NCBI GenBank assembly: GCA_900318645.1
Contig: ONLH01000022.1
Coordinates: 1 to 55,264, forward strand
DNA length: 55,264 nt
Source: an uncultured Prevotellaceae bacterium
GTDB lineage: Bacteria > Bacteroidota > Bacteroidia > Bacteroidales > Muribaculaceae
Direction: 5' to 3'
This document shows, one piece after another, positions 1 to 55,264 of the stretch. Position 1 is the first letter of the stretch. Each line of letters starts with the position of its first letter. Position numbers and translations under genes: made by a program. The notes under the pieces are model-generated. The model did no database searches and was not told where the DNA came from. It saw only the letters and a list, made by a program, of their open reading frames with translations.

Positions 1-545
1 ACTCTGAACGCTTCATTTATAGCGGAGTTTACAAGCAGATAATGGATTTGTGTCTGATGAAGGAGAACACTAAGAGCACCATCCTCATTGACCCCATGAC
101 CCAGAGGATCCGTTTCCCCGAGATTAACGAAGAATTGAAAGTAACCCGCTCTGAAAAGGCTTTATATATCTTAATCTTGGCCGAATCGATAACCGGTGGA
201 CTGAACCTTAACCAACCCGCCACGGCCTCACAAATGAAGAAACACGATGAGAGAATGGCGAAGTTGATGAAGAAATATGGTGAGATTTACAGGTGTTTTG
301 GCGGTGATAGTAATGATGTGCCTAATATTTTGGACTATACCATAAGAAACCCCAAAATTTCCAAGATCAACAAATGTATCACAAAACTGGAGAAGAAACT
401 GACCTTCCCAGATGAATACCGTATCCTGAGAGATAGCAACGGGCTCTACAAAATAGCTGCCGATAGTAGTCTCATCTATTGCATCGATATGGACCAGAAG
501 CCTTGGATGCAGTCGGAAGATTGGAGAAGAATTGTATCGATGTAA
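1..545 (+). CDS. Hypothetical protein, probably 5'-truncated by the window edge
   Basis: The first ATG is at 42, but the same reading frame is open all the way to base 3 with no stop, and the upstream codons give a plausible peptide (SERFIYSGVYKQI). The true start is therefore probably left of the window, and the visible part is the last 180 or so residues. I do not recognise the family. The chain is mixed charged and lacks membrane segments or a signal peptide. It has a Lys-rich helical middle (around residues 62-80 from the ATG) and an aromatic C-terminus (KPWMQSEDWRRI). A small membrane protein follows 63 bp downstream in the same direction. No function is proposed. Confidence 0.6.
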   Translation, partial: SERFIYSGVYKQIMDLCLMKENTKSTILIDPMTQRIRFPEINEELKVTRSEKALYILILAESITGGLNLNQPATASQMKKHDERMAKLMKKYGEIYRCFGGDSNDVPNILDYTIRNPKISKINKCITKLEKKLTFPDEYRILRDSNGLYKIAADSSLIYCIDMDQKPWMQSEDWRRIVSM

Positions 546-608
546 ACGCTAAGAAAGCCAAAAAGGTGTTTTCAGTAGTACCCGTTATTCAGTAATGGTA
601 GTTTCGTT

Positions 609-1013
609 ATGGACAAGGTATTTCAATTCCTCTGTGGCTGTCTCGCTCAAATAGGCCATCCCTTTGGTTGGAATTATGAAAAAGCCAGCGTTTACATCTG
701 CATCCACCTTTGGCCGTTGTTATGTGTGGTTATGGCTCTTGTGATGCTCGTAATAGCCGTGTCAACTACAAATCCGTTATGTATAGCCGCTTGTATCATC
801 TATTTCCTGTTCAATGTCTTTGGATATTGGGCTGTTATCAAACATTACTATCCCGGCACCATTAACGAGATATTCACCCACTGCTACTCAGACCTCATGA
901 CTATCGCAAAAGAATGGAACACCTCTTATGCTATAGTGAATCTTGTGGTCTATGTTCTAGCGTTTATCCTCATCATGGCCTTCGATGTGTGTTTGATCTT
1001 GCTGATGCTTTGA
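609..1013 (+). CDS. Small integral membrane protein, unknown function
   Basis: A 134-residue hydrophobic protein with three likely membrane segments at roughly residues 32-52, 55-77 and 108-133. A polar stretch between the second and third segments contains several His, Tyr and Glu residues (KHYYPGTINEIFTHCYSD). There is no cleavable signal and no recognisable family motif. It follows the truncated gene by 63 bp on the same strand, so the two may be co-transcribed. It converges on the minus-strand ATPase that ends at 1045, with only about 30 bp between them. That it is a real protein is inferred from its length, consistent topology and coding-like composition. Confidence 0.55.
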   Translation: MDKVFQFLCGCLAQIGHPFGWNYEKASVYICIHLWPLLCVVMALVMLVIAVSTTNPLCIAACIIYFLFNVFGYWAVIKHYYPGTINEIFTHCYSDLMTIAKEWNTSYAIVNLVVYVLAFILIMAFDVCLILLML

Positions 1014-1044
1014 GGGCTAATCCTAAAACATTGGTTTGCCTCCT

Positions 1045-1776
1045 TTAGTCTTTTTCAATGAGGCCGAGTTCATGGAGGCAGCCTTCACGGTTGAGAAGGA
1101 AGCCATAAAGGTCACGATAGACACTACAGTCGCGATATTGTGTGGGTACTAATTGGCCGTCCCTGATTTCGTGGATGGATGCGTTTGGAAAAGAAAGAAT
1201 AACGGGTGAGTGGGTGGCGATGATGATTTGGGCTCCTTTCTTGACGACATCTTTGATCCATAGCAGGAACAGCAACTGGTTTTGGAAGGAGAGCGCCGCC
1301 TCGGGCTCGTCAAAGATGTAAATGCCCTTACCGGTCAGCCTGTGTTCAAGCAGAGCCATGAATCCTTCACCGTGTGAGAATTCGTGGAAATTAAGATAGT
1401 CATAGTATTTGTTTAGACCACGGCGATTGATTTCGGTGATGACATTGTAGTAACTCTCGGCCCTGAAGAAATACGTATCACTATATCTCAGGCTTGCTTG
1501 GGATGCGATCAGTGCGTCATACAGTGATGAATGGGTCTCTTCGGTATGGAAGTTGAAATGACGGGAGCCGCCTTCGGGATTGATACGCAGCAAAACAGCA
1601 ATCGCTTCGAGCAACGTCGATTTTCCCGATCCGTTGCCTCCAACGATATAGGTCACCGACTTCTCAAATCTAAACTCAGCAAAGTCTCTAATCACTGGAA
1701 TGGAGAATGGGTATTTGCTCGTATCCCATTCCCCTTCTCGTCTCCTGATTCGTCTTAAATAGATATTCTCTTTCAT
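1045..1776 (-). CDS. AAA/ABC-like single-domain ATPase (COG3910-type)
   Basis: About 243 residues. The Walker A motif is GGNGSGKST, close to the N-terminus. A degenerate ABC-like signature (SHGEG) precedes Walker B (IYIFDEPEAAL), followed by the switch histidine motif IIATHSPVI. This SMC/OLD-like layout, with no membrane partner beside it, matches the soluble predicted ATPases of the AAA_21/COG3910 group, whose biological role is mostly unknown; some relatives sit in defence or mobile loci. The frame is open back to an ATG at 1848, but a TATCTTTG promoter element lies at 1797-1804, inside that extension, so the ATG at 1776 (MKENIYLRRIRRR) is the better start. It is transcribed against its left neighbours. 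Confidence 0.85.
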   Translation of the reverse strand: MKENIYLRRIRRREGEWDTSKYPFSIPVIRDFAEFRFEKSVTYIVGGNGSGKSTLLEAIAVLLRINPEGGSRHFNFHTEETHSSLYDALIASQASLRYSDTYFFRAESYYNVITEINRRGLNKYYDYLNFHEFSHGEGFMALLEHRLTGKGIYIFDEPEAALSFQNQLLFLLWIKDVVKKGAQIIIATHSPVILSFPNASIHEIRDGQLVPTQYRDCSVYRDLYGFLLNREGCLHELGLIEKD

Positions 1777-1796
1777 GACCAAATGGCATTTTGCCG

Positions 1797-1804
1797 CAAA
1801 GATA
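1797..1804 (-). promoter_or_regulatory. Promoter -7 element for the COG3910-type ATPase
   Basis: The minus strand reads TATCTTTG, a perfect match to the Bacteroidetes primary-sigma -7 box TAnnTTTG, about 20 bp upstream of the ATG at 1776. I see no clear TTTG -33 box at the right distance. Its position excludes the longer start at 1848. Confidence 0.5.
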
Positions 1805-2005
1805 ACTCGCTCCAATGCCACATTTCGGCACACCAAAACAAAATACATTTAATCACTTGCCTTGAGGGTGTCTATCCCTAGAAAATGTTGACAGATTTGA
1901 GAGCGATTAACTAAGTTGGTTTACACTAATTTTATCGTTCGCCTAAACCGGGTTGACAATTTGGCGGTTTTATCACTGAATGGGTTTACAGCTCACGAAA
2001 CATCG

Positions 2006-2055
2006 TTTTATTTTTCTGGAATAACCCATTTTACCCTCATCCCAGAAAAATAAAA
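2006..2055. repeat. Perfect 14-bp inverted repeat (hairpin)
   Basis: The left arm TTTTATTTTTCTGG (2006-2019) is the exact reverse complement of the right arm CCAGAAAAATAAAA (2042-2055), with 22 bp between. AT-rich ends give runs of T on either strand, so it could be a bidirectional terminator for the ATPase promoter region or a protein-binding inverted repeat. Confidence 0.6.
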
Positions 2056-2071
2056 GCACATTTTTACCATA

Positions 2072-2117
2072 AAAATCAGCCATTTTCGAGATTTTTTTTT
2101 GAAAACGGCTGACTTTT
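2072..2117. repeat. Imperfect hairpin
   Basis: AAAATCAGCCATTTTC (2072-2087) pairs with GAAAACGGCTGACTTTT (2101-2117) apart from small mismatches, across a short T-rich loop. It lies 17 bp right of the preceding inverted repeat, so the two form a hairpin pair. Confidence 0.45.
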
Positions 2118-2171
2118 CAGAGGCTGTTTTATTTGCTTTTACCTGATTTTAAAGCAATTACAATTTTGAAA

Positions 2172-2450
2172 AACAAAAAAAAAGAAGACGAGACCGACAC
2201 CTCTTCGGTGTTAGCCTCGTTACTTCTTTTCCAGACTCGCTGTCGGTTTGATTATGCCGTCTTGAGGGCACGGTCTCCCCGTCAGGTGATAACGCCTGGT
2301 GATGGCGGTGCTGGGCGACTCTTCGCCTCCCAGCCCATACCATCGGGTTTTATATGTTGTCTTTGCCCCCATGCCGCCAGCGTGCTCAATGTTGCCAGCG
2401 GTCATCTCGGGGGCATGTGTTTCTCTTGCATATAAGGCTGCTAGGCGATC
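2172..2450 (-). ncRNA. Candidate structured non-coding RNA with intrinsic terminator
   Basis: Read on the minus strand, this segment can form successive stems. TGCCCCC pairs with GGGGGCA around a loop with two CGCTGGC copies (about 2360-2420). GCTGGG-CGA pairs with TCG-CCCAGC (about 2309-2334). A long terminal stem-loop (about 2179-2230) has an ACACC/GGTGT tip, ACGAG/CTCGT below it and AAGAAG/CTTCTT at the base. That terminal stem is followed on the minus strand by nine U residues, the form of an intrinsic terminator. No protein is needed to explain the segment. I do not recognise it as tmRNA, RNase P RNA, SRP RNA or 6S RNA. The 5' end is a guess. Confidence 0.35.
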
Positions 2451-2495
2451 TCAGACGGACATATTATAAAATGGGATTTTATATTACTTTTTTGC

Positions 2496-2583
2496 TGTTA
2501 GACTTGTTATATAACACGTGTTAGATGGTGTTAACTATATGAATTTTAAACTGTTAACAATCTAACGTGTTAGACGTGTTAGA
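2496..2583. repeat. Cluster of TGTTA repeats (iteron-like)
   Basis: Seven TGTTA-containing units start at 2496, 2505, 2519, 2529, 2552, 2568 and 2577. Four are TGTTAGA. CGTGTTAGA occurs at 2517, 2566 and 2575, the last two being head-to-tail. A perfect 12-bp palindrome TAACACGTGTTA covers 2512-2523. The surrounding 130 bp are AT-rich. Such tandem short repeats next to AT-rich DNA are typical of plasmid origins bound by Rep proteins or of partition/operator arrays. Here the neighbours include a ParB-fold protein and a P-loop ATPase. Function is inferred. Confidence 0.45.
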
Positions 2584-2713
2584 TATTACCTTCTCTTCAC
2601 TCCTGTGTTGCTGAGAGAACTGGAATTTGGTGATATGACTTTCATGCGCCTCGCCCGTCATGCCGCTAGGAGCGGCGTTAAGCGCAGATGCTATTTATTT
2701 GCGGTAACCAACA

Positions 2714-2866
2714 ATGCGATATAACCCGAACTACGTGGTCGGTATGCTGGAGGCGCTTGGAACATCATTCACGGGTGAGCGGCCGCACGGCACCGGACAA
2801 CGTATACCGGCAACGACTAGAAACGGACTCGCAGAGGGCACTACCTTGGCTGGATTGACACTCTAA
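2714..2866 (+). CDS. Possible 50-residue small protein
   Basis: An ATG-initiated frame of 50 codons (MRYNPNYVVGMLEALG at the start) lies in otherwise non-coding DNA. Its stop overlaps another short ATG frame (TAATG). It has no recognisable motif, no clear ribosome site and could be chance or a remnant of a larger gene. The minus strand over the right-hand end also has a short open frame. Reported only because the composition of its first half looks protein-like. Confidence 0.15.
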   Translation: MRYNPNYVVGMLEALGTSFTGERPHGTGQRIPATTRNGLAEGTTLAGLTL

Positions 2867-2983
2867 TGGTGGAGCAGATGCGATGATGTCCTATTGCAAT
2901 GCGAACACCCGCACGGCGAAAGCCAACGGATAGTACGGCTCCAGCGCCAGGCTGCTAATACTCACCATAAAAAGGTACAAAAA

Positions 2984-3007
2984 AAAGGAGGTCGATAAAC
3001 CTCCTTT
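2984..3007 (-). terminator. Intrinsic terminator after the membrane-tethered ATPase
   Basis: AAAGGAGGT (2984-2992) and ACCTCCTTT (2999-3007) form a perfect 9-bp stem with a 6-base loop. On the minus strand it is followed by a run of eight Ts. It lies 19 bp beyond the stop of the gene at 3026. Confidence 0.8.
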
Positions 3008-3025
3008 CACTAGCAAGCAGCTTAA

Positions 3026-4801
3026 TTATTTCTTTTTGGGTTTCAAACCCTCTTTGACCAGGATTCTCGCTACCTGAGTGTCTTCAAGTCCCAACTTTCC
3101 GGCAATTTGATGTTGATTGAGCCCATTCCCATTGTCCCAAAGAAGTAATACATCGGCACGGCGTTGCTCCATCTTGTCGTCCTCGGCCGTAGGCGGGTTA
3201 TAAGGAGCCTGACCGCCTTGTCGGTGTAATCGCTTTCGGGGGACGCGTTCTTTTCTCTTGAAGTTTTGTACCATCTTATTGTGCTCGGCTCCAAACTTCA
3301 GTAGATAACGGGACATGCAGTATTCAGCGGCGTAGATTACCATCTGGATAACCTGATCCATCTTCTCCGTGTCGCCATCAGGTTGAATCATCATATGCAT
3401 AACAATTCCTATATGCATAGCAATGGTGGAAATACGCCAACGGATCAGTTTTCTGACCTCGTCATTGGTCTCTCTGGACAATTCAACCTGCTTCATTTCC
3501 CATCGGTTTAATTCTGACATCACATAGTCAAAATCCTTGATCTCTACCAAATCCACGGCAGTGTCCTCTCCGTCATCAGTGGTGAATACGTACTTATGCC
3601 GATATTCATCGATATGGTCTCTAATGAGTTCAAGTTCTGGGCCCTCATGAAGGCTGATGGGAGCGTCATTGCTATCGCTCATGAGAGGTAACACGCACCA
3701 ACAAACCCTGGAAGCGCCGCCACCAGCGACAGTGGCTATATTCTTGATGAATGTTTCAACATTTTCATCAGCGCCAGTGAGAGTTATGTTCGCCACAGCT
3801 TCGCAAGATCCATTCTGCTCTTTATGCATTCGCCCGCGGCTCACATCATCGTTATCGAAAGCCTTACGCAGAATGACTGAGAGGTCTTTGTTTGTGGCAG
3901 TGGCAATTTCACTGTCGAAGATATAGACATGCACGCCTTGGTTGGACTCCAAGATTTGCTGGAGCCTAGCGCTTGAAATGTCTATCCCTACCGTCTGGAT
4001 AATGAGTTTTTTCTCATTATCTTTGGCTTTTGGGGAATTCAACTTCCGCTTGTCCTCATCGATCACGCGGCGGAATAACATCTGATGCACGTTACGGAAC
4101 AGACTCTTTCCCATTCCCGGCATGGCTTCGATGACGACCTGGAGGTTGGGGCGGCGTATCTCATCATCTCTCTTCTTGGCTATCACCCGCGAGAAACAAT
4201 AGGCACCATACATGGAACATAGGTGAAAGAACATTGCGGGAGCAATGTCAGGGTCAGACCCGCTAATCACCGTTGCAAAGTCATCGGGCAGAGCGTCAAT
4301 CGGGAGAGGGTGATTTCTGTTGAACTCATCCAACCACCAATCGTTGTCATCTGGGTCCGAGGAGTCACCGTATGACTGCTGCGAGCATTGGCGTGCTTCC
4401 TGTTGCGCTTTCGCCTCAGCTTTGGCTTTCGCCTTAGCTTCAACTACACGGATGTTAGCCTCGGCCTGAGCGTTAATCTTTGCAATGTCAGCTTCTTTCC
4501 TGGCATTGATGCGCTTGATCTCTTCCTGGGCCTTCTTTCGGTCTTTCATGTAATTGAACAGACCTTTTACGCCCCTATAGCCAGCGACGCTGCCAAAGAT
4601 AATACCGCCAGCGGTCATACAGATGCGGACGACTTTGCCGAGATTTGACACCGACCCGGTATAGTCAGTTGGGCCGACGCCAATCTTCACGTAGTCGTTG
4701 TCTTCTTGCTCGAGTTCGTCGAATGACTTCTCGTCGTCGGGCGGAATAATGTCGTCGAGGCCTCCGCTAAAGATTCTTCCAATATTTCTAAAGAATCTCA
4801 T
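3026..4801 (-). CDS. Membrane-anchored coiled-coil P-loop protein (DUF3987-like), with C-terminal HTH
   Basis: A 591-residue protein with an unusual layout: acidic N-terminus; one membrane segment at about 56-75; a Lys/Ala/Glu-rich coiled coil at about 85-137; a P-loop (AMPGMGKS, about 226-233); a Walker B-like strand (HVYIFDSE, about 291-298); and a sensor-like LTGADENVETFIKN (about 341-354). The last 35 residues look like a helix-turn-helix (NQHQIAGKLGLEDTQVARIL). The core resembles the DUF3987 helicase/primase-associated ATPases carried by Bacteroides mobile elements, but a membrane anchor plus coiled coil is not usual for them. A role in replication, partition or packaging is possible. 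It is the last gene of a leftward set and is followed by a strong terminator. Confidence 0.6.
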   Translation of the reverse strand: MRFFRNIGRIFSGGLDDIIPPDDEKSFDELEQEDNDYVKIGVGPTDYTGSVSNLGKVVRICMTAGGIIFGSVAGYRGVKGLFNYMKDRKKAQEEIKRINARKEADIAKINAQAEANIRVVEAKAKAKAEAKAQQEARQCSQQSYGDSSDPDDNDWWLDEFNRNHPLPIDALPDDFATVISGSDPDIAPAMFFHLCSMYGAYCFSRVIAKKRDDEIRRPNLQVVIEAMPGMGKSLFRNVHQMLFRRVIDEDKRKLNSPKAKDNEKKLIIQTVGIDISSARLQQILESNQGVHVYIFDSEIATATNKDLSVILRKAFDNDDVSRGRMHKEQNGSCEAVANITLTGADENVETFIKNIATVAGGGASRVCWCVLPLMSDSNDAPISLHEGPELELIRDHIDEYRHKYVFTTDDGEDTAVDLVEIKDFDYVMSELNRWEMKQVELSRETNDEVRKLIRWRISTIAMHIGIVMHMMIQPDGDTEKMDQVIQMVIYAAEYCMSRYLLKFGAEHNKMVQNFKRKERVPRKRLHRQGGQAPYNPPTAEDDKMEQRRADVLLLWDNGNGLNQHQIAGKLGLEDTQVARILVKEGLKPKKK

Positions 4802-4834
4802 GACATTTAATGTCTTAAATTTTTAATAATGTCA

Positions 4835-4878
4835 CAACAGGACTTTCCTGTTGCGGTGTTCCCAGGTCACCCGGGAAC
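4835..4878. repeat. Two adjacent hairpins between element genes
   Basis: CAACAGG/CCTGTTG (4835-4853) and GTTCCC/GGGAAC (4858-4878) lie between the Gp37-like gene and the start of the ATPase gene. Neither has a U-tract in the transcribed direction, so they look like leader-RNA structures of the downstream (ATPase) gene rather than terminators. Confidence 0.4.
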
Positions 4879-4902
4879 AAAAAAATGTAAATTAATAAAG
4901 CA

Positions 4903-4922
4903 TGGGCGGCGTGAACCGCCCA
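4903..4922 (-). terminator. Probable terminator or hairpin after the Gp37-like gene
   Basis: TGGGCGG (4903-4909) pairs with CCGCCCA (4916-4922) around a 6-base loop, 14 bp beyond the stop at 4937. The minus strand continues into an AT-rich, T-containing stretch, so it may attenuate transcription into the ATPase gene. Confidence 0.45.
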
Positions 4923-4936
4923 CGCATAATAAAGGA

Positions 4937-5692
4937 TTAGTAGATCAAACGCGGTGTCGGGTAGTTGTGATACTCAACACCACCGAGCAGGTGGCCGTTG
5001 GCCTCCTTGCTGCGACGAACGTTGTCCTCGCCCCAGGTACCCCATTGCTTGAAAAAGAATGAGGTGCCGCTGGCGTCGGCGAGTTGCTTCAGGTTCATCG
5101 CCCACGATTCTTCCATGGGACGCGCACGCTGACCGCTCTCCCCACCGACGATGATCCAATCAATGCCGGTCAGGTCCAAGCCCTCGTTAGCCAGGTCACT
5201 AAGGCAAGGCTCAATGCTCAGCCAGCGGACGGGAGCAGCAATGCCGCGCAAGTCATCGACTCTGACGAGAGACTTCTTGCAACCACATGTTACACCAAGC
5301 CAAGCATTAGCTGGGCAACGGTGCGAGCTGAAGTAGCTGGCCATACGGGCGCTGCGCTTGGTGAGGATCTGATAAGTGATCCAGGGCGTGCTCATGACGA
5401 CCCCAATTACCTGATCGATAAACGACTCACGCACGTCATCGTGGAACAGGTCTCCCATTGAAGGCAGGAAGCACATGAACTCCTTGTTGGGATCCGTAGC
5501 CAACGGCTCTTTCAAGGCTTCGGGGTGACATGTCACCTTGAAACCGTTGCTGTAGCGCGGATTGCCCATACCCTCTAGGCGCGAGGCCATAGAGCGAGCA
5601 TAGCAGTTGTCACATTCATCCGTACCAGCATGAGAGCAGCCCGTGACAGGGTTCCAGGACATTTCAGTCCAAGAAATTAAAGTATTTGTCAT
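4937..5692 (-). CDS. Phage Gp37/Gp68-family protein (DUF5131)
   Basis: A protein of 251 residues from the ATG at 5692. The N-terminus has the family hallmark SWTEMSWNPVTGC followed by a three-cysteine cluster (C-x7-C-x2-C, ending DNCYA), then YQILTKRSARM and, near the C-terminus, WIIVGGESGQRARPM and FFFKQWGTWG. These are the conserved blocks of the Gp37/Gp68 (PF07505) family found in phages and mobile elements; relatives are sometimes paired with three-Cys-motif partner (TcmP) proteins. The biochemical function is not known to me. The frame is open to 5938, but the ATG at 5692 overlaps the stop of a short upstream frame in an ATGA junction, the signature of translational coupling, and the extension has no family similarity. 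Confidence 0.8.
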   Translation of the reverse strand: MTNTLISWTEMSWNPVTGCSHAGTDECDNCYARSMASRLEGMGNPRYSNGFKVTCHPEALKEPLATDPNKEFMCFLPSMGDLFHDDVRESFIDQVIGVVMSTPWITYQILTKRSARMASYFSSHRCPANAWLGVTCGCKKSLVRVDDLRGIAAPVRWLSIEPCLSDLANEGLDLTGIDWIIVGGESGQRARPMEESWAMNLKQLADASGTSFFFKQWGTWGEDNVRRSKEANGHLLGGVEYHNYPTPRLIY

Positions 5693-5829
5693 TGGCATAA
5701 TTCTGTTTTGGTTAATAATTCGGCTAATTGACTCGTCGTGAGCATCTGTTCGGTCGATGCTGCTACTGCACCTGCGCGAGCCACGCCACCGGCGTGACTG
5801 GCGCGGAGAAAACATATGATCTTCGTCAT
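5689..5829 (-). CDS. Small protein translationally coupled to the Gp37-like gene
   Basis: A 46-codon frame from the ATG at 5829 (MTKIICFLRASHAGG at the start, ending LLTKTELCQ). It could instead begin at 5946, giving 85 residues. Its TGA shares four bases (ATGA) with the start of the DUF5131 gene. The end of the peptide (TSQLAELLTKTEL) resembles an amphipathic helix. No family is recognised. It may be a genuine small partner or simply a leader that couples translation of the downstream gene. A GCC-rich hairpin (CCACGCC/GGCGTGa) lies within it. Confidence 0.35.
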   Translation of the reverse strand: MTKIICFLRASHAGGVARAGAVAASTEQMLTTSQLAELLTKTELCQ

Positions 5830-6150
5830 AGTATCTAAATTGTGACATTGGTTGATTCCAACGCCGTTGATTGGGTGGGCTCGCTTTACGACAGGGGGAG
5901 CGCCAAACCCAGCCGATTTTAGTGATCGGTACACCCACGATGTCAAGGATCGCTTGCTGCCGTTAGGGTAGGGCCGGTAGCTTGCCCCGTGGAATTAGAT
6001 CTAAGCTGTGCAGTGAGGCGAATAGTCTTCAATGACTTCTTGCCCTGCAAGCGGAGACTTTAAACTTTTTCTGTAACTTCAATATTTAAAGCCCCTCGCC
6101 GTCAAGACGGCTTCCCCGCGACGAGGGGCGTGCTTAGCAAAAGTTTGTTA
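5830..6150. other. Leader and terminator interval between ParB-like and Gp37-like genes
   Basis: Apart from the possible longer start of the small coupled gene (to 5946) and the terminator at 6091-6129, I see no supported gene. The stretch would be the 5' leader of the Gp37-like transcript. No clear TAnnTTTG promoter was found here. Confidence 0.4.
6091..6129 (-). terminator. Terminator after the ParB-like gene
   Basis: GCCCCTCG (6091-6098) pairs with CGAGGGGC (6122-6129), enclosing a second perfect small hairpin CCGTC-aa-GACGG (6099-6110). On the minus strand the compound stem is followed by TTTAAATATT. It lies about 20 bp beyond the stop at 6151. Confidence 0.65.
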
Positions 6151-7308
6151 TTACTTGTCGCGATTGTACATTTCGTCGAGGATGCCGTGGATGACCTGCT
6201 CGCGGGTTTGAGACTCGGTCTTCTCGGCGTTGTTGATGCGCTCGCTGTCCTGTGCAGACATGCCGGTAAACATATTGATTACCTTGTCTGCGACATCAAT
6301 GCGCTTATCCTCGTCTGCCTCGTGGATCTTCTTGGCCGTCCAGTGCCAAATAAAGGTACCTTTGAGGACCTTGTTCTTGATGGGCGCGTCCTTCTCGATG
6401 CCGAACCCCTCACACACGCCATCGAAGATCATCTGATAGAGCTCGATATCCTCGGTGTCACCGTCGTTGAAGATACCGGGCAACTTACCCGCCAGGAGGG
6501 CTTGAACGTCCGCTTTCTTCACCTCCTTGCCCTTGGTGGCAAAGCCTGCAGCCTTAGGGGTGAGGCCACGGTCGATTTTGCCGGCGTAGGCGGCGATAAT
6601 CTTGTTGGCCTTCTCGGTGTCCAGGAAGTCGCGAGCGAAATCCTTGGTCTTGGTGGGCACATTGTCGATGTTGATGTGGCGATACTGGTCCTTGAACACC
6701 TTGGGATCGGTGATGTGGCGATAAGCGAACGTATACTCGAAGGGCTTCTCTTTTTGGGCATCGCCCTTGCCCTTGGACTTGCGCTTCTCCTCCTTAATGC
6801 GCTCTACCTCGGCAAGCCATGCCCAGAACCTGGTGTTGCCCTCCATGATCACCAGCATGCCGAAGGTCTCCTCACGGTTCTTGACCTCTTCACCCGTGAT
6901 GGGATTGAAAAGTACGTAACCGGCATCGAAGGCGGCAGTCGCATCGGCGAAGAGGGCGCTTACGAGCATACCATGCTTACGGCATGACCTCTGTTTGGCC
7001 TTGATCTGCCTAGGATCCCTGCGATTCGACTTGATGACGAAAACCTTACCCAAAGTTTTCTTCTTCAAGGTGTGAACCACACGCTCCTTCATCAGTGGCT
7101 TCTGCTCTTGCTCCCCATGATTGGAGCTGGAATCCAGTTCCCCATCTGCAGGTGCGCCACCAACTTCATGCAGGTCGTCTACTTCACCCTCGCACGCGGG
7201 TACATTGTTTATACTCGTAGCTGCGTTGGCAGTTACCTCCTCGTTCAAGGCCTGAGCCTCTACATCGTTTTCGGACAAGCCGAAGTGTTTTGAGATTATA
7301 TTCTCCAT
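6151..7308 (-). CDS. ParB-fold (ParB/Srx N-terminal domain-like) protein
   Basis: A 385-residue protein. The first 80 residues are acidic and look disordered. A ParB-like region follows: KSNRRDPRQIKAKQRSCRKH and HGMLVSALF fit the family's specificity helix pattern, and LVIMEGNTRFWAWLAEVER matches the family's hallmark strand-turn (xxDGxxRxxA), although Asp is replaced by Glu and Arg is retained. The middle (about 170-190) is very basic (RIKEEKRKSKGKGDAQKEK), and the C-terminus is helical. ParB-fold proteins in mobile elements act in partition, transcription or as nucleases; which applies here is unknown. It is the first gene after a strong promoter (7366-7396) with a palindromic operator, so autoregulation is plausible. 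Confidence 0.55.
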   Translation of the reverse strand: MENIISKHFGLSENDVEAQALNEEVTANAATSINNVPACEGEVDDLHEVGGAPADGELDSSSNHGEQEQKPLMKERVVHTLKKKTLGKVFVIKSNRRDPRQIKAKQRSCRKHGMLVSALFADATAAFDAGYVLFNPITGEEVKNREETFGMLVIMEGNTRFWAWLAEVERIKEEKRKSKGKGDAQKEKPFEYTFAYRHITDPKVFKDQYRHINIDNVPTKTKDFARDFLDTEKANKIIAAYAGKIDRGLTPKAAGFATKGKEVKKADVQALLAGKLPGIFNDGDTEDIELYQMIFDGVCEGFGIEKDAPIKNKVLKGTFIWHWTAKKIHEADEDKRIDVADKVINMFTGMSAQDSERINNAEKTESQTREQVIHGILDEMYNRDK

Positions 7309-7344
7309 TTCTGTAAAAATTTATAAATATTAATATCATCATGC

Positions 7345-7396
7345 TCCGATTATCGGAACGCGCTGCAAAACTATAGCTATTTTTTGAGCTGACAAA
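7345..7396 (-). promoter_or_regulatory. Promoter with palindromic operator for the ParB-like gene
   Basis: On the minus strand TTTG (7393-7396), a 19-bp spacer and TAGTTTTG (7366-7373) give a complete Bacteroidetes-type -33/-7 promoter. A 13-bp palindrome TCCGAT-t-ATCGGA (7345-7357) lies just downstream of the expected transcription start, a good repressor position. The gene starts at 7308. Confidence 0.65.
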
Positions 7397-7685
7397 ATGA
7401 TGTTAACTATCTTTTGCATAGTGCTTTATGATTAGAAAAAGTGCCAATTTTTAGGCCTGGCTTATTTGAATCTTATTTAAAACTTATGTATATATTATTT
7501 GTATATTATTTCAAAAATTAAGCTCAAAGAAATGGGTCACAGGATAAGAAAAAGATTAACATTCTTTAACAAAAATCTGCTCTTATCAACCAATGGAAGC
7601 ATAAGAAATGTGTTCATGGCGGCTTTAGGGAGAAATGAACTTGTCCGCTGCCGCCTCGAGTGGTCAAATTGGATAGTTTTGCGTA

Positions 7686-7751
7686 TTTTTCTTGCCGATG
7701 TCGGCAAAAATGGGTATATTTGCAGTGGAATAATGGATTTTTCTTGCCGAT
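7686..7751 (+). promoter_or_regulatory. fic promoter flanked by repeated TTGCCGA operators
   Basis: The -7 box TATATTTG is at 7715-7722. The 14-bp sequence TTTTTCTTGCCGAT occurs exactly twice, at 7686-7699 (upstream) and 7738-7751 (just before the ATG at 7758), 52 bp apart, close to five helical turns. The upstream copy is part of a perfect palindrome TTGCCGA-tg-TCGGCAA (7692-7707). This is the layout expected for a repressor binding on both sides of the promoter; the HTH-Fic protein encoded next is the obvious candidate. Confidence 0.65.
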
Positions 7752-7757
7752 AGAACG

Positions 7758-8648
7758 ATGGAGTATATATCAGTGAAGCAGTTTGCCGAGAAGTTCAATG
7801 TCTCGGAACGCACCGCCCGTAACTACTGTGCGAGCGGGAAGATTGACGGTGCCTATCTCGTGGGTAAGTCGTGGAATATTCCTGCCGATGCTGTTTTGCC
7901 CGGTCGGAAAAAGACTTCAAAGACATCACCCTTACTAAGCGCACTCCAGGAGCAAATGGATGGACGGATTAAGGGCGGTATCTATCATCGTGTTCAGATT
8001 GACCTCACCTATAACTCTAACCACATTGAGGGTAGCCGCCTGACCCACGATCAGACAAGGTATATCTTCGAGACTAACACCATCGGCATTACTGACGACG
8101 CTGTTAATGTGGATGATATCATTGAGACGGCTAACCACTTCCGCTGTTTCGACTGTATCATTGAACAGGCAGGAACGAAATTGACAGAATCGTTCATTAA
8201 GCAGTTGCACCTTATGCTCAAGTCCGGCACGTCCGATTCCCGTAAAACTTGGTTTGCCGTGGGTGACTATAAGCGACTGCCCAATGAGGTGGGTGGTATG
8301 GAGACTGCGGCACCGTCCGACGTTCACCGCCAAGTGAGGGATTTGTTGCAAGAATATAACTTGATTAAGAAGCACTCTCTTGACGATATCATCGATTTTC
8401 ATCAACGTTTCGAGGCAATCCACCCATTCCAGGACGGTAACGGTCGTGTGGGGCGTCTGATTATGTTCAAGGAATGCTTGTCGGCTGGCATCGTTCCCTT
8501 CATCATCACCGAGGACCTGAAGATGTTCTACTACCGAGGCCTTCGAGAATGGCCCCGCATCAAAGGCTTTTTGCGAGACACATGCCTCACGGCCCAAGAT
8601 AACTTCAAAGCCATTCTCGACTACTTCCAGATCAAATACCAAAAATAG
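7758..8648 (+). CDS. HTH-Fic family protein (class II Fic, probable AMPylase)
   Basis: 296 residues. An N-terminal helix-turn-helix of excisionase/MerR style (YISVKQFAEKFNVSERTARN, then a wing-like VGKSWNIPADAV) is joined to a Fic domain. The inhibitory helix motif S-x-x-x-E-G is visible as SNHIEG (about residue 95), and the catalytic loop HPFQDGNGRVGR (HPFxDGNGRxxR) is intact. This marks an active, autoinhibited class II Fic enzyme that transfers AMP (or another nucleotide moiety) to a protein hydroxyl. Relatives with an N-terminal HTH are common in Bacteroidetes and generally regulate themselves. It sits alone, divergent from the mobile-element genes, with a repeated operator at its promoter. 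Its target is unknown. Confidence 0.9.
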   Translation: MEYISVKQFAEKFNVSERTARNYCASGKIDGAYLVGKSWNIPADAVLPGRKKTSKTSPLLSALQEQMDGRIKGGIYHRVQIDLTYNSNHIEGSRLTHDQTRYIFETNTIGITDDAVNVDDIIETANHFRCFDCIIEQAGTKLTESFIKQLHLMLKSGTSDSRKTWFAVGDYKRLPNEVGGMETAAPSDVHRQVRDLLQEYNLIKKHSLDDIIDFHQRFEAIHPFQDGNGRVGRLIMFKECLSAGIVPFIITEDLKMFYYRGLREWPRIKGFLRDTCLTAQDNFKAILDYFQIKYQK

Positions 8649-8995
8649 CATTCTGACCTATCTCCGTTCACACTGTAACATCAAATACGTGTAAATGTTT
8701 GAGACAGACTATTATCCCGCCACGTAAATGTTGTGATTTTGTGGCAAAAGAGACTATGTAGGAACAAAAAAATAATAGGTCATTCTCTTGGTTGAACCAG
8801 GGAAATGGCCTATCTTTGTGGTGGAAAAATCTTTGTACACTTTTTATGTACAGATCTCTTGAAACCCCGATGAATAAAGGGTTTTCATAATTCTCCAAAA
8901 ATTATGAGTTCGATATGGTATGTACAAATACCGTGCCAAAATTAATTGGTGAATTGCTTGGAATACTAAAAAATCATTAAAAAGACTTGGCTTTA
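8649..8995. other. Convergent intergenic interval
   Basis: Between the ends of fic and of the secreted-protein gene. It has a TATCTTTG box at about 8811-8818 (+) followed by an inverted repeat TGTACA-cttttta-TGTACA-like pair (about 8836-8853) and a further GTACA at about 8922, but only tiny frames (6 and 13 codons) downstream. I see no supported gene; a small RNA cannot be excluded. Confidence 0.35.
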
Positions 8996-9538
8996 TTAAT
9001 AGTCTCTGTTCATGAGGTGGGTGAAGGCGGTTTTCAGTTCGTCGGCTTTGCGGGCGGCAAAGACTTCGTCCAATTCGGCGGTGCCGTTGATGGACTTGTG
9101 GACGCCTTGCTCGCCGTAGTAATAACGTGTCTCGTCGGTGCCGCCGTCTAGGGCGTCATTTCTTTGGAAAAAGAACAGCAGTTGCGACTCATCTTCACTA
9201 AAAAGGAACTCTTGATAGAACTTGCGGGCCGCCACGTTGTAGCTGGTAGAGATGAAGTAGAGTTTGTAATAGGGTGTTCCTAGCACGGGGTCCTCATCGA
9301 GCGTGAAATAGTAGTGGATGATTTCCTCGGTGGGACCGCATCCTGGAATAAGGTAATGGCTGACAATTTCCATGTCGCTGCGGGGGACGTTCTGCTCTTG
9401 TGCATGGCTGTTGAATTCTATCTTCTCTTTGGCGGTGCTATAGGCAGCACGGATGCTGGCCATCTCGGCTTTAGTCATCTCTTGGGCACGTGATGGCATG
9501 GTCATCAGCATGATGAATGTGATGAAGTATCTGGTCAT
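8996..9538 (-). CDS. Small secreted protein, unknown function
   Basis: 180 residues starting with a clear signal peptide (MTRYFITFIMLMTMPSRAQ, cleavage probably after SRA). The mature part is acidic and soluble, with Tyr-rich strands (IIHYYFTLDED, YYKLYFISTSYN, ETRYYYGEQGVHKS). No catalytic motif or family is recognised. It starts 16 bp after the CbxX-type ATPase gene on the same strand, so the two are almost certainly co-transcribed and may act together across the inner membrane. Confidence 0.7.
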   Translation of the reverse strand: MTRYFITFIMLMTMPSRAQEMTKAEMASIRAAYSTAKEKIEFNSHAQEQNVPRSDMEIVSHYLIPGCGPTEEIIHYYFTLDEDPVLGTPYYKLYFISTSYNVAARKFYQEFLFSEDESQLLFFFQRNDALDGGTDETRYYYGEQGVHKSINGTAELDEVFAARKADELKTAFTHLMNRDY

Positions 9539-9554
9539 AGCTGTTTGCCATTTT

Positions 9555-10766
9555 TTATTTCCTTGCCTTGAAAGCGTTCTCGATATCTTCCTTGGTCAGC
9601 ACGGACAGTTCGTCGTCACTGATGCTACGCTTGGCTGACAGACGATTGGCCTGCTGCTCGACGGCTCGTTCAAAGATGTTGCGAACATAGCGGGCATTGC
9701 CAAAATTCTTGGTCTTGTGGGCTACGACATTGTCCAAGTTGTCCTTGAGCAGCTGGGCGGCATCGTCGGTGATGGTGTACTGGTTCTTGTTCAGGTACAA
9801 CTTGAAGATTTCAAACAGTTCCTGCTCGGTGTAGTCTGGAAAATTGATGTAGCGTGTGAAGCGCGACTGCAGGCCTGGGTTGGAGTCGATGAAGCGTTTC
9901 ATCTCGTCAGGATAGCCAGCGATAATGACCACCAACTTGTCGCGGTCGTCCTCCATGCGCTTAAGCAGGGTAGAGATAGCCTCCTGACCGTAGTCATTAC
10001 CGGCATTTTCGGGCACCAGGGCATAGGCCTCGTCGATGAACAGCACGCCGTTGAGCGCCGAGTCGATCACGGCGTTGGTCTTGGTGGCGGTTTGTCCTAC
10101 ATATTCAGCCACGAGGCCCGAGCGATCGGTCTCCACGGTGTGCCCGCTCTTGAGGATTCCCAGGTCCTTGTAGATGCGTGCCACAATGCGTGCTACGGTC
10201 GTCTTGCCCGTACCGGGGCTGCCGGTAAACACGAGGTGGAATGACATCTTGGGCACCTTTAGGCCCTGTGCTTTGCGCTGCTGTTGTATTTTGGCAAAAT
10301 TGGCGATGGTGTGCACCTCTTCCTTGACCGATTCCAGTCCGATGAGCTCGTCCAGTTCTTTGTAGGGGTCACCTTCCATCACCTCGGTGATGACCACGCT
10401 GTCTTTGGGCTCGTTGGGTTCTTGGGCAATCTCGGTGATGGAGGCAGGAGTCTTGGGAGGATTCTTGCTCGTCAGCGCTGCCCACATCGCAAAGAGGACC
10501 AATGCCAGCAAAGCTGCACCGCCACATCGTACCATCCTCTTGGAGAATCTTACCGGCTCACCTGGGCGCAGGAACTTGTACAGCATCACATATCCCCAAT
10601 AGATGAGCGGCGAGAGGATAGCGACAAACACCAGCAGCCCTAAAGCCCCGTCGCCCCCATCACCCTCGGCGCGCATGTCAAACACGGCTACAATGCCGGC
10701 GATGATACAAAGCAGCGAAAAAGCCAATGCCATGATGCCACAACCGCCCGAAAGCTCTCTCTTCAT
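9555..10766 (-). CDS. CbxX/SpoVK-type AAA ATPase with N-terminal membrane segments
   Basis: 403 residues from the ATG at 10766. Membrane segments are at about residues 9-28, 42-66 and 77-97. After a linker, a single AAA module of the CbxX/CfxQ (SpoVK) type follows: Walker A GSPGTGKTT, Walker B GVLFIDEAYAL, sensor region VVIIAGYPDEM and arginine finger region GLQSRFTRYI, then the lid helices. Soluble CbbX remodels RuBisCO, and related EccA proteins serve type VII secretion; this membrane-tethered form in Bacteroidales has no assigned client. The open frame reaches 10949, but the extension overlaps the neighbouring flavoprotein gene and has no family match. It is 58 bp from the flavoprotein gene and 16 bp from the secreted protein. 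Confidence 0.85.
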   Translation of the reverse strand: MKRELSGGCGIMALAFSLLCIIAGIVAVFDMRAEGDGGDGALGLLVFVAILSPLIYWGYVMLYKFLRPGEPVRFSKRMVRCGGAALLALVLFAMWAALTSKNPPKTPASITEIAQEPNEPKDSVVITEVMEGDPYKELDELIGLESVKEEVHTIANFAKIQQQRKAQGLKVPKMSFHLVFTGSPGTGKTTVARIVARIYKDLGILKSGHTVETDRSGLVAEYVGQTATKTNAVIDSALNGVLFIDEAYALVPENAGNDYGQEAISTLLKRMEDDRDKLVVIIAGYPDEMKRFIDSNPGLQSRFTRYINFPDYTEQELFEIFKLYLNKNQYTITDDAAQLLKDNLDNVVAHKTKNFGNARYVRNIFERAVEQQANRLSAKRSISDDELSVLTKEDIENAFKARK

Positions 10767-10824
10767 AACTCCATCAATTGTTTTATTCGTATAGAACTTA
10801 GCCCAATTTGTGCCTTCTATCGTT

Positions 10825-11475
10825 CTATCTTGATTCCAGAATTTTCTCGGCCATGCTGCGGCCAGAGTCGAAGGCCTGCTGCAGGTCCTTTTCCCAATTT
10901 TCGTCGCGGTATTGACGCTTGGCCTCCTCGGAGAAACCGGCCAATTCAAAGCGGCTGTAGTCCTTGACCTGATAGGTGTTGTAGGCTATGAGGTGCTCGG
11001 GCTGTCCAAGAGCTGCCGCTATGCAGTACTCCATCGAGCCATATCCCTGGCTGTTGTTCCTTTCAGGGGTTCCGTTCATGGTCTCCATCAGCACCACGGG
11101 CATCTTCTTGGGGGCGGTCATGCTGTAGTCGTTATAGGACAGCCATGGGAATGCCAAGCGTTCCAGGAACGTACGCATCTGGCCCGTTACGTCACCAAAA
11201 TAGATGGGCGATCCCATCACTAGTCCATCGGCCTGGGCAATTTCTTCCAGGATGGGAGTCAGCGCGTCCTTGAACTTGCAGACATTGGACGCCCTACCCT
11301 TGACCTTGCAGGCCATACATGACATGCAACCCTTGTAATCCAATTCGTACAAGCGAACGGTCATCACTTCAATCTGCTCGCTGACAGACTTGGCGCCCTC
11401 GGCAAAGCGTTGCAACATCTGTGCGGTGTTCATCGTCTTGCGAGGCCCACCGTCAATAACTATTATCTTTTTCAT
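10825..11475 (-). CDS. Isf-like flavoprotein (flavodoxin-fold NAD(P)H oxidoreductase)
   Basis: 216 residues. The N-terminal strand KKIIVIDGGPRKTMNTAQM is the FMN phosphate-binding loop of the NADPH-dependent FMN reductase/iron-sulfur flavoprotein group. A compact cysteine cluster GCMSCMACK...VC (C-x2-C-x2-C-x9-C) follows at about residue 50, and GLVMGSPIYFGDVTGQM is the conserved second FMN loop. The cysteine spacing is like that of Isf, which carries a 4Fe-4S cluster; cluster binding here is inferred. It is the fourth gene of the operon beginning at 13497, 30 bp after the previous one. A quinone, nitro-compound or oxygen detoxification role fits the family. Confidence 0.85.
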   Translation of the reverse strand: MKKIIVIDGGPRKTMNTAQMLQRFAEGAKSVSEQIEVMTVRLYELDYKGCMSCMACKVKGRASNVCKFKDALTPILEEIAQADGLVMGSPIYFGDVTGQMRTFLERLAFPWLSYNDYSMTAPKKMPVVLMETMNGTPERNNSQGYGSMEYCIAAALGQPEHLIAYNTYQVKDYSRFELAGFSEEAKRQYRDENWEKDLQQAFDSGRSMAEKILESR

Positions 11476-11505
11476 AGTAGATTATATATTAATTATCTTT
11501 CATTC

Positions 11506-12129
11506 TTATCTGATAAAGTGCATGGGCTGCCACTCCTCTCGTTCGGGATAATCGGGATTGCCACCGGCATGGATCTTCTTGAGCAGCCAAGCCATATTGT
11601 CGGCCAGCGTGCGCATGGTCTGCATTCCCTCGGCATCCTGTGCTGCCTCTCCCGCTTCACGACCGTAGGCAATGTTCCAGTATTGCGAGGTAACCAGCGG
11701 CATATTGACCATCTGGAACATCATGTTCATCGTCTGGAACGCTGCCGTGGCACCACCGCGACGGCAAATGGCGATATTGGCAGCCGGCTTGTTCTCCAAC
11801 TTACTACCAGCCGAAAACAGCAAGCGCTGCATCACGGCCAACAGAGCACCATTGGGCTGTCCATAATAGACGGGCGAGCCTACTACCAGCGCATCAATCT
11901 CGTCAAGTTTCTCCACGATGCGATTGCAGATGTCGTCGTCAAACGCGCAACGTCCCAAGCCGCGAGTCATACACTGGCCGCAGGCTATGCAACCGCGTAC
12001 TGGTTTATTGCCAAGCTGCACGATTTCGGTTTCCACGCCATGTTTCTCGAGTTGGCGCGCCACTTCGGACAGAGCAATGAACGTATTGCCCTCACGGCGG
12101 GCACTGCCGTTGATCAATAGAACTTTCAT
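11506..12129 (-). CDS. Isf-like flavoprotein (flavodoxin-fold NAD(P)H oxidoreductase)
   Basis: 207 residues. FMN loop LLINGSARREGNTFIAL at the N-terminus, cysteine cluster GCIACGQCMTRGLGRC (C-x2-C-x2-C-x7-C) at about residues 50-65, and second FMN loop ALVVGSPVYYGQPNGAL. The rest matches the flavodoxin-2/FMN reductase fold. It is a paralogue of the genes on either side, in the same operon, 71 bp after the 171-residue copy. The electron donor and acceptor are not known from sequence. Confidence 0.87.
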   Translation of the reverse strand: MKVLLINGSARREGNTFIALSEVARQLEKHGVETEIVQLGNKPVRGCIACGQCMTRGLGRCAFDDDICNRIVEKLDEIDALVVGSPVYYGQPNGALLAVMQRLLFSAGSKLENKPAANIAICRRGGATAAFQTMNMMFQMVNMPLVTSQYWNIAYGREAGEAAQDAEGMQTMRTLADNMAWLLKKIHAGGNPDYPEREEWQPMHFIR

Positions 12130-12200
12130 AGATATGACTATTTATTATTGTATAGTATCAATCTGTATGAATGAGTAGAGTGTCAGCTGATGGCTTAATC

Positions 12201-12716
12201 CTACAGCTTGTTCACCAACTCTACAATTTTCTGTTTCGTGGCATCGGTCTTTTGTTCATCAACCATAGCAGTGACAATGCCAGTATCCATGACTTTCCAG
12301 TAATTGCAGATGTCGCGGTACTCGGCCATCGCGCCATCATAGACGCCTGGCGAATAGGATGAAGCGAGCAACGCCATCTTCTTCACCTTGGCAGGAGCGT
12401 TCACGCAGTACATGCGCTGGATGGGTGCCTGAATCTGGGCACAGAGCGTGAAATAGTAAATGGGGGCGGCCAGAACGAGTACCTCGGCCTCGGCCATCAG
12501 AGGATAAAGTTCCTGCATATCATCCTGCTGGATGCAAGCGCCATTACCCTTGCTATGGCAATACTCGCAGGCCAGGCAACCAGCAATCTTCTTGTGCGAC
12601 ACGTTCACTAACGTCACGTTATGTCCTGCTGCCTCGGCTGCGTTCTGATACTCCTCAGCCATCCAGGCTGTGTTTCCTTTGGCCCTCGGTGAGCCTTGTA
12701 AAATCAAGATATTCAT
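12201..12716 (-). CDS. Isf-like flavoprotein, short form
   Basis: 171 residues. FMN loop ILILQGSPRAKGNTAWM, cysteine cluster GCLACEYCHSKGNGAC (C-x2-C-x2-C-x7-C) and second loop VLVLAAPIYYFTLCAQI. The shortest of the three paralogues, but all core motifs are intact. It begins 22 bp after the metallo-beta-lactamase-fold gene and is clearly co-transcribed with it. Confidence 0.87.
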   Translation of the reverse strand: MNILILQGSPRAKGNTAWMAEEYQNAAEAAGHNVTLVNVSHKKIAGCLACEYCHSKGNGACIQQDDMQELYPLMAEAEVLVLAAPIYYFTLCAQIQAPIQRMYCVNAPAKVKKMALLASSYSPGVYDGAMAEYRDICNYWKVMDTGIVTAMVDEQKTDATKQKIVELVNKL

Positions 12717-12738
12717 AACTCAACGATTTATTTAAAGA

Positions 12739-13497
12739 TTAAAGTTTCATCACGCGCTTCATCTCCAAGTTCTCGTAACCCTCCGGGCAATGAGTGGAAA
12801 GATAGACTGTAGGATTATCCTTGATAAATTCACGCACACGGTCGAGGGTCTCACGTGCAGCCTTGGCATCCTCAAACACAATGCTCAACTTGTTAGCCTT
12901 TAATGCTGCGTCACAGTAGGTAACGTCACCGTGGAACATGTAATACAGATCTTCATGCTCCAGAATGACGATGCTGTTACCGAGTGTATGGCCCTTGGCC
13001 TCAACAAGGTAAAGACCTTCGGCAATTTTCTCTACAGCAGGGAAATTCTTGTAAGGTCCATCCTTGTAAGTGACGCGAACGATGTTCTCGCCATTCAGTT
13101 TCATAGCATCGGCATCTTCGGGCGCGAAATAGACCTTGGCATTGGGGAAGCACCCGATGCAATCGCTGTGGTCAGGATGCTTGTGGGTAATGAGGATTTT
13201 CGTCACCTGGTCGGGTTGGTAGCCAAGTGCTGCCAGTGCATCCATGTAGTGATTGACAAGCTCGCCCATATAGAGGGGGGCACCAAGCTTCTTGGCCGGA
13301 GCCTTGAAATCGCTCTTGAATCCCGTGTCAATGAGAATAATGCCCTCATCGGTCTCCAAAAGGAAGTTCTGCAGACTGCTGCGATAGATGATCTGTTCAT
13401 CAAACTTATCCTTACCTTCCTCACCGCCAAAAGCAAACCCTTGATTCATAAAACCGCCATCAAACATGCGGATAGCTTTAATTGCTTTGATTTCCAT
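12739..13497 (-). CDS. MBL-fold metallo-hydrolase (lactonase-like)
   Basis: 252 residues with the metallo-beta-lactamase metal motif HKHPDHSD (HxHxDH), a further His in KGHTLGNSIV, the bridging Asp in FHGDVTYCD and a late STHCPEG. The domain arrangement is that of the N-acyl homoserine lactonase-like/rubredoxin-oxidase-like subgroup, but the substrate is not readable from sequence. It is the first gene of a four-gene operon with three Isf-like flavoproteins, suggesting a common stress or detoxification function. Promoter and inverted repeat lie 28-75 bp upstream. Confidence 0.85.
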   Translation of the reverse strand: MEIKAIKAIRMFDGGFMNQGFAFGGEEGKDKFDEQIIYRSSLQNFLLETDEGIILIDTGFKSDFKAPAKKLGAPLYMGELVNHYMDALAALGYQPDQVTKILITHKHPDHSDCIGCFPNAKVYFAPEDADAMKLNGENIVRVTYKDGPYKNFPAVEKIAEGLYLVEAKGHTLGNSIVILEHEDLYYMFHGDVTYCDAALKANKLSIVFEDAKAARETLDRVREFIKDNPTVYLSTHCPEGYENLEMKRVMKL

Positions 13498-13524
13498 ATT
13501 ATTTTCAATTTATTATTATCGGTG

Positions 13525-13572
13525 CAAATATACACAAATAAAATAACAATTGCAACCTTAATAGGATTGCAA
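13525..13572 (-). promoter_or_regulatory. Promoter and inverted-repeat operator of the MBL/flavoprotein operon
   Basis: The minus strand has TATATTTG (13525-13532), preceded by a 20-bp spacer and GTTG (13553-13556) as a -33 box. An inverted repeat TTGCAACC-(6)-GGATTGCAA (13550-13572) overlaps the -33 box, as expected for a repressor such as HxlR or MarR. The same repeat also folds in RNA and is followed by a T-rich stretch, so it could additionally terminate the fcl transcript ending at 13603. Confidence 0.55.
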
Positions 13573-13602
13573 CTGTCATTTTATCTTTTTCTTAAATCAC
13601 TT

Positions 13603-14673
13603 TTAATTCTTGAGGTACCAGCGATAGAGGGCGGGAATGCCGTCCTCAAGTTCCATGGTATGGTGCCAGCCGAGGGCGTGAAGTTTGCTCACGTCGGTGA
13701 GTTTGCGCAGGGTGCCGTCGGGCTTGGTGCTGTCCCAATCGATGGTGCCGCAGTAGCCTACGGTAGCCTTGACGAGTTCAGCCAGCTGGCGAATAGTTAC
13801 TTCCTTGCCGCTGCCGATGTTGATGTGGCAGTTTCGCACTTCCTCGCTCTCGCCACGAACGTCCTTGAAGTCAATGTGTTCCAAGCAATAGACGCTTGCA
13901 TCGGCCATGTCCTCGCTCCACAGGAATTCACGGATGGGGGCGCCAGTGCCCCACAAGCGCAAGCGGTCCTTGAGGATACCATATTTTTCAAGCAATGTAA
14001 CAATTTGCTCATCTGTGGCGCTGCCGTCAATACCTTCGACAGGGCGGCGGCCCAAATCGGTGCGTATGCCCGCCATGTCACCTTCATTCAGCAATTTTGC
14101 CAGGTGCATTTTTCTGATCATGGCTGGCATGACGTGGCTGGTTTCAAGGTTGAAATTGTCACGAGGACCGTATAGGTTGGTGGGCATCACAGCGATGAAA
14201 TTTGTGCCATACTGCAAGTTGAAGCTCTCGCACATCTTCATGCCGGCAATCTTGGCGATAGCGTATGGCTCGTTGGTATATTCCAGCGGCGACGTGAGCA
14301 GTGCATTCTCCCCTATCGGCTGCGGTGCCTCACGCGGATAGATACAGGTGCTGCCCAGAAAGAGCAGTTTCTTCACGCCATGGCGCCAGCTCTCGCCGAT
14401 GACGTTCTGCTGGATAGCGAGGTTCTGGTAGATGAAATCGGCACGGTACTTCAGGTTGGCCATGATGCCGCCCACATGGGCTGCAGCCAACACGACGTAC
14501 TCGGGTTGTTCTTCATCAAAAAAGCGACGCACAGCCACAGCATCCATCAGGTCCAGTTCCTGATGGGTGCGACCGATGAGGTTGGTATATCCCTTACGCG
14601 TCAGGCTGTTCCAGATGGCGCTGCCGACGAGTCCACAGTGGCCTGCTACATATATTTTGGAATCTTTTTCCAT
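13603..14673 (-). CDS. fcl: GDP-L-fucose synthase
   Basis: 356 residues from the ATG at 14673 (MEKDSKIYVAGHCGLVG). An extended SDR: the NADP-binding loop GHCGLVGSAI, LLFLGSTCIYP with the catalytic Ser, and YAIAKIAG with the YxxxK pair. It epimerises and reduces GDP-4-keto-6-deoxy-mannose to GDP-L-fucose, in the cytoplasm. The long upstream open frame to 14973 is the antisense-like shadow of gmd and is excluded. It is 46 bp downstream of gmd in the same operon; that gap has short TTGATAGGG repeats. The product would supply fucose for surface polysaccharide or glycoprotein fucosylation. Confidence 0.95.
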   Translation of the reverse strand: MEKDSKIYVAGHCGLVGSAIWNSLTRKGYTNLIGRTHQELDLMDAVAVRRFFDEEQPEYVVLAAAHVGGIMANLKYRADFIYQNLAIQQNVIGESWRHGVKKLLFLGSTCIYPREAPQPIGENALLTSPLEYTNEPYAIAKIAGMKMCESFNLQYGTNFIAVMPTNLYGPRDNFNLETSHVMPAMIRKMHLAKLLNEGDMAGIRTDLGRRPVEGIDGSATDEQIVTLLEKYGILKDRLRLWGTGAPIREFLWSEDMADASVYCLEHIDFKDVRGESEEVRNCHINIGSGKEVTIRQLAELVKATVGYCGTIDWDSTKPDGTLRKLTDVSKLHALGWHHTMELEDGIPALYRWYLKN

Positions 14674-14719
14674 GCTATTCTTGATAGGGTTTGATAGGGT
14701 GTTATGGGGCTTTATGGGA

Positions 14720-15802
14720 TCAAGTGAGGTGGTAGATTTTCTTGATGTGCTGCAGGTCGTGCTCGACCATGATGCGGACGAGGTCCTCAAAGGAGGTCTT
14801 GTGCGGATTCCAGCCAAGAAGATTCTTCGCCTTGGTGGGGTCTCCCAACAATTGGTCCACTTCGGCAGGACGGAAGTACTTCGGATCCACCTCGACAAGC
14901 ACCTTGCCTGTTGCTTTATCAATACCCTTCTCTTCAATGCCCTCACCCTGCCATTCAAGCTCGATACCGACATGGTGGAATGCCAAGGAACAGAATTCCC
15001 TCACTGAGTGGCACTCGCCCGTGGCAATGACAAAGTCATCAGGCTCGGGTTGCTGCAGAATGAGCCACATGCACTCCACATAGTCGCGAGCATAGCCCCA
15101 GTCACGCAGGGCATTGAGGTTGCCCAGGTAAAGTTTATCCTGGAGGCCATTGGCAATGCGAGCTGCGGCAAAGGTGATTTTGCGTGTCACGAAGGTTTCA
15201 CCGCGGCGCTCACTCTCGTGGTTAAACAAGATGCCGTTAGCGCAGAACATGCCGTAGCTCTCGCGGTAGTTCTTCATGATCCAGAACGAGTACAGCTTGG
15301 CGCAACCGTATGGGCTGCGGGGATAGAACGGTGTGGTCTCGCATTGAGGCACCTCCTGCACCTTGCCATAGAGCTCGCTTGTGCTGGCCTGGTAGATGCG
15401 TGTCAGCTTCTCACGGCCGGCAATGCGCACCGCCTCGATGAGTCGCAAGGTGCCCACAGCATCGGTTTCGGCAGTGTACTCAGGCACGTCGAACGACACC
15501 TTCACATGGCTCTGTGCCGCCAGATTGTAGATTTCATCAGGTTGAATCTTCTCGATGATACGGATGAGCGAACTGCTATCGGTCATGTCGCCATAGTGCA
15601 GGTTGATGAGGCGGCGTTGCTTCATGTCGCGCACCCACTCGTCAAGGTAGAGGTGCTCAATGCGACCAGTATTGAAACTGCTGCTACGGCGGATGATACC
15701 GTGCACCTCATAGCCCTTATCCAACAGGAATTCAGCCAGATAGGATCCGTCCTGACCAGTAATGCCCGTGATGAGGGCGACTCTCTGATTGTTCTCGTTC
15801 AT
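14720..15802 (-). CDS. gmd: GDP-mannose 4,6-dehydratase
   Basis: 360 residues. NADP-binding loop [16 protein letters not shown], the characteristic [16 protein letters not shown], the catalytic region [11 protein letters not shown] and [10 protein letters not shown] (YxxxK), and [17 protein letters not shown] are all present at the expected places. It converts GDP-mannose to GDP-4-keto-6-deoxy-D-mannose, the first step to GDP-L-fucose. It begins 7 bp after the UpxY-like gene and is followed by fcl, so the operon encodes the full two-step de novo pathway. Confidence 0.96.
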
Positions 15803-15809
15803 ATTTGTG

Positions 15810-16412
15810 TTATAATGCGTTGTCTAATTGGTTCGGGTCGGGGTCGGTAATCTTTTCAAGCATCGACAGGTGGACGTGGGTCGTTGCGACAGCGACCACA
15901 CCGGGGATGTTGATGAGCACGCGGCGGTCACGCTTGATGCGAACAAAGATGCCCTCGGCACCCTCAAACGGTCCGCCGATGATGCGGACCCGTTCTCCCT
16001 CGCTGAAATCTCCCGGCTCGGGATTAAGATAGATGAGTTTCTCGTCATAGGTTCCCGCCACCTTGATGAAATTTTCCATCTGATGATTTGGAACGGTAAT
16101 CGGCTTGCCTGTGCCACGATCCATGATATAGCGGATGGGCATGGCCGTCGTCTCCCTATACTCTTTCATCTCGCTGGGAGTGAGATAGATAAAGATGAGG
16201 TTATGGACGCTGGGGACAAGACGTTTCACCATCACGCCGTTGCGTTCCTCGCGACGGTACTGCATGGGGACAAAATTGGTGATGCCGCGCACGTCAAGTT
16301 CTTCCTTCACCTTGAGCTCGCGGTTATAGGTCACTCGGATAGCATACCACAGCTTTTCCTCGCGACCTTTCTTTATAATTGTTCTCACTTCCACGAGTGC
16401 AAAATTACTCAT
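15810..16412 (-). CDS. UpxY-family (NusG-like) transcription antiterminator
   Basis: About 200 residues with the NusG N-terminal domain ([20 protein letters not shown], then [12 protein letters not shown] and [12 protein letters not shown]) and a C-terminal KOW segment ([20 protein letters not shown]). UpxY proteins bind the leader of their own capsule operon and prevent premature termination. Here the operon appears to contain only gmd and fcl. The start is uncertain: ATGs at 16412, 16433 and 16469 are in frame. A TAATTTTG box overlaps the beginning of the frame at about 16398-16405, so even a later start is possible. It diverges from the NUDIX gene. Confidence 0.85.
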
Positions 16413-16477
16413 TTTTTCGTTATCAAGTACCATTCCGTGTAATTCCACGTTATAATAATAAACGAGCAAAGATTATT

Positions 16478-17035
16478 ATGGCGAAGGAAATCAAGAAATG
16501 GACCACGCTCGAGAGCCGCTACATCATCCAACGGCCCTGGCTCACGGCACGCGTGGACAAAGTGCAACTGCCCGACGGGCGTATCAACCCAGAGCACTAT
16601 GTGCTGGAATACCCCGAGTGGGTCAACATCATCGCTATCACTCGTGATGGCAAGTTTGTCATGGTCAGGCAGTACCGCCATGCCATGGACATCGTGCTTG
16701 ACGAATTGTGTGCCGGCGTGGTCGAAGAGGGCGAAGCGCCCCTGCAGGCCGCCCAGCGCGAACTGCTCGAGGAGACGGGCTACGGCAGAGGAACGTGGCG
16801 TGAAATCATGACCGTGGGTCAGAATCCCAGCATCTGTGACAATATCACCCACTGCTTCCTGGCCGAAGGGGTGGAGCGCGTCAGCGACCAGCACCTCGAT
16901 GCCAGCGAGGACATCGCTGTGCTGCTGCTAACGCGCGACGAAGTCGAGGCGATGCTGCGCGAGAACCGCCAACTACAGGCCCTCATGGCAGCTCCACTGT
17001 GGCGCTACCTCGCCGAGCACCCCAAAATCAGTTAG
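16478..17035 (+). CDS. NUDIX hydrolase (ADP-ribose pyrophosphatase-like)
   Basis: 185 residues from the ATG at 16478. The Nudix box is complete: G-V-V-E-E-G-E-A followed by AAQRELLEETGY (Gx5Ex7REUxEExGU). The preceding FVMVRQYRHAMDIVLDELCAG matches the ADP-ribose/GDP-mannose pyrophosphatase subgroup. It hydrolyses a nucleoside diphosphate linked to another moiety, probably ADP-ribose. An upstream in-frame ATG at 16379 lies inside the divergent antiterminator gene and is rejected. Given the neighbouring GDP-mannose enzymes, GDP-mannose as substrate is an alternative. Confidence 0.88.
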   Translation: MAKEIKKWTTLESRYIIQRPWLTARVDKVQLPDGRINPEHYVLEYPEWVNIIAITRDGKFVMVRQYRHAMDIVLDELCAGVVEEGEAPLQAAQRELLEETGYGRGTWREIMTVGQNPSICDNITHCFLAEGVERVSDQHLDASEDIAVLLLTRDEVEAMLRENRQLQALMAAPLWRYLAEHPKIS

Positions 17036-17060
17036 GGGTTAGAAGTCAGGAGTTAGAAGT
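17036..17060. repeat. Degenerate GTTAGAAGT tandem repeat
   Basis: Directly after the NUDIX stop come two or three imperfect copies of GGAGTTAGAAGT. The same unit occurs at 27692-27728, and related decamer runs at 46774-46803 and 50062-50091. Confidence 0.5.
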
Positions 17061-17099
17061 TGTGTGCCAAAACTCTATCTGCTTGAATTTTGGCACACA
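17061..17099. terminator. Bidirectional terminator between NUDIX and flavodoxin genes
   Basis: TGTGTGCCAAAA (17061-17072) and TTTTGGCACACA (17088-17099) form a perfect 12-bp stem between two convergent genes. The plus strand continues into GCTTTTTCTTT. Confidence 0.75.
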
Positions 17100-17109
17100 C
17101 GCTTTTTCT

Positions 17110-17997
17110 TTATCTTACCACCCTAGTGAAAACAGGAGCTTTGTCTTTCTCAACAAGCACATAGACTTTGATTTCGCTGGCAGGAGGCATGCCGGGCTTG
17201 TTCTCGCGTGGCATGTCCATTGCGGTGAACAGGTACTCTATTCCATCAAGGACTGTGCGCGATGCGACGGTTTTAGCCTTAGCATTAAGCATCGGATAGC
17301 CGTTGACGGCAGCGTCAAAGATGGCAGTCTCTTCAGCACTGACGGGATGCTGCTCGGGGAAGTCGGCGGGCTCAAAAGGTGACTCTGCCTGTTTTTTTGC
17401 CGCAACATTAGTCGTATCAAGCACAGCCATAAGCGCCGAATAGCGTTTCAGAAACTGTTCAAGTTCCTTGGGCATGGCATCCATGCGAGCGGCACGCACG
17501 CCATAACCGGGCAAAATCATGGCATTGGGCTCAGCCTCGGTCAGGTCCTTCATGCTTGACTCCAGTCCACCGCTGCCAAAGGTACAGAACGGCACCACTT
17601 TCTTGTCGCTCAAATCCACTTTCTCCAGCAAGGAGGCAATGGGAGGCGCATAAGTGCCGAACCAGATAGGATAGCCGATGAAAATCCATTCATAATCGGC
17701 GACATTCGACTTCATGGGTTTAATCTCGGGCAGGATGCCTTTCTCACGGTCAGCCTTGCAGCGGTCAATCGTTGCCTGGAAAGCGGTGTCATAGGGCTCT
17801 ACAAGGGTGATTTCCTCGATGTCGGCATCGAGGCGCGTGGCGATTTCCTGTGCCACGGTCTTGGTGTTCGACGTCTGGGAGTAATACAATACCAACACCT
17901 TGGACTTGGGGGCCTCTTTTGCATCTTTCTTCTGGGTGCACGATACGACAGTCATCAAGGCCACTACAGCGAGCACGATAAATTTCATTATTTTCAT
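17110..17997 (-). CDS. Flavodoxin-domain lipoprotein
   Basis: 295 residues. The N-terminus is a lipoprotein signal with lipobox VVSC (Cys at about 20). A flavodoxin-like domain follows: VLVLYYSQTSNTKTVAQEI is the FMN phosphate loop, and EWIFIGYPIWFGTYAPP and FCTFGSGGLESS are the flavin-contacting loops. The last 90 residues are an extra domain of unknown type. Secreted flavodoxins of this kind are common in Bacteroidales; FMN binding is inferred and the periplasmic partner is not known. It is the last gene of the leftward run starting at the GT2 gene, 58 bp after the transglutaminase-like gene. Confidence 0.85.
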   Translation of the reverse strand: MKIMKFIVLAVVALMTVVSCTQKKDAKEAPKSKVLVLYYSQTSNTKTVAQEIATRLDADIEEITLVEPYDTAFQATIDRCKADREKGILPEIKPMKSNVADYEWIFIGYPIWFGTYAPPIASLLEKVDLSDKKVVPFCTFGSGGLESSMKDLTEAEPNAMILPGYGVRAARMDAMPKELEQFLKRYSALMAVLDTTNVAAKKQAESPFEPADFPEQHPVSAEETAIFDAAVNGYPMLNAKAKTVASRTVLDGIEYLFTAMDMPRENKPGMPPASEIKVYVLVEKDKAPVFTRVVR

Positions 17998-18055
17998 ATT
18001 GTCAACATTTATAAGGCTGGTTATTCATTTGTACCAAGCGTAGTGATTACCATTG

Positions 18056-18976
18056 TTATTCTGGATTTGCCCAGAACTTCTTGGCGTCGGTGGTAACGAC
18101 TTCATTGTCCGATCTTCCGAACGGTGTGAAGCCTTCGGGCACGATATTGACATAATGGCCAGGTTCAAAATCCTTGTCGGCACGGTCCTCCTGGTAGTAA
18201 TGGAGTGTTTCCCAAGATGAGAACCAATAAGTGTTTTTGGCCATGTAGCAATAGTAGTAGTCGTGCTTGGTGGTAGCATCCTTGAAGCCCGGATACATCA
18301 GCATCTGCTCACCAGCGGCATACTTGTCACGCATTTCCAAGAGGTTAAGCGGTGTGCCGTTCTGGTCGGTGCAATAATGCCCGTCCATGTCTGAGTCGAT
18401 AAAGGCCCACTTACCCTGCTCAGGAAGCCACACCTCATTCACCACATGGCAATCCTGATCATTCTCGTCCTGTGGGAGACATGTCACATAACGAGCCGTC
18501 AGGCCAGCGGCCTGCATCAGTTCATAATTGAGGATAGCATGCATGCGGCAGTTGAAGCCTGAATCCTCTTCTTTGGTGAACTTCCACAGATCGATGGCGT
18601 TTCTATGCTCAGGCAAATTTCTGGAGTCTACATGAGGGATGTTGGTAGCCACAAACCTGGATATAGCAAGTGCTTTTTCCCACGTCGAGGCGTTAGGGTG
18701 ATAAAGCGAATCCAACTTGAAGTAATCCCTTATCTCCTGAGCACGAGCCGAGTCTTGAACTAATGCGAAGTGATACTGAACAGTATCGGTCTTGAATGGG
18801 GACTGTTTGAGCAAATCAACAAATTCCGCTTCTTTGGTAATGACCTCGTTCTCTCCTATGCTGATGTAATACTTCTCGGAGCTAACCAGATACCAATAGG
18901 CACATACAGCCAACACGCCGATGAGGGCAAAGAGGCCAACCGCAATGCGAAAAAGGTATTTCAAGAACTTCTTCAT
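18056..18976 (-). CDS. Membrane-anchored transglutaminase-like protein
   Basis: 306 residues. An N-terminal membrane segment (about residues 9-30, FRIAVGLFALIGVLAVCAYW) is followed by an extracytoplasmic domain. The transglutaminase-like core has a Cys in GFNCRMHAI, a His in DCHVVNEVWL and an Asp in AFIDSDMDGH, the Cys-His-Asp triad arrangement. Members act as peptidases or cross-linkers; no substrate can be given. It starts 11 bp after the YhcG-type gene and is evidently in the same operon. Confidence 0.8.
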   Translation of the reverse strand: MKKFLKYLFRIAVGLFALIGVLAVCAYWYLVSSEKYYISIGENEVITKEAEFVDLLKQSPFKTDTVQYHFALVQDSARAQEIRDYFKLDSLYHPNASTWEKALAISRFVATNIPHVDSRNLPEHRNAIDLWKFTKEEDSGFNCRMHAILNYELMQAAGLTARYVTCLPQDENDQDCHVVNEVWLPEQGKWAFIDSDMDGHYCTDQNGTPLNLLEMRDKYAAGEQMLMYPGFKDATTKHDYYYCYMAKNTYWFSSWETLHYYQEDRADKDFEPGHYVNIVPEGFTPFGRSDNEVVTTDAKKFWANPE

Positions 18977-18987
18977 AATCTTATTTC

Positions 18988-20061
18988 CTATTGGTTATTG
19001 TTCTTATTATGCTGCAAATAAAATAATTCTTTTTGCTGCTCAATCTCCCGCCTCAGTACTTCTTCGGTCGGCAGATAAGTCAGATATTTGGCAGCAAACA
19101 GTTGCTTGCTGTCATGTAATACCGAGTATTTCGCTATATCTCGACTTGTATCAGAGCAGAGCAGTAGGCCAATGGTTGGATTGTCCCCATCTGTTCTTTT
19201 CAGATCATCAAACATCCTCACATACATGTCCATTTGTCCCACATCTTGATGCGTCAATTTCTTTGTCTTGAGGTCAATGAGGACATAGCATTTTAACGCT
19301 ACATTGTAGAACACGAGATCAACAAAGAAATCACCACCATCAGAACTAATATGATATTGCTCAGCCATAAATGCGAACCCTCGTCCCATCTCAAGCAGGA
19401 ATTCTTTCAAGTGACGAATAATGGCTTTCTCTAGTTCTGTTTCAGTAAAAGCAGCATTCGAGGGGAGTTGAAGGAACTCTGCTACAACCGGATCTTTAAG
19501 GAAATCTTGTGGCTCATCTTTCAGCGGTTTAGTGAGTTGTAACATTTCTTTAACCACAACTTCTTTTTTGGGAGATTGCAACAAGCGATGATAGTATTGA
19601 GAGCCCACATTGCGCGCCAATGTGCGCACACTCCATGATTGGGATGAGGCTTCTCTAACATACCAATATCTCGCATCATCACTCGTGACCGATAACAACG
19701 TGCGGTAATGGGTCCAAGTGAGATTTGGCACTCGCGAGTGCCAAATCTCTAAGTCTTTGAAGCACAGGTAGAACTGTCGATAATCACGCAAGTTCCTAGG
19801 TGAATAACCCTTGGGGTAGATTCGGGACAACTCATGTGACAATAAATCTATTAGATGCTTACCATATTCGGCACGGCTTTCGCCATGTTGTTCTTCTTCT
19901 ACGATACGTTTACCCACATTCCAATATGTCAGAATCGAAACGGTATTGACAGATCGGTAGGCCTCACGCAAGCCTTTTTCCACAATCAGTTTGACATCGT
20001 CAACCAATTGTTGAGGTAGCACTTGAGCATCCTGTTTATTTGGGATATTATTCTTTTCCAT
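18988..20061 (-). CDS. YhcG/DUF1016 family PD-(D/E)XK nuclease-like protein
   Basis: 357 residues. The N-terminal DUF1016 domain (TVSILTYWNVGKRIVEEEQ and YPKGYSPRNLRDYRQFYLCF) is followed by a C-terminal PD-(D/E)XK fold, with DFFVDLVFYN then CYVLIDLKTKK giving the D...D-x-K core. The family is widespread, often near restriction systems or DNA-processing genes, and its role is not settled. Here it lies between radC and a transglutaminase-like gene. The catalytic residues look intact. Confidence 0.88.
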   Translation of the reverse strand: MEKNNIPNKQDAQVLPQQLVDDVKLIVEKGLREAYRSVNTVSILTYWNVGKRIVEEEQHGESRAEYGKHLIDLLSHELSRIYPKGYSPRNLRDYRQFYLCFKDLEIWHSRVPNLTWTHYRTLLSVTSDDARYWYVREASSQSWSVRTLARNVGSQYYHRLLQSPKKEVVVKEMLQLTKPLKDEPQDFLKDPVVAEFLQLPSNAAFTETELEKAIIRHLKEFLLEMGRGFAFMAEQYHISSDGGDFFVDLVFYNVALKCYVLIDLKTKKLTHQDVGQMDMYVRMFDDLKRTDGDNPTIGLLLCSDTSRDIAKYSVLHDSKQLFAAKYLTYLPTEEVLRREIEQQKELFYLQHNKNNNQ

Positions 20062-20107
20062 ATAGCAAAGAATCTACAATTATCGGACCTTGCATTTGTT
20101 ATGTTTA

Positions 20108-20833
20108 TTACAGCAGGCGGCCGTGGTCGTTGTAGCTGTAGTAGCGGTTGCCGCGGCAGACGATGATGTGGTCCACGAGCTGGATGTCCATGACCTTGCA
20201 GGCCTGATGGACGCGCTCGGTCAGACGGTCGTCCTGAGTGCTGGGGTTGGGGTTGTCGCTGGGGTGGTTGTGGGCCAGGATGATGCCTGAGGAGAGGCGC
20301 TCAATGGCAGGTCGCAGGATCATCTTGATATCGGCAACAGTCATTGCCGTGCCTCCACTGCTGATGCGTACACACTCCTCAACCTGCTTGGCATGGTTGA
20401 GCAAGACAACCATCATTTCCTCGTGGTCAAGGTGCTCCATGCGGGTGCGCAGGTACTGGTAAGCCTCGTCGCTGCTGGTGATTTTGAAGCGTTCCTCAAA
20501 TTCCTCCTGCTGATAACGACGAGCCAATTCTAGAGCAGCGAGAATCTCAATGGCCTTGACCTCACCGATGCCGTGGTAGTTCTTGACCAGGTTATTAATG
20601 CCTTTACGAGCAATGAGATACAGCTTGTCGTCATTGTCCCGCAGGATGCGCTGACACAGGTCAACGACCGACTCACCAGGCGTTCCCACACGCAACAGGA
20701 TAGCGAGCAGCTCGGCAGTCGATAGACTACCGAAGCCATGCTTCTTGGCTTTCTCGCGTGGGCGATCTTCCTCGGGGACAGTCTCCTTGATATTGCGGCT
20801 CGCCACTTTAGTGCTGTCTTTTTCCTCCTGCAT
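20108..20833 (-). CDS. radC: RadC family JAB/MPN-domain protein
   Basis: 241 residues. Helix-hairpin-like N-terminal part (KKHGFGSLSTAELLAILL) and a C-terminal JAMM/MPN metal site, HNHPSDNPNPSTQDD. The usual HxHPSGxxxPSxxD motif has an Asp in place of Gly; the two His and the final Asp are kept. RadC was first linked to DNA repair, but that assignment is weak and its true function is unknown. The gene begins 24 bp after the GT2 gene and precedes the YhcG-type gene by 46 bp. Confidence 0.92.
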   Translation of the reverse strand: MQEEKDSTKVASRNIKETVPEEDRPREKAKKHGFGSLSTAELLAILLRVGTPGESVVDLCQRILRDNDDKLYLIARKGINNLVKNYHGIGEVKAIEILAALELARRYQQEEFEERFKITSSDEAYQYLRTRMEHLDHEEMMVVLLNHAKQVEECVRISSGGTAMTVADIKMILRPAIERLSSGIILAHNHPSDNPNPSTQDDRLTERVHQACKVMDIQLVDHIIVCRGNRYYSYNDHGRLL

Positions 20834-20857
20834 GGTTACTACGAATGAAACGGAGAA

Positions 20858-21853
20858 CTACTTTCCTTTTCTCATATTAATTTCCTCGTTGATGTCACGG
20901 CCGTGTTTCAAGAGGATTTTCCAGACGTAGGCCTTGATGAAGCCCCAGCCGTAGCTACACAGTTGTGTGAAACTCGTGGCAACAGCAAGGGTGGCTATCT
21001 TGAAGCTGCGCGTCTCAATGAGGGCGGCACACCACAGCATCACGGCATAAAGCAGGATAGGAAGGATGAACCACCATTTCCACAACGAAAGCAACAATAG
21101 CAATACGCAACCGATGAGGAACACGGCAGGCAGACAGTGTACAGCCTTGAGGCTGTCAGGATACAACAGCTTGAGGGTAATGCGCGACATACCGAAGACA
21201 TAGGTCTGGCGCGCGAACTTGCTGATGCTGGTGCGGCGCTTGTGATAGACAAATGCGGGACGAATCAAGCGGATGTCAAAGCCTGCCTGGCGCACGCGGG
21301 TACTCATGTCGATGTCCTCGCTAAACATCTCGCGGAAACCACCCACCTTCTCGTACACCTCACGCGAATAGCCCATATTGAACGAGCGCGGCACGAACTT
21401 CTCCATCTGCACCTTGCCGCCACGGATGCCACCGGTGGTCAGGAAGGAGGTCATGGAGAAGGAAATGGCCTTCTGCACATCGGTAAAGTCATCGCTCGCC
21501 GCATCGGGGCCACCGAAACACGGCACATAGTTATTGGCCAATTCCCTACCCAATGTCTTGAAATAATCGGGCGGGATGACACAATCACTGTCAAAGAACA
21601 CGAAGTATTGGCCCGTGGCATGCTCCAAGCCGTAGTTGCGAGCAATGGAACGGCCCTCATTAGTTTTATAGAAATAGCGCAGGTCCAACTCACTGCTGTA
21701 ACGCAACGCGATGTCCTCGCAACGCTCAGTAGAACCGTCCTCCACCAGGATAATCTCAAAATCTTTGTCGGTCTGTCGGGTAAGGCTCCTCAGCAGGTCC
21801 TCCACCTCGTCACGCCGGTTATATACCGGCACTATTACTGAAAAATAAGGCAT
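20858..21853 (-). CDS. Family 2 glycosyltransferase with C-terminal membrane segments
   Basis: 331 residues from the ATG at 21853 (MPYFSVIVPVYNRRDEV). GT-A fold motifs: SVIVPVYN, FEIILVEDGS and the metal-binding DSD in FVFFDSDCVIPPDYF, plus FSEDIDMSTRVRQAG as the acceptor-side ED motif. Two hydrophobic segments at about 240-285 put the enzyme at the inner membrane. Sugar donor and acceptor are unknown. The frame runs to 21883, but a TAATTTTG promoter box lies at 21881-21888, so the longest start is excluded. Confidence 0.9.
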   Translation of the reverse strand: MPYFSVIVPVYNRRDEVEDLLRSLTRQTDKDFEIILVEDGSTERCEDIALRYSSELDLRYFYKTNEGRSIARNYGLEHATGQYFVFFDSDCVIPPDYFKTLGRELANNYVPCFGGPDAASDDFTDVQKAISFSMTSFLTTGGIRGGKVQMEKFVPRSFNMGYSREVYEKVGGFREMFSEDIDMSTRVRQAGFDIRLIRPAFVYHKRRTSISKFARQTYVFGMSRITLKLLYPDSLKAVHCLPAVFLIGCVLLLLLSLWKWWFILPILLYAVMLWCAALIETRSFKIATLAVATSFTQLCSYGWGFIKAYVWKILLKHGRDINEEINMRKGK

Positions 21854-21880
21854 CTCTATTCCAGATTTCATTTCACTCCA

Positions 21881-21888
21881 CAAAATTA
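21881..21888 (-). promoter_or_regulatory. -7 box of the GT2-radC-yhcG operon
   Basis: The minus strand reads TAATTTTG, matching TAnnTTTG, about 28 bp upstream of the ATG at 21853. It diverges from the promoter of the Sua5-type gene. Confidence 0.5.
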
Positions 21889-21994
21889 GTCATTTTTCTT
21901 GTTTCCAATGGCTAATTACATGATTTTTACTTATCCTCATTTAATAACCGAAATAATAAAACTACAAAGTGTTCGTTTTATTGGAATTTTACAG

Positions 21995-22002
21995 TATCTT
22001 TG
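21995..22002 (+). promoter_or_regulatory. -7 box of the sua5-fmt operon
   Basis: TATCTTTG, 20 bp before the ATG at 22023. It overlaps the beginning of the longer open frame, which shows that the protein starts at 22023 and not at 21969. No perfect -33 TTTG is present at the usual distance. Confidence 0.6.
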
Positions 22003-22022
22003 CAGATTGTAAACCATCGGAA

Positions 22023-22625
22023 ATGAGTTTAAACAAGGAACAAATACAGAAAGCCAGAGCGCAGCAGGATGCTGATATCACACAATGCCTCAAAGTTTTA
22101 AGTAGCGGAGGGCTGATCCTCTACCCTACCGACACCGTATGGGGCATCGGCTGTGACGCCACCAATGCCGAGGCTGTGAAAAAAATCTATCAGTTGAAAC
22201 AGCGCGATGACAGCAAGGCGCTCATCGTACTCATTGACAGTGCCGAACACCTGGACCACTATGTGGTGGACGTGCCCCCCATCGCCCTTGAATTGATTGA
22301 TGTGGCGGTAAAGCCGCTGACCATCATCTATGAGGGTGCTTACAATCTGGCCCCTAATGTATTGGGCGATGAGGACAGTGTGGGCATCAGGATTCCCAAT
22401 GACGAGTTCTGTCATCGCTTGTGTGAACGCTACGGCAAGCCCATCGTGTCCACCTCGGCCAACGTGAGCGGCCAGCCGACGGCCAAGACCTTTGCCGACA
22501 TTGACCCGTCCATCGTTAAGGGTGTTGACTATGCCGTGCAATACCGTCGGGGTGACCTTCAGCCGCACCAACCGTCAAACATCATCCTGTTGAGCCGCGA
22601 CGGCACGTTTAAAATCATCCGTTAA
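22023..22625 (+). CDS. L-threonylcarbamoyladenylate synthase (Sua5/YrdC family)
   Basis: 200 residues. The family blocks are clear: GGLILYPTDTVWGIGCDA, KKIYQLKQRDDSKAL, VGIRIPNDEFCHRLC and PIVSTSANVSGQPTA. The enzyme makes threonylcarbamoyl-AMP from threonine, bicarbonate and ATP for t6A modification of tRNA. It is the YrdC domain alone, without the C-terminal Sua5 domain. It is the first gene of a rightward operon; the next gene follows 16 bp later. A YciO-like paralogue cannot be excluded. Confidence 0.88.
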   Translation: MSLNKEQIQKARAQQDADITQCLKVLSSGGLILYPTDTVWGIGCDATNAEAVKKIYQLKQRDDSKALIVLIDSAEHLDHYVVDVPPIALELIDVAVKPLTIIYEGAYNLAPNVLGDEDSVGIRIPNDEFCHRLCERYGKPIVSTSANVSGQPTAKTFADIDPSIVKGVDYAVQYRRGDLQPHQPSNIILLSRDGTFKIIR

Positions 22626-22641
22626 TCCTAGACAATAGCAC

Positions 22642-24078
22642 ATGAGAATCAGGCTCGACATCAAGAACAAGGCTCACCTGCAACGCATCAAGTACGTTTT
22701 GGGCGACTTCGTGATGTCCAATCTAGCCTGGCTTACCTATAACTGTGTACGCTGGAAGATGGGAGCTGTCGTGGGTCACGCGACACTCTCCAGTTACCTC
22801 ACCAGCAACATGGTTGTACTCGGGCAGATCTTTTTCCCACTGCTGATGATGGTGACCTACATCTTCAGTGGATATTATAATAATGTATGCCGCAAATCAC
22901 GAGTGCAAGAGCTGCTCACGACCGCGGCCAGTTCAGGAATCAACACGTTGCTCATCTTCTTCATCGCTCTCATCAACGACGTTGTGGGCGTTCGTGGCAA
23001 CGACTATGAAATGATCCTGATCCTGTGGGTCATGCTCTTCGGCTTTGTCTATCTGGTGCGCGCTATCATTACCAATATCGCCACTCGACAGATCATGTCC
23101 CGCAAGTGGACCTTCCCCACGCTGATCATCGGTAGCGGCTCGGCAGCGTTGCTGTTTTTCAACAAGTTGAACAGCCAGCGCAAGTTCTCGGGCTATGATA
23201 TCCGTGGCTTCGTCAATATCCCAGGCGAGAATCCCGTCAAGGGCAACCCGCTTCCCTGTTATGAACTCGACGAACTTAAGGAAGTGTGTGAAAAAGAAGG
23301 AATCTGGGAACTCATTGTTGTCCCCAGCCGTGATGACGATCACCAAAACATGAAAGCCATCAACAAGCTGTTCAGTCTTGACCTGCCCATTATGATTTCA
23401 CCTAAACGGTTCAACATGATGCAGAGCCAAGTGCGTATCTCGGACATCTACGGTGAACCGCTCGTGAATATCTCGCGTAGCAACATGAGCGACAGTGGCA
23501 AGAACATCAAGCGTGCCATCGATGTCGTCGTGTCAATATTGGCACTGCTGGCGCTCACACCGCTTTACATCATTGTGGCGGCAATCATCAAGTTTACCAG
23601 TCCAGGACCCGTATTCTACTTGCAAGAGCGCGTAGGCCTTCACAATAAGCCGTTCAATATCATCAAGTTCCGCTCGATGATTCAGAATGCCGAAGCAGCT
23701 GGCAAGCCCCAGTTATCGTCGGATGACGATCCTCGCATCACCCCCTTCGGCCGTTTCATGCGTAAATACCGCATCGATGAACTGCCCCAGTTCTGGAACG
23801 TACTCAAGGGCGAGATGTCGATTGTGGGTCCCCGTCCCGAGCGCAAGTACTATGTTGACCAGATTCTGCAGCGCGTGCCTGCCTACGCCCTGCTTCACCA
23901 GGTGCGCCCCGGCATCACCTCGATGGGTATGGTCAAGTTTGGCTATGCCAAGAATGTCGACGAGATGGTCGAACGCGTCAGTCACGACCTGATGTATCTT
24001 GACAACATGTCGTTGCTCAACGACCTGAGAATTCTCATCTATACCATCAAAATCGTCTTTACCGGTCGCGGAATGTGA
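22642..24078 (+). CDS. Polyprenyl-phosphate sugar-1-phosphate transferase (WbaP/CpsE-like)
   Basis: 478 residues: several N-terminal membrane segments (about residues 20-140), a CoA-binding-like middle domain (LIIGSGSAALLFFNKL) and a C-terminal bacterial sugar transferase domain. The latter contains KRAIDVVVSILALLALTP, SPGPVFYLQERVG, FNIIKFRSM, KYRIDELPQFWNVLKGEMS, VGPRPE and RPGITSM. These start lipid-linked oligosaccharide or exopolysaccharide synthesis by transferring a sugar-1-phosphate to undecaprenyl phosphate at the inner membrane. Its stop overlaps the next start by four bases (ATGA). Confidence 0.92.
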   Translation: MRIRLDIKNKAHLQRIKYVLGDFVMSNLAWLTYNCVRWKMGAVVGHATLSSYLTSNMVVLGQIFFPLLMMVTYIFSGYYNNVCRKSRVQELLTTAASSGINTLLIFFIALINDVVGVRGNDYEMILILWVMLFGFVYLVRAIITNIATRQIMSRKWTFPTLIIGSGSAALLFFNKLNSQRKFSGYDIRGFVNIPGENPVKGNPLPCYELDELKEVCEKEGIWELIVVPSRDDDHQNMKAINKLFSLDLPIMISPKRFNMMQSQVRISDIYGEPLVNISRSNMSDSGKNIKRAIDVVVSILALLALTPLYIIVAAIIKFTSPGPVFYLQERVGLHNKPFNIIKFRSMIQNAEAAGKPQLSSDDDPRITPFGRFMRKYRIDELPQFWNVLKGEMSIVGPRPERKYYVDQILQRVPAYALLHQVRPGITSMGMVKFGYAKNVDEMVERVSHDLMYLDNMSLLNDLRILIYTIKIVFTGRGM

Positions 24079-25910
24079 TGGCACAGCAATCAGTGACAAA
24101 ACGAGACACGGTTCCTGCCAGCGAAAGGACGAACGGCTGGCTGAGGATACTCATTTGGCGAGAGAAGCATATTCCCGACAAGACTTTTGTTGTGATGTTG
24201 GCACTCATCGTGGGCATTGCAGCAGGTCTGGCTGCCGTGTTACTCAAGACGCTCATCTCACTGATTGCCGATTTCCTGACACGTCGTTTCATCATTGAGC
24301 AGGGTAACCTGCCCTATCTGATATTTCCTGCCGTCGGCATCCTGCTGGCGACGCTCTATGTCTATTACATTGCCCGCGAGCCCATCTCGCATGGTGTGAC
24401 ACGAGTGCTTTATGCCCTTGCGCTGAAGAAGAGCCGCCTCAAGATCCACAACATGTACTCGTCGCTCATCGCCTCCTCAGTGACCATCGGTTTCGGTGGT
24501 TCGGTCGGAGCCGAGGGTCCAATCGTGTTCACGGGTGCAGCCATCGGCAGCAACCTGGGGCAGGCCTTCAGACTTACCCCCCAGACGCTGGCAATGCTTG
24601 TGGCCTGTGGTGCTGCTGCCGGTATCGCCGGCATCTTTAAGGCGCCCATCGCCGGCCTGCTTTTCACCATCGAAGTGCTGATGATGGACCTCACGGCCGG
24701 TGCTGCCATCCCATTGATCGTGGCTTCGGTGGCTGGCGCTACAGTGGCCTACGTTTTTACAGGCTACAATGTGGAATTCTTCTTCTCACAGAGTGAGCCG
24801 TTCTTTGCCTCACGCATCCCGTATGTCGTACTGCTGGGCATCTTCTGCGGCTTCGTTTCACTCTATTTCATCAACCTTATCGACCGCATCGAGGGCCGTT
24901 TCAAGCGGTTGCGCAACCGCTGGGTACGCTTCGCCGTGGGAGGTCTCACCCTGAGCGTGCTCATCTTCCTGATGCCCCCGCTGTACGGTGAAGGTTTTGA
25001 AAGCATCACCCGCCTTATCAACGGTGACGTCACCGCCATCTTTAACAACAGCCCCTTCTACAGCTTCCGCAACAACACAGTAGCCGTGCTGCTGTTCCTG
25101 TTCGCACTGGGAGCCTTCAAGGTGTTTGCCACGGCTGCAACCAATGGAGGAGGCGGTGTGGGCGGAACCTTTGCTCCCTCACTGTTTGTGGGTTGCATGG
25201 CAGGTGTCTTTTTTGCCTACTTGTTCAATAACCTCGGCTTTATCGACCCCGCCACTCCGTTGAGCATCAAGAACTTTGCTCTTATGGGCATGGCAGGCGT
25301 GATGGCCGGTGTCATGCATGCTCCGCTGATGGCTATCTTCCTTACTGCCGAGATGACCGGTGGCTATGACTTGTTCCTGCCTCTGCTCATCGTGTCGGCC
25401 AGCAGCTACGCCATCAGCCACATCTTCACACCCTACGGCATCTATGCCCGCCGTCTTGCCAAGCGCGGCGAACTGCTCACACACCAGAAGGACCGTTCGG
25501 TGCTCACCCTGTTGAAGATGGACAGCGTGATCGAAAAGGACTTTTCGGTCGTCCACCCTGACATGAGCCTGAAGGACATGGTTGACATCATTGCCCAGAG
25601 TCGCCGCAACCTGTTCCCGGTAACCGACGATAACGGCAAACTCGTGGGCGTGGTACAGCTCGACGACATCCGCAACATTATGTTCCGCCCCGACCTGTAC
25701 CGCCGCATGTACGTCAACCGCTTCATGGCCATTCCGCCCGCCAAGGTTGTCGTGGGCACACCGATGGAGAAGGTGATGAAGACCTTTGATGACACGGGGG
25801 CCTGGAACCTGCCTGTCGTTGATGAGGAGGGCAACTACGTGGGCTTCGTTTCCAAGAGCAAGATATTCAACAGCTACCGTCAAGTACTGAAACACTACAC
25901 ATACGATTAA
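24075..25910 (+). CDS. ClC-type chloride channel/transporter with CBS pair
   Basis: 611 residues. About ten membrane helices carry the ClC signatures GFGGSVGAEGPIVFTGAAIG (gating Glu in AEGP) and GGGVGGTFAPSLFVGCMAG. The C-terminal 130 residues hold two CBS domains (DMSLKDMVDIIAQSRRNLFP, GVVQLDDI, WNLPVVDEEGNYVGFVSK). It moves chloride or other anions across the inner membrane, and the CBS pair probably senses adenine nucleotides. Translationally coupled to the preceding gene by an ATGA overlap, and 14 bp before the PAP2 gene. Confidence 0.93.
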   Translation: MMAQQSVTKRDTVPASERTNGWLRILIWREKHIPDKTFVVMLALIVGIAAGLAAVLLKTLISLIADFLTRRFIIEQGNLPYLIFPAVGILLATLYVYYIAREPISHGVTRVLYALALKKSRLKIHNMYSSLIASSVTIGFGGSVGAEGPIVFTGAAIGSNLGQAFRLTPQTLAMLVACGAAAGIAGIFKAPIAGLLFTIEVLMMDLTAGAAIPLIVASVAGATVAYVFTGYNVEFFFSQSEPFFASRIPYVVLLGIFCGFVSLYFINLIDRIEGRFKRLRNRWVRFAVGGLTLSVLIFLMPPLYGEGFESITRLINGDVTAIFNNSPFYSFRNNTVAVLLFLFALGAFKVFATAATNGGGGVGGTFAPSLFVGCMAGVFFAYLFNNLGFIDPATPLSIKNFALMGMAGVMAGVMHAPLMAIFLTAEMTGGYDLFLPLLIVSASSYAISHIFTPYGIYARRLAKRGELLTHQKDRSVLTLLKMDSVIEKDFSVVHPDMSLKDMVDIIAQSRRNLFPVTDDNGKLVGVVQLDDIRNIMFRPDLYRRMYVNRFMAIPPAKVVVGTPMEKVMKTFDDTGAWNLPVVDEEGNYVGFVSKSKIFNSYRQVLKHYTYD

Positions 25911-25924
25911 ATAACTCTTGTTTT

Positions 25925-27694
25925 ATGAAGAAAGTTTACATCATATTCCTAATAGCCGTTGCAATGCTGTCATTCAAAGCAGGAGCGACGGATGAAACTA
26001 GTATCAGTGAACCGATAATCAATGACTCGGTTGCAACCATTGTCGACGAGACCGTTCAAGACGCCATTGCTACCGACAGTGAGCCTGTCAATGACGTTGA
26101 CACAGTATCATCAACAGTCAAAGCCGATCAACGTGCATCCTTAGGTTTGGATGATTTTGATCCCGACACCTTCCGCAAATATCGCGGTGCGGATTTCAAA
26201 TTCTTGAAGAACACCACCAACCCGGCTGTCAAGCCCTACACATTCTTGCAGGACCAGACGTGGGTGGGCATCCCGCTGTTCATATCCGGCATGATAGCCA
26301 AGGGCGAGAAAGAGGCTTTCCGCCAAAACTACGGAAATCCGAACACCAAGATCCGCCTTGTCAAGTACAACTTCCATAGCGAGATTGACAACTACACCCA
26401 GTTCTCAGGCATCGCACTGACCGCAGGCCTTAAAATGGCGGGGGTCGAGGGTCGTTCATCCTGGCCGCGACTGTTTGCCTCGTCACTGGCTTCCTACGGC
26501 ATCATGGCGGGCTTTGTCAACGGTATCAAATACACAGCTAGCGAATTGCGTCCCGACGGCTCGACGCACAACTCATGGCCTTCGGGGCACACAGCGACTG
26601 CCTTTGTCGGCGCAACCATCCTGCACAAGGAATATGGCTTGACACGCTCTCCCTGGTACTCCATCGCTGGCTATACAGTAGCTACTGCCACGGGCGTGAT
26701 GCGCGTACTGAACAATAGGCATTGGATCAGTGATGTGCTCTCGGGTGCCGGTATCGGTATTCTCTCGACCGAGTTGGCCTACGGCATCTGCGACCTGCTT
26801 TTCAAGGACAAAGGCCTGCTGATGAACGACCTGGCATATCATCCCGACCTGAGCGTAAATCCGTCATTCTTCTCCATCTCGATGGGTATTGGTCTAGGCA
26901 ACAAGCATTTGACATTGCCCGGATTCAATTTCGGCATCGATGATCCTGATGATCCTGATGACACTCCCGACACGGACCCTCTTGAGCTCAAATTCCGCTC
27001 CGCGACCGCTGTGGGCGTCGAGGGAGCCTACTTCTTCAACCCGTATATCGGTATTGGCGGACGCCTTCGTGTCAAGAGTACGCCCATCAATGGCTGGTCA
27101 CAATTTACCGATATTGAGAGAAAGAGTCTGAAAGAAATTGCCGAAGATCCCGATTTCCAGGATGCCATCACTTACTTTGACATTGAAATTGAAAGTGACC
27201 ACATTACCGAATTTGCAGCCGATGCCGGTTTATACCTCAGCCTGCCTCTATCCTCCCGTTTTGCCATCGGCACCAAGTTACTGATTGGCGAAAGCATCAT
27301 GGACGATATTGACGTGCAAGGCAAATTCCTTGGAAACAGGATTGACTATGATGAAGATGGTCATTTCTTTAAAGACGGTGATATGGTTGCCTATAGTGAA
27401 TGGGACTACATTAATGTCCATGCCTCCAACTCGATAAAATTTGGTACAGGCCTTTCACTCACCTACGCTTACAAGAACTCCTTCTCATGGAGGGTATTCT
27501 GTGACTATGATTATTCCCACAAAACCTATACAGCCACTTATGCCCCGTTTACGTACATTGAAAACTTCTGTCCAAGAGTACGTCAAGAACTCATTGAGAC
27601 TTTCAACTGGGATCCCGTGCAGGAATACAAAAGCAGCGCAAGCAAGCGCCTGAACCAGTGGGTACTGGGCGGCTCTCTTTGTATCTCATTCTAG
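25925..27694 (+). CDS. PAP2-family phosphatase with C-terminal outer-membrane-like domain
   Basis: 589 residues with a signal peptide (FLIAVAMLSFKAGA). The PAP2 acid-phosphatase core has ASELRPDGSTHNSWPSGHTA (KxxxxxxRP and PSGH) and RVLNNRHWISDVLSGAGIG (SRxxxxxHxxxD-type His and Asp), at about residues 195-280. The C-terminal 280 residues are acidic, aromatic, strand-rich and finish in SLCISF with a terminal Phe, as in outer-membrane barrels. The family dephosphorylates lipid phosphates such as undecaprenyl pyrophosphate or phosphatidylglycerol phosphate. Coupling to the polyprenyl sugar transferase in the operon makes a polyprenyl carrier substrate attractive. Confidence 0.85.
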   Translation: MKKVYIIFLIAVAMLSFKAGATDETSISEPIINDSVATIVDETVQDAIATDSEPVNDVDTVSSTVKADQRASLGLDDFDPDTFRKYRGADFKFLKNTTNPAVKPYTFLQDQTWVGIPLFISGMIAKGEKEAFRQNYGNPNTKIRLVKYNFHSEIDNYTQFSGIALTAGLKMAGVEGRSSWPRLFASSLASYGIMAGFVNGIKYTASELRPDGSTHNSWPSGHTATAFVGATILHKEYGLTRSPWYSIAGYTVATATGVMRVLNNRHWISDVLSGAGIGILSTELAYGICDLLFKDKGLLMNDLAYHPDLSVNPSFFSISMGIGLGNKHLTLPGFNFGIDDPDDPDDTPDTDPLELKFRSATAVGVEGAYFFNPYIGIGGRLRVKSTPINGWSQFTDIERKSLKEIAEDPDFQDAITYFDIEIESDHITEFAADAGLYLSLPLSSRFAIGTKLLIGESIMDDIDVQGKFLGNRIDYDEDGHFFKDGDMVAYSEWDYINVHASNSIKFGTGLSLTYAYKNSFSWRVFCDYDYSHKTYTATYAPFTYIENFCPRVRQELIETFNWDPVQEYKSSASKRLNQWVLGGSLCISF

Positions 27695-27728
27695 TTAGGA
27701 GTTAGAAGTCTGGAGTTAGGAGTTAACT
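27692..27728. repeat. Degenerate GGAGTTAGAAGT tandem repeat
   Basis: Three imperfect copies of G(G)AGTTAG(A/G)AGT between the PAP2 stop and the fmt start. The same unit is found at 17036-17060. Confidence 0.5.
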
Positions 27729-27739
27729 GAATTGCAATT

Positions 27740-28720
27740 ATGATTAAAGAGGATTTGAAGATCGTTTTTTTCGGGACGCCTGACTTTGCTGTCGAGAGCC
27801 TGAGTCGCCTTGTGGACGGCGGCTATAACGTCGTTGCTGTAGTCACCATGCCCGACAAGCCTGCCGGACGCGGGCGCCAAATCCAGCAGAGCGACGTCAA
27901 GCGCTATGCCGTGGAGCACGGACTACCCGTGCTGCAGCCCGTTAGCCTCAAGGATGAGGCCTTTATCGAGGAGTTGCAGTCCTATCAAGCACAACTGTTT
28001 ATCGTCATCGCCTTCAGGATGCTGCCCGAAGCCGTGTGGCAGATGCCGCCGCTGGGCACCTTCAACCTGCACGCCTCGCTGTTGCCGCGCTACCGTGGTG
28101 CTGCGCCTATCAACTGGGCAGTGATGAACGGTGACACCGAAACTGGCGTGACGACCTTCTTCCTCAAACACGAGATTGACACAGGAGACGTCATCCAGCA
28201 GCGCTCGTGCCCCATCGGCCGCAAGGACAACGTGGAAGTCATCCATGACCGTCTGATGGTCATGGGTGCCGACATGGTGCTTGAGACCGTTGACGCCATC
28301 ATCGCGGGCACCGTCAAACCCATTCCTCAAGACCAAATGCTCACGGCCGGGCAACAGGCAACGCCCGCCCCCAAGATCTTCAAGGACACCTGCCGCATCG
28401 ACTGGAGCCGTCCCGCCGAGGTGCTGTACAACCACATTCGCGGCCTGTCGCCCTACCCTGCCGCCTGGACTACCTTGATCAACGAGGAAGGCCAGGAACC
28501 CACCACGCTGAAAGTATATGCTACAGGGGAGCCTGAGCCGTTTGCAGCCGATGCAAAACCTGCGCCTGGCAGCATCCGTGCCGACCGCAAGAGAATGCAT
28601 GTAGCATGTGGTGACGGCTGGCTGGAAATCCTCTCCCTGCAGCAGTCGGGCAAGAAACGCATGGACACCGACGCCTTCCTGCGCGGCTACGTCCTTCACC
28701 CCACCGCACACTGCCAGTAA
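27740..28720 (+). CDS. fmt: Methionyl-tRNA formyltransferase
   Basis: 326 residues. The formyl-THF-binding and catalytic features are present: VFFGTPDFAVESL at the start, GTFNLHASLLPRYRGAAP with the catalytic Asn and His (NLHASLLP), ETGVTTFFLKHEIDTGD with the catalytic Asp, and the C-terminal domain LYNHIRGLSPYPAAW. It formylates initiator Met-tRNA using 10-formyl-THF. Last gene of the five-gene operon from 22023, ended by a very strong terminator. Confidence 0.96.
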   Translation: MIKEDLKIVFFGTPDFAVESLSRLVDGGYNVVAVVTMPDKPAGRGRQIQQSDVKRYAVEHGLPVLQPVSLKDEAFIEELQSYQAQLFIVIAFRMLPEAVWQMPPLGTFNLHASLLPRYRGAAPINWAVMNGDTETGVTTFFLKHEIDTGDVIQQRSCPIGRKDNVEVIHDRLMVMGADMVLETVDAIIAGTVKPIPQDQMLTAGQQATPAPKIFKDTCRIDWSRPAEVLYNHIRGLSPYPAAWTTLINEEGQEPTTLKVYATGEPEPFAADAKPAPGSIRADRKRMHVACGDGWLEILSLQQSGKKRMDTDAFLRGYVLHPTAHCQ

Positions 28721-28774
28721 AAAGCCTGTCATCACAAAGTTCCTCTTCGAGGCACTTGCTATATTCAGCTCATG

Positions 28775-28813
28775 GACCATGCTGCGAACCTCTCCGAGGT
28801 TCGCAGCATGGTC
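28775..28813 (+). terminator. Perfect 17-bp hairpin terminator after fmt
   Basis: GACCATGCTGCGAACCT (28775-28791) and its exact complement (28797-28813) enclose a 5-base loop. The plus strand continues TTTCTCATT. It is the strongest hairpin in the window. Confidence 0.8.
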
Positions 28814-28828
28814 TTTCTCATTGAAATC

Positions 28829-28883
28829 GGTTCTTGGAACCGCTAACATCTTCGATGTTTCCCCGGACAACCTAATGATTTCT
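28829..28883. repeat. 55-bp direct repeat, left copy
   Basis: Matches 29332-29386 at 52 of 55 positions by eye. It is itself two mini-hairpins: GGTTC-ttg-GAACC and AACATC-ttc-GATGTT. Such REP-like hairpin pairs suggest a dispersed palindromic repeat. Confidence 0.7.
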
Positions 28884-28943
28884 TTCCTGATTTCCGCTTT
28901 GCGACACACAGTGAAGTCATTAATGGCGATTGTTGTGTCCAAG

Positions 28944-29220
28944 CAGGTCGAAGGCCTGCACAAGGCCAGCGGCCTTGAATTTCACAAACCCCAGGGTGCA
29001 CAGGCCGAAGGTCTGTGTAGCCTGGGGACCGTCAGGACAGTAATAACGGGCCCTGAAAGGGGCCACTAACCGCGACATCTCCTTAGCCTGGAATGTGTGG
29101 CCCCCTTCGAGGCCCTTTCCCTTTGGACGCTCCTTCCCCATGCCGCACAGACCTATCGGCCTGTACGCCATGGGGCTACCTCAATTCAAGGCCGCTGGCC
29201 TTGTCAAGGTCTCCGACCTT
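28944..29220. repeat. Large inverted-repeat element of REP-like palindromes
   Basis: The left arm (28944-29066) and the reverse complement of the right arm (29097-29220) are closely similar. Both begin GGTCG, contain the identical CAAGGCCAGCGGCCTTGAAT core, then a CCCC-(n)-ACAGGCCGA-(T)-AGGTCTGTG-(n)-GGGG stem, then GGGCC-(n)-AAGGGGCCAC inward. Each arm folds into three or four hairpins on its own, and the two arms can pair with each other. The 30-bp centre (29067-29096) is not repeated. Structure is seen directly; a mobile or transcription-ending role is inferred. Confidence 0.7.
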
Positions 29221-29331
29221 TTTTGCCGGGTGAAAATAGCACAAGACAGGCCATCTTGCAAAAATCATAACGTTAAATCGCTGAATATCAGACAAAATTT
29301 ATTTTTGCAAAATGCTAGTGCGGAAAACAGG

Positions 29332-29386
29332 GGTTCTTGGAACCGCTAACATCTTCGATGTTTCCCTAGACACCCTAATGATTTCT
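29332..29386. repeat. 55-bp direct repeat, right copy
   Basis: Three differences from the copy at 28829-28883. With it, this repeat brackets the inverted-repeat element at a distance of 503 bp start to start. Confidence 0.7.
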
Positions 29387-29430
29387 GATATGTGATGATG
29401 GCTGTTGCCAGAATTACAGGAACAAGAAAA

Positions 29431-29460
29431 ATCCCCGGCAAGCTGTTGCCTGCCGGGGAT
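29431..29460 (-). terminator. Terminator of the susCD operon
   Basis: ATCCCCGGCA (29431-29440) pairs perfectly with TGCCGGGGAT (29451-29460). The minus strand continues TTTTTCTTG, the standard intrinsic-terminator form, about 38 bp past the SusD stop. Confidence 0.85.
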
Positions 29461-29497
29461 TTTATCTCAATCAGTCACCAGGACTGATCTTCATTCC

Positions 29498-31219
29498 TCA
29501 TTGGTAGAGTGAATAGTAGTTCTCCTTGGCCCAGAAGAGCTTGGTGTAGTAACCAGTAGACTCGCTATAGTTGGTCTGGATAGCGTTCTGGACGTTGGTC
29601 GAGTTAAAGTTCAGCTCATCGCTGGGATAAGGCAGACGATGGGGAGGAGTGGGATAGTCACTCTGCTGGTTGTCCCTCATGAACTTCACGTTGGGATAAC
29701 CGGTGCGGCGGGTAACGTTCCAAGCCTCGAGCTCATTCATGAAACCGAAGTTGAGCCACAGCTGGGTAGCAATACACTCCTGGGTAGGCTGCCAGATCTT
29801 GTTGGCATAGGCGATGAAATCATCGAAGACGGGAACTTCCAGACGACGATAGCCGTTGTAGCTGTCGTTGCCGTCCTTGGCCAGCGATGAACCAATCTTG
29901 ATGTCCCAGTAGTACTCGTTGGATAAGGCGACACCGTCGATGAAGCACTGCTTAGCCTTTGCAGCATCGGCGCCTACACCATAGCCCATCAGATAGGCCT
30001 CGGCCTTGCTCAGAGCAACCTCGGCTGCGCTGATCCAGATACCGTTCAGGTTGGCATTACCCTGATAGGTTGCCCAACCAGCCATAGCGATGGTGTCGAT
30101 GTAGCAGTAGTAGTTGCAGTAGGGAATACCACGCTCCTTGTACTCGGCGTCCTTGGCAGAGGCGATATCACTGATCTGGGCGTCGGTCAGGGAGTTGTCA
30201 TAGGCAACATACTCACCGTCGGGGTTGCAGTCATAGATGGCAGCAATCCTGGGGTCGGTGTTTTCATCGGGAATACCGTTGGCGGGAACATTCATAGCAT
30301 CGAGCATAGCCTGTGAACCAGAGCCTTCGCTGCGACCAGCGAGAGCCTGGGCGATACCCTTACCATAGTTGTAGTCGTCGGTCGAGGTCTCGCCGTCAAC
30401 ACCCATGTTCTGATTATTGTTCTCGATCAAGGGATACTTGCTGGGGTTGTTCAGGATCTCGGCGATGGCATTGCGAGCTTCACCAGTGAGGTCACCATTG
30501 GTGGCCAGGTGCAGGGCGATGCGCAGACGCAGCGAGTTGACATACCTCTGCCACATCTCGGCCGAACCCTTGGCGCAGGAAATGTCCTGACGGGCCAGCG
30601 AGCTGAGACCTGCAGCGTTCACGTTGCCACTAGCGAAGTAGTCACCCACTGCCTTGAGGTCGTCGAGAATCATCCTGTAGAGATCAACGTCATCGTCGTA
30701 GGCAACAGCCTGCTTGGCGGCGTCATAGTCACCCGTCATCCACAGGGTACCGGCACCCTTGTAGGGCACGTCACCCCAGATGGAGAGCACCTCGTGCAAC
30801 TGAGCCTCTACCAGGGTGCGACCCAGCAGATAGAAAATCTCGTTGGCGGGTTTCTCGGTCTCGTTCATGTTGTCGTAGTTATACTCAAGCAGACGGTACT
30901 GGGTGAGCATCTTGTAGTAGTCCTGCCAACGGATGTTGAAGTAACCCTCGCTGGCACCACGGAAACGACCGCGGCCATTGGAATTGCCGATTACGCCCGA
31001 GAAGCAGCCGGACGTGGTGGACTGGGTGTAGTAGCGCCAGTAGGTGGGATTCATCCAGCGGTTACCATTGTGCATGATGCCGGTGAATACCTGGGGCACA
31101 CCCACAGTAGTGGTCTTTGACGGATCGGGATACTTCTCGTTGAAGTCATCATCAGAGCACGATGAGAGAGCGGTCATCAAACCAACTGCGGCAAAGAGCA
31201 ATAAAAATATCTTTTTCAT
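29498..31219 (-). CDS. SusD/RagB-family outer-membrane lipoprotein (SusD-like_2 type)
   Basis: 573 residues from the ATG at 31219 (MKKIFLLLFAAVGLMTALSSC); the Cys after LSS is the lipidation site. Following SDDDFNEKYPDPSKT, the chain shows the tetratricopeptide-like helices of SusD-like proteins (RTLVEAQLHEVLSIWGDVPY, ISAAEVALSKAEAYLMGYG) and a C-terminal PTPPHRLPYPSDELNFN region typical of the SusD-like_2 subgroup. It forms the surface lid of the TonB-dependent importer encoded just upstream. Ligand cannot be read from sequence; glycans or peptides/proteins are possible, and the adjacent proteases make peptides worth considering. Confidence 0.92.
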   Translation of the reverse strand: MKKIFLLLFAAVGLMTALSSCSDDDFNEKYPDPSKTTTVGVPQVFTGIMHNGNRWMNPTYWRYYTQSTTSGCFSGVIGNSNGRGRFRGASEGYFNIRWQDYYKMLTQYRLLEYNYDNMNETEKPANEIFYLLGRTLVEAQLHEVLSIWGDVPYKGAGTLWMTGDYDAAKQAVAYDDDVDLYRMILDDLKAVGDYFASGNVNAAGLSSLARQDISCAKGSAEMWQRYVNSLRLRIALHLATNGDLTGEARNAIAEILNNPSKYPLIENNNQNMGVDGETSTDDYNYGKGIAQALAGRSEGSGSQAMLDAMNVPANGIPDENTDPRIAAIYDCNPDGEYVAYDNSLTDAQISDIASAKDAEYKERGIPYCNYYCYIDTIAMAGWATYQGNANLNGIWISAAEVALSKAEAYLMGYGVGADAAKAKQCFIDGVALSNEYYWDIKIGSSLAKDGNDSYNGYRRLEVPVFDDFIAYANKIWQPTQECIATQLWLNFGFMNELEAWNVTRRTGYPNVKFMRDNQQSDYPTPPHRLPYPSDELNFNSTNVQNAIQTNYSESTGYYTKLFWAKENYYSLYQ

Positions 31220-31264
31220 ATACATTGTCTTCTTAATTGTTTGCAATTTTTACTGGTTCACGCA

Positions 31265-34200
31265 TTAGAAGTTTGCACGCAGGGATACACCAAAGGTGCG
31301 GGTGCTGGCGGTAGAACCACCAACCTGTGCTTGGTAGATCCAGTTGGTACCATCGGTGGTCTCAGCATCAAAGATCTTGAGAGCACGATATACATAGAAC
31401 GGGTTGCGGGCAAATGCCGAAATCGACAGGCGGCTGCAAGCGAACTTGCTGGTCAGCGACTTGGGCAACATGTAGGTGAGGCTGAGCTCACGGCACTTAA
31501 CGTAGCTGTTGTCCTGGATAGCCTTGGCATAGCTCTGGGTGGAGCTGGTACCCCAACCATACTGCATGTCGTTGATCTCGAACTGGGTAACGATGGTCGT
31601 GTTGGGGGTGCCATCCTCGTTAACACCGGGCTGGATCACACCATTGTCCCAAACGTAGTGACCGTCGATCATGGTCTCGCCGCGCTTGTAGTCAGCGGGA
31701 GCGCTAACTTGAACGATGCTGGACTTGTCGTTTACATCATCAACAGTGCTGTAGTAGAACAGACCGCCGCTCTGGGCATCACGAGCACCAACGGCCTCGC
31801 CAATGATACCGGTGTCCATGTAGTACTGCCACGGCAGGTTGAGCACGTCACCACCGATGCGGAAGTCGAAGGCGGCATCCAGGGTCCAGTTCTTCCAAGT
31901 GAAGCTGGTACCGAAACCACCCACGGCGTCAGGCATAGCGTTACCCACCTTGTGACGGGTCTCGGTATCGGTGATGTAGAGACCGTTGCTGGTCAGGTAG
32001 TTGCCCTTGTCATCGGTCTTCCAGGTGTAGGTGTACCAGTCACCCATAGGCTCACCAACGTGAGACTCGAGCTGAGCGGCACCGTTATCAAAGTTCTGAT
32101 GGGCGAGAATGTCAAGACCATCGGCAAGCTTTTTAACCTTGTTCCTGTTGAAGGCAATGTTGGCGCGCAGATCCCAACGGAAGTCGGTAGTCTGAACGGG
32201 AGTGCCGTAGAGGCTGAACTCAACACCCTTGTTGGTCAGCTCACCGACGTTCATCAGCATGCTGGCAGCACCCATAGAGTAAGCAGCAGTGGTTTGCAGG
32301 ATCTGATCCTTGATGTCGTTGCTGTAGAACGAGAACTCGAAGCCCAGACGATTGTGCAAGAACTTGCCCTCGAGACCAACCTCAAACTCGTACTTCTTCT
32401 CGGGACGGATGCTCTCGTTACCAACCCTGGTGTCAATGTAGTTGTAGATGTAGGTGTCACCACGGTTGATGGTACCCTGGCTGTAGGCGTTAACGGCGCT
32501 GTAGATGCCGGGGGCGTTACCCACGATACCGAACGAAGCGCGGATCTTACCATAGTCAAACCAGTCGGGACGCTTGTCCTTCAGCATCTCAGAGAACAGA
32601 ATGCTACCGCTGACCGAAGGATACCAGAAGGAGTTGTTGCCCTTCTTCAAGGTCGAGGTCTTCTCGTTGCGGATGGTACCCTCGATGTATGCCCAGTAGT
32701 CATAACCGTAGCTTGCGGTCAGGAACATACCGGTGCGGAGCAATTCCTGCTTGGTCATGCCGGCGTTCTTGGTGCCCACCGAAGCGTTCAGGTGGAACCA
32801 GTTCTCCTGGCTCAGACCCTGACTGGTGCTCACGTTCGAACGGAAGTAGTTCTCGTGACGAGCGTTGTAACCGATGTTAGCGGTAATGTTGTGGACATCG
32901 TTGAAGGTCTTGTCCCAGCTCAACATCACGTCGCCGTAGATAATCTCATACTTGCTGTTAGCCAAAGCGTAGCCGTCGCTGTACTGACCGTTGGTCGAGA
33001 ACATGTGAGAGTTCTCACTGTAGTTCTTGTTCTCAATCTTGTCGTTGGTCAAGTCGGTAGCGATGCGGGCGCCCAGGGTCAGGCCGGGGATGATTTCCCA
33101 GGTGGGGTTCACCGAACCGATGAAGCGGTTGTGGCGCTCCTCCTGTACCTTACCCATGATGTTCCAGAAGTACTCGCTGATCAGTGAGGTCGAGCCCATG
33201 GGCGAGTAGAGGAACTGCTCGTCGGGAGTCAGGGTGTTGGACGAACCGCCGTTGATAGCAGCGACGCTGTTCATGTAACCCAGGCTGGTCATGGTGTGCT
33301 CACGGATGTACTTCACATCGGTGAAGCCGCCGAACATACCCGAGTAGTTGCAGACGATACGGCTGATACGGTAGGGACGGTTCTTGATGTACTGGCTCAT
33401 GTAGGTAGCAGCATAGTTCAACTTGATGTTCTTGGTGATACCGAAGGTACCGCTCAGGTTGAAGTTGTGCTTGTTGTTGTTCGAGTTGTACTGAGTAGCC
33501 TGTACGTCATTGTAGGTGTAAGAGAAACGAACATTGTTCTTCTCGGTGGCGTTGGTGATGGCCACGTTGTAAGCCTGGTTGAAACCGGTGCGGAACACCT
33601 CGTTCCACTGATTACCACTGATGGGCTCGTAGGGACGCTTGGTACCGTCGAAGTAGGTCATCTCACGGCCGTCGTAGCGGGCACCATAGCTGTAGTAGGT
33701 CTCACGGTTGGGAGTCCAGATCTTGTTGCCATCGCGGTCGAAGCGGGTCTGACGGAAACCGGTCAGAGCGTCGGGGTTGTCGTCGCCCAGTACCCAGTTG
33801 TCATAACCAGGACCAAACTCGCGCTGGATGTCGGGCATATAGGCCACCTTGTCCCAGCTCAGGTTAACACCGAACTCGACATTGGTGCCAGTGCCGGCAG
33901 CACCCTTCTTGGTGGTGATCATGACAACGCCGTTAGCAGCCTCTGAACCGTAGAGGGCCGATGCGGCGGCACCCTTCAGGATCGAGATGTTCTCGATGTC
34001 ATCGGGGTTGATGTCCACCAGACCATTGGAGTTGATGCGCTGGTTGTCCCAATAGCCGTCGTTGTTGGTGTCGCCATTGTGGATGGGCACACCGTCCAGA
34101 ACGATCAGCGGCTGGGTGGTACCAGTGATTGACGAGAAGCCACGAACGTTGATGGAAACAGCCGAAACGTTACCACCAGGAGCGGCGGCGATACGCACAC

Positions 34201-34657
34201 CTGCTGCCTTACCATAGAGGGCGGTAGCAAAGTTGGGAGCACCCGTCTTCACGAGCTCCTCGGCTGTTACCGAGCTCACAGCGTAACCCAGCTTCTTCTG
34301 GTCTTTCTTGATACCCATACCAGTCACAACGACTTCACTCAGCGCGTTAGCGGCCTCGTGCATCTCGATGCTGACGGTGCTGCGGCCCTTCAGGTCGACA
34401 GCCTGGGTCTGATAACCAATGTAGCTGACCTCCAGCGTACTGGTCGTCGGACAGTTCAAGGTGAAGTTACCTCCTATGTCGGTAACTGTACCCATGGAAC
34501 TGCCTAAAACTTTGACTGAGGCACCGATGACAGGCTCCCCGTTCGGGTCAACAACCACACCGTTCACTTGGGCCAGTGCAATCATTGCCATAAACGCGAA
34601 GGCAACCGTCAAACCGGTTCTCTTGATGAAGTTGAAAAGGTTTTCTTTCTCTTTCAT
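31265..34657 (-). CDS. SusC/RagA-family TonB-dependent outer-membrane transporter
   Basis: 1130 residues. Signal peptide (FAFMAMIALAQ), then a CarboxypepD_reg-like domain (VNGVVVDPNGEPVIGASVKV), a TonB plug (VVTGMGIKKDQKKLGYAVSS, FATALYGKAAGVRI, LKGAAASALYGSEAANGVV) and a long beta-barrel ending STRTFGVSLRANF with the terminal Phe. It imports large ligands across the outer membrane using TonB energy. The SusD partner starts 45 bp downstream. Signature boxes match SusC/RagA closely. No sigma/anti-sigma gene pair is adjacent. Confidence 0.95.
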   Translation of the reverse strand: MKEKENLFNFIKRTGLTVAFAFMAMIALAQVNGVVVDPNGEPVIGASVKVLGSSMGTVTDIGGNFTLNCPTTSTLEVSYIGYQTQAVDLKGRSTVSIEMHEAANALSEVVVTGMGIKKDQKKLGYAVSSVTAEELVKTGAPNFATALYGKAAGVRIAAAPGGNVSAVSINVRGFSSITGTTQPLIVLDGVPIHNGDTNNDGYWDNQRINSNGLVDINPDDIENISILKGAAASALYGSEAANGVVMITTKKGAAGTGTNVEFGVNLSWDKVAYMPDIQREFGPGYDNWVLGDDNPDALTGFRQTRFDRDGNKIWTPNRETYYSYGARYDGREMTYFDGTKRPYEPISGNQWNEVFRTGFNQAYNVAITNATEKNNVRFSYTYNDVQATQYNSNNNKHNFNLSGTFGITKNIKLNYAATYMSQYIKNRPYRISRIVCNYSGMFGGFTDVKYIREHTMTSLGYMNSVAAINGGSSNTLTPDEQFLYSPMGSTSLISEYFWNIMGKVQEERHNRFIGSVNPTWEIIPGLTLGARIATDLTNDKIENKNYSENSHMFSTNGQYSDGYALANSKYEIIYGDVMLSWDKTFNDVHNITANIGYNARHENYFRSNVSTSQGLSQENWFHLNASVGTKNAGMTKQELLRTGMFLTASYGYDYWAYIEGTIRNEKTSTLKKGNNSFWYPSVSGSILFSEMLKDKRPDWFDYGKIRASFGIVGNAPGIYSAVNAYSQGTINRGDTYIYNYIDTRVGNESIRPEKKYEFEVGLEGKFLHNRLGFEFSFYSNDIKDQILQTTAAYSMGAASMLMNVGELTNKGVEFSLYGTPVQTTDFRWDLRANIAFNRNKVKKLADGLDILAHQNFDNGAAQLESHVGEPMGDWYTYTWKTDDKGNYLTSNGLYITDTETRHKVGNAMPDAVGGFGTSFTWKNWTLDAAFDFRIGGDVLNLPWQYYMDTGIIGEAVGARDAQSGGLFYYSTVDDVNDKSSIVQVSAPADYKRGETMIDGHYVWDNGVIQPGVNEDGTPNTTIVTQFEINDMQYGWGTSSTQSYAKAIQDNSYVKCRELSLTYMLPKSLTSKFACSRLSISAFARNPFYVYRALKIFDAETTDGTNWIYQAQVGGSTASTRTFGVSLRANF

Positions 34658-35034
34658 GCCTTTTAGTTTTTTGGTGAATAAATATGGTTAATTATAAATA
34701 ATGTGATGATATCATGTTAATCAACTGGTAGTCACAATAGCAATAACTTATTAAAAACAGCCCGCTAAATTAGCATTTTTTTAGAGTTTACCGAAATTTT
34801 TCGGAGAAAATAGGACTCTTTTAACAAAAAAAACTGATTTTTCGGAGCAAAACAGGCACATTATTACTGGTTTTGTACCTTTAGCCTCAGTTGCTGACGC
34901 ATGGAATCACATCATGTTCTTTCGTTAAACTGACGATATAATTATTAATTATTGCGGGGTGGCTCGGTTATTGAGCCACCCCGCAACTTATCAGTCACTG
35001 CGACAGTACAATTACTGCCAATGAATGTCATTTA
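34658..35034. other. susC upstream region
   Basis: AT-rich. Two exact copies of ATTTTTCGGAG lie at 34796-34806 and 34837-34847, 41 bp apart (about four helical turns). The first is inside the near-palindrome CCGAA-atttTTCGG (34791-34804). I found no clear TAnnTTTG box for susC. The protease terminator occupies 34952-34986. No gene is visible. Confidence 0.45.
34952..34986 (-). terminator. Terminator of the first C10 protease gene
   Basis: TTGCGGGGTGGCTC (34952-34965) pairs perfectly with GAGCCACCCCGCAA (34973-34986). Followed on the minus strand by TAATTAATAATTAT. The same hairpin family recurs at 37419-37452 and 41458-41491. Confidence 0.75.
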
Positions 35035-37260
35035 TCATTCAACGCCTTCCAACAGCATGTTGATCAGAGCGGTAACATCAGCAATCGACAAGCGATTATC
35101 CTGATGTACGTCTGCTTCGGGGAACACATTTTCACCTGAGAGCAGCAAATTGATAAGCTCAGTCACGTCAGCAATGGTAACACGTCCATCCTTGTTCACG
35201 TCACCGACGATAACAATCTGATCCTGAGGCAAGGTGATGGTCTGGGTATTACTCCATGCACTCTCTGTTCCATCGACATAGAGGGTTTTCACCTTATAGG
35301 AATAGGTGGCCCCTGCGATGAGGTGATTAAGCGTATAACTCTTGGTGTTGATGTTGGTAATCGTTTGAGTGTTGTCACCAGTCGAGTACTCGAAAGTATA
35401 GTTGGCCACGCCAGGAGCGGAAGTGCCATCGGTCCAATCAGCACGGAAAGAGGTGCTGGTGAGATAAGCACTATCAGCAGGCAGCATCACAGGATTGGCC
35501 TTGATAAAGAATGCCGTACCATCGAGATGCACATAAACCGTTTCACCTCCAGTAACAACCAACTGGACATCTGCAGAATGATTACCGATCGTGGTGGGCT
35601 TATAAGTCACAGTCACTTCCACACCCTTGTTGGCAGCAGCCTTGGTAATGTTACTCTTGTTGATGGTGAAACCACCTGTGGAATTGACAACAGACAGCTT
35701 GACGGCTCCCTGCAGGTTATATCCCTTCACCAAGAAGGTACCAGTCACCGGTTGGTTAACCTCGGTGGTAAAGCTCAGTTCGTTGGGATCTACCGTAATT
35801 AAAGGAGTGGAAGAAGACGCACCAGTAACAGTAACCTCCTTAGTTTCGGCAGCACCGCCAGAAATGACAACCTTGCTCGTGTGAGCACCGGCAGTCGTGG
35901 GTGCATAGGTTACAGTGACGGTAGCGCCAGCCTCAACCTGAGCTGCAGTGAGTGTGGTGGGAGAAACCTGATAGGCTGCACTGTTGCAGCTAATCGTAAT
36001 GTCACCCAAGATGTTTATTCCAGAAACGGTGAAAGTCTTGGTCACAGTCTGGCCACTGTTGATTGTACCGAAATCAAGAGACGTGGGGTCAACGTTCAGA
36101 ACCGGGAAGGTAACCACGCCACCAGGAGGCTGGATACCGATAACCATTGACTGGTACTGGTTGTAGGTGTCACCTTCAGAGTCGGTAAATGCGTTGAGGG
36201 CAAAGTCACCATTACCTGAGCCACTCCAGCCCCAGTTGATATGGTACTTGTTGGTCGATACGGTATAGCCGTCAACATTGAAGGCGTGACCGCCATTGTT
36301 AGACAAGCCGCAATAAACGATGGGATGACCGGCCTCAAGTTCAGCCTGGATCATAGAAGCCCACTGCGAGTCGCTATAGATATTACCGCCGTAATAGTTC
36401 TGTTTATAGATTGCACGAACATTGCTATCATAGCCGAAGGTCTTGCAAGCGGTAGAAATCAAGTCGGTACGAGAAGAGCTGATACCACTGCCATTGGGGC
36501 CATAATCCATGTGCTCGGCCTGACCGATGTAACGCATCAGTGTGGCAACGGCAGCTTTCTGGGCAGCAGTACCTGAAGTACCCCAGTAGCCATAGAAGTC
36601 CTTCATGTTTGCCCAATCAAAGGTGGTAGAAGGCAGTGAAGGAATGGTATAACCGCTGGAAGTATAACCTGACAAAGTGGGAGTCGCAGCCGTCGGATAT
36701 TTCCAGTAGTAGAATACCTGAGCCAGTGAGGTGGCAGGGCAACCCGTCAGACACTGAACGTTGTTGAAGATACACTGGTTATAGAAAGGAGCTGCCTGGT
36801 CCCAGCGAGCGGTGAGCAGCGGTGACACGTTCTGTGCACGGCTGGGAGCCTTCATGCTCTGGGACATGGTTTGTACCACCATACCAGGATGAGCCTGGAG
36901 ATACTCAATCTGCTGCTTGTAGTTATCCAGCCAATACTGCATGTTGGCAGGGATATTGTTCAAATCAATGGGAGCATCACCCACAGCAAGGATTTCCTCA
37001 CCACGGGTTTCACCCGAAACGACGATAAAGCAGCTCTCGGTGTTGAAGATGTAATACACCGGAACTGTCACATTGGATGAATTGGTAACCGTTCGTTCAG
37101 ACACGAACTTCACGGGAGCAGATGACATAAACCTGCCTTGTGAGGCTTGAGTTTTAAGGAATGTCTCAGCTTTGGCTTGAGCCGTGATGCGATCCACATT
37201 GGCGGCAAAGGCCTGCATCGTCACTACAGCGACGATTAAGAGGAAAAAAAATCTTTTCAT
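35035..37260 (-). CDS. Secreted C10-family cysteine protease (streptopain-like) with dockerin
   Basis: 741 residues. Signal peptide (FFLLIVAVVTMQAFA). Spi-like propeptide (VDRITAQAKAETFLKTQASQ), then the C10 catalytic domain, with active Cys at about 174 in CLTGCPATSLAQVFYYWKYP and His at about 325 in NNGGHAFNVDGY, followed by YHINWGWSGSGNGDF. Next come two Ig-like repeats (PTSLDFGTINSGQTVTKTFTV and PNELSFTTEVNQPVTG), an FnIII-like segment, and a C-terminal type I dockerin with two calcium loops (GDVNKDGRVTIADVTEL and ADVHQDNRLSIADVTAL). It is a broad-specificity secreted protease zymogen. No cohesin partner is encoded in the window. Confidence 0.9.
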   Translation of the reverse strand: MKRFFFLLIVAVVTMQAFAANVDRITAQAKAETFLKTQASQGRFMSSAPVKFVSERTVTNSSNVTVPVYYIFNTESCFIVVSGETRGEEILAVGDAPIDLNNIPANMQYWLDNYKQQIEYLQAHPGMVVQTMSQSMKAPSRAQNVSPLLTARWDQAAPFYNQCIFNNVQCLTGCPATSLAQVFYYWKYPTAATPTLSGYTSSGYTIPSLPSTTFDWANMKDFYGYWGTSGTAAQKAAVATLMRYIGQAEHMDYGPNGSGISSSRTDLISTACKTFGYDSNVRAIYKQNYYGGNIYSDSQWASMIQAELEAGHPIVYCGLSNNGGHAFNVDGYTVSTNKYHINWGWSGSGNGDFALNAFTDSEGDTYNQYQSMVIGIQPPGGVVTFPVLNVDPTSLDFGTINSGQTVTKTFTVSGINILGDITISCNSAAYQVSPTTLTAAQVEAGATVTVTYAPTTAGAHTSKVVISGGAAETKEVTVTGASSSTPLITVDPNELSFTTEVNQPVTGTFLVKGYNLQGAVKLSVVNSTGGFTINKSNITKAAANKGVEVTVTYKPTTIGNHSADVQLVVTGGETVYVHLDGTAFFIKANPVMLPADSAYLTSTSFRADWTDGTSAPGVANYTFEYSTGDNTQTITNINTKSYTLNHLIAGATYSYKVKTLYVDGTESAWSNTQTITLPQDQIVIVGDVNKDGRVTIADVTELINLLLSGENVFPEADVHQDNRLSIADVTALINMLLEGVE

Positions 37261-37301
37261 GTAGCTTTTAAAAAAAATTGTAATTACTTTATAAAACGCA
37301 G

Positions 37302-37334
37302 CAAAGATACAACAACAATAAAGTATTATCCAAA
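37302..37334 (-). promoter_or_regulatory. Promoter of the first C10 protease gene
   Basis: On the minus strand TTTG (37331-37334), 21 bp, then TATCTTTG (37302-37309), about 42 bp upstream of the ATG at 37260. A full Bacteroidetes -33/-7 promoter. Confidence 0.7.
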
Positions 37335-37418
37335 TTTTTTAAAGTTTATTAAAACTGTTTTACAACATACATCATTGTAGTTAAAATCTAAGCAATTCAA
37401 AACTGTACGTAACCACAA

Positions 37419-37452
37419 TTGCGGGGTGGCCCTCAAGAGAGCCACCCCGCAA
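37419..37452 (-). terminator. Terminator of the second C10 protease gene
   Basis: TTGCGGGGTGGC (37419-37430) pairs perfectly with GCCACCCCGCAA (37441-37452), with a smaller CTC-aa-GAG inside the loop. Same hairpin family as 34952-34986. Confidence 0.7.
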
Positions 37453-37481
37453 AATTTAAGAATTATCGTTCCGAATCACAT

Positions 37482-40400
37482 TCAGAAGGCAACGTACCTG
37501 AATACTCTGTCGGCCGAAGGCTGAGCTTCACCGCTTGACAACAATTTGTTAATCAAGTCGGTAACATCCTTGATGGATACAGTGTAATCCTGGTTTACAT
37601 CGGCGCAAATCACACAGAAACCTGTCTCATCGCCGCTCAACAGGTAGTTGATGAGGTCGGTGACATCCTTGATGCTTACCTTACCGTCGTGATTTACATC
37701 ACCCAACTCAAAGCCATGGCCGTTCTCGAACAGGGTAACCTCCTCGATATTGCTCCAGTCGCTCTCGGTACCATCGATATAAACCGACTTAACTCTATAG
37801 AGGAAGGTGCCCTCGGCAAGGAGGTTCTCAACGGTATAGAACTTATCGGTAATACCCGTGATCAGGCGGCTGTTCTCATCGCCAGTCTCGGTGGCCAACA
37901 ACATAGCCTGGGCGTTGATATCACCAGCGTAGATGGTGATGCCCGAAATGCAACACAGACCGCTCACACCGGTAAAGGTCACCTTGTCGCTCTCGGCACA
38001 ATCAAGGACTACCGTGAAGGTGGTAAAGTCGGTGCTGTTGATAGTGACATCCTGCGAACCAGCGCTAGTGGCCACATTCAAGGTGATGCTGGTGCCATAA
38101 TTCTCGCTGAAAATGCTGGAATTGAATACCACGGTCACCTTGTCGTAGCCAGTTAAGTCATAGGTCTTGCTGGTAACGGTGAAGACATAGGACGAGTAGT
38201 TCTGCGTCAACTGACCGGTAATGATGCATCCGTCATCAATGAACAAGCCTGTGGTTGCACCCCAACCTGCAGGCAGGAAGTTGCTGGCGTTATTCACCTG
38301 GTTGGAGTACTGGCCTGAAGTGTTGGTCTGTGCTGTAAGACCAGTGAAGTCGGCGTTCTCAAGCTCAGTATAAGCGGGCGTGGTCGGCTTGGGCGTTACC
38401 TCGAGCGTGTAGCTGGCTACATTTGCATCGGGAGTAGCGTCAGTCCAGTCAGCACGGAACTGAGTCAAGTTAATGTACTCCTCGTTAGCAGGCAGCATCA
38501 CTGGAGTTTCCTTGTGCAAAGTTGCGGTACCATTCAGGGTGACTGTCACATCCTCAGCATCAACACTGCTCAAAGTGATCGTAGCATTGTGGTTGCCATG
38601 AACCGTGGGAGCATAGGTAACGGTAACGTCCTTACCATTCATTGCATCGGCAGCGCTGATGGTCGTCGGCTCAATACTGTAAACACCATTGGCATCCGTC
38701 AAGGCCAGGTTCACATTGCCGGTTAGATAGGCACCAGAAACACGGAAGGTGGCTGTTGCGCTTTCTCCAACAGTAGCAGCCATGTCCAGAGTAGTGGGAT
38801 TCACGGTGATTGCAGGATTGGTGCTCTCAAGGAGCGTTACTTGCTCAATGTTGCTGTTTCCGACTGCACCATTGGTGTAGTTGGCCATCACATAGAAATT
38901 AAAGGTACCACCCTCGGTAAGACCATTAATGGTGTAGCTCTTGTCAGTAATACCGGTAATGACACGATAGGTAGCATCACCAGTTTCGGAGGCCTTGAGC
39001 TGAGTGGAAGTGAGATCGCCGGCATAAACCTTCATGTACCTCAAGTCAGGCATACCCACCGAAGTGAGCTTCACATAGTCGCTGCTTGCACAATCCAGAA
39101 CGAAGGTGTACCAGTTGAAGCCTGAGCCGTTAGTTTCAGTAATGGTCTTAGTGTCAACGCTTGTTGCCACCGTTAAACTGTTGGTTGAACTCTGGTCGTA
39201 AGGCTGAGAGTAAACCATCACCGTCACCTTGTCATAGCCAGTGAGATCATAGGTTTTGCTCTGTACATAACCGCCATTTGAACTCAAATAGCAAGCACTG
39301 GTGCTTTCGAAATACTTCAGATTGGATTGAGTCCAGCCAGCGGGTATGGTATTGTCCTTGGACCAATCGGTCGTGTCAAGCAGTTCATAAGCAGGCTTGA
39401 AAGGCTCTGCGCTCACATAGAGAGTGTAGCTCTCCACGTTCTCAGCGGGAGTTGCATCGGTCCAGGTAGCGGTAAACGAAGTGGTGGTGATATTGCTGGC
39501 CTCGAGCATCACAGGAGCGTAGGTCACCAGTGGAACAGCGTCGGCAGTACCGTTGAGCTTGACGGTCACGCTTTCGGCATCGGTGCTGGTCAATGTGACA
39601 GTAGCCTCATGGGTACCTACAACCGAAGGATTATAGGTTACAGTGACTGTCACACCATTCTCGGCTTGAGCTGCACTGATGCTGGTAGTACTCAGCGAGA
39701 AGGCATTGTCGCCACTGACGGCCAAGTTCACGTTGCCAGTGAGGTTGGCACCGGTAACGGTAAATGTTGCGGTAGCAGGAGTTCCCACATAGGTATTCAT
39801 CGTGAGCGTTGCGGGGTCAACAGTAATCCTGGGATTGTCAAGGGCACCAGCAGGAGGCTCAATGCCGATAATCATGGCCTCGCCATAGTTGAAGACATAG
39901 GAACCAGACTGACCGGTTGCACCAGTAGCAGTGGTGAAGTTGTGCAGCGTGCAATAGCCATTGCTATCACCGCTCCAGCCCCAGTTCACATAGTACTGGC
40001 CGTTGGTGTTTACACCAAACACATTGAAGGCATGGCCTGAAAGCTGAGAGTTAGTGTAGTCATAAGCCAAATACTCAACAGGGCGTCCGTTATGCAATTC
40101 ATTCAATATCCATTCGTTCCACTGGGCATCGGTGTAATTCTGTGAGCTATTAGTGTACCCACTCCATCCCGATTGCTGTACCGTGGTGAGGGTATACAGC
40201 TTGGCATCGGTATAGCCCATGTTTTGGCAGCCCTGGAGGATTTCGGGGTCATCGGCACCGCTGCCACTGGTGCTGTAATAATAATCGGGAATAGCCTGGC
40301 CGGCATAACGCATCAGCCATGCCACAGCGTTGGCCTGGTCAGTTGTGTAGGAGTAGTTGGTGGGACCGGTGTACTCATCAATGATGTTAGCCCAGTCGGC

Positions 40401-41027
40401 TGCACGTGCAGGTAGAGCTGAGGCAGAGACACCTCCTGTTCCCGAGATGGCAGCTACTGCAGGATAAGTCTCGGGCCATTTCCACTTATAATAGCACATG
40501 CTCAACGAGGTAGCTGGGCAACCAGTATATACACGTCTGCTACCACTAGTGGGGCACTGGTTGTTATATGGTTCACTCTGGTCCCAGTTGGCGGTTACCA
40601 GTGGAGCAACAGGAGTGGTGGCAAACTTGGGAATCTTCACCGGTGCCAAGGTTCCTGCCTTGATGCCGTCGATCTGATATTTGTACTTGTTGAGCAACCA
40701 CTGCATAGCAGGGGGAATGTTGTTCATGTCGAGAGAACCCTCCTCACCGTACATCAGAATCTGGGGAGCCAAGTCATCACCAGATACTACCACATAGGAT
40801 TTTGCAGAATTGAAAATGTAGTAATCCACAGCGGCAGGCTTAGCTACCGAGGCCTCAGCCTTGACGAGCCGAAGGTTAGAAACTGCCGAGCTTTTTAGAC
40901 GGCCAGCGGCTACTTGCTTTCTAAGAAACGAGTTGGCTGCAGCTTGTGCCTGAGAGAGGGGCACATCGGCGGCCGACACTTGCAGAGTCGTAATGACAGC
41001 TGCAATAAGAAATAAAAACTTCTTCAT
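37482..41027 (-). CDS. Secreted C10-family cysteine protease, largest paralogue, with dockerin
   Basis: 1181 residues from the ATG at 41027 (MKKFLFLIAAVITTLQVSA). Propeptide, then the C10 domain with active Cys in YTGCPATSLSMCYYKWKWPE and His in LSGHAFNVFGV, followed by QYYVNWGWSGDSNGY. It then alternates two Ig-like repeats (PATLTMNTYVGTPATATFTV, PTTLDMAATVGESATATFRV) with two FnIII-like segments that carry inserts of unrecognised, possibly carbohydrate-binding, sequence. The end is a type I dockerin (GDVNHDGKVSIKDVTDLINY and ADVNQDYTVSIKDVTDLINK) followed by a short tail VFRYVAF. It shares about half its length with the neighbours. Own promoter and own terminator. Confidence 0.9.
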   Translation of the reverse strand: MKKFLFLIAAVITTLQVSAADVPLSQAQAAANSFLRKQVAAGRLKSSAVSNLRLVKAEASVAKPAAVDYYIFNSAKSYVVVSGDDLAPQILMYGEEGSLDMNNIPPAMQWLLNKYKYQIDGIKAGTLAPVKIPKFATTPVAPLVTANWDQSEPYNNQCPTSGSRRVYTGCPATSLSMCYYKWKWPETYPAVAAISGTGGVSASALPARAADWANIIDEYTGPTNYSYTTDQANAVAWLMRYAGQAIPDYYYSTSGSGADDPEILQGCQNMGYTDAKLYTLTTVQQSGWSGYTNSSQNYTDAQWNEWILNELHNGRPVEYLAYDYTNSQLSGHAFNVFGVNTNGQYYVNWGWSGDSNGYCTLHNFTTATGATGQSGSYVFNYGEAMIIGIEPPAGALDNPRITVDPATLTMNTYVGTPATATFTVTGANLTGNVNLAVSGDNAFSLSTTSISAAQAENGVTVTVTYNPSVVGTHEATVTLTSTDAESVTVKLNGTADAVPLVTYAPVMLEASNITTTSFTATWTDATPAENVESYTLYVSAEPFKPAYELLDTTDWSKDNTIPAGWTQSNLKYFESTSACYLSSNGGYVQSKTYDLTGYDKVTVMVYSQPYDQSSTNSLTVATSVDTKTITETNGSGFNWYTFVLDCASSDYVKLTSVGMPDLRYMKVYAGDLTSTQLKASETGDATYRVITGITDKSYTINGLTEGGTFNFYVMANYTNGAVGNSNIEQVTLLESTNPAITVNPTTLDMAATVGESATATFRVSGAYLTGNVNLALTDANGVYSIEPTTISAADAMNGKDVTVTYAPTVHGNHNATITLSSVDAEDVTVTLNGTATLHKETPVMLPANEEYINLTQFRADWTDATPDANVASYTLEVTPKPTTPAYTELENADFTGLTAQTNTSGQYSNQVNNASNFLPAGWGATTGLFIDDGCIITGQLTQNYSSYVFTVTSKTYDLTGYDKVTVVFNSSIFSENYGTSITLNVATSAGSQDVTINSTDFTTFTVVLDCAESDKVTFTGVSGLCCISGITIYAGDINAQAMLLATETGDENSRLITGITDKFYTVENLLAEGTFLYRVKSVYIDGTESDWSNIEEVTLFENGHGFELGDVNHDGKVSIKDVTDLINYLLSGDETGFCVICADVNQDYTVSIKDVTDLINKLLSSGEAQPSADRVFRYVAF

Positions 41028-41073
41028 AAGCATTTGTTGATTAAATAAAAATGATGTTCTAAAATGACTGCGG

Positions 41074-41105
41074 CAAAGTTAACCATATTGCATGAATACC
41101 CCAAA
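41074..41105 (-). promoter_or_regulatory. Promoter of the second C10 protease gene
   Basis: Minus-strand TTTG (41102-41105), 20 bp, TAACTTTG (41074-41081), about 47 bp before the ATG at 41027. Confidence 0.7.
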
Positions 41106-41297
41106 TAATCATTAAAATCTATCATTTAAAATAAATAAAACGCACGAATATTAAAGTAAAATGGCCTATCTAAAGGACAAAAAGGTCATTTCTAATCTTC
41201 AAAGCAAGCCGTCAACTACCATTGATAGAACTAATTTTTTAACGTTAGCTTGATGAAAATATACTCAAGAGCGCAATAGATTAGCCAAATGCGGCCC

Positions 41298-41323
41298 TAG
41301 AGACGCAAAATTTTGCGTCTCTA
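41298..41323. repeat. 26-bp perfect palindrome
   Basis: TAGAGACGCAAAA followed immediately by TTTTGCGTCTCTA, with no loop. GAGACGCAAAATTTTGCGTCTC-type palindromes recur in many Bacteroidetes genomes and are usually intergenic dispersed repeats. Confidence 0.7.
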
Positions 41324-41457
41324 CATCGCAGACAAATTGAGTATCTGCACTTTATTTTCGTAGAACTCCCTTTATTATATGAGGAAGGGGCTATCTTGAA
41401 TGGCCAATAGTGGACCATGAAACATGCTGGAGAAAACGAGCGATACGGATTGAAAAA

Positions 41458-41491
41458 TTGCAGGGCAGCTCACTGGTGAGCCACCCCGCAA
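41458..41491 (-). terminator. Terminator of the third C10 protease gene, with wobble-paired arm
   Basis: TTGCAGGGCAGCTCAC (41458-41473) and GTGAGCCACCCCGCAA (41476-41491). In DNA the arms differ at three positions. On the minus-strand RNA, the gene's own transcript, all three become G-U wobbles, so a complete 16-bp stem forms. The same hairpin family follows the other two proteases. Confidence 0.7.
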
Positions 41492-41553
41492 TTGGGTCAT
41501 TTTCAGTTCCCGCACTTTAATGGCGGGACATTTTCATCGTCTATAGGATCTGC

Positions 41554-44500
41554 TTATTCGTTGCCCAACAGCATGTCAACCAAGGCTGAAACATCCTTGA
41601 TGGAGACAGCACCATCCTGGCTGACATCGGCGCAATCCACATAGAAGCCAGTCTCATCACCACTCAACAGGTAATTGATGAGATCATTAACGTCCTTGAT
41701 GCTTACCTTACCATCGTGGTTGACATCACCCAGTGCAAACTCAGGACCGTTCTCGAACAAGGTAACCTCTTCGATATTGCTCCAGTCGCTCTCAGTGCCA
41801 TCCAGGTAGAGGGCCTTCACCTTGTAGAGGAAGGTACCCTCGGCAGTCAGGTCGTTCACGGTGTAGAACCTGTCGGTGATATCGGTAATCAGGCGATAGT
41901 CAGCGTCTCCAGACTCGGCAGTGAGCATCAAGTTGGTAGCGTCACCGGCATAAACCTCTATCAGAGCGATATCAGGCGAGTAGTTGTTATCGGTCGTGGT
42001 GATAGTAATCTTCTGGCCAGAGCTTGCAGTCACTACCCAGCTGTAGGTCTCACCGATAGCGAAATTGTGGCCGACAGCAGGCGTCTGAGGCGTGGAAACT
42101 GTCAGGTTACCAGCTGCGTCAGCAGTGTTGGCCGTGGTAATCTTCATCGTGAAGGTAGCATTCTCGTAACCGGCAGGGATGGTGTAGGTGATGTTGCCAT
42201 AGACACCATCGTTGTTGTAATTGCTCCTGAAGTAGATGATAGAATTCAAACCGCCACGCACACTGGTACCGCCCCAAGGAGCAGGCAGCGTGATAGCATA
42301 ATAACCGGTAGCGCTTCCAGTGAAGTCGGTACCAGCAACGGAGCTGAGGAACTCATAGGCAGGAGCAGTGGGCTTAGCGCTCACCTCAAGGGTATAGCTG
42401 GCCACGTTCTCGGCGGGCGTCTGGTCACTCCAGTCGGCACGGAACTTGGTGAGGTTGATGTATTCCTCAGCAGCGGGCAACATCACGGGAGCGAACTTCA
42501 CGAGATCGGCCTGACCGTTCAAGTTCACGGTAACGGGCTGGGCATTGGGAGTGGTGATGGTCACAACGCCCGTGTGGGTGCCGTAAGCCGTCGGTGTGTA
42601 AGTGACATTGATAGCGGCATTGTTTGCAGCACCGGGGATAATATCGGTCTTGTCGATAGCGAACTCATCGCCCTGGACTGCCAAAGTCACATTGCCTTCA
42701 AGATTAGCGGCACTCAGCGTGAATGCCTTGGTCACAGGCGTGCCAACAGTGGTCTGGAAGTTCAGTGTTGTAGGATTAGCAGCAATGGTCGGAACGGTAG
42801 AAGCAATACCAGTCAAGGCAACGTCTACACGCTCGGCACCAGCACTGGTGAGCGTTACGGTACCCGTGTGGGTGCCACCAGTCGTCGGCGTGTAAGTCAC
42901 CGTTACGGTAGTGCCATTGGTAGCCTGAGTCCTGGTGATAGAGGTCTTGTCAATCGAGAAGCCAGCACCTGTCACGGCCACATATACAGTACCAGTGAGG
43001 TCGGTACCCGTTACGTTAAAGGTCTTGGTCACCGACTCCCCCACCGTGGCGTTGAACGACAACGACGTGGGATTGGCTGTAATAATCGGTGTGCCCACTG
43101 CGGTACCGTTCAAGCTGAGGGTGACATCTGCAGCACCTGAACTTGTCAAGGTAACAGTACCCGTGTGGGTTCCAACTTCAGTAGGATTATAGGTCACAGT
43201 AACCGTTGCTCCCTGACTGGCAGCAGTCTTGGTGATGTTGGACTTGTTAATCGTGAAGCCTGCGCCACTGCATGTCAGGTAAACAGTGCCATTCAAGTTA
43301 GTACCGGTAACCGTGAAAGTCTGCGTCACAGGAGTGCCCACGGTAGTACTCATGTTCAGCGAGGTGGGATCGACTGTGATCTTGGGCGTCGTGGTAGCGG
43401 TACCCGATACGGTCACGGTCTTGCTCTCGGCAGCGCTGCTCGATATGGTAATGGTACCATTCTGGGTACCTGATGAGGTGGGCTTATAGGTCACAGTCAC
43501 GGTAGCGCCAGCCTCGGCCTGAGCTTGGGTCAGCGTCGTGGGAGATACAGCAAAAGTACCATTGTTAGACGAGATTGTAACATTGCCACGCAGGTCTGAA
43601 GCGCTTACCGTGAAGGTCTTGGTATAGGTCTCACCTGTGGTGCAACCGGTGAAATTCAGCGAGGTGGGATTAACGTTCAGTACAGGAGTTGTCGAGGAGC
43701 CACTGGGCGGCTGAATACCGATAACGGCCTGTTGACCGGAGTTGAAGGTGTAACCGCCATAGGAGAACGAGTTCATCGAGTACCAGCTGTTACCGTCACC
43801 ACTCCAACCGAAGTTCACGTGATACTTATTAGAACTGCTGTCATAACCATCGACGTTAAAGGCGTGGCCACCGCCAGAGGTGCTCACGGCCATGAACACG
43901 ATGGGACGGCCTGCAGCCATCTCGGCCTGAATCAGGCTGGCCCAGCTACTCTCGTTGTAACTTGATTTTTGAACCACGCGACAGGTGGTGGCATCATATC
44001 CGAAGCCGGTGAACATATCTACAATATTCTGGGTATCGGAAGTATAGATACCGCTACCACCAGCAGCCTCAGTGCCATACATCATCTGCTCACCCTGGCC
44101 GACATAGCGCATCAGTGTGGCGACAGCATTACCCTGAGCGGTGGTGTAGCTGCTGTAGCTATCCTTCATGTTGGCCCAATCAAAGGTGGTTGCCGACAAG
44201 GCAGGATAGGTAAAGCTATAACTGGAATAATATGAAATCTCAAGAGTTCCATTATAAGAGGGCATCGCAGCCACCTGGGTCGTCGGGTATTTCCAGTAGT
44301 ACATAACCATCGAAGCCGACGTTGCAGGGCAACCCGTCAAGCACTGGTAGGTAGTATTACCACGCGTAAACTTGCACAGGTTCCAATAAGGAGCCTCCTG
44401 GTCCCAAAGTGCCGTCAACAAGTATGACGTGGCACGCAGCGACGTGTTGTTCTTGGGTCTTACAATAGGATCAACCTGCAGATTGGGATGTTCCTGCAGG

Positions 44501-44862
44501 AAGGTAATCTGCTCCTTGTACTGGCCAAGGACGTCCTGCAAACCGGGAGCCAGATTGTTGATGTCCTTTAAGGGACGGTCACCGACCATGAGGATCTCCT
44601 CGGCGCGGTCATCACCAGCCACCACGAGGAAGGTCTCGGAGGTGTTGAAAATGTAATACACGGGCTGATTCAGCTTGGGATTTCCCATCTCTGCCTTCAG
44701 CAGGACAGGGGTCACGGCTGCAGGAGCCATCAATTTACCTGCAAAAAGCTCGTTGGTCAGATAGCTTTTTGCTTTTCGCATCGCTGTAGCCTGATCCACA
44801 GGTGCAGCCGTCACTGACATTGCCACCATAGCGGCAGTCAACAGAAATAACAATTTCTTCAT
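41554..44862 (-). CDS. Secreted C10-family cysteine protease with four tandem Ig-like repeats and dockerin
   Basis: 1102 residues. Signal peptide (FLLTAAMVAMSVTA), propeptide, C10 domain with active Cys in CLTGCPATSASMVMYYWKYP and His in GGGHAFNVDGYD, followed by YHVNFGWSGDGNSWYS. Four Ig-like repeats of about 95 residues follow head to tail, each starting P-[ST]-[LT]-[NS]-F/M then a KTFTV-type strand and ending with a GTHTGTVTL-type strand. Then come an FnIII-like segment with an insert of unknown type and a C-terminal type I dockerin (GDVNHDGKVSIKDVNDLINY, ADVSQDGAVSIKDVSALVDM). The C-terminus is very like that of the 1181-residue paralogue. Transcribed from its own promoter. Confidence 0.9.
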   Translation of the reverse strand: MKKLLFLLTAAMVAMSVTAAPVDQATAMRKAKSYLTNELFAGKLMAPAAVTPVLLKAEMGNPKLNQPVYYIFNTSETFLVVAGDDRAEEILMVGDRPLKDINNLAPGLQDVLGQYKEQITFLQEHPNLQVDPIVRPKNNTSLRATSYLLTALWDQEAPYWNLCKFTRGNTTYQCLTGCPATSASMVMYYWKYPTTQVAAMPSYNGTLEISYYSSYSFTYPALSATTFDWANMKDSYSSYTTAQGNAVATLMRYVGQGEQMMYGTEAAGGSGIYTSDTQNIVDMFTGFGYDATTCRVVQKSSYNESSWASLIQAEMAAGRPIVFMAVSTSGGGHAFNVDGYDSSSNKYHVNFGWSGDGNSWYSMNSFSYGGYTFNSGQQAVIGIQPPSGSSTTPVLNVNPTSLNFTGCTTGETYTKTFTVSASDLRGNVTISSNNGTFAVSPTTLTQAQAEAGATVTVTYKPTSSGTQNGTITISSSAAESKTVTVSGTATTTPKITVDPTSLNMSTTVGTPVTQTFTVTGTNLNGTVYLTCSGAGFTINKSNITKTAASQGATVTVTYNPTEVGTHTGTVTLTSSGAADVTLSLNGTAVGTPIITANPTSLSFNATVGESVTKTFNVTGTDLTGTVYVAVTGAGFSIDKTSITRTQATNGTTVTVTYTPTTGGTHTGTVTLTSAGAERVDVALTGIASTVPTIAANPTTLNFQTTVGTPVTKAFTLSAANLEGNVTLAVQGDEFAIDKTDIIPGAANNAAINVTYTPTAYGTHTGVVTITTPNAQPVTVNLNGQADLVKFAPVMLPAAEEYINLTKFRADWSDQTPAENVASYTLEVSAKPTAPAYEFLSSVAGTDFTGSATGYYAITLPAPWGGTSVRGGLNSIIYFRSNYNNDGVYGNITYTIPAGYENATFTMKITTANTADAAGNLTVSTPQTPAVGHNFAIGETYSWVVTASSGQKITITTTDNNYSPDIALIEVYAGDATNLMLTAESGDADYRLITDITDRFYTVNDLTAEGTFLYKVKALYLDGTESDWSNIEEVTLFENGPEFALGDVNHDGKVSIKDVNDLINYLLSGDETGFYVDCADVSQDGAVSIKDVSALVDMLLGNE

Positions 44863-44915
44863 AAGCTTAAGTTGAATAATAATTTAAAATAAGATGTTGT
44901 TTTAAGATTGACACG

Positions 44916-44923
44916 CAAAGATA
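44916..44923 (-). promoter_or_regulatory. -7 box of the third C10 protease gene
   Basis: TATCTTTG on the minus strand, 54 bp upstream of the ATG at 44862. A weak TTG lies about 21 bp further upstream. Confidence 0.55.
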
Positions 44924-45101
44924 ATGAAATTATTAGTTGTACTGCAACTTTTTCTTGAAAATTATTACCGAAATGCATCATCATACCAGATTTAGTAGCA
45001 AAACAGCCCTATTTTTCATCAAATCGTCAAATCGGTTTCATTGATTAGAAGTCATGCATATAAAAATCGTTAATTTCAACATCACAATGCAAGGAATTAA
45101 G

Positions 45102-45109
45102 TAATTTTG
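45102..45109 (+). promoter_or_regulatory. -7 box for the CDF transporter gene
   Basis: TAATTTTG, about 22 bp before the ATG at 45131. No good -33 box is visible. It diverges from the C10 promoter. Confidence 0.45.
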
Positions 45110-45130
45110 CAGCCAATATCATAAAGAATA

Positions 45131-46090
45131 ATGATGTATATGAAGACCGATGTACAAGGTATCTCTCAGGAGTCAGCACAACGCAACCAAGAGGAGAAAC
45201 GCTGTACGCTGGTGGGCATGACTAGTGACGTGTGCTTGTCGGCATTGAAAATCGGAACGGGCATCATCGGACACTCGAGTGCCATCCTCGCCGACGGCAT
45301 CCACAGCATCAGCGACACAGTGACCGACGCACTGGTCTATGCTATGGTGCGTCTCTCGGGAAAGGGTGTTGATGAGCGCTACCGCTACGGCAGGGGGAAG
45401 TTTGAGACGTTGGCGGCTTTCCTCATCAGTATCATTCTGGTAGTGGTCGCTTTGGGGCTGATGACCGAAGGCTTAAAGGACGTCTGGGCCGCTATACAAG
45501 GCGAGACCCTTGAACGTCCCCATAACATAGCCCTCATCGTGGGCATCATTGCCATCGTGGTCAAGGAAGGTCTGTACCAATACACACGGCTCAAGGGTCG
45601 CAAGACAGGCAGTTCGGCCTTGAAAGCCTATGCCTGGCATCACCGTGCCGATGCGCTCTCGACAGCCGCGACGCTGCTGGGTGTGGCGGGAGCGATGTTC
45701 CTTGGCGAGCGTTGGCGTGTGCTTGACCCGATTGCCGCCATTGCTGTGAGCGTGCTCATCCTGGTACTGGCCTATCGTCTGGGACGTCCTGCCGTCGAGG
45801 AACTGCTCGAGGTGTCATTGCCCGATGACGAAAAAGGCAGGATTATCACTATCGTGACCGAGACACCCGGCGTGAAAGCCTTTCACAACCTGCGCACACG
45901 CCGCAACGGCAACCTGCGCGTGGTCGATATCCATGTCAAGGTAGATGGCGACCTCACCGTAGCCCAATCTCATGACATCACTCGCGAGATAGAAAGGCGA
46001 TTGAGCGATGATCTGGGCGAAGTGATGACCAACATCCACGTCGAACCTTATCGCGGCACCAACGATTGCGAGAAAGCACATGAATATTGA
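45131..46090 (+). CDS. Cation diffusion facilitator (CDF) metal exporter
   Basis: 319 residues, six membrane segments. The two intramembrane metal sites are visible: ILADGIHSISDTVTDAL (HxxxD in TM2) and WHHRADALSTAATLL (HxxxD in TM5), plus the RYRYGRGKFETLAAF loop. The C-terminal cytoplasmic domain (VDIHVKVDGDLTVAQSHDIT...MTNIHVEPY) is the usual dimeric metal-sensing module. It exports Zn2+, Fe2+ or Mn2+ in exchange for protons. The ABC-transporter genes follow 37 bp later. ATGs at 45131 and 45140 are both possible starts. Confidence 0.93.
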   Translation: MMYMKTDVQGISQESAQRNQEEKRCTLVGMTSDVCLSALKIGTGIIGHSSAILADGIHSISDTVTDALVYAMVRLSGKGVDERYRYGRGKFETLAAFLISIILVVVALGLMTEGLKDVWAAIQGETLERPHNIALIVGIIAIVVKEGLYQYTRLKGRKTGSSALKAYAWHHRADALSTAATLLGVAGAMFLGERWRVLDPIAAIAVSVLILVLAYRLGRPAVEELLEVSLPDDEKGRIITIVTETPGVKAFHNLRTRRNGNLRVVDIHVKVDGDLTVAQSHDITREIERRLSDDLGEVMTNIHVEPYRGTNDCEKAHEY

Positions 46091-46127
46091 ATTCCTCTAG
46101 ATGATCTAGATTAAATATCAACTGAAA

Positions 46128-46772
46128 TTGGAAAAGATAACACTACATAACACCCTACCCCGCGTGTTTGCGGGCCACGATGGCATCCACAGTGACGTGT
46201 GGCTGCAGGACATCACTTTGGAACGTGGCAAGCGCTACCTTATCAGCGCTGAAAGTGGTACCGGCAAGTCATCAATGTGCAGCTACATCTATGGATACCG
46301 ACAAGACTACAGCGGTGACATCGCCTTTGACGGTCAAGATATCCGCTCGCTGACGGTTGCCCAGTGGTGCGACATCCGCCAGCGACACATAGCCTATCTG
46401 CCACAGGAGATGCGCCTGTTCGGTGAATTGACGGCGATGGAGAACGTGGAACTTAAAAACCGACTCACTGGATTCAAGAGCTGTGATGCAATCATCAAGC
46501 TATTCGAGGTCATGGGTATTGCCGACAAGGTGGATAGCTTGGCCAGCAAACTGTCTATCGGTCAACAACAACGTGTAGCCATTATCCGCACCCTGTGCCA
46601 GCCGTGCGACTTTATCCTGCTTGACGAGCCTGTCAGCCACCTTGATGACGAGAACAACCGCATCGTGGCCGACCTCATCATCCAGGAAGCTGTCCGTCAA
46701 GGTGCTGGCGTCATCGCAACCTCGGTGGGCAACCACTTGAAGATGGACGTGGATAAAACCTTCAACCTCTGA
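46128..46772 (+). CDS. ABC transporter ATP-binding protein (LolD/MacB-like), TTG start
   Basis: 214 residues. Walker A is ESGTGKSSM, then the Q-loop AYLPQEMRLF, the ABC signature LSIGQQQRVAI and Walker B FILLDEPVSHLD, in a compact single ATPase domain. With the permease gene immediately downstream it forms a MacB/LolCDE-like or FtsEX-like exporter. No ATG is available before the conserved start (EKITLHNTLPRVF): a stop codon lies 15 bp upstream in frame and the first candidate is a TTG at 46128, so translation probably starts at this rare codon. Confidence 0.9.
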   Translation: MEKITLHNTLPRVFAGHDGIHSDVWLQDITLERGKRYLISAESGTGKSSMCSYIYGYRQDYSGDIAFDGQDIRSLTVAQWCDIRQRHIAYLPQEMRLFGELTAMENVELKNRLTGFKSCDAIIKLFEVMGIADKVDSLASKLSIGQQQRVAIIRTLCQPCDFILLDEPVSHLDDENNRIVADLIIQEAVRQGAGVIATSVGNHLKMDVDKTFNL

Positions 46773-46773
46773 A

Positions 46774-46803
46774 AACTGACAACTAACAACTGACAACTGA
46801 AAT
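46774..46803. repeat. Short ACTGACAACTAACA-type tandem repeat
   Basis: ACTGACAACTAACAACTGAC repeats between the ATPase and permease genes, reminiscent of the other intergenic decamer repeats in this window. Confidence 0.4.
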
Positions 46804-46805
46804 TA

Positions 46806-48002
46806 ATGAACGATATCATCTGGAAGCTGCTAAGGCAGCACATCAGCAAGGGGCAACTTATCGGCTTCGCCATCGCCAACCTCATCGGGTTGACAATCGT
46901 GCTGCTCGCGGTGCAGTTCTACCGCGACGTGCGCCCCGTGTTCAACGATGAGGAGAGCTTTATCCGCAAGGACTACCTCATCATCACACGCGCCGTGACG
47001 GGTGCCGGAGCGATGATGGGTAGCAACGGTGAATTCAGCGATGCCGACATCAGTGACCTGGAAAGTCAACCGTGGTGCCGACAGGTGGGCGAGTTCCTGA
47101 ACAGCGACTTTGCCATCGATGCACGCCTGGGCGTTGGCAGCGGCCACTCCATGCGCAGCCAATTCTTCTTTGAGGCTATTCCAGACGAGTTTATCGACAT
47201 TGACCCTGACGAGTGGGGCTTCTCTCCCGCCAAACCCGAAGTGCCTGTCATCATCTCGCGCGACTACCTCTCACTCTATAACTTTGGTTTCGCCGCTACA
47301 CAGGGAATGCCCAAGATCAGTGAGGGGCAGGCTGGCATGATTCCGCTGGAATTTACGCTGAGCGGCAATGGCCAACGCGACAATATGCCTGGACGCATCG
47401 TGGGCTTCTCCAACCGCTTGAACACCGTCATTGTGCCCGAGGAATTTATGGAATGGGCCAACCAGCGCTATGGCACGGGCATCCTGCAGCAGCCCCAACG
47501 CCTTATCGTCGAGGTGAGCAGTCCAGGTGATGTCAAGATCGAGCAGTACATGGACGAACACCACTATGAAGTAGCAGGCGACAAGATGTCGTCAAGCAAA
47601 GCCAACTACTTCCTCACCGTCGTCAGCGGCATCGTCATTGCGGTGGGCATCATCATCAGCCTGTTGTCGTTCTTCGTGCTCATGCTCAGCATCTACCTGC
47701 TGCTGCAGAAGAATACCCAGAAGATCCAGGACCTGTTGCTGCTGGGTTACTCTCCAGCCCAAGTATCCAAGCATTACATCATGCTTGTCGTGGGTCTTAA
47801 CGCCGCCGTACTCGTGCTGGCGATCGTGCTGATGCTTATTGGACGTCTAGCCTATATGGACATGATACGCGCCTTCGGCGTTGGTGGTTCGGGCATCGGC
47901 GTGGCTATCCTCGTCGGTCTGCTCATCATGGGCGCCATCACCGTTGGCAACATCCAAGCCATCCGCCAGAAAATCTCCTCTCTCTGGCTCCACGAGAAGT
48001 AA
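46806..48002 (+). CDS. ABC transporter permease (FtsX/MacB-type fold)
   Basis: 398 residues. One N-terminal membrane segment (IGFAIANLIGLTIVLLAVQF), a large extracytoplasmic domain of about 230 residues and three C-terminal membrane segments starting at about 270, the arrangement of FtsX-like permeases (four helices). The periplasmic part is acidic and unlike known MacB domains. It partners the ATPase 33 bp upstream. The terminator follows at 48023. Confidence 0.85.
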   Translation: MNDIIWKLLRQHISKGQLIGFAIANLIGLTIVLLAVQFYRDVRPVFNDEESFIRKDYLIITRAVTGAGAMMGSNGEFSDADISDLESQPWCRQVGEFLNSDFAIDARLGVGSGHSMRSQFFFEAIPDEFIDIDPDEWGFSPAKPEVPVIISRDYLSLYNFGFAATQGMPKISEGQAGMIPLEFTLSGNGQRDNMPGRIVGFSNRLNTVIVPEEFMEWANQRYGTGILQQPQRLIVEVSSPGDVKIEQYMDEHHYEVAGDKMSSSKANYFLTVVSGIVIAVGIIISLLSFFVLMLSIYLLLQKNTQKIQDLLLLGYSPAQVSKHYIMLVVGLNAAVLVLAIVLMLIGRLAYMDMIRAFGVGGSGIGVAILVGLLIMGAITVGNIQAIRQKISSLWLHEK

Positions 48003-48022
48003 ACAGAATCCTATCAAAGAGA

Positions 48023-48064
48023 CAAATGCGGTCGTCAGTTGTGATATTGACAACCGCATTTGTT
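48023..48064 (+). terminator. Terminator of the CDF/ABC operon
   Basis: ACAAATGCGGT (48023-48033) pairs perfectly with ACCGCATTTGT (48054-48064) and is followed by TTTATT. Confidence 0.8.
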
Positions 48065-48139
48065 TTATTAAGATGAACAATCCCGGTAAGGCCTCAGACC
48101 TGAAAACCACGAGCTCTTGACGCCTCAGAACTAAAAACC

Positions 48140-48176
48140 GACACCGACTCACCTGACAATCAGAAGACTCGGTGTC
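48140..48176. terminator. Second hairpin downstream of the ABC permease
   Basis: GACACCGACTC (48140-48150) against GACTCGGTGTC (48166-48176), one mismatch, followed by AGCCTTTATTCC. It may back up the first terminator. Confidence 0.5.
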
Positions 48177-48258
48177 AGCCTTTATTCCCCAAAATAACAA
48201 ACAGAAAAATGACTTAATGTTATTTAAATATTAAACTGGAAAGTTCGAGGGAGAAAAA

Positions 48259-48290
48259 TTTGTTCAATATTATATAATGTAGTACTTTTG
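48259..48290 (+). promoter_or_regulatory. Promoter of the hut operon
   Basis: TTTG (48259-48262), 20 bp, TACTTTTG (48283-48290): a full match to the Bacteroidetes promoter. About 53 bp of leader lie before the ATG at 48344. Confidence 0.75.
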
Positions 48291-48343
48291 TTGCAAAATT
48301 AACCTACTAACATAAAATAACAACTTAAACTACTGATTATCAA

Positions 48344-50050
48344 ATGAGTATGGAGAAGAAAATCGTGGAATGCGTGCCTAACTTCAGTGAGGGACGCAAT
48401 ATGGCCATTATCAAGCAAATCACTGATGAGATTGAACGTGTCAAGGGCGTGAAGCTGCTCGACGTGGACCCGGGTGAGGCAACCAACCGTACGGTGGTGA
48501 CCTTCGTGGGCGAACCTGATGCTGTCCTTGAGGCTGCCTTCCAGGCCGTCGGCAAGGCCGGTCAACTCATCGACATGCGCAATCACCACGGTGCTCACCC
48601 CCGCATGGGTGCCACCGACGTGTGCCCGCTCATTCCCGTGGCTGGCATCACCCTGGAGGAGTGCGCCGAACTTGCCCACAAACTGGCCGAGCGCATTGCC
48701 CGCGAACACAATATCCCCTGCTACTGCTATGAGGCTGCTGCCATGAAGCCTGGCCGCCAGAATCTGGCTGTTTGCCGCGCTGGCGAATATGAGGCATTGC
48801 CCGAGAAGATGAATACCGAAAAGGGTCCCGACTTCGGTGACCGTCCCTTTGACGAGGGCGTAGCCCGCACGGGCTGCACCGCCGTTGGTGCCCGCGACTT
48901 CCTCATCGCAGTGAACTACAACCTGAACACCACCTCGACCCGCCGTGCCAATGCCATCGCCTTTGACGTTCGCGAGAAGGGCCGCCCCGTTCGTGAGGGC
49001 AACCCCATCACCGGCAAGATCGTCAAGGACGAGAACGGCAACAACGTGATGAAGCCTGGTACGCTGAAGGGCACCAAGGCCATCGGTTGGTACATCGACG
49101 AGTACAAGATTGCTCAGGTGTCGATGAACATCACCAATATCAACGTGACTCCGCTGCACGTCGCCTTTGACGAGGTATGCCGCTGCGCCCAGAACCGTGG
49201 CATTCGCGTGACGGGTACCGAGATTGTGGGCCTGATGCCTAAGCGCTGCCTCATCGAGGCTGGCAAGTACTTCCTGGAGAAGCAACAGCGCTCAACCGGT
49301 ATCCCCGAGGAGGATATCATCAACATCGCCATCCACTCGATGGGTCTGGACGATCTGAAGCCCTTCGACCCCAACGAGAAGGTAATCGAGTTCATGCTCG
49401 AAGCCGACAATAAGACCGGCAACCGTCTGGTTGACCTGACCGTGACTGGTTTTGCCGATGAGACTTCACGCGAATCTCCTGCTCCTGGTGGTGGTTCCAT
49501 CAGCGCTTACATGGGTGCTCTGGCTGCATCGCTGGGTACCATGGTAGCCAACTTGTCAAGCCACAAGCCCGGTTGGGACGACCGCTGGAATGAGTTCAGC
49601 GTATGGGCCGACAAGGGCCAGGCACTCAAGGTCGAGCTGCTGCACCTCGTTGACGAGGACACCGACGCCTTCAACAGGATCATGGCCGCCTTCGGCATGC
49701 CCAAGAAGACCGAGGAAGACAAGGCAGCCCGTACCGCCGCTATCCAGGACGCTACGCTCTATGCCACCCAGGTGCCCCTGCGCACGATGAAGGCTTCGTT
49801 CAAGGCATTTGAAATCTGCCGTGCTATGGTCGAGACCGGTAACCCCAATAGTGTAACTGACGCTGGCGTGGGTGCCCTCGCAGCCCGTGCAGCCGTTATC
49901 GGTGCCGGCATGAACGTGAAGATCAACGCACAGAGCCTGACCGACCGCGCTGTTGCCGAGAAACTCATCGGTGAGGCCAACGAACTGGTTGCTAAGGCCA
50001 ATGCCGAGGAGGCTGAGATCACCGCAATGGTAGAAGAGAAGATTAAATAA
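48344..50050 (+). CDS. ftcD: Glutamate formimidoyltransferase / formimidoyl-THF cyclodeaminase (bifunctional)
   Basis: 568 residues. The N-terminal half is glutamate formiminotransferase: KIVECVPNFSEGRNMAIIKQ, LLDVDPGEATNRTVVTF and DMRNHHGAHPRMGATDVCPL are the family blocks. The C-terminal part, after about 360, is the cyclodeaminase (SRESPAPGGGSISAYMGALA, and PNSVTDAGVGALAARAAVIG). The enzyme moves the formimino group from formimino-glutamate to THF, releasing glutamate, then forms methenyl-THF and ammonia. It is the first gene of the operon although its step is last. Confidence 0.95.
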   Translation: MSMEKKIVECVPNFSEGRNMAIIKQITDEIERVKGVKLLDVDPGEATNRTVVTFVGEPDAVLEAAFQAVGKAGQLIDMRNHHGAHPRMGATDVCPLIPVAGITLEECAELAHKLAERIAREHNIPCYCYEAAAMKPGRQNLAVCRAGEYEALPEKMNTEKGPDFGDRPFDEGVARTGCTAVGARDFLIAVNYNLNTTSTRRANAIAFDVREKGRPVREGNPITGKIVKDENGNNVMKPGTLKGTKAIGWYIDEYKIAQVSMNITNINVTPLHVAFDEVCRCAQNRGIRVTGTEIVGLMPKRCLIEAGKYFLEKQQRSTGIPEEDIINIAIHSMGLDDLKPFDPNEKVIEFMLEADNKTGNRLVDLTVTGFADETSRESPAPGGGSISAYMGALAASLGTMVANLSSHKPGWDDRWNEFSVWADKGQALKVELLHLVDEDTDAFNRIMAAFGMPKKTEEDKAARTAAIQDATLYATQVPLRTMKASFKAFEICRAMVETGNPNSVTDAGVGALAARAAVIGAGMNVKINAQSLTDRAVAEKLIGEANELVAKANAEEAEITAMVEEKIK

Positions 50051-50061
50051 GCCTTCGGCTT

Positions 50062-50091
50062 AGTTTAGAGTTTAGAGTTTAAAGTTTAGAG
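50062..50091. repeat. GTTTAGA tandem repeat
   Basis: Four imperfect copies of the 7-mer GTTTAGA between ftcD and hutU. Confidence 0.5.
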
Positions 50092-50116
50092 AACAACTAA
50101 AAACTATTATAACATC

Positions 50117-52144
50117 ATGACCAAAGAAGAATTCATTGCCGACATTCGCGGTGGTATTCCTGAGGAATTGCCCGAAATGCAGGCCTACGACACCGAGATT
50201 AACCATGCGCCCAAACGCAAAGACATCCTCACCCCCGAGCAGAAGAAACTCGCCTTGAGGAATGCCCTGCGTTACTTCCCCAAGAAACTCCATGCCGCTT
50301 TGGCGCCCGAGTTTGCCGAGGAGTTGAAAAAATACGGCCGCATCTATATGTATCGCTACCGTCCCAAGTATGAGATGTATGCCCGTCCCATCGACGAGTA
50401 TCCCGCACGCTCACGCCAGGCTGCTGCCATCATGCTGATGATCCAGAACAACCTGGATCCTCGCGTGGCCCAGCACCCGCATGAGTTGATTATCTACGGT
50501 GGCAACGGTGCCATCTTCCAGAACTGGGCTCAGTACCGCCTGGTGATGAAATACCTGAGCGAGATGACCGACGAGCAGACGCTCGTGATGTACTCGGGAC
50601 ACCCCCTGGGCCTGTTCCCCTCACACAAGAATGCGCCCCGCGTGGTGGTGACCAACGGTATGGTTATCCCCAACTACAGTAAGCCTGATGACTGGGAGCG
50701 TGACAACGCTCTTGGCGTCAGCCAGTATGGCCAGATGACCGCTGGTTCCTATATGTACATCGGCCCGCAGGGTATCGTACACGGCACAACCATCACCGTG
50801 CTCAATGCTGCCCGCAAGCAACTCGTGAAGCGTGGTCAGAAGGGTGGCGACATCCACGGTATGCTGTTCGTGACCGCTGGTCTGGGTGGCATGTCGGGCG
50901 CACAGCCCAAGGCTGGTAACATCGCTGGCGTAGTCAGCGTCACTGCCGAAATCAACCCCCTCGCAGCCGAAAAGCGCTACGATCAGGGTTGGGTAGATGA
51001 ATTGCACTACAACCTCGATGAGTTGATTCCTGCCATCCGCAAGGCCGTGGCCGACAAGAGGACCGTATCAATGGCCTATGTGGGCAACGTCGTTGACCTG
51101 TGGGAGCGTCTCGCAGCCGAGGATATGCACGTTGACCTGGGTAGCGACCAGACCTCGCTGCACAACCCCTGGGCAGGCGGTTACTATCCCGTGGGCTTGA
51201 CCCTCGAGGAGAGCAAGCAGATGATGGCCGAGGACCCCGACAAGTTCAAGGAGTGCGTACGCGAGTCACTGCGCCGCCAGTGTGCCGCCATCAACAAGTT
51301 GGCCGATAAGGGCATGTACTTCTTTGATTATGGCAATGCTTTCCTGCTGGAGTCGAGCCGCGCTGGTGCTGACATCATGACTGCTGATGGCAAGTTCCGC
51401 TATCCGTCCTACGTTCAGGATATCATGGGCCCGATGTTCTTTGACTACGGTTTTGGTCCCTTCCGCTGGGTATGCACCTCGGGTGACCCCAAGGATCTAG
51501 AGACTACCGACCGCTTGGCCGCACAGGTACTTGAGGAAATCCGCAAAGATGCTCCCGAGGACATCCAGGGTCAGATGGACGACAACATCCACTGGATCAA
51601 GGAAGCCGGTCCCAATCACCTCGTTGTTGGTTCTCAGGCCCGCATCCTGTATGCTGACGCTGAGGGTCGCGCCAAGATTGCCTTGGCCTTCAACGACGCC
51701 ATCCGCAGCGGCGAGCTGAGTGCTCCCGTAGTGCTGGGTCGTGACCACCACGACGTGTCAGGTACCGACTCACCCTTCCGTGAGACCAGCAACATCTATG
51801 ACGGCTCGCAGTTCTGCGCCGACATGGCTGTACAGAACGTCATCGGCGACTCCTTCCGCGGTGCTACGTGGGTAAGTATCCACAACGGCGGTGGTGTCGG
51901 CTGGGGCGAGGTCATCAATGGTGGCTTCGGTATGGCTATCGACGGCAGCGAGGATTCGGCACGTCACATCCGCGAGATGCTCTTCTGGGATGTGAACAAC
52001 GGTATCGCACGCCGCAGCTGGGCACGCAACAAGGGCTCGATGGACGCTATCCGTCGCGAAATGGAGCGTACGCCCGAATTGACCGTCACCATGCCCAACC
52101 TGGTTGACGACGACGTCATTGACAACGCTGTAACCATTTTCTAA
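50117..52144 (+). CDS. hutU: Urocanate hydratase
   Basis: 675 residues. Converts urocanate to imidazolone propionate with a tightly bound NAD+ acting as electrophile. Visible family blocks include VVTNGMVIPNYSKPDDWE, GQMTAGSYMYIGPQGIV, FVTAGLGGMSGAQPKAGNIA (dinucleotide binding), QTSLHNPWAGGYYPVG and HHDVSGTDSPFRETSNIYDG. It is longer than the roughly 555-residue enzymes of Pseudomonas and Bacillus, as in other Bacteroidetes. Second gene of the operon, 66 bp after ftcD. Confidence 0.95.
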   Translation: MTKEEFIADIRGGIPEELPEMQAYDTEINHAPKRKDILTPEQKKLALRNALRYFPKKLHAALAPEFAEELKKYGRIYMYRYRPKYEMYARPIDEYPARSRQAAAIMLMIQNNLDPRVAQHPHELIIYGGNGAIFQNWAQYRLVMKYLSEMTDEQTLVMYSGHPLGLFPSHKNAPRVVVTNGMVIPNYSKPDDWERDNALGVSQYGQMTAGSYMYIGPQGIVHGTTITVLNAARKQLVKRGQKGGDIHGMLFVTAGLGGMSGAQPKAGNIAGVVSVTAEINPLAAEKRYDQGWVDELHYNLDELIPAIRKAVADKRTVSMAYVGNVVDLWERLAAEDMHVDLGSDQTSLHNPWAGGYYPVGLTLEESKQMMAEDPDKFKECVRESLRRQCAAINKLADKGMYFFDYGNAFLLESSRAGADIMTADGKFRYPSYVQDIMGPMFFDYGFGPFRWVCTSGDPKDLETTDRLAAQVLEEIRKDAPEDIQGQMDDNIHWIKEAGPNHLVVGSQARILYADAEGRAKIALAFNDAIRSGELSAPVVLGRDHHDVSGTDSPFRETSNIYDGSQFCADMAVQNVIGDSFRGATWVSIHNGGGVGWGEVINGGFGMAIDGSEDSARHIREMLFWDVNNGIARRSWARNKGSMDAIRREMERTPELTVTMPNLVDDDVIDNAVTIF

Positions 52145-52177
52145 AAAGTTGAACTACCAAATAATATCAAAGCATAT

Positions 52178-53665
52178 ATGACACATCAAATCAGTGCCGA
52201 GCATCTCACGGTCCAGAAGATCGCCGAGATCATCGAAGGCCATCATACGCTGAAACTCAGCGCCGATGCCATCAAGCGCATCACCCATTGCCGCGAATAC
52301 CTTGACAAGAAGATTGCCGAGAGCGAGAAGCCCATCTATGGTGTGACCACGGGTTTCGGTTCGCTGTGCAAGATTTCCATCAGCAACGACCAGCTGTCGC
52401 AGCTGCAGATTAACCTGATGATGTCGCACGCCTGCGGCGTGGGCGAACGCGTACCCAACGACATCGTCAAGATCATGATACTGTTGAAGGTGCAGTCCCT
52501 CAGCTACGGTTACTCGGGCGTGAAGCTCGATACTGTTGAGAGGCTCATCGACCTGTTCAACAATGACGTTTATCCTGTAGTGTACAAGCAGGGTTCAGTG
52601 GGCGCTTCGGGCGACCTCGTACCACTGGCTCACCTGTGCCTGCCCATCGTGGGTCTGGGAGAGGTGGAATACAAGGGCGAACGCATGAGCGGTGCCGACC
52701 TGTGCAAGAAGATGGGCTGGGAGCCTGTCAAGCTTGGCTCCAAGGAAGGCCTCGCGCTGCTTAACGGTACCCAGAACATGAGCGCTCACGCTGTGTGGGC
52801 TCTCATCAAGGCCGAACGCCTGAGCAAGTGGGCAGACGTCATCGCTGCCATTTCGCTGGAGGCTTATGACGGCCGCATCGAGCCGTTCACCCACGCCGTT
52901 CACGCCGTACGTCCCCACCAGGGTCAGATCGAGACCGCAGCCCGCATGCGCGAACTGCTTGACGGCAGTGAGCTCATCAAGCAACCCAAGGTCAACGTGC
53001 AGGATCCTTACTCGTTCCGCTGCATCCCTCAGGTTCACGGTTCGGTGAAGGACACCATCCGCTACGTCGGTTCGGTTATCGACACCGAAATCAACTCGGC
53101 AACCGACAATCCCACCGTATGCCCCGATGAGGACCTGATTATCTCGGCAGGCAACTTCCACGGTGAGCCCATCGCCATGCCCATGGACTTCCTGTGCATC
53201 GCTATGGCTGAGCTGAGCAATATCTCGGAGCGCCGCACCTACAAGCTGGTGTCTGGCACCCGTGACCTGCCCAGCTTCCTCGTGGCACAGCCCGGTGTGA
53301 ACAGCGGTTTCATGATTCCGCAGTACACCGCTGCAGCCATCGCCAGCCAGAGCAAGACGCTGTGTATGCCCTCGTCGGCCGACACCATCCCCACCTCACA
53401 GGGTCAGGAAGACCACGTGAGCATGGGCGCCAATGCCGGTGTTAAGCTGTGCAAGGTTGTGGAGAATACCGAGCGCGTGCTAGCTATCGAGCTGTTCAAC
53501 GCTGCCCAGGCACTGGAGTTCCGTCGTCCGTTGAAGTCGTCGCCCGTGCTTGAGCACGTCTTTGCCGACTACCGCAAGGTGGTTCCGTTCATCAACGAGG
53601 ACCAGCCCATGTATCCGCACATCGCCAAGTCGGTAGAGTTCTTGCAGAACAACAAGATTGACTAA
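52178..53665 (+). CDS. hutH: Histidine ammonia-lyase
   Basis: 495 residues. The Ala-Ser-Gly that cyclises to the MIO prosthetic group is at 143-145 in QGSVGASGDLVPLAHL. The catalytic Tyr is in YGVTTGFGSL (about 54), and the family pattern LLNGTQNMSAHAVWAL and SFRCIPQVHGSVKD are present. It removes ammonia from L-histidine to give urocanate, the first step of the pathway. It follows hutU by 33 bp. Confidence 0.96.
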   Translation: MTHQISAEHLTVQKIAEIIEGHHTLKLSADAIKRITHCREYLDKKIAESEKPIYGVTTGFGSLCKISISNDQLSQLQINLMMSHACGVGERVPNDIVKIMILLKVQSLSYGYSGVKLDTVERLIDLFNNDVYPVVYKQGSVGASGDLVPLAHLCLPIVGLGEVEYKGERMSGADLCKKMGWEPVKLGSKEGLALLNGTQNMSAHAVWALIKAERLSKWADVIAAISLEAYDGRIEPFTHAVHAVRPHQGQIETAARMRELLDGSELIKQPKVNVQDPYSFRCIPQVHGSVKDTIRYVGSVIDTEINSATDNPTVCPDEDLIISAGNFHGEPIAMPMDFLCIAMAELSNISERRTYKLVSGTRDLPSFLVAQPGVNSGFMIPQYTAAAIASQSKTLCMPSSADTIPTSQGQEDHVSMGANAGVKLCKVVENTERVLAIELFNAAQALEFRRPLKSSPVLEHVFADYRKVVPFINEDQPMYPHIAKSVEFLQNNKID

Positions 53666-53684
53666 TAACTATCCTACTATCGCT

Positions 53685-53736
53685 AAGTCGCAAAGACGCT
53701 AAGTCATCCATTCTAATCTTAGCGACTTTGCGACTT
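53685..53736. repeat. 19-bp inverted repeat between hutH and hutI
   Basis: AAGTCGCAAAGACGCTAAG (53685-53703) and CTTAGCGACTTTGCGACTT (53718-53736) pair with one mismatch around a 14-base loop. Similar repeats occur in other Bacteroidetes. Being inside an operon it may stabilise the upstream mRNA or attenuate hutI. Confidence 0.65.
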
Positions 53737-53764
53737 CATCGTAAAAATCAAATTAGCTATTAGA

Positions 53765-55006
53765 ATGAAAAAATTAATTAAGAATATCGCCTGTCTAGCA
53801 GGCATTGATACCGACAAGAAACACTGCCTGCGCGGCAGCGAGATGGCAACGCTGAATTGCATCAACGATGCCTGGTTGCTCATTGAGGGTGACCGCTTTG
53901 ACTCATGGGGTGAGATGGCAACGATGCCCACCCCCGAAGAGGATTGGGAGGTTATCGACGCTCAGGGCGGCACAGTGTTACCCTCGTGGTGCGACAGCCA
54001 CACCCACATCGTGTATGCGGGCAGCCGTGAGGGAGAGTTCGTGGACAAGATCCGTGGATTGTCCTACGCTGAGATTGCTCGCCGTGGTGGCGGCATTCTC
54101 AACTCGGCCGACCGTCTGCACCTCTTGAGCGAGGACGACCTTTACGAGCAGGCTATGCGCCGCGTGAGGGAAATCATTGCCAAAGGTACCGGTGCTGTTG
54201 AGATCAAGAGTGGCTACGGCCTCAATACTGCAGATGAGCTGAAGATGTTACGCGTCATCCGCCGCATCAGCGAGACTTCTCCCATCAAGGTGGTCAGCAC
54301 TTTCTTGGGAGCCCATGCTGTCGGCCGTGAGTACACTGGCCGTCAAGGCGAGTATGTCGATATGCTCATCAGCGAGATGATTCCCGAGGTAGGCAAGCAA
54401 GGCTTGGCCGACTTCATTGACGTCTTCTGTGACGAGGGCTTCTTCACCCCTGATGAGACCTCACGCATCCTTGAGGCCGGTGCCAAGTGGGGTATGCGAC
54501 CCAAGATCCACGTACAGGAGCTGGCACCGTCAGGCGGTGTAGAGGTGGGTGTGAAACATAATGCTGTTTCAGTTGACCACCTTGAGAGCATGATTGACGA
54601 GGACATTGAGATGCTTAAGGGCACCAACACCATCCCTACAGGTCTGCCCGGTACCTCGTTCTTCCTGAACATGCCGTTTGCTCCCGCGCGCAAGATGATT
54701 GAAGCAGGACTCCCCGTAGCCACCGCCAGTGACTACAACCCCGGCTCAACTCCCAGCGGCGACATGAAGTTTGTCGTCTCCCTGGCATGCATCAAGATGC
54801 GACTGTTGCCTGCCGAGGCCATCAACGCAGCCACCATCAACACAGCTGCCGCTATGGACTTGAGCAAGGACTACGGCAGCATCGCCAAGGGCAAAGTCGC
54901 CAACTTCTTCATCACCGAGCCCATCCCCTCGATTGACTTCATCCCCTACTCTTACACCACGCCCATCATCGCGAGGACCTTCCTCATGGGCTGCGAGATG
55001 AAGTAA
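53765..55006 (+). CDS. hutI: Imidazolonepropionase
   Basis: 413 residues, amidohydrolase fold. Metal ligands: WCDSHTHIVYAGSREGEF (HxH) and later His in FLGAHAVGREYTGRQ and PKIHVQEL, with ASDYNPGSTPSGDM carrying the catalytic Asp. It opens imidazolone propionate to N-formimino-L-glutamate, the substrate of ftcD. Last gene of the operon, 99 bp after hutH because of the inverted repeat. Confidence 0.95.
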   Translation: MKKLIKNIACLAGIDTDKKHCLRGSEMATLNCINDAWLLIEGDRFDSWGEMATMPTPEEDWEVIDAQGGTVLPSWCDSHTHIVYAGSREGEFVDKIRGLSYAEIARRGGGILNSADRLHLLSEDDLYEQAMRRVREIIAKGTGAVEIKSGYGLNTADELKMLRVIRRISETSPIKVVSTFLGAHAVGREYTGRQGEYVDMLISEMIPEVGKQGLADFIDVFCDEGFFTPDETSRILEAGAKWGMRPKIHVQELAPSGGVEVGVKHNAVSVDHLESMIDEDIEMLKGTNTIPTGLPGTSFFLNMPFAPARKMIEAGLPVATASDYNPGSTPSGDMKFVVSLACIKMRLLPAEAINAATINTAAAMDLSKDYGSIAKGKVANFFITEPIPSIDFIPYSYTTPIIARTFLMGCEMK

Positions 55007-55029
55007 CCGATATCACACATAAAACAAAG

Positions 55030-55061
55030 CAGGCGGCACCACGATAAAGTAGTGCCGCCTG
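55030..55061 (+). terminator. Terminator of the hut operon
   Basis: CAGGCGGCAC (55030-55039) and GTGCCGCCTG (55052-55061) form a 10-bp stem, followed by TTTAGTTATTAT. Confidence 0.8.
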
Positions 55062-55172
55062 TTTAGTTATTATCTTCTCTAACGTGTTGTCCAAGTTTTG
55101 CGAGCTACCAGCTCGCAACAACACCCCTCATTCCTCCCTATAATACCCCATCACTCCCCATCAACAAAAAAC

Positions 55173-55204
55173 GAGGGAGCCGCTGTTTAACCAGTGACTC
55201 CCTC
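55173..55204 (-). terminator. rRNA operon terminator
   Basis: GAGGGAG (55173-55179) pairs with CTCCCTC (55198-55204), with the minus strand continuing CGTTTTTTGTTG. It follows the 5S 3' end. Confidence 0.8.
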
Positions 55205-55208
55205 TTAG

Positions 55209-55264
55209 GGGGCGGTTACCTACTCTCCCACTTTCGCAGTACCATCGGCGTGGTGAGGCTTAAC
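55209..55264 (-). rRNA. rrf: 5S ribosomal RNA, 3' end only
   Basis: The minus strand reads GTTAAGCCTCACCACGCCGA then ATGGTACTGCGAAAGTGGGA and GAGTAGGTAACCGCC, the conserved 3' part of bacterial 5S rRNA. It is cut by the window edge; the rest of the rRNA operon lies to the right. The exact 3' end could be a few bases either way. Confidence 0.9.

Follow-up and report, generated by a model that had tools for sequence, protein, structure and literature searches.

The window analysed here, a 55,264-nucleotide stretch of DNA from an uncultured Prevotellaceae bacterium, contains an interval, 1849–7400, in which the original prediction saw a candidate uncharacterised mobile element. Is this DNA mobile, where does it end, and to what kind of element does it belong? 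The 1849–7400 stretch is one end of a DNA block inserted at a precise 21-base chromosomal site in this gut bacterium, and the region as a whole is very probably best explained as the right-hand portion of a genomic island that has integrated. Its edge is marked by the following features.

8740..8892, minus strand: element-side tail of the att site, replacing the native tail of empty sites
8893..8913, minus strand: 21-bp recombination core (attL), where the island ends on the right
8924..8938, minus strand: promoter motif of sigma54-like type, TGGCACG-N4-TTGT, adjoining the core, found by pattern match
8996..9538, minus strand: chromosomal flank gene p8996, present in 14 of 101 genus genomes with at least 64% identity
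9555..10766, minus strand: AAA_lid_6 ATPase of the chromosomal flank, assigned by Pfam and locus comparison

The core at 8893–8913 reads TCGAACTCATAATTTTTGGAG. Homology of the left flank alone terminates at the final base of the core in all eight loci compared, and when the flanks are joined at the core they align without a break over 1–821 to four empty sites (L151, L153, L154 and L155) among the eight loci taken into that comparison. The tails of these four sites differ from the element-side tail, and positions 8740–8936 of the window are 85.9% identical to locus L019. In two empty sites of another lineage (L177 and L180) right-flank homology begins 20 bases before the core because the promoter side there resembles that of the element, and the exact crossover is therefore less sharp in those two. 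The motif at 8924–8938, which we take to be sigma54-like from its consensus, is the sole match to the pattern used within the 55-kb window; a related motif belongs to the att site pattern, present in 24 of 101 genus genomes. The island extends rightwards to 8893 and leftwards beyond the window start. The interval first proposed does hold mobile DNA, but the element is larger.

A matching core is present in the same genome on another contig (C32:60057–60077), where it adjoins a tyrosine recombinase and the conserved gene maa; this site is without the TTGGCA part of the promoter-like motif. The recombinase ORF on C32 is cut by the contig end, and its N-terminal 170 aa match a relative at 97.6%; three recombinase relatives have Phage_integrase Pfam matches (2.6e-16, 3.4e-15 and 2.1e-15). 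A recombinase adjoins the maa-side site in ten genomes; in the loci read it takes the form of one ORF of 1,036–1,101 aa or a pair of 458–474 and 912–964 aa, and in G629 the recombinase ORFs next to the site are broken. Two junctions and an empty site with one common core, and a recombinase gene adjacent to the att site, both seen here, are the marks of an integrative island of the tyrosine-recombinase type. The window's own contig (C17) contains neither a PF00589 tyrosine recombinase nor a tRNA, and no relaxase or phage structural gene was found among ten window proteins scanned with Pfam. The suggestion that an integrase lies beyond the left edge is supported by the recombinase beside the C32 site, with C17 and C32 being separate contigs. 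We note that these contigs do not join and that the middle of the island is absent from the sequence, which counts against the one-island view.

Three genomes (G000, G222 and G624) carry the module at this same maa site, as would a fixed chromosomal locus that does not move. That reading has next to no probability, as it is already contradicted by the junction data, and also by the empty sites and the other positions. The mobility originally proposed is borne out: instead of a single position with no variable boundary, there are recombination junctions and empty sites, and the module has relatives both at the maa site and close to tmRNA and tRNA-Ser genes. At the latter, DUF3853 and ParB-like genes lie ∼2.6–3.2 kb from a tmRNA (L021) or a tRNA-Ser (L020). 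No direct repeats of tmRNA, tRNA-Ser, tRNA-Arg or tRNA-Ala ends were found in the loci examined, and the data therefore show closeness to those genes, not insertion into them. The island at the maa site in G187 is without the module, and distribution is patchy: out of 297 family genomes, 11 have the ATPase, seven of them as a strong match, and six have the ParB-like protein. The part of the island within the window contains the following.

1045..1848, minus strand: AAA_21-type ATPase inside the island, from Pfam and relatives
2170..2466, minus strand: structured RNA of ∼297 nt with a 3' intrinsic-terminator-like hairpin, from fold z, covariation and distribution
2488..2589, no strand assigned: cluster of TGTTAG/CTAACA repeats immediately 5' of the RNA, from repeat counts
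3026..4801, minus strand: divergent DUF3987-related P-loop protein with an N-terminal hydrophobic/coiled-coil region and a C-terminal HTH, from Pfam and relatives
4937..5692, minus strand: DUF5131 protein in an exchangeable slot, a candidate defence component
5689..5946, minus strand: small ORF that overlaps the start of DUF5131 (ATGA), from frame comparison in relatives
6151..7308, minus strand: ParB-like protein of a small family, the six genomes with it including this one
7758..8648, plus strand: HTH-Fic protein, candidate defence gene (cargo), Pfam Fic 2.5e-16, PADLOC PDC-S04 8e-110

On sequence comparison, the P-loop protein is DUF3987-related. The window protein itself falls below the Pfam cut-off for DUF3987 (PF13148; 10.9 bits, E 0.25, against 27 bits), as do relatives in L018, L023 and L019 (23.5, 20.9 and 13.9 bits), whereas those in L020 (53.9 bits, 2.1e-14), L021 (32.5, 6.9e-8) and L022 (31.9, 1e-7) exceed it, making three of the seven members with scores; the window protein matches L020 by tblastn at 8.6e-91. 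DUF3987 proteins are commonly fused to BT4734-like or primase C-terminal domains, a form seen in all three distant order-wide matches scanned (L087, L090 and L093), and the L022 locus has a separate BT4734-like ORF; the window protein, in contrast, has no primase-like domain and carries its hydrophobic/coiled-coil and HTH regions instead. The earlier description of a membrane-tethered P-loop/HTH protein holds in part, with a weak C-terminal HTH_23 match (0.0079) and the DUF3987 kinship agreeing with it and the putative tether corresponding to a hydrophobic stretch and coiled coil seen in the sequence. The AlphaFold model is poor (pLDDT 56), Foldseek returned nothing at E≤0.001, although some short HTH matches were listed, and a sequence search of solved structures gave nothing significant (best E 0.14).

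The ParB fold proposed for the 6151–7308 protein is unproven. Neither this protein nor its relative in G254 has a Pfam match, its AlphaFold model is poor (pLDDT 53), Foldseek gave nothing at E≤0.001, and hhalign against four ParB_N-type proteins of this genome returned 0.7% (E 0.08), albeit aligned at the expected place.

A DNA-binding-like protein adjoining a helicase-like ATPase, together with a repeat cluster, would suit a plasmid or phage-plasmid partition or replication module with iterons, and the cluster is indeed well above chance: four copies of TGTTAG/CTAACA fall within 116 bp, where 0.04 would be expected from the window, and 200 base shuffles gave a maximum of two. It lies just 5' of the RNA, however, which makes it more like an operator or promoter than iterons, and it is likely to be an operator/promoter region; of 14 RNA copies checked, 8 have no such repeats in front of them. 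The ATPase, the ParB-like protein and the RNA are without a match in phage or plasmid records, a viral-contig scan found no ATPase relative, as none of its five pattern matches could be confirmed, and the unit has att sites and is integrated. We consider such a module improbable; of the earlier interpretation the repeats are confirmed, and a role as iterons is unsupported.

A more plausible but still doubtful alternative is that the ParB-like, DUF5131 and DUF3987-related genes form a multi-gene anti-phage defence cassette, cargo rather than backbone. The DUF5131 protein, correctly placed by the original prediction in the Gp37/Gp68 family (Pfam 1.9e-83; 280 bits against a cut-off of 28.9), matches the PADLOC candidates PDC-M30B (7e-84) and PDC-M41B (1.5e-82); the genes around it are also of defence-like kinds (Fic here, AbiL-like genes in L017, a CBASS cyclase and NucC in L019), and islands at the same site can be without the module, as in G187. 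Against this, the ParB-like and P-loop proteins have no PADLOC match, tblastn of the loci found no DUF5131 protein in L019, L020 and L021, where the ParB-like protein and ATPase are kept, and two further sites have DUF3853 and ParB-like genes close to an RNA gene. Where present in relatives, the DUF5131 protein is 71% (L014/L017) or 98% (L015) identical. Radical SAM mobile pair A (TIGR04471) scored 64.6 bits, below the NCBIfam cut-off of 355, and we found no paper combining two of Gp37Gp68, three-Cys-motif, DUF5131 and radical SAM. The DUF5131 ORF sits inside a longer frame, 4937–5938. The small ORF at 5689–5946, once read as a tiny ATGA-coupled protein, is intact in L015 and split over two frames in L014/L017 (one genome), and is therefore probably not a protein. 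Relatives of the AAA_21-type ATPase adjoin maa in G264 (L156) and are in the module's loci in G207, G247 and G283.

The comparative evidence indicates that the structured RNA at 2170–2466, already suspected, is real. Its fold z is −5.83 on the minus strand and −4.06 on the plus strand, and two-sided changes occur in 46 of 64 pairs and all 14 helices of a model-fitted alignment and in 19 of 39 pairs of an independent one. Rfam gave no RNA match for the window at gathering score, for 1850–7760 at E≤5 or for eight further loci at E≤0.5, and viral-contig scans with two RNA patterns gave none. The 33 genomes in which the RNA was found, out of 397 family genomes, all belong to one genus, and among 20 loci examined it lies directly behind a tyrosine recombinase in ten and behind DUF3987 in five. 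Readings as an integron-type attC and as a fixed trxB neighbour were dropped, the RNA being behind several unrelated genes at several sites. It is somewhat unlikely that the RNA has no function of its own and is only an intergenic repeat in dispersed copies, or an elaborate terminator: there are several copies per genome, some cut down to 3' hairpins, mosaic halves occur, and the aligned full copies finish in a terminator-like hairpin, yet the two-sided changes and the link to recombinase and DUF3987-related genes argue otherwise. Tentatively, we suggest that it may represent a new RNA family that works as part of a mobile-element family in a single Bacteroidales genus: it would share a transcript with the tyrosine recombinase or DUF3987-related gene in front of it, and would be required for excision, integration or replication, or control these processes.

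In the island as we picture it, bounded by C17 and C32, the tyrosine recombinase from the other end (C32) would have recombined the element's 21-bp core with an identical chromosomal core within a short transcription-unit-like sequence upstream of maa, giving attL at 8893–8913 and attR beside maa. The element presumably passes through a circle. The ParB-like and DUF3987-related proteins would form its backbone, binding DNA and acting as a helicase or in replication, with DUF5131, Fic and the AAA ATPase as putative defence cargo; the RNA would be transcribed as the operon's 3' end and would regulate or assist it.

Integrative genomic islands and integrative mobilizable elements with tyrosine recombinases resemble this island in site-specific insertion, an att core, a recombinase at one end and variable cargo. 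The differences here lie in the target, a short stretch upstream of maa that has a sigma54-like motif, in the lack of a relaxase among the ten proteins scanned and in the link to an uncatalogued RNA. GInts (PMC5385486) are similar in being islands with large cargo moved site-specifically by element-encoded tyrosine recombinases, with imperfect direct repeats, but are characterised by ginABCD (three recombinases and a fourth product); the loci read here have one long or two recombinase ORFs instead. Candidate structured RNAs of human-gut Bacteroidetes, reported in PMC8040213, likewise lie near phage-integrase domains; they are likened to ours by description and may be identical. None of the titles and abstract openings screened covers this island or this RNA.

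For ruminant-gut Bacteroidales, these results define to the base the boundaries of a family of integrative defence islands, as the empty sites prove, and tie the islands to a structured RNA without a match in the RNA library searched. If the RNA does act in mobility, tyrosine-recombinase elements would have an RNA partner.

The core sequence TCGAACTCATAATTTTTGGAG (21 bp) is found in the host genome (3.6 Mb in 75 contigs, 91% complete) at 8893–8913 of the window, which makes up contig C17 in its entirety (55,264 bp), and at 60057–60077 of another contig, C32. The C32 copy is followed by the tail typical of empty sites (native tail) and then by maa, and next to it is a tyrosine recombinase that the contig end truncates to its N-terminal 170 aa (97.6% identical to a relative); the names maa, EF-P and trxB are ones that we presume from the sequences. 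The window copy marks the right end of an integrated island, and ORFs rightwards of ~9 kb have the appearance of ordinary chromosomal genes. The original prediction of a mobile element at 1849–7400 is borne out, but with its boundaries and parts corrected.

Against two close genomes (loci L014/L017 and L015/L146), identity is ~90–95% from position 2178 onwards; one of them matches up to 7759, and the match with the other reaches 8745 with a brief interruption. Of 101 genus genomes, 66 contain a match to the flank gene p8996 (8996–9538), at 64% identity or more in 14, and the boundary was compared in the 14 loci at this level (the window, L017 and 12 further loci). Four are empty sites (L151, L153, L154 and L155), where a short tail separates p8996 from maa, whose product starts MTEKEKMLA; L147 has the native tail and then a different gene. 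Seven carry the tail of the island end (the window, L017, L146, L148, L149, L150 and L152), with a degenerate copy adjoining p8996 and a clear copy 2.5 kb further in L146, and a partial duplication in L152. Other DNA separates p8996 from the site in L156 and L157.

The left and right flanks were joined at the core, which occupies 401–421 of the resulting 821 bases, and the joined sequence was compared with eight loci. The four empty sites aligned over 1–821 at 77–83% identity and L147 over 1–479, spanning the join; L177 and L180, of a lineage lacking p8996, aligned from 362/363 to 821, and the L157 alignment was split in two pieces. By itself, the left flank stopped aligning at base 421 in all eight loci, and the right flank started at 401 in four loci, 402 in L157, 404 in L147 and 381 in L177 and L180, the promoter side of which is element-like. 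The opposite join, of the element ends, aligned across the core in all five loci tested (92.6–98.9% identity in L019, L152 and L178; ~82% in L146 and L174), and on its left side the core-spanning piece extends only 20 bases past the core. A 44-base site pattern was found at 29 places in 24 of the 101 genus genomes, with none for the reversed control.

The window core is preceded by a motif, the sole match in 55 kb, that we take to be sigma54-like from a presumed consensus, so insertion may exchange the 3′ part of a short predicted transcript; counting against this, the motif's first half is missing from the C32 and G629 site copies. A 130-bp stretch (1869–1998), present at 90–92% identity in L149 and L150 and in parts in L019, L020, L021 and L156, is possibly another junction. 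Further att-like copies (G193:C17:41237–41349, G630:C83:6613–6721 and G629:C44:25581–25700) lie 2.2–2.4 kb from the p8996 site, past an AAA_lid_6-type gene, as though p8996 and the AAA gene had themselves been inserted earlier as a pair.

A recombinase-like ORF adjoins the native-tail core in six of 16 loci (L172, L179, L182, L183, L185 and L187); eight have the native tail without one, and two, L174 and L178, have the element tail, L178 keeping a 112-aa recombinase remnant. Four more loci (L213, L217, L218 and L219) have a recombinase beside the site, for a total of ten genomes. It is a single protein of 1,036–1,101 aa (L182, L183, L185, L218 and L219) or a pair of 458–474 and 912–964 aa (two genes in L179 and L187), and is in pieces in L217. 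Each of the three scanned contains one Phage_integrase domain (Pfam); in the L183 protein, integrase and arm-binding domains lie within the first 434 aa, the remainder being without Pfam assignment. In genome G187 two cores lie 52.6 kb apart on one contig, possibly enclosing one whole island; the first resembles a two-element junction.

The window features concerned are as follows.

1045–1848, minus strand: AAA_21-type AAA ATPase gene
2170–2466, minus strand: structured RNA
3026–4801, minus strand: DUF3987-related P-loop protein, 591 aa
5689–5946: tiny ORF
DUF5131 protein, 251 aa (Pfam 1.9e-83; PADLOC candidates PDC-M30B and PDC-M41B)
6151–7308: ParB-like protein, 385 aa, without Pfam match
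7758–8648: Fic gene, beyond the predicted interval (PADLOC PDC-S04, 8e-110)

The 385-aa product had been called a ParB-fold protein; its G-N-T-R-F motif falls opposite G-E-R-R-Y of ParB_N at an alignment probability of 0.7%, so 'ParB-like' serves here as a name and not as a finding. L015 has an identical copy of the tiny ORF, but in L014 and L017 it is split over two frames. DUF3987 is listed for all eight members of the 591-aa protein's alignment at a permissive E≤10 (Pfam). Single scans, covering L018–L023 and the window, were above the curated cut-off for L020 (2.1e-14), L021 (6.9e-8) and L022 (1e-7), and missed it for L018 (3.7e-5), L023 (2.3e-4), L019 (0.031) and the window copy (0.25).

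The DUF3987-related protein is present in 11 of 297 family genomes (E≤0.001): seven strong matches, the window's own counted, belong to one genus, and four weak ones, in two other genera, cover residues 37–143 only. These weak matches (L009–L012) are short open frames of 186–224 aa, and region 37–143 is the hydrophobic/coiled-coil part. Close relatives occur in a Muribaculaceae bacterium (goat duodenum) and in uncultured Prevotellaceae bacterium RUG362 and RUG379. An order-wide search gave matches in 14 of 294 other genomes; in all three distant ones scanned, DUF3987 is fused with a BT4734-like or primase C-terminal domain. The ParB-like protein is present in six of 297 family genomes, and neither protein had a match among phage or plasmid records.

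These module genes also occur near different RNA genes. In both G247 and G207, a DUF3853 gene and a further ORF separate the ParB-like gene from an RNA gene: the ORF is of 683 aa in G247, where the start of the ParB-like gene lies 3.2 kb from the tmRNA gene, and of 628 aa in G207, where it lies 3.0 kb from tRNA-Ser(GCT); a divergent DUF3987-related gene lies 4.1 kb from tRNA-Arg(CCT) in G256, and in G156 another shares a contig with a recombinase 22 kb away, which is 131 bases from tRNA-Ala. The module is thus not tied to one place; what the sequences show is closeness to these RNA genes, and no direct repeats of tmRNA, tRNA-Ser, tRNA-Arg or tRNA-Ala ends were found in the loci compared.

The minus strand of 2165–2480 folds far better than shuffled sequences (z −5.83), and Rfam has no match over the RNA. 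A covariance model built from ten copies matched 23 times across 28 sources (E≤1e-15), with those ten copies counted. In the model-fitted alignment 94.0% of cells pair, with two-sided changes in 46 of 64 pairs; none of 500 shuffles was as high, and sliding the partners left 31–44% paired. Such an alignment is biased to structure, so 16 copies aligned without structure were also folded, giving 39 pairs with two-sided changes in 19. Under strict filters that lose weak matches, the RNA is found in 33 of 397 family genomes, all in one genus of 30. Some copies are mosaic, L082 and L085 combining the shared 5′ half with a 3′ half of another kind.

Neighbours were surveyed for the best copy per genome in 20 of these 33 genomes (L227–L246), lower-scoring and partial copies being left out. 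The RNA lies 6–107 nt behind a tyrosine recombinase ORF in ten (one case being a 2-nt overlap), 231–572 nt behind a DUF3987-related gene in five, and behind a 345–354-aa protein in four, one of which shares just 24% identity with the others; one locus has none of these neighbours. The recombinases fall into two sequence families, some near-identical, so the ten cases are not ten independent events. The 345–354-aa protein, repeatedly encoded immediately 5′ of the RNA (L076, L077, L237 and L245), starts MTREEF or MTRDEF, and its L076 copy has no Pfam match. Among nine loci with the DUF3987-related gene, the RNA is downstream on the same strand in six (the window, L015, L017, L019, L020 and L021) but not in L018, L022 and L023. 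Several lower-scoring or partial copies (L081, L082 and L084) have unremarkable surroundings, and in L083 the 3′ part lies ~57 nt behind a tRNA-Lys gene. A trxB-like gene near the RNA is 99.7–100% identical among five genomes (L182, at G193:C10; L231, at the L075 site; L077; L085; L243), whereas maa in other genomes is 81–93% identical to the G631 copy, which hints at a second block of DNA that has spread recently.

The predicted TGTTA repeat cluster is real, with four TGTTAG/CTAACA within 116 bp against 0.04 expected, but it fits better as a putative operator or promoter of the RNA than as an iteron origin. Within 200 bp on the 5′ side of the RNA, the repeat occurs three to four times in L015, L017 and L019, once in L020 and in L021, and not at all at the other eight RNA copies checked. 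The stretch 2488–2567 recurs at 82.5% identity near the right end in L146.

Sequence comparison shows integration by site-specific recombination at the core of ~21 bp, with a recombinase at the far end; the same enzyme would carry out excision. The DUF3987-related and ParB-like proteins would serve a free or replicating form, and the RNA would be made as the 3′ end of an operon. DUF5131, Fic and the AAA ATPase are putative defence cargo; relatives carry defence-type genes, AbiL-like in L017 and a CBASS cyclase with NucC in L019 (PADLOC). The island itself adds one more example to a known class of element; what is unusual is the RNA family and its position behind recombinases.
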